IMG/VR virus record: IMGVR_UViG_3300025141_008441
Coordinates: 1-20,622 of that record
Strand: one strand, 5' to 3'
Origin: a virus
Length of the DNA stretch: 20,622 nt
Position numbers and translations under genes: made by a program. Below the pieces are notes generated by a model. It saw nothing but the letters and a program-made list of their open reading frames with translations. It searched no databases and was not told the origin of the DNA. Below are positions 1 to 20,622 of this stretch, one piece after another (positions within the stretch are counted from its first letter, which is position 1; each line of letters starts with the position of its first letter).

Positions 1-31
1 CCCCTCTAATTTTTACGTTAGCGTCAACCAT
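1..31 (-). CDS. Start of a further gene, cut by the left window edge (first 10 residues)
   Basis: Three bases after the previous stop, the minus strand reads ATG and then MVDANVKIRG, open to the window edge. AGGGA lies about 9 nt upstream of the ATG. Together with the constant tight spacing this supports a real gene, probably another virion gene. Ten residues do not allow any family call. Confidence 0.5.
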   Translation of the reverse strand, partial: MVDANVKIRG

Positions 32-34
32 GTT

Positions 35-706
35 TTAAGTCCCTAAAAGCAATACTTCGCATTGCGAAGTGCCTGAAATGGCAACAATGTACATCTCAAA
101 AATGCTTGCTCCGGCAGTCCGATACATAAGATTACCAGGCACAACCATCCACCTCCCAGGCGCTATGATTACCGAGCACTCTTTTCCCCTACTGAATGTT
201 GCAGCCTCATCATTTGCCGAAGTGACTAACGCACTAGAAACAGCAACCTCGTTTACGCTTGTGACGGTGGTTACTTTTCTTGTTCCCCTGTTGTCTGAAT
301 TGGTGGCGTTCCCGGTGTAAAGACTGTCACCAACTTCGGTATTAGCGAAGCTGCTCTGGCTATTCTTGTCCGTAATGGTTGAGCCCGAAGAATTGAAGCT
401 AAAGCCCGCAGTGGTGCTAACGCCTCCAGGGTTGGCGATTGTTTCAAGGTCGGACAACCATGTTGCCTTAATTGAGTTGGTGGTCCCTAGATTCTTAATA
501 AGAATGGTTGAGACTGCCGCAAGATTTAGCGCAGACGCGCTTAAATCAAGATTTAGCCCTGGCACCACCGTGGGAACCGTTAAAATTTGAGAGTAAAAAG
601 AAGCCGGTGTGCTTTCTTGGGCACCCCCGGAGGTTCTTGTGATTGGGTCGGAGTAATTTGCGTTATTCGAAAAAACCCCCTCTACAGTTATTCTCCCATA
701 AGCCAT
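35..706 (-). CDS. Beta-rich virion protein, 223 aa
   Basis: ATG at 706, with CGGAG just upstream overlapping the previous stop. The sequence is rich in Ser, Thr, Asn and Ala with alternating strands (AYGRITVEGVFSNNANYSDP; DLSASALNLAAVSTILIKNL), and ends in FEMYIVAISGTSQCEVLLLG. It contains a surface-type segment (TEVGDSLYTGNATNSDNRGT, then VTTVTSVNEVAVSSALVTSA) with the valine/threonine alternation common in phage surface and decoration domains; a broadly similar segment occurs in the beta-rich middle of the coat protein. It may be a tail, fibre-base or capsid-decorating protein. No receptor-binding or enzyme motif is visible; function unknown. Confidence 0.6.
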   Translation of the reverse strand: MAYGRITVEGVFSNNANYSDPITRTSGGAQESTPASFYSQILTVPTVVPGLNLDLSASALNLAAVSTILIKNLGTTNSIKATWLSDLETIANPGGVSTTAGFSFNSSGSTITDKNSQSSFANTEVGDSLYTGNATNSDNRGTRKVTTVTSVNEVAVSSALVTSANDEAATFSRGKECSVIIAPGRWMVVPGNLMYRTAGASIFEMYIVAISGTSQCEVLLLGT

Positions 707-710
707 TGCA

Positions 711-1031
711 TCACTCCGCTGTTGTTCCAGTTACTCTGAGAGTCCCGCTTGTTCCGCCACTAGAATACTTCACGCGCAAGAATGGAACCTTGTAATCGTA
801 AACAAAAACATAAAGGTCATCGACCGTCATTGTATGTTGGTCATACTGGACCTCGGTTTCAGTTTGACGAATAGGATCGACAAAGACGTAATAGGTCGTA
901 ATCGTCCCCCCGCTGGTATCACTAACGGTCGCATGGATTGACATTTTTTGGTTTTTAACAACTCTTAAATCCATGACCTGCTCATTGGTCAAAGAACCGG
1001 TATATTTTTTCTGATAATTAATTGTATGCAC
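711..1031 (-). CDS. Small beta-rich virion protein, 106 aa
   Basis: GTG start at 1031 with AAGGA ~9 nt upstream. After HTINYQKKYTGSLTNEQVMD (a short N-terminal strand and helix), alternating hydrophobic strands follow (SIHATVSDTSGGTITTYYVF, VDDLYVFVYDYKVPFLRVKY, then GTLRVTGTTAE). This is a compact beta sandwich-like protein, probably virion-associated because of its place. No family is recognised; no Cys pairs or catalytic residues suggest an enzyme. The TGA stop lies 5 bases before the next ATG, with CGGAG across the junction. Confidence 0.6.
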   Translation of the reverse strand: MHTINYQKKYTGSLTNEQVMDLRVVKNQKMSIHATVSDTSGGTITTYYVFVDPIRQTETEVQYDQHTMTVDDLYVFVYDYKVPFLRVKYSSGGTSGTLRVTGTTAE

Positions 1032-1047
1032 TGTGGCTATCCTTTTC

Positions 1048-3819
1048 TTAAGCGAATTTATTAGATCTTAAATTTGACTGAACCGCGTTTACATCTGTTT
1101 GCATTAAAAGTTCTGTCCTCCCCTGAGAGGCTGAAGATGGCTTAACTCCCGCCATCGACCCTTTGGATTCTACTTTGTATTGAGCTTGTTGTCTTCGCAT
1201 AAATGCAGCGTTTTGGTATGCCACCATGGGGGCATCGTAAAGCTTGGCTAAGCTATCAGCTTCGGATGTCGATAAAGGTTTTTCTCTTTCCGAGACCTCT
1301 TCCTGCTGAACAGCCTGGATTTGCTCAAGGAGAGCTGGGTAGATATGCCTTATCGCTTCAACGGTCTCTTTCATCACTGAACCATTCGCAAAGTCTCCAT
1401 AAAAAGCATTGATTGGGTCTATGGACGCGACAAGGTATCTCTCAAATTTAGCTAATGATTCTTGGTCAAGATAGGAGTCCCGGTAAAGCATGGGTTGCAA
1501 AGTACTGTAGGGGTCTCCTATTTTCGGAGATTTCTCCTGTAGAAACTGAACCATTCTGGATTTGGTTGTAGCCACTTGCACCGCTACCTCTGGAGCTATC
1601 GTTTCAAGTTCCCCCAGCTCCATATTTAGATGCGACGCAAGTTTTTCAGGATCTTGCGCGAATGAGTCAATCTGCCCGATAAGGCTTCCCATGACCTCTT
1701 CTTTAGTGTCGCCTTTCGGCGGCTCCCCGGTGAATGTTATTGCGGTTAGGGTTTTGATTGGAAGAGGTAACGCGATGGCCGCTGCTCTAGCTGCTGTTCC
1801 TTTGGCTGCTTCGGAGGCTCTTTTTCTTATTTCGGCTATAGTTGCTTCTCTTCTTTTGGCTAGCTTGGCCAAGCTTCGAGCGCCAGCAGTCGTAAGAGAT
1901 AGGCCACGCTCTCGAAGGTATCGGTTACCGACTGCCCCGATTGATGCTCCCACCATTCCACCAAACGGCCCCCCTCCGAATGCACCAATGCCAGAACCTG
2001 CAACGGTCATAAGATGGTCGCTTAGAGAGAACTTTCTATTAGCTTGGGCGCGCAGGGCTCGGTCCTCAACAATTTTCCAGAATTCTGATGCGTAGCCAAA
2101 TTCGTCTTTAAGCTTTCTGAACTCCTGCATTGACGTTTTTGCTTCGCCGCCCAAGTCTTCTATTATTTTTACTACTTCTTCTGCAGCGTCGTCTGACTCG
2201 TTGCGCCAGATATTTCCTATTTTGCGATTTAGTTTAGAAACATCTGATGGCCTGGTGGCGTCAAACCCTGAGCGGCCCCAATACTGGTTCTTAGTTTCAA
2301 TAGTGTTTGGGAGTCTCATTTTGAGAAACTCTCCGCCGCCTTTATGGGTAAGGCCCCAAATCTCATCTATCTGGGAAGCGGTTAGCTCCTCCACATCCAA
2401 GAGGAAGTCGTCAACTACTCTAACTCCTCTGCCTTCTTTACCCATCGTATGCTTTGCGTTTATGAAGTCCCGATACTCTGGCCCCCGCCAATCCGTGTAG
2501 CTTTTCATTCTCGCCTGCAAAGGTTTCCCGCCAAGCTCTTGGTGCCTTCTTAAGTCTTCCTTTAGGCCAATTTTCTTAGCTTCGATAATGGCATCATCTA
2601 ATGCGTTTCTTTCGGCGGCAGTGGTTGCGTCTGGGAATTGTGCCTTAATCTCGTTAAGCTTGTCTACAATGTTAGAAGAGCTCGCCCCCATAGTGGGCTT
2701 GGTGTATTTATCCACCTCTGAATAGAAACCTTTTAATTGATTTCCTATCCTATCTCTCGCTGCCCCTAGCTTGGGAGCCATATCTTCCCAGGTGTCCGTT
2801 GCGCCAATAAGCGGAACCTGCTGCCCATCAACGTCGGTCTTGGTGTCGGTAAGCCACCTCTTAGCCCTCCCGAGCCATCCTGGGTCGGCAGCATCTCGCT
2901 TGCTAAGAATCCTTTGGCTCTTCAGCATGGCACCGAGAGACTCAAATCCTGCTTCGTCGGCTACGCCTTTAAAGAATTCCTCTGCGGTATTAAACACTTT
3001 TGGAAGAGTTACAGGGTTGGCCGCTGCTAAAGCTTTCTTCGCAGGGCCGCTGGCTTTCCTCATGGCGGCAACTACCGGCACACCTAGCGCGTTCAGTGTT
3101 CCGCCGAAAGCGCCACCTATAAGGGCACCTTCCGTCATTCGTGCCCCAAAATGGGACGCAATTGATTGACCTGTTAGCTCGGCTCTTTGCAGTGATAGCT
3201 CATGAACAGCCTCGCCTGCGCCATACATCGCACCATCCAAAGTGCCTTCTACGCCTGCTTTGACGGTGCTTTTAAGAAGTTTTTGCCCAAAAGTTTTTTC
3301 GGCTAATTTTGCTGCCGCTTTCGCACCGCCCGCTTCCGCCAGTGCTGCGGCCCCCCGGACTCCGCCCCCTACGATTCCACCGGTCCCCAAGGTCCCTAGA
3401 AGCGATGCCCCTGTTCCGACAACTTCGCCCGTAAGCATGGCTCCTGGCTGGAAGGCTTCATATGCCTCTACGTCGGCACCAAGGGCTTGAGCTACGGGGG
3501 TTGATAGGCCAAAAGTTAAACCTTTTGCCGCCCCTAGTGCAGCAGATTTTAACCCAGGCAAAAATCCCGTGTACTCTTTTCTCAGCGCTCGTGCGTCACG
3601 GGATAGTTGAGACTCTAGCGTGTACCCATCATCCAGGGCGTCGTAGACTCCCTCCATGCCGACGTCTACAATCTCGCCGTCTGGGCTCAGCATCTCTAAG
3701 CCATGGTCACTAACAAGGCTTGCAGGGAGATTAAACTGCCCTGATTCCAGATACCGGGAAACCTCGGAGTCTGGGACGGTGACAATTTTATTTGTCTGAA
3801 CGTTTACTAATTCAGCCAC
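1048..3819 (-). CDS. Large internal virion / DNA-ejection-type protein, 923 aa
   Basis: GTG start at 3819, supported by AGGGG about 6 nt upstream. The N-terminal ~65 residues (VQTNKIVTVPDSEVSRYLES, then VSDHGLEMLSPDGEIVDVGM) form a small beta/alpha domain repeated in many phage internal proteins. Gly/Ala-rich hydrophobic stretches occur at ~86-113 (FLPGLKSAALGAAKGLTFGL), ~128-163, ~230-250 and ~598-632 (LMTVAGSGIGAFGGGPFGGM), as in ejection proteins that insert in membranes. Charged helices fill the rest. It is probably packed in the head and released at infection. There is no visible muramidase motif. Its length and place are like T7 gp15/gp16 or P22 gp16/gp20 by role only. Confidence 0.7.
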   Translation of the reverse strand: MAELVNVQTNKIVTVPDSEVSRYLESGQFNLPASLVSDHGLEMLSPDGEIVDVGMEGVYDALDDGYTLESQLSRDARALRKEYTGFLPGLKSAALGAAKGLTFGLSTPVAQALGADVEAYEAFQPGAMLTGEVVGTGASLLGTLGTGGIVGGGVRGAAALAEAGGAKAAAKLAEKTFGQKLLKSTVKAGVEGTLDGAMYGAGEAVHELSLQRAELTGQSIASHFGARMTEGALIGGAFGGTLNALGVPVVAAMRKASGPAKKALAAANPVTLPKVFNTAEEFFKGVADEAGFESLGAMLKSQRILSKRDAADPGWLGRAKRWLTDTKTDVDGQQVPLIGATDTWEDMAPKLGAARDRIGNQLKGFYSEVDKYTKPTMGASSSNIVDKLNEIKAQFPDATTAAERNALDDAIIEAKKIGLKEDLRRHQELGGKPLQARMKSYTDWRGPEYRDFINAKHTMGKEGRGVRVVDDFLLDVEELTASQIDEIWGLTHKGGGEFLKMRLPNTIETKNQYWGRSGFDATRPSDVSKLNRKIGNIWRNESDDAAEEVVKIIEDLGGEAKTSMQEFRKLKDEFGYASEFWKIVEDRALRAQANRKFSLSDHLMTVAGSGIGAFGGGPFGGMVGASIGAVGNRYLRERGLSLTTAGARSLAKLAKRREATIAEIRKRASEAAKGTAARAAAIALPLPIKTLTAITFTGEPPKGDTKEEVMGSLIGQIDSFAQDPEKLASHLNMELGELETIAPEVAVQVATTKSRMVQFLQEKSPKIGDPYSTLQPMLYRDSYLDQESLAKFERYLVASIDPINAFYGDFANGSVMKETVEAIRHIYPALLEQIQAVQQEEVSEREKPLSTSEADSLAKLYDAPMVAYQNAAFMRRQQAQYKVESKGSMAGVKPSSASQGRTELLMQTDVNAVQSNLRSNKFA

Positions 3820-3828
3820 AATTAACCC

Positions 3829-5604
3829 CTACTTACCGCGTGATTTGGCTAATGCCATATCTGCCGCGCTCGCTCCGCGTTCGCCTTTTTTTCTCACTGT
3901 GTACTTCTTTTCTCCGCCCCAAGGCTCATAGTTTCCAAGCGCTCCGACTGCCCCCATAAATCTGTCATTTGCAAAACCCTTAAGCGCTTCTCCGTAAGCC
4001 GCGATTCGGCTACTATCCCCCTTAAGCCACGTAAAAATGCTCTCTGGAATTGATTCGTCTTTAGGAATAACTGATTCCAGAAATTGCCTCTCGAATTGCT
4101 GGAGAACTCCCATCCCGAAGAACTTGCCCTCACCATGAACCAGGGCTTCACGAAGTCCTTCTGCCGCTGCCCTCGCCTCGGACCCTGGCATCCATGCTCC
4201 GTCTGCACGGGTTGATTCAATATATTTATCAATAGCAACGGTAAGCATATTCGCTTTTTCGCGTTCTGCGAGGAGCAATTTCTTCTCTTCGGGATCTTGC
4301 TTCTCAAGCCCATGCTTTCCACCGACCCATCGGATTGGTTTCCCTTGCATATCGTTAATCCCGCTGTACTGCAGAGCCAGCGCTCTTTGAGCAGCTTGCT
4401 TGGCCTTATTGTTAAGGACCTCACCTTTTGCCTGGGCCTCAGCCGCAAGAGCAAAAGCTTTTTGCTGATTAATTTTACCGGATATCTGAAGTCCCTGCGC
4501 ATTTAGCTGCTGGGCGGCAACGCCCCACTCTGCGGCAGCCGTTGCCAAGGTTGCAACTTCATCGCTGTTGTACTTATCCATAAAGAACTTGTACTCATTC
4601 ATTACTCGCGTAGGCGCATCTCTTTTATGTTGAAACATTTCCTTTTGAGCCGCAATGTCGTTAGCGATAGCTTTATTATATAATTCAAGTGCCGGGTTTC
4701 TGCCTGTTCTTGTTGCTGCCCATGAGCCAGCCCCAACCGCTAGCGCAGCCAATATCTTTGACCCTGCATTTCCAAAAGCTCGACCAGGGTCGATAGCTTG
4801 GGCCTTCTCCAGTTTCTTTTTTGCTACGGCGGCCCGGCGAAGAACATTAGCGGCACCTTCGGGGGAGATGTCCCTTCTTCCTGCTTTAATGTCTTCGTTC
4901 AGCCTAAGCTCGTACTTCCAGTCTTTTATCTGTTCAATGGACGCGCCTGGGTACTGCCTGGTTAGCTTGGCGTCCGCCATATCTTCATCAAACTCGATAC
5001 CTGCTAATCTTTTCTGTTCCTGCGTATCTTGCCGAATTTGAAAATTTCTCTCAGCCCTTGTTAGCTGCTCGTCGCCAAATCGCTGCATAAGCTTTTTGGC
5101 CTCTACGTCGCCCCTTTGCTTTTCCAAATTACCCATGCGCCGATAAGCCGCAGCCGCTCGATGGTGCCCCCCCACCATTGGGACGTAAGGAAGATCGCTA
5201 CCGTCGTCGTCTGCGGCGGGTCTCGCCGGCACTGACACCCCTTGAACGGGAGGCGGGGGGCTGGCGAGTGCAGTTTCCGGGGGCGCAACTGGCTGTCCTA
5301 ACGGCCTCTCCCCTAGCTTGAAGTCTATACCGGTTCCTGTATCGTACGCCGCCTTGCCACCTTCTCCGTAGAAAGCCTGCTCTAAAGCCCCTGGCCTAGA
5401 TGCTCGGTCCTTAGCGATGGCTTCTTGGATAAGGGCGTCTTCCGCAGCCCATTTCTCTTCTTGCGTCAATTCCCCAGGCAATTGTTCGAAAGGGATGTAC
5501 CCTGCTGCAGCTTCCATAGATGCTATGGCCTCCTCCTCGGCCTCGGCCATAGCTTGCGCCTCTGCTTCGGCTAATTGCTGCGCTACTAATTGTTCATCGG
5601 CCAT
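3829..5604 (-). CDS. Putative internal virion / ejection protein with coiled coil, 591 aa
   Basis: The ATG follows the upstream TAA directly (TAAATG). Residues ~1-33 are an Ala/Glu/Gln helix (MADEQLVAQQLAEAEAQAMA); residues ~100-140 are Pro-rich linker. Residues ~150-280 are long charged helices (KKLMQRFGDEQLTRAERNFQ). A hydrophobic Gly/Ala helix lies at ~281-298 (GSKILAALAVGAGSWAAT) before a conserved-looking segment (NPALELYNKAIANDIAAQKE), then further helices. A helical, mostly soluble protein with one membrane-active-looking segment fits the ejection proteins of podoviruses, which cross the cell envelope ahead of the DNA. No enzyme domain is visible, including no lytic transglycosylase motif. 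The role comes from composition and from its place in the cluster. Confidence 0.65.
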   Translation of the reverse strand: MADEQLVAQQLAEAEAQAMAEAEEEAIASMEAAAGYIPFEQLPGELTQEEKWAAEDALIQEAIAKDRASRPGALEQAFYGEGGKAAYDTGTGIDFKLGERPLGQPVAPPETALASPPPPVQGVSVPARPAADDDGSDLPYVPMVGGHHRAAAAYRRMGNLEKQRGDVEAKKLMQRFGDEQLTRAERNFQIRQDTQEQKRLAGIEFDEDMADAKLTRQYPGASIEQIKDWKYELRLNEDIKAGRRDISPEGAANVLRRAAVAKKKLEKAQAIDPGRAFGNAGSKILAALAVGAGSWAATRTGRNPALELYNKAIANDIAAQKEMFQHKRDAPTRVMNEYKFFMDKYNSDEVATLATAAAEWGVAAQQLNAQGLQISGKINQQKAFALAAEAQAKGEVLNNKAKQAAQRALALQYSGINDMQGKPIRWVGGKHGLEKQDPEEKKLLLAEREKANMLTVAIDKYIESTRADGAWMPGSEARAAAEGLREALVHGEGKFFGMGVLQQFERQFLESVIPKDESIPESIFTWLKGDSSRIAAYGEALKGFANDRFMGAVGALGNYEPWGGEKKYTVRKKGERGASAADMALAKSRGK

Positions 5605-6747
5605 TTACTTGTCCCTCTCAAGATCATCTATTCGTTTATCTAAATCAGATAGGGCTTTGGTCTTCATTATCTCTTCTACTTGGCTCTCGGTCATTTGTGA
5701 CGATTGACCTGTTCTTGTCTTCCCTCCAGGGACATCGTACCGGCTCGGGTATCTAGGGGCTCCTCTATACCAGGGAGACCCTGCTGTATGCTCTCTCCTT
5801 ATGGCGGCCAGCTCCATCCACCCGTCCTCATTACTGCGGGGACCACGTATTCCTACTGTCATCCCAGGGTACCGTATCCTACGCTCATCAATAACGGCAT
5901 CGGCATAAGCCGGGTAGTTTTTCTCTGGAATCTCAAAGCGTGGGTCAATGTCCTTAATGGCCCATCGCGGCGCAACTATTTGCTCGGGCGCAGGAGGGCC
6001 CTCCCACCCGCTTGTCCATTCGTAGGTAGGGACGTTGCCTTTATCTTTATCGGCTAAAGCCTTTAAGAGCTTCTTACTCACATCTTCAGGGAGAACAACC
6101 TCGCCTCCATGGGCTATGATCGGAACCGCTTGATCCTTATGTCCTGGGACAACTCCGCCCTCTTTAAACAAGCCGAACGCAGTCATCAGGGCTCCACTAA
6201 TCCCCGAGGATGATGCTTGTCGTTTTGCCTGAATCGCTTTTTCTCGACGAACTTGCGCGTCCACTACATCATCTTGAATTGCTTCAAGTCTTTGTTGCTC
6301 AATAGCTTGAGCTTGGGCTAACTGATCCGCTGCCATTTCTCGTGCACTTTGCTGGCTCTGCAGTCTTTGCGCTTGAACCAATTGAGGCGCTTCTCGACTA
6401 ATAGCAAGTTGTCCTCCCCGTGCCATCCTCCCCCGCGCTCCTGCGCTTGAAAAGGGGGAAGCTTGCCCAAGGCCGTATGCTTGTTTGCCGCCTCTCGCCA
6501 GAGCTTGTTGCATTCCGGTAACGGATTGATCGTCAATTTGCCCCCTTCCAATGCTTTGAAGGCGAGAAATCTCTTGTTGGCGCTGTTGCGCCATAGGATC
6601 GTTTACCTGTCCCCCGAACGTGCGGTTTGCCTGCACGTTGCTTGGGTCCGTTCCCATAATCTCCCCAACGATTCTTTCTCCTCCTGGGGCTCCTGAGAGA
6701 ACGGAAAATACATCTCCCCATCCTAAAGGTGTACTAAAATCTGACAT
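5605..6747 (-). CDS. Putative internal virion protein with a tape-measure-like GG-motif, 380 aa
   Basis: The ATG at 6747 (MSDFSTPLGWGDVF) is chosen over 6795 because AGGGGGGAC lies ~8 nt before it and the junction with the upstream gene is TAATATG. Residues ~110-178 are a long Gln/Ala-rich coiled-coil helix (PQLVQAQRLQSQQSAREMAA). Residues ~182-222 hold a small hydrophobic region (SSGISGALMTAFGLFKEGGV) followed by VPGHKDQAVPIIAHGGEVVL, which is a module usual in tape-measure-type proteins. The C-terminal third is richer in Tyr, Arg and Pro and ends in a charged coil (SDLDKRIDDLERDK). A podovirus has no long tail, so the protein may be an ejected channel or scaffold part. Function unproven. 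Confidence 0.6.
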   Translation of the reverse strand: MSDFSTPLGWGDVFSVLSGAPGGERIVGEIMGTDPSNVQANRTFGGQVNDPMAQQRQQEISRLQSIGRGQIDDQSVTGMQQALARGGKQAYGLGQASPFSSAGARGRMARGGQLAISREAPQLVQAQRLQSQQSAREMAADQLAQAQAIEQQRLEAIQDDVVDAQVRREKAIQAKRQASSSGISGALMTAFGLFKEGGVVPGHKDQAVPIIAHGGEVVLPEDVSKKLLKALADKDKGNVPTYEWTSGWEGPPAPEQIVAPRWAIKDIDPRFEIPEKNYPAYADAVIDERRIRYPGMTVGIRGPRSNEDGWMELAAIRREHTAGSPWYRGAPRYPSRYDVPGGKTRTGQSSQMTESQVEEIMKTKALSDLDKRIDDLERDK

Positions 6748-6748
6748 A

Positions 6749-7453
6749 TTATTGTCCCCCCTCGTATAGGTCTGTCGTATAGCTTCCGTAATCAAAGTCT
6801 TTGGAAAGTGGGTCCATTGACCTCTCTGGAGTAGTGCTCGATTGGTGCCGGCCCCATGCTTCGGCGCCTTGCTCCCCTAGTACGGCAGCACGTTGGGCCA
6901 TCATAGCATTAGCATCTTCAACGAGCCCCAAGTTAGCCAGTTCTATGGCTTTTCGTCTGCCGGCTTCGGCTAAAGCACTTCTTAGTGCGAATTGCGCCTG
7001 TCTTCCGTAGGCTCCCCCAAGAACAGCGTTAATCCTCTGTTGCTCCGCGCCCATGGTTCGGCCCCCGGCCTGTCCTACCTGCGCCTGAGAGGGAGCTAGG
7101 CGCCCTAGGCTCATGGCTGCAGATAATGGGGAGCCCCCGCGCATAGATCTATTCCCAGATCTCGCTATTCTATCCATATTTAGGCGCGTTAGTGTCTCTC
7201 CCGCCGATGGTCCGCCTCGCTGGTTTCTTATGTCGGCTAGCGCTTCTTGCGTTCGTGGGGTGTAGACGTTAGGCGCTGCTGCGGCTTCTGCCGAAATTTG
7301 GCGTGTGGCGTGTGGCTTGATGCCAATCCCTAGTGGGTCCAAGGCAGTAAGAACGCCTTCTTCGTTCTCGTCCCAGGTGCGCTGCATCCCTGCCGGGGTT
7401 CCCCTTCTTCCGGTGTTTGGCCTCGCCGCTGCTTCTTCTTCGCTTACTGCCAT
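6749..7453 (-). CDS. Ala/Gln-rich putative internal virion protein, 234 aa
   Basis: ATG at 7453 with GTAGGAGAAAG just upstream; the GGAG overlaps the previous stop. The protein is rich in Ala, Arg, Gly and Gln. The N-terminal ~100 residues look disordered (AARPNTGRRGTPAGMQRTWD), and a helix follows at ~130-200 (QQRINAVLGGAYGRQAQFAL, RSALAEAGRRKAIELANLGL). It has no transmembrane helix or catalytic motif. The low-complexity helical make-up, small size and position at the head of the internal-protein cluster fit a protein packaged in the head or tail and ejected with the DNA. That role is inference; I do not recognise a named family. The stop TAA overlaps the next start region (TAATATG). Confidence 0.6.
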   Translation of the reverse strand: MAVSEEEAAARPNTGRRGTPAGMQRTWDENEEGVLTALDPLGIGIKPHATRQISAEAAAAPNVYTPRTQEALADIRNQRGGPSAGETLTRLNMDRIARSGNRSMRGGSPLSAAMSLGRLAPSQAQVGQAGGRTMGAEQQRINAVLGGAYGRQAQFALRSALAEAGRRKAIELANLGLVEDANAMMAQRAAVLGEQGAEAWGRHQSSTTPERSMDPLSKDFDYGSYTTDLYEGGQ

Positions 7454-7462
7454 ATCTTTCTC

Positions 7463-10400
7463 CTACGTCAGTGTCCTGGTTTCACCGACCTTAAATGAAC
7501 CACCTGGGCGAACTCCGAATTGTATAGATATCCCATCAAGCTGGTAACTTTCGAAAGTCCCCGATGTCGGCGCATCGCTAATAGTAATCTTTATTGCTCG
7601 CGCTTTTTGAACCGCAACATGTTGCCTAAGAATGTACGGTGCCGGGGTAGACGAAGTAACCACTAACGTTTGCGCGTCTGCCACCGATTCATCGTAATTG
7701 GTGTAAATCGTCGAGTTTAAAGTATGGTCAGATTTATAAGTGCCGCTGATCAGAACATTATAGAATCTTACCAAGTTAAGAAATTGGTCCGAGCGGAGCC
7801 ACGGAGTCGTTATAAGAAGACTAAAAGTCAAAGTTGAAAGCCCGATATCCGTGAAACCTGTGTTCTGCTCTAACAGGTATCCAGTAGGAATCGAGAAATT
7901 GAATGTCCCATTATGAACCATCATTCCCGTTGGGGTTATCGTTGAGCCAAAGGCTGAGTAGCGGGGCTTCCATATTGACCAAGCGTCAAACACGTAATTA
8001 TAGACAAGCACCGCAATAGACTTTATTCCCCCTGTGGTCAGCCCGATATAGACCTCTCCCTCGGAGTCGTTAACCACCATCCGAGTAGGCTCGTAATCGT
8101 CAATAGTGTCTTCGACCGGAGCTCCAATCCATTTCATTTGCATTGAGGGGCTTACTTGGTAAATCCCCCCTTTGGCTCGGTACAAAAACCCTATGGGGGA
8201 GTTAGTTCTAGCGCATCCCGCGTTAGCCCCCGAGTCCCTGGAAAAGATAGTTGGCGGAGAAAAGTCTGTTCCCACTCCAGCAGAATTCGGCCCATCTCCA
8301 GCGAGGAAGTAAGCATTATCATCGGTAATCACGATGACATAATCGCGCACCGCGCCTATGCACGATATTTTGCCCGAGTAATTGTCGATAGGCTTAACCT
8401 GCTGTTCTGCGAACTCTACAGCAATGCCGGGGAGAAGTTTCTTGCTGTACCAAACAGACCCTTCAATCGTAGCTAAGAAAATTCTTTCCTTATGAAGCAC
8501 GATGTCAGTAGGGCATGGAGCGCAGATATTCCCGAAGATGTCTCCCGCTGAACCTGTTGTGTAGATCTGCTCATTGTCCACAATTGAGATGTCTGCCAAC
8601 TCTGAGCCAACTATATCCTGGGAAGAGGAGCCCATATCGGCTTCAACATCTTTGACCCTGTACCAAATTGAACCAGGCCCTTCTTCGGTTCGAAAGATAA
8701 CAATGCGGGGGTTGCTTAAGCTGTTAGCATTTCGTTTTTGCGTCCATTGGGGAGTATAAACTGTGAGGGTTATTTTTTGATTCGAACCGCCACCACTAAG
8801 GGTCGTTTGAACAGGGTCCGAAGGGTAAGACCGCTGAACCGCTCCGTTGGAATTTGTCCACTCGTAACATACTTGGAAGGACCATGTTCCATCCTCCAGA
8901 GTGCCCCCGGTTCCGGCAGTCGTAATACTCCTAACTTGTGGGTAAGTGAGAAATCCATTCTCTTTCATCCAGTCGCCGCCGTACTCCCAAAGGACTCCCC
9001 CAGCCATCAAAAGAGAATTTCCAGCCTCAGCGTAAGGGAGGTATCGGGCAGGGGCAAAATCGAGTGCTGCCACGGAAGAGTTGAACACGCTTCTGTTTTG
9101 CATGGTCGACCCGCCGGCAATGGTAACACCGGCATATTTAGAGGAACCGAAAAGGTATTCATTGGCAGCAGGGATTTCTATTCGAGAGACAAACCAGAAA
9201 AGGGCTCTCCCGTCTTCGTAGATAGGAGCCCAATCCGTAGAAGGGCAAACTCCGCCTAGCCCGGTGCCACCTGCTGCGACGACGTTCCCATCAATATCGG
9301 CAATGACATTTACAGAAGACCCAAAATTGGCAAATGTTATGTTCCCGCTTCCGTGGATAACACTCGATGGAGTGATTGCGTAAGTTGCCCCAAAGTAAAC
9401 TTTCCCATTGTGCTGAAAAAGGTCGGTCGTTATTGTCGTAAATTTACGCAATGACGCTGCCGCAGTGTCTAAACTACCATCGCTAACGTCTATCTTTGAC
9501 GTAGCAATAAAGTGCTCGTTAGCTTGTCCAGGGTCGGGGCTAACGAGTGACGCTAGCGGTGCGTGAGTCTGCCCGGTGAAAACGAAGTGGGTGATGTCGG
9601 TATCGTTCTCAGACCCGAAGCTGCCAGAGATTAAAACGTGGCTTTCAAGAATTTCTAAATCAGACCCTACTTTAGCAAGGCTGTGACTATAAACCTGCGT
9701 CTTGATTTCGGGAATGCTCTTCCCGGTATCATACGCTGTAAACGCCACGCAAATTTCGTTGTCCTCGCTCCCCATTCCGGCCCTACATACTATGTGGCTC
9801 AATGTCCTCGATTTACCATCATGCCCCCCATCCTTTGCCTGAAAGTAGGGCTCTCTTTCGATAACGGTATTTCTCCCACGGTATCCAGGTTGGCCCCCCT
9901 CTAGGAACTCGGTAATGGCACCACCCGACTGCATAAAGTAATCTGCGCGATAAGATGGTTGCGTATTGGTGGCTACAACGGTCGGTCCAGGGCTCAACCT
10001 AAAAACCACTGCACCATCTGCCAAGCTGTCGTTCGCTACGTGGTCTACGATGAAGAGCGGGAAGGTGGCGTTAACGTGGAAAATGATAGATGTGGAGTCC
10101 ATCGCCGGAGAGGTGGGGGTTAACGCTGCGGCAACTCCGGTGTTCGTATTCACCACTGACGCATGAACCCCCATCCGATTCACACCAGCGTAATTCGACT
10201 TAATCGTTACTGTTCCGGTTTCCGAGCTCCCGCTGTAGGTGTCTACTATGGCAAAAGTATTTGTATCTGGGTCTATATCAACGGCTAAGTGATTTCCGTT
10301 GTGGGATGTCGTCCCTGCTATTGTAACAGCATCCTTGTAATTGAGCCCTGCGACGGACGTACATGTGATTGTTGTGAGCCCCGCCCCACCTGCGGCTGTT

Positions 10401-11059
10401 CCGGTAATGTTTACCTGTGATGTAACCGCATCGCAGTCACAAAAGAGAATGTAGATGTACCCGGCAATCGCCACGCATTGAACCTGCGGGTTGAAGTAAT
10501 TGCTATCATCATATTGAGCCATCGCCTTGGTGACGCTGATTCCCGCTGCGGGGGTAACTCTTGTCCTCGGGACCACTTCTAATCCGGTAGCCTCATCAAT
10601 AACGCGAGCGTAAACCTGCCAAGGGATGTCAGCGGCCCCCGTGTACTCGGGGTCCGTTTCCGACCAAGCCTCGACTCGATAGTTATTGGCTCTCGCTATC
10701 TGGAGGGGAGTAGTTGTAACCGAGTCATTGTTGTAGACGTAGGAATCTTCAAACGTGCATCCGGTAACCCTCCCACGATCAACCCAGGTTCCAGAATTAG
10801 CCCTAGAGAAAGCATTATTTCCATCAAAGATAATCCGCTCATCTTGATAGCTAGCACATTGCTCGCTCGCATCAATTGTTCCGCTAATCTTGGAGTTGGC
10901 TAATCGAGTGAACCCATTTCTTTTCTGAACCTGGCCCGTTTTACTGAACTTGCCATTATGGCAAGTAGCGAGCTTCGGGGGCTGAAGATGCTTGTCCGAA
11001 GCCTTCTCGTCTATGCCGCTCGTCAGCGGCCAGGATTTCATTTGTTTTTGTAGGGGCAT
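7463..11059 (-). CDS. Large tail / DNA-stabilisation-type protein, 1198 aa
   Basis: The largest gene here. I prefer the ATG at 11059 (overlap TGATG with the upstream gene) to the GTG at 11071, which would add four residues (MGVL); both are possible. The opening (PLTSGIDEKASDKHLQPPKL, ATCHNGKFSKTGQVQKRNGF) matches the start of large podovirus proteins that plug the tail tube (P22 gp10-like or T7 gp12-like role). Residues ~215-286 (TTITCTSVAGLNYKDAVTIA, then TSHNGNHLAVDIDPDTNTFA and a final GTVTI) resemble the FCCH-like beta module seen in other phage proteins. The C-terminal half has repeated beta-propeller-like strands (ERIFLATIEGSVWYSKKL; GFLYRAKGGIYQVSPSMQMK). No enzyme motif is visible. 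Family placement rests on pattern and order. Confidence 0.7.
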   Translation of the reverse strand: MPLQKQMKSWPLTSGIDEKASDKHLQPPKLATCHNGKFSKTGQVQKRNGFTRLANSKISGTIDASEQCASYQDERIIFDGNNAFSRANSGTWVDRGRVTGCTFEDSYVYNNDSVTTTPLQIARANNYRVEAWSETDPEYTGAADIPWQVYARVIDEATGLEVVPRTRVTPAAGISVTKAMAQYDDSNYFNPQVQCVAIAGYIYILFCDCDAVTSQVNITGTAAGGAGLTTITCTSVAGLNYKDAVTIAGTTSHNGNHLAVDIDPDTNTFAIVDTYSGSSETGTVTIKSNYAGVNRMGVHASVVNTNTGVAAALTPTSPAMDSTSIIFHVNATFPLFIVDHVANDSLADGAVVFRLSPGPTVVATNTQPSYRADYFMQSGGAITEFLEGGQPGYRGRNTVIEREPYFQAKDGGHDGKSRTLSHIVCRAGMGSEDNEICVAFTAYDTGKSIPEIKTQVYSHSLAKVGSDLEILESHVLISGSFGSENDTDITHFVFTGQTHAPLASLVSPDPGQANEHFIATSKIDVSDGSLDTAAASLRKFTTITTDLFQHNGKVYFGATYAITPSSVIHGSGNITFANFGSSVNVIADIDGNVVAAGGTGLGGVCPSTDWAPIYEDGRALFWFVSRIEIPAANEYLFGSSKYAGVTIAGGSTMQNRSVFNSSVAALDFAPARYLPYAEAGNSLLMAGGVLWEYGGDWMKENGFLTYPQVRSITTAGTGGTLEDGTWSFQVCYEWTNSNGAVQRSYPSDPVQTTLSGGGSNQKITLTVYTPQWTQKRNANSLSNPRIVIFRTEEGPGSIWYRVKDVEADMGSSSQDIVGSELADISIVDNEQIYTTGSAGDIFGNICAPCPTDIVLHKERIFLATIEGSVWYSKKLLPGIAVEFAEQQVKPIDNYSGKISCIGAVRDYVIVITDDNAYFLAGDGPNSAGVGTDFSPPTIFSRDSGANAGCARTNSPIGFLYRAKGGIYQVSPSMQMKWIGAPVEDTIDDYEPTRMVVNDSEGEVYIGLTTGGIKSIAVLVYNYVFDAWSIWKPRYSAFGSTITPTGMMVHNGTFNFSIPTGYLLEQNTGFTDIGLSTLTFSLLITTPWLRSDQFLNLVRFYNVLISGTYKSDHTLNSTIYTNYDESVADAQTLVVTSSTPAPYILRQHVAVQKARAIKITISDAPTSGTFESYQLDGISIQFGVRPGGSFKVGETRTLT

Positions 11060-11364
11060 CAAAACACCCACAAATCCACTTCAACGGAGGAAGCGGCGTT
11101 AAGGGTTAAAGTTTTTGTGGCGTTTTTATTGCTGTCTTGGTCGTCGTAAACCACTGCATTACCCCTTCTTCGGATTACTATAAATCCCTTCGGAGCTCTC
11201 CCTAGCCCATGCCTAATAACTGTCGCCCCATCAATCGTTTGTTTTGTTATGAGAACACCATCGAGCAAAAAGGCATCTTGGACCTTTTGCATGATAGGCT
11301 CCGCGTTATCCTGCAATTCTTCGATTACACGGTCATCGGCGGTAACACGCTTCCAAGGCTCCAT
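11059..11364 (-). CDS. Small beta-rich virion protein, 101 aa
   Basis: ATG one base after the upstream TGA (TGAAATG), so probably coupled. After a short helical start (MEPWKRVTADDRVIEELQDN), residues ~33-101 form a beta domain: DGVLITKQTIDGATVIRHGL, GRAPKGFIVIRRRGNAVVYD, then a run ending SSVEVDLWVF. The xxHGLGRxPKGFIVI core and the final LWVF are typical of small structural proteins encoded near the tail genes of many podoviruses; I do not know a solved function for them. A role in the tail or in closing the portal channel is inferred from position. The TGA overlaps the preferred ATG of the next gene by one base (TGATG). Confidence 0.7.
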   Translation of the reverse strand: MEPWKRVTADDRVIEELQDNAEPIMQKVQDAFLLDGVLITKQTIDGATVIRHGLGRAPKGFIVIRRRGNAVVYDDQDSNKNATKTLTLNAASSVEVDLWVF

Positions 11365-11365
11365 T

Positions 11366-11821
11366 TCAATGCTCTGTCTCAGGCTGGGTTAAGACCTCAA
11401 CCTGCAATAGTTCCATGGCGCGGTCCCTAATCTCGTTATCGGACAGTTTGTCGATGGTGGAAATCTCCACCCTTGAAACGGCATCATCGAGCCCAAGGTA
11501 AAGGGTTCGTCTTGCCTGAATGTCGAGTAAGATTTTAGCGGTCTTAGTACACCACCCTTTTAAGAGGTGGTCTTTGGCTTGTTCCAGAAGCCGATCGAGC
11601 CGCATTAGCTCTTGCTCTTTAATCTGGTCCCGCGTCTCGGCGGTCATCTCTCGGCAACGCCTAAGCTCGTCTTCAACGAGCTTATACGCATACGCGGAAG
11701 AGATCCCCATGGTGTCGCCTATTTTATTGTAGCTAAACCCTTTTAGCCGCAATTCTAGTGCGACTTGAGAGTTCTTTATCTTCCTACAGGCTGCTTTACT
11801 GTTCTTATTCGTTTTCGCCAC
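11366..11821 (-). CDS. HTH plus coiled-coil protein, candidate terminase small subunit
   Basis: 151 aa starting at GTG (11821), which directly follows the adaptor's TAA; GGGGG about 5 nt upstream supports it. Residues ~17-48 form a sigma-region-4-like HTH (LELRLKGFSYNKIGDTMGIS, then SAYAYKLVEDEL). Residues ~55-110 are a long charged helix (RDQIKEQELMRLDRLLEQAK) followed by TKTAKILLDIQARRTLYLGL, a pattern shared with small terminase subunits and related phage HTH proteins, where the coiled-coil makes a ring. TerS normally binds pac or cos DNA and feeds it to TerL. Its place after the adaptor, far from terL, is unusual for TerS, so a late regulator is the main alternative. Confidence 0.7.
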   Translation of the reverse strand: MAKTNKNSKAACRKIKNSQVALELRLKGFSYNKIGDTMGISSAYAYKLVEDELRRCREMTAETRDQIKEQELMRLDRLLEQAKDHLLKGWCTKTAKILLDIQARRTLYLGLDDAVSRVEISTIDKLSDNEIRDRAMELLQVEVLTQPETEH

Positions 11822-12514
11822 TTAGACCCCCGCGTCGTATTGGATAAACTTAATATTCGACCCCATTATTCGATAGCGCATTAAAAAAGCTCCGGGGTCA
11901 TAGGCAAACCCGACATCGTTCCATCGGTGCCCGATGTCTTGAACGGAATCAGGTATCCCTGCATCTCGAGGCTCCGCCAGTGAGATGATTCGATTTTGCA
12001 TCATCTTCTTTTCTGCCATTAAAGCAGAAGGGTCTGATTCTTCTCGAATCAGAAGCCTGATGGCGGCTCCCAACGCAATATAATCCGGCCAGCCCTTAAT
12101 CATCGGGGGGATGATGCTCGAAACGGTGTCGGAATCGTTCACCATTAACTGCATTTCAGGAACATACCAAAGCTCACATGTCCCGGCAGTTAAGGGGCTG
12201 GTCTTGGCCCCATCCAAAGCCTCTAAATTAAAAGGATGAATAGAAAAACGGCGACCACCGGCAAGGTAGTAAACACGCTTCGCTTTATAGAAGTCGGAAG
12301 GAAGGGCATAATTTCCTGTCCCTGCAACCAAAGTGATAGTTTGGGTACTTAAAAAATAGTCTTCATAACTATCCACAAGCAGGTCGTAAAATTCCGAAGC
12401 GGCGGAGTTAATGTAATCATTAACTCGCGCCTCAACGGGAAAGTTAGAGCCGGTCATATCGGCGTAATCCAACGCTCGTGCGCGTAAGTCACCCAAGGTA
12501 GCTGTACTAGCCAT
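11822..12514 (-). CDS. Head-tail adaptor (connector) protein
   Basis: 230 aa, with a strong GGGGAGG about 6 nt before the ATG, directly after the MCP gene. The N-terminus (LGDLRARALDYADMTGSNFP, then VNDYINSAASEFYDLLVDSY) is the helical pattern seen in podovirus connector proteins that sit under the portal (P22 gp4-like or T7 gp11-like position). A short beta domain follows (TITLVAGTGNYALPSDFYKA, then CELWYVPEM), then a helix with GWPDYIALGAAIRLLIREES and a C-terminal segment with RYRIMGSNIKFI. The similarity to P22 gp4 or T7 gp11 is a role analogy, not a traced homology. Cell-wall hydrolase activity, known for P22 gp4, has no visible motif here. Confidence 0.75.
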   Translation of the reverse strand: MASTATLGDLRARALDYADMTGSNFPVEARVNDYINSAASEFYDLLVDSYEDYFLSTQTITLVAGTGNYALPSDFYKAKRVYYLAGGRRFSIHPFNLEALDGAKTSPLTAGTCELWYVPEMQLMVNDSDTVSSIIPPMIKGWPDYIALGAAIRLLIREESDPSALMAEKKMMQNRIISLAEPRDAGIPDSVQDIGHRWNDVGFAYDPGAFLMRYRIMGSNIKFIQYDAGV

Positions 12515-12535
12515 TATGACCTCCCCTAAACTATA

Positions 12536-13654
12536 TTAAACTGCTGGCATCTGAATTCGCACGTTGTAGATAGGTGCCTTGCAGCCCAAGTTTCCTCGGA
12601 ATGCTAGTCGCGCTTCTACTGAATCTGCCGTGGCAGAACGTAAAATTCGGTTACCATCAAGATTTAAGAACTTCACCGGCTCACCTAGAGTCGCTAAAAT
12701 CCACTTATCCATTTCAAGCATGAAGCCACTTTCGGCGGGGCACTTGTTTGCGGCTACGACGTTAATCGCGCCAGTATCACCCTGGATGGCTACAGAACGA
12801 AAACCAATGTCGGAGACTAGCCCTTTGTGGGTAGTCGCATTCACGGTTTGATAATTCTGTGAGTTATGAAGGTTTTGAATCAAGCTACGTTGCTGAACGT
12901 GGTTAATGAATGCAACATTCGGATTCCCACCAACTCGGGCAGAAAGAGAACCGGCAGTAATTAGCCCGTCCTCGATATCCGATGCACTTTGGTCAGTATA
13001 CTGACCATAAAGCCGTGAATCCACTGAACGGTTTACACCGAAAAAAGAATCGCCGCCGCCAGGCGCAGCGGAGGGAATCCAAGCGGAAAGCCCACTAATA
13101 CAAACGTTAGACCCCCCGTCTGCCGCATCACCCTGTGCGTAAATAAAGTCACCGTCAGTTGTCACGCTGCTGTACGCAGCGCCGACTGTAACCCTTCCCA
13201 GGCTTCGGTTAACGGCACTGACGACAAGCGTACCCGCTCTAAGGCTGCTTCCATCGGTAGCACTAAAAACCAGTACCTGGTTAACATCAAAGTTGGCAAT
13301 GTCTTCTTCTTCGCCAAGAGCCGCGAGAGTGGTACTCCCATCACTATCGGGATCGATGGCCCCTACCGTGCCAATGGAACCAGTACCGCTTCGGAAAAGC
13401 TGAGTCTCAATCGAGTTAGACAGAGAGTTCATCGCTCCATCAATGCTCGCCTTCAATGCCTGAAGGAAAGCCATTGCATCGCCTTTAGAAGCTTCCGCTG
13501 CTTCTGAGCCGACTTGTGCAATCGAGTAGTTTGAAACCCGAGTTAAGAGAAAGTCATCCACACTAACTTGGTTAGATGGTGCTGTTCCGGTTGTACCCTG
13601 AGCATTTCCGAAGCTTGCACTTCGGCCCTGCGGGTCACCGTAAACGTTAACAAT
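12536..13654 (-). CDS. Major capsid protein, exon 2 (residues 48-419)
   Basis: Begins at the codon ATT right after the intron's terminal G and runs 372 codons to TAA. The joined product is 419 aa: GGRNMP/IVNVYGDPQGRSASF at the junction, with no frame change. The VYGDPQGRS block, an Ala-rich helix (MAFLQALKASIDGAMNSLSN, the spine-helix region), a beta-rich middle (~residues 160-215), and the final RLAFRGNLGCKAPIYNVRIQ strand pattern fit an HK97-fold coat protein. A gene finder would start this part at the TTG at 13678, giving eight wrong residues (MRATVNTR) encoded by the intron's P9 region; there is no ribosome-binding site of note there. It forms the head shell around the scaffold. Confidence 0.9.
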   Translation of the reverse strand: MVNVYGDPQGRSASFGNAQGTTGTAPSNQVSVDDFLLTRVSNYSIAQVGSEAAEASKGDAMAFLQALKASIDGAMNSLSNSIETQLFRSGTGSIGTVGAIDPDSDGSTTLAALGEEEDIANFDVNQVLVFSATDGSSLRAGTLVVSAVNRSLGRVTVGAAYSSVTTDGDFIYAQGDAADGGSNVCISGLSAWIPSAAPGGGDSFFGVNRSVDSRLYGQYTDQSASDIEDGLITAGSLSARVGGNPNVAFINHVQQRSLIQNLHNSQNYQTVNATTHKGLVSDIGFRSVAIQGDTGAINVVAANKCPAESGFMLEMDKWILATLGEPVKFLNLDGNRILRSATADSVEARLAFRGNLGCKAPIYNVRIQMPAV

Positions 13655-13926
13655 CCGTGTATTCACCGTGGCTCGCAACTTCCACGACCGGGGGTTACAC
13701 CCCTGCTTTAGCTTTCACCAAAGAGTAGACCATATCTTAGCCCGTCGTAATGACTAGGGCTCCTCCCGCTTCCACCCGCTTGGGTGTACTCGCTTGCGCG
13801 ATGGTCGTTGAACGTTCCCCCTTGTGGGGGCTTCGCTGCTGATTGTCCTCGACTTGACGTTAGGAGTTTCCAGCAATTCAAGAGGTTTTTCATCGCAAAT
13901 TACTCTGCGTGAGCCCATTGTTGTTT
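13655..13926 (-). ncRNA. Group I intron (subgroup IA-like, no ORF) in the major capsid gene
   Basis: 272 nt. Pairings visible on the minus strand: P1, exon GCCU with GGGC (13916-13913); P2, CGCAGA with TTTGCG (loop GTAAT); P3, CCTCTTG (13885-13879) with CGGGAGG (13768-13762); P4, TGCTG (13875-13871) with CAGCA (13841-13837); P6, CCCCC/GGGGG with loop ACAA (13830-13817); P7, GACCA (13806-13802) with TGGTC (13732-13728); P7.1, TCGC-GCAA-GCGA; P7.2, CACCC-AAGC-GGGTG; P8, AGCCC with GGGCT, plus GTC/GAC inside; P9-type hairpins GGGGT-GTA-ACCCC and CGTGG/CCACG. The R- and S-like elements GTTCAACGACCA and AAGATATGGTC are very close to the group I consensus. P10 joins AACAAT (13922-13917) to exon-2 ATTGTT. 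The last intron base is G, as required. Confidence 0.93.
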
Positions 13927-14067
13927 AGGCATATTGCGACCACCGAAATCAGAACGCTTGGGAAGCATTGCCAATAAGGGTCGTCGAGAAAGAGTTGTTT
14001 TGGCTAGGTTGCTAGCAGAATAAATCTGCTTCAACGCTGCGTCGAAATTGGTAACTGTAGTTGCCAT
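13927..14067 (-). CDS. Major capsid protein, exon 1 (N-terminal 47 residues)
   Basis: ATG at 14067 with AAGGGA ~10 nt upstream. It encodes MATTVTNFDAALKQIYSASN and continues to ...LLAMLPKRSDFGGRNMP, the N-arm of an HK97-fold coat protein of the type whose next conserved block is VYGxPQGRS. That block is absent here; reading on gives only KQQWAHAE and a TAA (13902-13900), a 55-aa product. The missing part starts in exon 2, in frame, after the 272-nt intron. The exon ends in GCCU, which pairs with the intron guide GGGC and leaves the U-G pair expected at a group I 5' splice site. Exon length (141 nt) is a whole number of codons. Confidence 0.88.
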
Positions 14068-14080
14068 TTTTTAAAATCCC

Positions 14081-15028
14081 TTAATCCGTCCAAGTATCAG
14101 ACGGAATTAATTTAGCCGCTTCTCTCAGCAACTCGTACTCCGACATTTTTGACATGTCAGGCACTTCCGCTGCTGGTGTAGCCGCTAATGCGTTAGTCAA
14201 AGTATTTGGTTTTGATTGTACGCCGGGATTGCTCTTGGCCTCTACTGCTACGCTCTTTGTTTTTTCGGGTGCATCCTGCAACCCAAGCAGTCGTCGCACT
14301 GCTTCATTCTTAGATAAGCTCGTTAGTTGCTCCGTTAATTCACTTTGAATTCTACGGGCAGCATCAGTTGGTGTCAACACTTCTCCTTGGTCGGTGGCAT
14401 GCATCGAAGCCAGGTTAAAAATTAAGGTTTCGCTGTCGGGGTATCCCCGTAAAAGCTCGAACTCTTCACCCTGAAGAACCGACTTTACGTCTTTTTGGTA
14501 CTCCCGGACGTAGCGCTCATTGGTTTGTTCCTGAATGATTTCGCGCTGCTGCGCCAATTCCTGTCTTAACTGTTGGAGTTCTGACTGGCTTTTGTCAGAA
14601 TTTCGACGGATCATCTCTTCAGGGGACTGCGCCCCGTCGTTTAAAACCCTTTTAGCCAAGTCGTCAAAGGTCATTCCCTGTTTTTCGAGAAAATTAACAG
14701 GGTCTTCTTTGAATCCGCCTTGGTATCGAGAAAGCTCCGCCTTCATGGAGTCCATTTGGGCTTTCATGCTCTCCATTTCGCGGCGTTGCTCTTTAACTTC
14801 GGTACGTTCCGCTAAATTACGCTTCTCCGCTGCCTTAATCGCTGCCCAGGACCGGTCAAAATGGTCCGGTTCTTTGGGAGCTTCCGCCGGTGGCGCTTCT
14901 TCGGCTACGGGTGTTTCCGGTGGGCTAGCCACATCCTGGCTAGGCTCCGGTACGGCCTCCACTGCCGGGGCTTCTGCTCCTGCCTCGGTAACGGATTCTA
15001 AAATTGCTGCTAAATCTGGCTCGCTCAT
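14081..15028 (-). CDS. Scaffold-like capsid assembly protein
   Basis: 315 aa lying between the portal and major capsid genes, the standard position of a scaffolding protein. Residues ~1-58 are acidic and rich in Pro, Ala and Glu (EAVPEPSQDVASPPETPVAE), likely disordered. Residues ~62-105 (LAERTEVKEQRREMESMKAQ onward) and ~148-180 (SELQQLRQELAQQREIIQEQ) have heptad-like coiled-coil patterns. The C-terminus is a predicted helical segment (PDMSKMSEYELLREAAKLIP), where capsid-binding ends of scaffolds usually are. There is no protease motif, so any scaffold removal would be by exit rather than self-cleavage. AAAGGAAAACC precedes the ATG. The stop lies 13 nt before the MCP start. Confidence 0.8.
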   Translation of the reverse strand: MSEPDLAAILESVTEAGAEAPAVEAVPEPSQDVASPPETPVAEEAPPAEAPKEPDHFDRSWAAIKAAEKRNLAERTEVKEQRREMESMKAQMDSMKAELSRYQGGFKEDPVNFLEKQGMTFDDLAKRVLNDGAQSPEEMIRRNSDKSQSELQQLRQELAQQREIIQEQTNERYVREYQKDVKSVLQGEEFELLRGYPDSETLIFNLASMHATDQGEVLTPTDAARRIQSELTEQLTSLSKNEAVRRLLGLQDAPEKTKSVAVEAKSNPGVQSKPNTLTNALAATPAAEVPDMSKMSEYELLREAAKLIPSDTWTD

Positions 15029-15037
15029 GGTTTTCCT

Positions 15038-16891
15038 TTACATTAATCCAGGAGGCAAAGCTCCTGGAGGTATATCTCCTGGGGGCGCCGGTTCCATCGG
15101 CAGACCCTCTGCACCTGGCGGCATCCCCATTCCTTCGGCTGGCATCCCTTCGGGCCCTGGCATCATCGGCGGCGGAGCTTCTGCGAGTGCTTGAAGCTCG
15201 TCAATCTGAACAATCCATCGGCGCAGTAGTTCAACCCGCTCGGATGGAGTGTTGTCTACTTCGGCTCTTAGCAGGGCTAGCGTTGCTCTTTGACGCGCTA
15301 TGTCAAGATTCATCATTGGGTCCGGGGCTCTAAAATCCCCGTCCTTTAAGATTCGCTCAATAAATTTATCGGTGATATCTAGCGGTGCATTAATTAAGGA
15401 GCGGATTTTATCGAGGTCGGGGATATCCAACAAGTGCACCGACATTGACGCAAACTCGGGGCTCACCTGGGCAAGCTCTCGGAGTGCTGCAATTTTACCT
15501 GCCGGTGTACCTTCGAGGTACGAGACCGGGGCGCACCGCATGGTGTACATATTTTTCTCGATAGAGACTTCTTTGAAGTTAATCTGTTCTACCGCCTTGT
15601 CGCCAGCGGCCAATACCTTAATTGCCCCACCACCGTTCTCTGTAATCGCTCTCGCGGTTTCGTTCATTTGCTCGGCAATGGCTAGGTGGAACCGCTCCCA
15701 ATTCTGGCCAACGTGCATAAACCGCTTTGAACCAATATCGTTATAGGTTCGAAGGGCCTGCCCTGAATTCAACCCTGCAGGCTTAATCGAGGTTGCTGCC
15801 ATCTCCGAAAGTCCAACCTGCTGAAAAGCCCTACTGTAGAGGGTATCCAGATATTGAAGGAACATGGGGTTGACCGGGTTGGGGGTAAGTAGGGTGGGGG
15901 GCGAATCTCGATAAGTATTCATAGCCCACACCTTATTCGTAACTGAGCCTCCGGCTATCCCGGACCCCTTCTTTGACCACATTTGGCCGGCGCTCACAGT
16001 GAAGTGGTCTTGAATCTTCTTAGCGATGTAATTGATTTCGACCTGAATGGTAGAAAGCTCTTCGGCAATACCGGCTCCCCAAAACCCCAAGGGAGATTTT
16101 TGCCACCGGAAGATGGCAAAGGGGAAATTGTCCCGGTCCCATGGCTCATCGACAAGGGTGGCGTTCGATATGCAAATCACATGGCGCCCATCGTTGGCGC
16201 CGGGAGTAGAGGGGAGATGCCATGCCTCGACGCAACTGATCATATCCGTTACCCCGTGATGGGTAACAAAATCGTCATTTCTAATCAGGTCGGCTGTTTC
16301 GATTTCTTTTTTGTATTTAGGCCAAATGCTTGCGGCTACTTCTCGAACAATCTCTTTATGCTGGTAAATGCTGCGCGGGTCTCCCATCATAGACTCTTGG
16401 TCATCTACCAAGATCTCATTAGGAAAGACTCTTTCCGCGTGGATTTTATCACCGTAGTGGTAAATCTTCTCGATGCCGGTCCCGAAGATTGCCGCATCCC
16501 TGAAGATGTCCAGGCTCATGGCGTATTGGTCGGTAGCGTAAAACTGCCCGTTAATAAACTTGCCCAATGACTCAGCGCGTTGGCGCAAAGTGAAATCGCC
16601 ACCAATGGTGAGGTACTCCGGGCGCGGTCGATTTGTTGCAATGTGAGCTACCGCAGCGTCGATGACTGAGCGAATAACATTTAGGCGCAAGCGGTCGCCT
16701 GCGCTATTAAGGGCATACGCCCGTGAATTAAGCCCTTGCGCCATTCGATTAGAATAAAGGCGCAAGTGATGTAGGTTCGCCTCCCTCTGGTAAACCTGAT
16801 TCTCGTCTAAATGTTCAACCACTTCAAAAACAGAGCGAAACACGTCCGACTTGTTTAGCCACCAGTGCCTTCTATCGTCACCAAAAAACAT
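15038..16891 (-). CDS. Portal protein
   Basis: 617 aa, translated from an ATG 6 nt after GGGAGG. It forms the ring at the DNA-entry vertex of the head. Features that fit: length, position between terL and scaffold, an N-terminal helical segment (SDVFRSVFEVVEHLDENQVY), an early conserved stretch (LRLNVIRSVIDAAVAHIATN), the AIFGTGIEKIYH segment, a beta wing with ERVFPNEILVDD, and the long helical region (GIAEELSTIQVEINYIAKKI) followed by SGQALRTYNDIGSKRFMHVG, as in many podovirus portals. The last ~46 residues (572-617) are a Pro/Met/Gly-rich tail (APPPMMPGPEGMPAEGMGMP onward) probably disordered and not part of the conserved fold. Head-to-tail joining follows from the adaptor gene downstream. 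Confidence 0.9.
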   Translation of the reverse strand: MFFGDDRRHWWLNKSDVFRSVFEVVEHLDENQVYQREANLHHLRLYSNRMAQGLNSRAYALNSAGDRLRLNVIRSVIDAAVAHIATNRPRPEYLTIGGDFTLRQRAESLGKFINGQFYATDQYAMSLDIFRDAAIFGTGIEKIYHYGDKIHAERVFPNEILVDDQESMMGDPRSIYQHKEIVREVAASIWPKYKKEIETADLIRNDDFVTHHGVTDMISCVEAWHLPSTPGANDGRHVICISNATLVDEPWDRDNFPFAIFRWQKSPLGFWGAGIAEELSTIQVEINYIAKKIQDHFTVSAGQMWSKKGSGIAGGSVTNKVWAMNTYRDSPPTLLTPNPVNPMFLQYLDTLYSRAFQQVGLSEMAATSIKPAGLNSGQALRTYNDIGSKRFMHVGQNWERFHLAIAEQMNETARAITENGGGAIKVLAAGDKAVEQINFKEVSIEKNMYTMRCAPVSYLEGTPAGKIAALRELAQVSPEFASMSVHLLDIPDLDKIRSLINAPLDITDKFIERILKDGDFRAPDPMMNLDIARQRATLALLRAEVDNTPSERVELLRRWIVQIDELQALAEAPPPMMPGPEGMPAEGMGMPPGAEGLPMEPAPPGDIPPGALPPGLM

Positions 16892-16902
16892 AAGAGCCTC
16901 CC

Positions 16903-17163
16903 TTAACTAGAGTAATACATCATTTCGTCGCGCTCTTTTTGCTCTTGAGCCTCATCTTGTTTCCGCTGCTGGCCTTGGTCTTCCAATGTTGAATTAATGT
17001 AGGAATTCAACTCCTGCTGATTATACATCTGATTTGCTAAATCCATGTCCTCGGGGGTTTGCGCCGAAGGGGCAAATTCAGCCTCAACCTCGCCGCATTT
17101 AATACGCATTACGTTGTTTTCTCTAGCCCACTGGAGAACTTCCATGATGGTTTTGTGCGTCAT
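16903..17163 (-). CDS. Hypothetical small acidic protein before the portal, 86 aa
   Basis: The start ATG overlaps the previous stop as ATGA, so it is translated by reinitiation. Residues ~1-32 form a helix plus a short beta hairpin (MEVLQWARENNVMRIKCGEV, then EAEFAPSA), a pattern I associate with small proteins just upstream of phage portal genes. The rest is a Gln/Glu/Asn-rich tail (~45-86) with helical or disordered character (QRKQDEAQEQKERDEMMYYS). It could be a portal-assembly or head-completion factor, but only the position suggests this. No recognised motif. Confidence 0.7.
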   Translation of the reverse strand: MTHKTIMEVLQWARENNVMRIKCGEVEAEFAPSAQTPEDMDLANQMYNQQELNSYINSTLEDQGQQRKQDEAQEQKERDEMMYYSS

Positions 17164-17705
17164 GCCACTAGCCCTTCCTGCTTCTGCTCTTTGTCTAAAA
17201 GCTCTTGGATGGTTTCAGGGATACATAAGATATCAATCTCGATTCGAAACCGGCGCATATGCTTAGGGCGCTGGCTATCCCCCGGTGGGTTGCCTTCTCG
17301 CAATTCGTAATGGTTCACGTTGTTCTCGGGGAACCAAAGATGCTTCACCCCCCAATTAGGAGTGAGCCCTGCCTTGGCCTCCTCGATATACCGGTCAACC
17401 GAAGTCTTAATGACTCGCATCCGAACGCAGTCGATTTCCCACTGGCTAAGGGGAACGTATTCACCGGGCTGGGCGCAGCGGAGTTTCTTTTTCTCCGGCG
17501 CGTCCTGCTTTTCCATGTAGTCGTCAACAATCCCCTCGACTACGTGTGGGGCGTCCAGGACATCAATTTTGTCCGGGTCTGCCATATCGGTTCCGATTAA
17601 CTCTTCAGGGAGCCCCTTCATATTGTCTGGGACTTTTCGGAACCTGTGCTTGTGTCCTTTTACTTCTCGCTTATTTCCTTTAGCGTCGAAGATATATCTA
17701 GCCAT
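17160..17705 (-). CDS. Hypothetical structural-module protein, 181 aa
   Basis: Starts at an ATG with AAAGGAAAACC before it and overlaps both neighbours (ATGGCTAG at its start, ATGA at its end), so it belongs to the same coupled set as TerL and the portal. The N-terminus is basic (ARYIFDAKGNKREVKGHKHR). The middle (YVPLSQWEIDCVRMRVIKTS, then VDRYIEEAKAGLTPNWGVKH) looks mostly helical. Near residues 125-160 there is a short charged beta-like stretch (RPKHMRRFRIEIDILCIPET). The pattern recalls proteins encoded between terL and the portal in environmental podoviruses, but I cannot name a function. No signal peptide, membrane segment or catalytic motif is visible. Confidence 0.75.
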   Translation of the reverse strand: MARYIFDAKGNKREVKGHKHRFRKVPDNMKGLPEELIGTDMADPDKIDVLDAPHVVEGIVDDYMEKQDAPEKKKLRCAQPGEYVPLSQWEIDCVRMRVIKTSVDRYIEEAKAGLTPNWGVKHLWFPENNVNHYELREGNPPGDSQRPKHMRRFRIEIDILCIPETIQELLDKEQKQEGLVA

Positions 17706-17856
17706 TGGTTTTCCTTTTGCTCGCCGCCACTAATGCCTTTAGCAGCTTCTTTTTCTTTTTATACTTTGGGTCTTTTTCTTCCGCTTCCCAACGCTTCGCC
17801 ATTTCTGGCTCGTTCTTGTGCATCCATCGTCTTTGAGCTTCTGATTTAAAAGGCAT
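17698..17856 (-). CDS. Small basic phage protein (MPFKSEAQRRW type)
   Basis: A 52-aa protein beginning MPFKSEAQRRWMHKNEPEMA, a pattern recurrent among small proteins in phage genomes; its function is not known to me. The ATG at 17856 is preferred over the one at 17880 because GGAGG lies 5 nt upstream of it and the MPFKS start matches the usual form of this family. After ~20 residues a helix (KRWEAEEKD) leads to a run of five Lys and a basic C-terminus (LVAASKRKTNG), so nucleic-acid or charge-mediated contact is plausible. Its stop overlaps the next start in the 8-base junction ATGGCTAG, showing translational coupling. Too short for a domain call. Confidence 0.7.
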   Translation of the reverse strand: MPFKSEAQRRWMHKNEPEMAKRWEAEEKDPKYKKKKKLLKALVAASKRKTNG

Positions 17857-17895
17857 TAAGTCCTCCATCCCCTCGGGCAATATACCACTAAATTT

Positions 17896-19521
17896 TTATC
17901 TGTCCCACCATTCATCCGGGGAATTATATTCTTCTAGCTCTTGCGCCAACATTTTATCGCAAATCCAGTTATTATAACCCTCTTCCCCAGGCTTCGGTGG
18001 TTCTACCCTTACATCGGAAATCCACTTAGCCAAAGCTCGGGCGACGGCGGGGGCATAATCGCAGTGCCTTTTATCCGCTGTCTCGGGAAAGATAATAGAG
18101 ATTCCGCTCTGAGTCACACGTCTTTTTACCAGCCGTAAGTCCTTTATCAGATATTGGTCAGGAGGGATTTCCACATTCCCCTGCTGGAACTGGCTCTGCA
18201 GCTCCATAAACAAATCAATCTTATTCTGCCTTGTCCACGGCTCGATAACCAACTCTAGCCCATGGGCCTCCGCTAAATCCTTTAAAGCGTCCGCAGCGTA
18301 CTGATCGGTAATCGCCCAAGCTATCCCGTACTTAAAACAAGCCGCTGCCACTTCCTTTAAAACCTCGCGGGGGCGGAGAGGTTCCATCGCAGTCCCCTGC
18401 CACTGCTGTGCGTAGGCTATGATTTTCTTATTGCCTTTGCGGGTGGCGATTACTAGGGTCCATGCGTTGGCTCTAGTTCCTGGGTCCATACTGGCGATGT
18501 ACTCTTGGTTTTCCGCTGGAGCCAACACCATCTCTTCGCGGGTGGAAGAGTCCAGGTACTGACTCAAAAGGCTTTCCTCGATATCAACAAACTCAGCTAG
18601 AACATCAGTCCGGTAGGCGGTGGGGTCAGCTTTCTTTAGCCGCTCGCATCTTTCCTCAGTCCACCAATAGGGGTTGAGGAGGGGGCCGGGAGCCTTGATA
18701 ACCACTCTTTCCCGATTCGGGTCACCCATGTGCTCCTGCACCATATTGTACACCGGACCCATCGGGGCCCACGGCGAGCCAATCATCGTAATGCATGCAC
18801 CGGGGAGAAGTCGCCCAACTACCGCAGCTCTCGAATCGTCCAAGTTAATGACCGCTGCATCCTGGCCAGCCATTCTCGGAGCTTCGTCAAAAGTAACCCC
18901 GGCAGACCAACGAGCGACCAGTGAAGCTCCAGCCCGCTTCCCACTCACCACCTTAATCTCCACTGGTCTCCCAGAGGGGTGCCTCAACACAATCGCATCC
19001 GCTCCGGGTCGCCCGTTGTCTAACCACTTCTTCGCGGAGTTCTGGTCATAAATCAATCGGGTTAAAGCGGGGCTGGCAAGGATTGAACCCATCAGGTGGT
19101 TGAGCACAACGTGGGCTAAATCCTTATTCAGGGAGACAATGGAGTACCGGGGGATTTCCCCAGCCCTCAGGTGGTCAACATCACAAGTCTGGCTTGCCCA
19201 GATTGCAATGGCCGCAGACATGAATGACTTGGCGGTACGAATCCCCGAGAGCACGACCAATTCTCTAGGAGCTTCGCCAAGGTGGAATTTTCTTAATTGC
19301 TCCCATGATATCCCGAGAGCTTCGGCGACATCCTTATTTTTGGCGAGGTACCCCAACGGCTTGCCATCGGCAATCCGAAAGATGGCTCGCTGCAGAGGGG
19401 TGGCAGTTTCGAGACCCATCCCCTCTTTGGCGGTGATTAAATCCTCAAGGCTGGTGAAATTTTTTCCACCGAACCTCTTCAGGTACTCCTTAAGGATTTG
19501 GTCGTCCGAGTACTTCGCCAT
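17896..19521 (-). CDS. terL: Terminase large subunit (packaging ATPase/nuclease)
   Basis: A 541-aa protein, normal length for TerL, with both domains in order. ATPase: Walker A-like LSGIRTAKSF (residues ~91-100) is deviant because the Gly before the Lys is Ala; Walker B is GVTFDEAP with D212/E213; a coupling-like segment ITMIGSPWAPMG is at ~244-255. RNase H-like nuclease: acidic residues in YIASMDPGT (D346), WAITDQYAAD (D406) and KRHCDYAPAVA (D488) fit the metal-binding triad. It translocates DNA through the portal and cuts concatemers, acting with TerS and the portal protein encoded downstream. The start is the ATG at 19521, with an AGG about 9 nt upstream inside the repeat array. The C-terminal Trp/acidic tail (SPDEWWDR) may contact the portal. 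Confidence 0.93.
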   Translation of the reverse strand: MAKYSDDQILKEYLKRFGGKNFTSLEDLITAKEGMGLETATPLQRAIFRIADGKPLGYLAKNKDVAEALGISWEQLRKFHLGEAPRELVVLSGIRTAKSFMSAAIAIWASQTCDVDHLRAGEIPRYSIVSLNKDLAHVVLNHLMGSILASPALTRLIYDQNSAKKWLDNGRPGADAIVLRHPSGRPVEIKVVSGKRAGASLVARWSAGVTFDEAPRMAGQDAAVINLDDSRAAVVGRLLPGACITMIGSPWAPMGPVYNMVQEHMGDPNRERVVIKAPGPLLNPYWWTEERCERLKKADPTAYRTDVLAEFVDIEESLLSQYLDSSTREEMVLAPAENQEYIASMDPGTRANAWTLVIATRKGNKKIIAYAQQWQGTAMEPLRPREVLKEVAAACFKYGIAWAITDQYAADALKDLAEAHGLELVIEPWTRQNKIDLFMELQSQFQQGNVEIPPDQYLIKDLRLVKRRVTQSGISIIFPETADKRHCDYAPAVARALAKWISDVRVEPPKPGEEGYNNWICDKMLAQELEEYNSPDEWWDR

Positions 19522-19605
19522 CCTAATTAACCTAATTCCACCTAATTAAAACCTAATTAAAACCCAATGAAATCAAGGGTCACATGATTAAAACATGATT
19601 AACTA
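19522..19605 (-). repeat. Two short direct-repeat arrays (11-bp period) in front of terL
   Basis: Read on the plus strand, CCTAATT occurs at 19522, 19531, 19541 and 19552, followed by a degenerate CCCAATG at 19563; the spacing is 9, 10, 11 and 11 bases and the units are mostly CCTAATTAAAA. A second pair, CATGATTA, occurs at 19583 and 19594, again 11 bases apart. An 11-bp period puts equivalent bases on nearly the same face of the helix, as expected for binding sites of a multimeric protein. On the mRNA strand the units end in AGG, so the copies nearest the ATG also supply the terL ribosome-binding site. The array could be a packaging signal, an operator, or slipped repeats with no role beyond translation. 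Confidence 0.6.
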
Positions 19606-19949
19606 GCAGCCGCTCGGGCGGCTTCCATTTCAGCCTTGGTCCGTCGTTTGCGCTTTGGGGGGGTGGCAGGAACGGGGCCATCTTCCACTACAGCAAAAAC
19701 CTGTGCCTCTTCTTTCGGGGCTACGCCGAGTACCGCTTGGAGGTCTTCAATCTTCTCGGGAGTGATGGTTTTAATATTATGGATAGGAACAAACTCCGGG
19801 GTTTTCTCGTCCCGGTAAACCATCACTCCGTGGGGATGGTGGTAATCAATCTTCACGTTGCCTTTGACTCCGGCAGCGAATCTCTTCAGGTGCATTCCGC
19901 AGATATGGTAATAATCCACTGTTGCAAAGCTCTTCAGTTTAACAGGCAT
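19599..19949 (-). CDS. Conserved-looking hypothetical protein, 116 aa, basic C-terminus
   Basis: Starts at an ATG with AAGGAGAG a few bases upstream; the ribosome-binding site lies just after the stop of the HTH gene. Residues ~1-55 (VDYYHICGMHLKRFAAGVKG, then KIDYHHPHGVMVYRDEKTPE) suggest a small beta-rich domain with several His residues. Residues ~65-95 hold a short acidic/Val stretch. The end (PPKRKRRTKAEMEAARAAAS) is a strongly basic helix of the sort seen at the ends of many phage DNA-associated proteins. No signal peptide or membrane segment. I do not recognise a family. Its place between a DNA-binding protein and terL suggests a link with packaging or late-gene control, but that is only context. 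The stop codon lies inside the repeat array before terL. Confidence 0.6.
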   Translation of the reverse strand: MPVKLKSFATVDYYHICGMHLKRFAAGVKGNVKIDYHHPHGVMVYRDEKTPEFVPIHNIKTITPEKIEDLQAVLGVAPKEEAQVFAVVEDGPVPATPPKRKRRTKAEMEAARAAAS

Positions 19950-19959
19950 TTTCTCTCCT

Positions 19960-20202
19960 TTAATCTTCTATTGGGCCGAGGTTTTCAATATCTTCTCTAT
20001 CGGTCATCAGCCAGGTTGTTTCTATGCTATTGATATTAAGCCATCGGTTTAAGTCGGCAACCGAGTACCGTATGAACTCGTCTAAATCATAGTAGCGTGG
20101 GCCTATCCCCTTTTCTCGCCATTCGACCAAGGTTTCTGTTGGTATCCTCAGATACTTTGCAGCTTCTTCGGTCAGGACTATTTTCCGTGCGTCGTTGGCC
20201 AT
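19960..20202 (-). CDS. Small helix-turn-helix (HTH_17/AlpA-like) DNA-binding protein; candidate small terminase or regulator
   Basis: An 80-aa protein, MANDARKIVLTEEAAKYLRI onward. Residues ~9-55 fit the winged HTH_17/excisionase-like pattern: LTEEAAKYL (helix 1), IPTETLVEWREKG (recognition helix), then GPRYY...IRYSVADLNRWL (wing and last helix). The ATG at 20202 is chosen because AAGGGAG lies 5 nt upstream; the upstream ATG at 20241 would overlap the preceding gene and lacks such a site. The position just before terL is where small terminase subunits often lie, and HTH domains of this size can bind pac or cos DNA, so TerS is possible. A transcription regulator or excisionase-like role is equally compatible. 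The C-terminus is acidic (TDREDIENLGPIED). DNA binding is well supported; the role is inference. Confidence 0.7.
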   Translation of the reverse strand: MANDARKIVLTEEAAKYLRIPTETLVEWREKGIGPRYYDLDEFIRYSVADLNRWLNINSIETTWLMTDREDIENLGPIED

Positions 20203-20205
20203 TTG

Positions 20206-20212
20206 CTCTCCC
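20206..20212 (-). promoter_or_regulatory. Shine-Dalgarno AAGGGAG that sets the HTH gene start
   Basis: AAGGGAG followed by AGCAA and ATG (20202). It sits right beside the stop codon of the upstream gene, which suggests coupled translation, and it decides against the longer 93-aa reading from 20241. Confidence 0.65.
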
Positions 20213-20622
20213 TTAAAGTTTGGGTAATTTCGAGGGCTCATACCTTAAAGCCCCCGGATGCTTTTTATTTAGTCTCTCACATACCCTGGTCCAGTGGGTA
20301 AACGCGATAGGCTTATTTGTGTTGGTGGCGTGGTCCACCAGTCGGCCAGCTACCTGAGCATGGCGAAAAGCCTGCTTCACAAATATATAGTGAATGAGGT
20401 TCTTTCTCCCGAAGCATCCCCAGCCAAAGATAAAACCCTCATCTTCAGGATCACAGGCAATGAAGAATCTTGTTTCCTTCCGGCCCTTGATGGCCTCGAC
20501 CCTTTCCCCCATAGCCCGGAAAAAATTTGAGGTAGGGACCCAAGGCATCGTTTCCTTAAAAGACCGCTTCCAGGAATCATAGATATAGTTCCAATCCCCG
20601 TCTACGGGGTCTCTGAGCTTGA
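20213..20622 (-). CDS. GNAT-like phage protein, 5' end cut by the window edge
   Basis: The reading frame is open from the right edge to a TAA at 20213, so this is the C-terminal ~136 residues; the ATG at 20548 is internal, because the codons before it (LRDPVDGDWNYIYDSW...) look like normal protein. The pattern resembles the small acetyltransferase-like (GNAT fold) proteins often found beside phage packaging genes: a stretch RFFIACDPEDEGFIFGWGCF for beta strands, then IHYIFVKQAFRHAQVAGRLV, where the CoA-binding loop R/Q-x-x-G-x-G/A would lie. Here that loop reads RHAQVA, so the usual central Gly is Gln and CoA binding may be weak or lost. The substrate is unknown. Its stop codon overlaps the ribosome-binding site of the next gene. 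The family call is by pattern only; the N-terminus is not visible. Confidence 0.6.
   Translation of the reverse strand, partial: KLRDPVDGDWNYIYDSWKRSFKETMPWVPTSNFFRAMGERVEAIKGRKETRFFIACDPEDEGFIFGWGCFGRKNLIHYIFVKQAFRHAQVAGRLVDHATNTNKPIAFTHWTRVCERLNKKHPGALRYEPSKLPKL

Follow-up and report, generated by a model that had tools for sequence, protein, structure and literature searches.

A group I intron without an endonuclease gene interrupts the major capsid protein gene of an uncultivated phage

The major capsid protein (MCP) gene of the virus studied here is broken into two parts by a short insert. This raises the questions of what the insert is, how a coat protein could be made across it and why such an element should sit in so heavily used a gene. 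The whole stretch of DNA that was analysed, a 20.6-kb virus record (20,622 nucleotides), is referred to as the window. Its head-gene cluster lies on the minus strand and includes the following features:

19521-17896, minus strand: large terminase, in the head-gene cluster
16891-15038, minus strand: portal, in the head-gene cluster, before the interrupted MCP gene (more virion genes come after the MCP)
13927..14067, minus strand: MCP exon 1, 47 codons, 141 nt, ending ...GGRNMP, its last base being the U of P1
13655..13926, minus strand: group I intron, 272 nt, without endonuclease gene (RF00028 match and exact gap in relatives)
12536..13654, minus strand: MCP exon 2, 372 codons plus stop, 1119 nt, starting IVNVYGDPQGRS... 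(PHROG 14242, SU10_MCP)

Two further minus-strand stretches were noted. A small protein encoded at 11366-11821, inside the virion-gene cluster, matches PHROG 645 (annotated RNase E), and the stretch at 20213-20620, upstream of the terminase, gave a weak, sub-cut-off match to GNAT acetyltransferases and is conserved in the phage of the relative L002.

We compared the window with Rfam, where the group I intron model RF00028 has a gathering score of 50. The match at 13936-13706 (minus strand) reached 72.9 bits (E 4.6e-17), covered the complete model (1-253) and was the only Rfam match across the 20.6 kb. The covariance-model check proposed in the preliminary description therefore came out in its favour, none of the sequence results it had named as refuting was encountered, and its borders were upheld, with parts of 47 and 372 codons remaining in frame across the insert: if the intron is taken out, the exons join into a continuous 419-aa protein, and the gap in the relatives' alignment falls at the same place. 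In that alignment an A is present at both junctions, which leaves an ambiguity of 1 nt; this is resolved by the group I rule of a U before the intron and a G at its end (final intron base 13655 = G). Read without splicing, the frame meets a stop 8 codons into the intron, i.e. after 55 codons.

The joined 419-aa protein matches the PHROG 14242 major head protein (E 6e-9) and the Pfam family SU10_MCP (26.6 bits versus a cut-off of 24.1). For the fold comparison a model of the intronless relative L003 was used, which is 99% identical (mean pLDDT 75). In Foldseek the capsid chains of phage SU10 ranked first for this model, and it aligned with the shell of cyanophage A-1(L) at Z 17.4 (rmsd 4.0, 276 residues) and with HK97 (1ohg) at Z 15.8 (rmsd 3.2, 228 residues). 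By both sequence and predicted fold, the product of the host gene is an HK97-fold MCP. The intron site lies between Pro47 and Ile48, in the conserved family motif FGGRN(M/L)PI..YG.PQGRS; residues 43-81 are low-confidence in the capsid model, which bears on placing the insertion within the fold. The search of annotated phages returned a single weak match to the MCP (26% identity) and that of prokaryote genomes none that would point to a host.

We found 12 close relatives in IMG/VR, two of which cover just the far end of the MCP gene. The gene is uninterrupted at the intron site in seven (L002, L003, L004, L005, L007, L008 and L011), and all seven align with the gap exactly at the insert. The intron is present in three (L006, L009 and L010). 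Rfam agrees with the alignments, giving a group I match in 3 of the 12 records (73.4 bits for the L009 copy). Identity to the window is 99.8% for L006 and 100% for L010 compared to 82-84% for L009, so the carriers fall into two distinct lineages, one of the window type and one represented by L009. In 50 further records with MCP relatives no group I intron was detected at E 0.001, and the matched MCP stretches are of intronless length. The MCP relative at L081 3001-4250 has stop codons in the matched stretch, from a frameshift or some other interruption, and no group I match. When the intron DNA was compared with annotated phages, partial core matches were obtained and none covered 80% of the query. 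The Rfam, PHROG and Pfam matches, the fold comparison, the empty sites and the covariation given below confirm a group I intron that interrupts the MCP gene at exactly these borders.

The relatives also bear on the possibility that an intron of another gene or phage was misjoined into the coat gene during assembly. Every sequence used is a metagenome contig, which leaves room for such an error. However, the intron occupies the same base in four contigs, including one with about 18% divergence, and the exons are in frame and matched by the P1 and P10 pairings listed below. An assembly artefact is already contradicted by these observations and we give it practically no weight.

The RNA features of the intron are as follows, with changes given relative to L089, a related intron in a distant phage:

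13913..13930, minus strand: P1, exon GCCU (13930-13927) with intron GGGC (13916-13913), U.G at the 5' splice site
13917..13922, minus strand: intron side of P10, AACAAU, perfect 6-bp complement of the exon 2 start AUUGUU (13654-13649)
13900..13902, minus strand: in-frame UAA between the P2 strands, ending unspliced translation ahead of the core
13879..13885, minus strand: P3 5' strand CCUCUUG, pairing with 13768-13762 CGGGAGG; two-sided changes in 4 of 7 pairs
13837..13875, minus strand: P4 (13875-13870/13842-13837) enclosing P5 (13865-13862/13849-13846)
13817..13830, minus strand: P6a hairpin CCCCC/GGGGG; one two-sided change
13802..13806, minus strand: P7 5' strand GACCA (guanosine-site helix), pairing with 13732-13728 UGGUC; GACUA/UAGUC in L089
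13773..13801, minus strand: P7.1 (13801-13790, UCGC/GCGA) and P7.2 (13786-13773, CACCC/GGGUG); three two-sided changes
13740..13760, minus strand: P8 hairpin GCCC..GUC/GAC GGGC (Rfam match, sequence)
13667..13723, minus strand: hairpins P9 (13723-13706), P9.1 (13703-13691) and P9.2 (13686-13667) (Rfam, pairing)

Because P1 and the perfect P10 fit the exons, both splice sites are fixed. All the group I helices reported earlier (P3, P4, P6, P7, P7.1, P7.2, P8 and P9) are indeed present, and the core helices consist of standard pairs throughout. The RNA also folds better than dinucleotide shuffles of it (z -2.7), of which 1 in 200 was as good. The presence of both P7.1 and P7.2 between P7 and P3 is typical of type IA, to which the window intron would accordingly belong.

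As the window-type copies differ at a single base, L089 was used to look for covariation. This 270-nt group I intron (IMG/VR 3300003690_002432, 4769-5038; Rfam 95.9 bits) interrupts the MCP gene of its phage. It has a related core, 87% alike to that of the window intron over 114 nt, it is likewise without an endonuclease gene, and it occupies the same conserved motif. Its site, however, is 12 nt upstream, between FRG and KNMP instead of between NMP and IVN, and each intron has its own guide sequence. Across 26 pairs in P3, P6a, P7, P7.1 and P7.2 we counted nine two-sided and zero one-sided changes, in what is a single comparison of hand-paired helices. At the level of sequence these nine changes are direct evidence that the structure of the intron RNA, P7 included, has been maintained.

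We consider it very probable that a mobile type IA group I intron is tolerated in the MCP gene and is spliced to give the 419-aa MCP. The intron would fold within the MCP transcript and bind guanosine at P7. Cleavage would then follow the U of P1, and exon 2, held by P10, would be joined to exon 1, yielding the normal coat protein. On unspliced message the ribosomes would meet the UAA soon after entering the intron and halt before they reach the catalytic core. That the 272-nt intron splices itself is what we infer from these features. It might instead be a degenerate intron that has lost the ability to splice, in which case the phages would have no full-length coat protein or the contigs would derive from dead genomes. 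Some of the terminal hairpins are short, which would fit such decay, and splicing is here read from the sequence. Against this, two lineages have an intact copy, two-sided changes relative to L089 preserve the core pairs, P1 and P10 fit the exons, both exons are open and conserved, and an MCP is required by any tailed phage. We therefore regard a decayed intron as very improbable.

The mobility of the element can be judged by comparing its two carrier lineages. Between the window and L009 the intron differs at 1 of 272 positions (intron base 233, with the P9.1 stem kept), whereas the exons differ at 39 of 170 positions (some upstream bases included) and at 223 of 1123, about 20%. A near-identical intron between diverged exons indicates that it moved after the two phages had parted. 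Judged from these copies, the intron has spread recently between lineages, independently of the MCP gene, and has reached at least two of them. At position -25 the two carriers have the same base, which is found in none of the seven intronless alleles; this is one such case among 1291 exon-side sites and hints that a short stretch of exon may have been carried along with the intron. We rejected a long co-conversion tract: beyond ~30 nt the intronless alleles are at least as close to L009 as the window is.

How the intron would move is suggested by what it lacks. The longest frame inside its 272 nt has 61 codons, and the profiles HNH, HNH_3, GIY-YIG and LAGLIDADG_3 gave zero matches in the window record or key relatives, the intron-bearing records all being incomplete. 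The window intron thus has no homing endonuclease of its own. An essentially complete relative of 37.7 kb, with a 98-bp end overlap, is without the intron, and a free-standing endonuclease may be encoded elsewhere in the genomes of the intron-bearing phages. For an intron that encodes no such enzyme, homing in trans (collaborative homing) or exchange during co-infection would be the most likely route of spread; our best guess is collaborative homing, with ordinary recombination as the alternative. In collaborative homing an endonuclease-less intron is paired with a free-standing endonuclease, as in cyanophage psbA (reviewed in PMC3984707). An ORF-less group I intron moving between phages is common to both systems, whereas the free-standing endonuclease described there was not found here in the records searched, so the parallel is a proposed one.

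The same observations bear on function. According to the preliminary description, the intron would place the most abundant virion protein under splicing control, and a regulatory intron would time or limit coat-protein synthesis through its splicing efficiency. In principle splicing does gate synthesis, as unspliced translation ends after 55 codons. However, seven closely related phages do without the intron, it passes between lineages almost unchanged, and related introns occupy many different genes. The claim of control is thus unsupported, and a regulatory role seems to us very unlikely. A mobile element that is tolerated in the coat gene fits the intronless sister phages and the horizontal spread better than a switch does.

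A search of IMG/VR with 20 bases from the core of the window intron gave 48 loci besides the window-type copies, corresponding to 38 distinct introns. This census is picked by intron sequence and not by gene; it is small and biased towards relatives of the window intron. MCP coding sequence flanks 13 of the 38 on at least one side:

MCP-flanked introns: L089, L092, L102, L103, L105, L106, L108, L113, L114, L115, L128, L130, L133

The MCP was found on both sides of the intron in L089, L115 and L133. For most of the other loci the match starts or stops well within the family profile, which is what one would expect with the remainder on the far side of the intron. The L130 match spans almost the whole profile, which makes the interruption less certain in that case. 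Rfam scored above the gathering score in 9 of the 12 MCP-flanked loci scanned; for L102, L108 and L133, which were below it, and for L092, which was outside the scan, the core motif is the basis for calling an intron. The MCP families beside the core-sharing introns are SU10, Gp23, P22 coat, crAss, Mu gpT and Phage_capsid_3, and other such introns are located in genes for terminase, ribonucleotide reductase and further products. With 13 of 38 introns beside MCP genes of several families, and two related endonuclease-less introns 12 nt apart in one motif, MCP genes could be a preferred, recurrent landing place for this type of intron in uncultivated phages, moved by a trans-acting enzyme; we hold this to be possible and rather doubtful. 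L113, L115 and L106 each have a closely spaced pair of group I introns within or next to the MCP gene. At L098 5508-6296 and L123 3189-3977 the frame downstream of the intron core is intein-like (start CVTGDSLITLVDGT, end HN) and precedes terminase-like sequence, so intron and intein may share one gene.

Judging by this small census, environmental phages seem to have introns in their capsid genes far more often than the literature on isolates would lead one to expect. This affects virus detection and gene calling, as an MCP in two parts can be overlooked or annotated as a pair of genes. The window and its relatives amount to a natural experiment: close relatives differ in whether they have the intron, the junctions are exact, and an intron that encodes no endonuclease has clearly been transferred horizontally. 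What splicing costs in the most heavily used virion gene, and how introns lacking an ORF move, can now be tested.

The earlier statement that phage introns lie mostly in DNA-metabolism, lysis and terminase genes is fair for the older literature, but introns in coat genes have already been described. They are known from LittleE, Tuc2009 and crAss-like phages, though not at the site of the window intron in close relatives. For Mycobacterium phage LittleE, both RT-PCR and the sequence of the protein demonstrated splicing of a capsid-gene intron (Pope et al. 2013, PMC3706429). Both introns interrupt an HK97-fold MCP gene, have close relatives without an intron and show a U before the intron and a G at its end. 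The LittleE intron is about 819 bp long with an endonuclease-like frame and differs in host group and site, whereas the window intron has 272 nt, no endonuclease and a predicted splicing reaction. A capsid-gene intron of the lactococcal phage Tuc2009 is cited in the same paper (PMC3706429), which also reports a 265 bp endonuclease-less intron, with splicing shown, in the minor tail protein gene of Mycobacterium phages BAKA and Optimus. These resemble the window intron in being small, endonuclease-less and in a virion structural gene, though that of the tail instead of the capsid. In Delta and Zeta crAss-like phages group I introns occur in MCP genes (PMC7886860). They are often several per gene and were recognised by endonuclease domains, and the MCP family differs from that of the window; like the window intron, they are MCP-gene group I introns found by sequence in uncultivated phages. 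Capsid-gene introns are a known kind of element, and in environmental phages apparently a common one.
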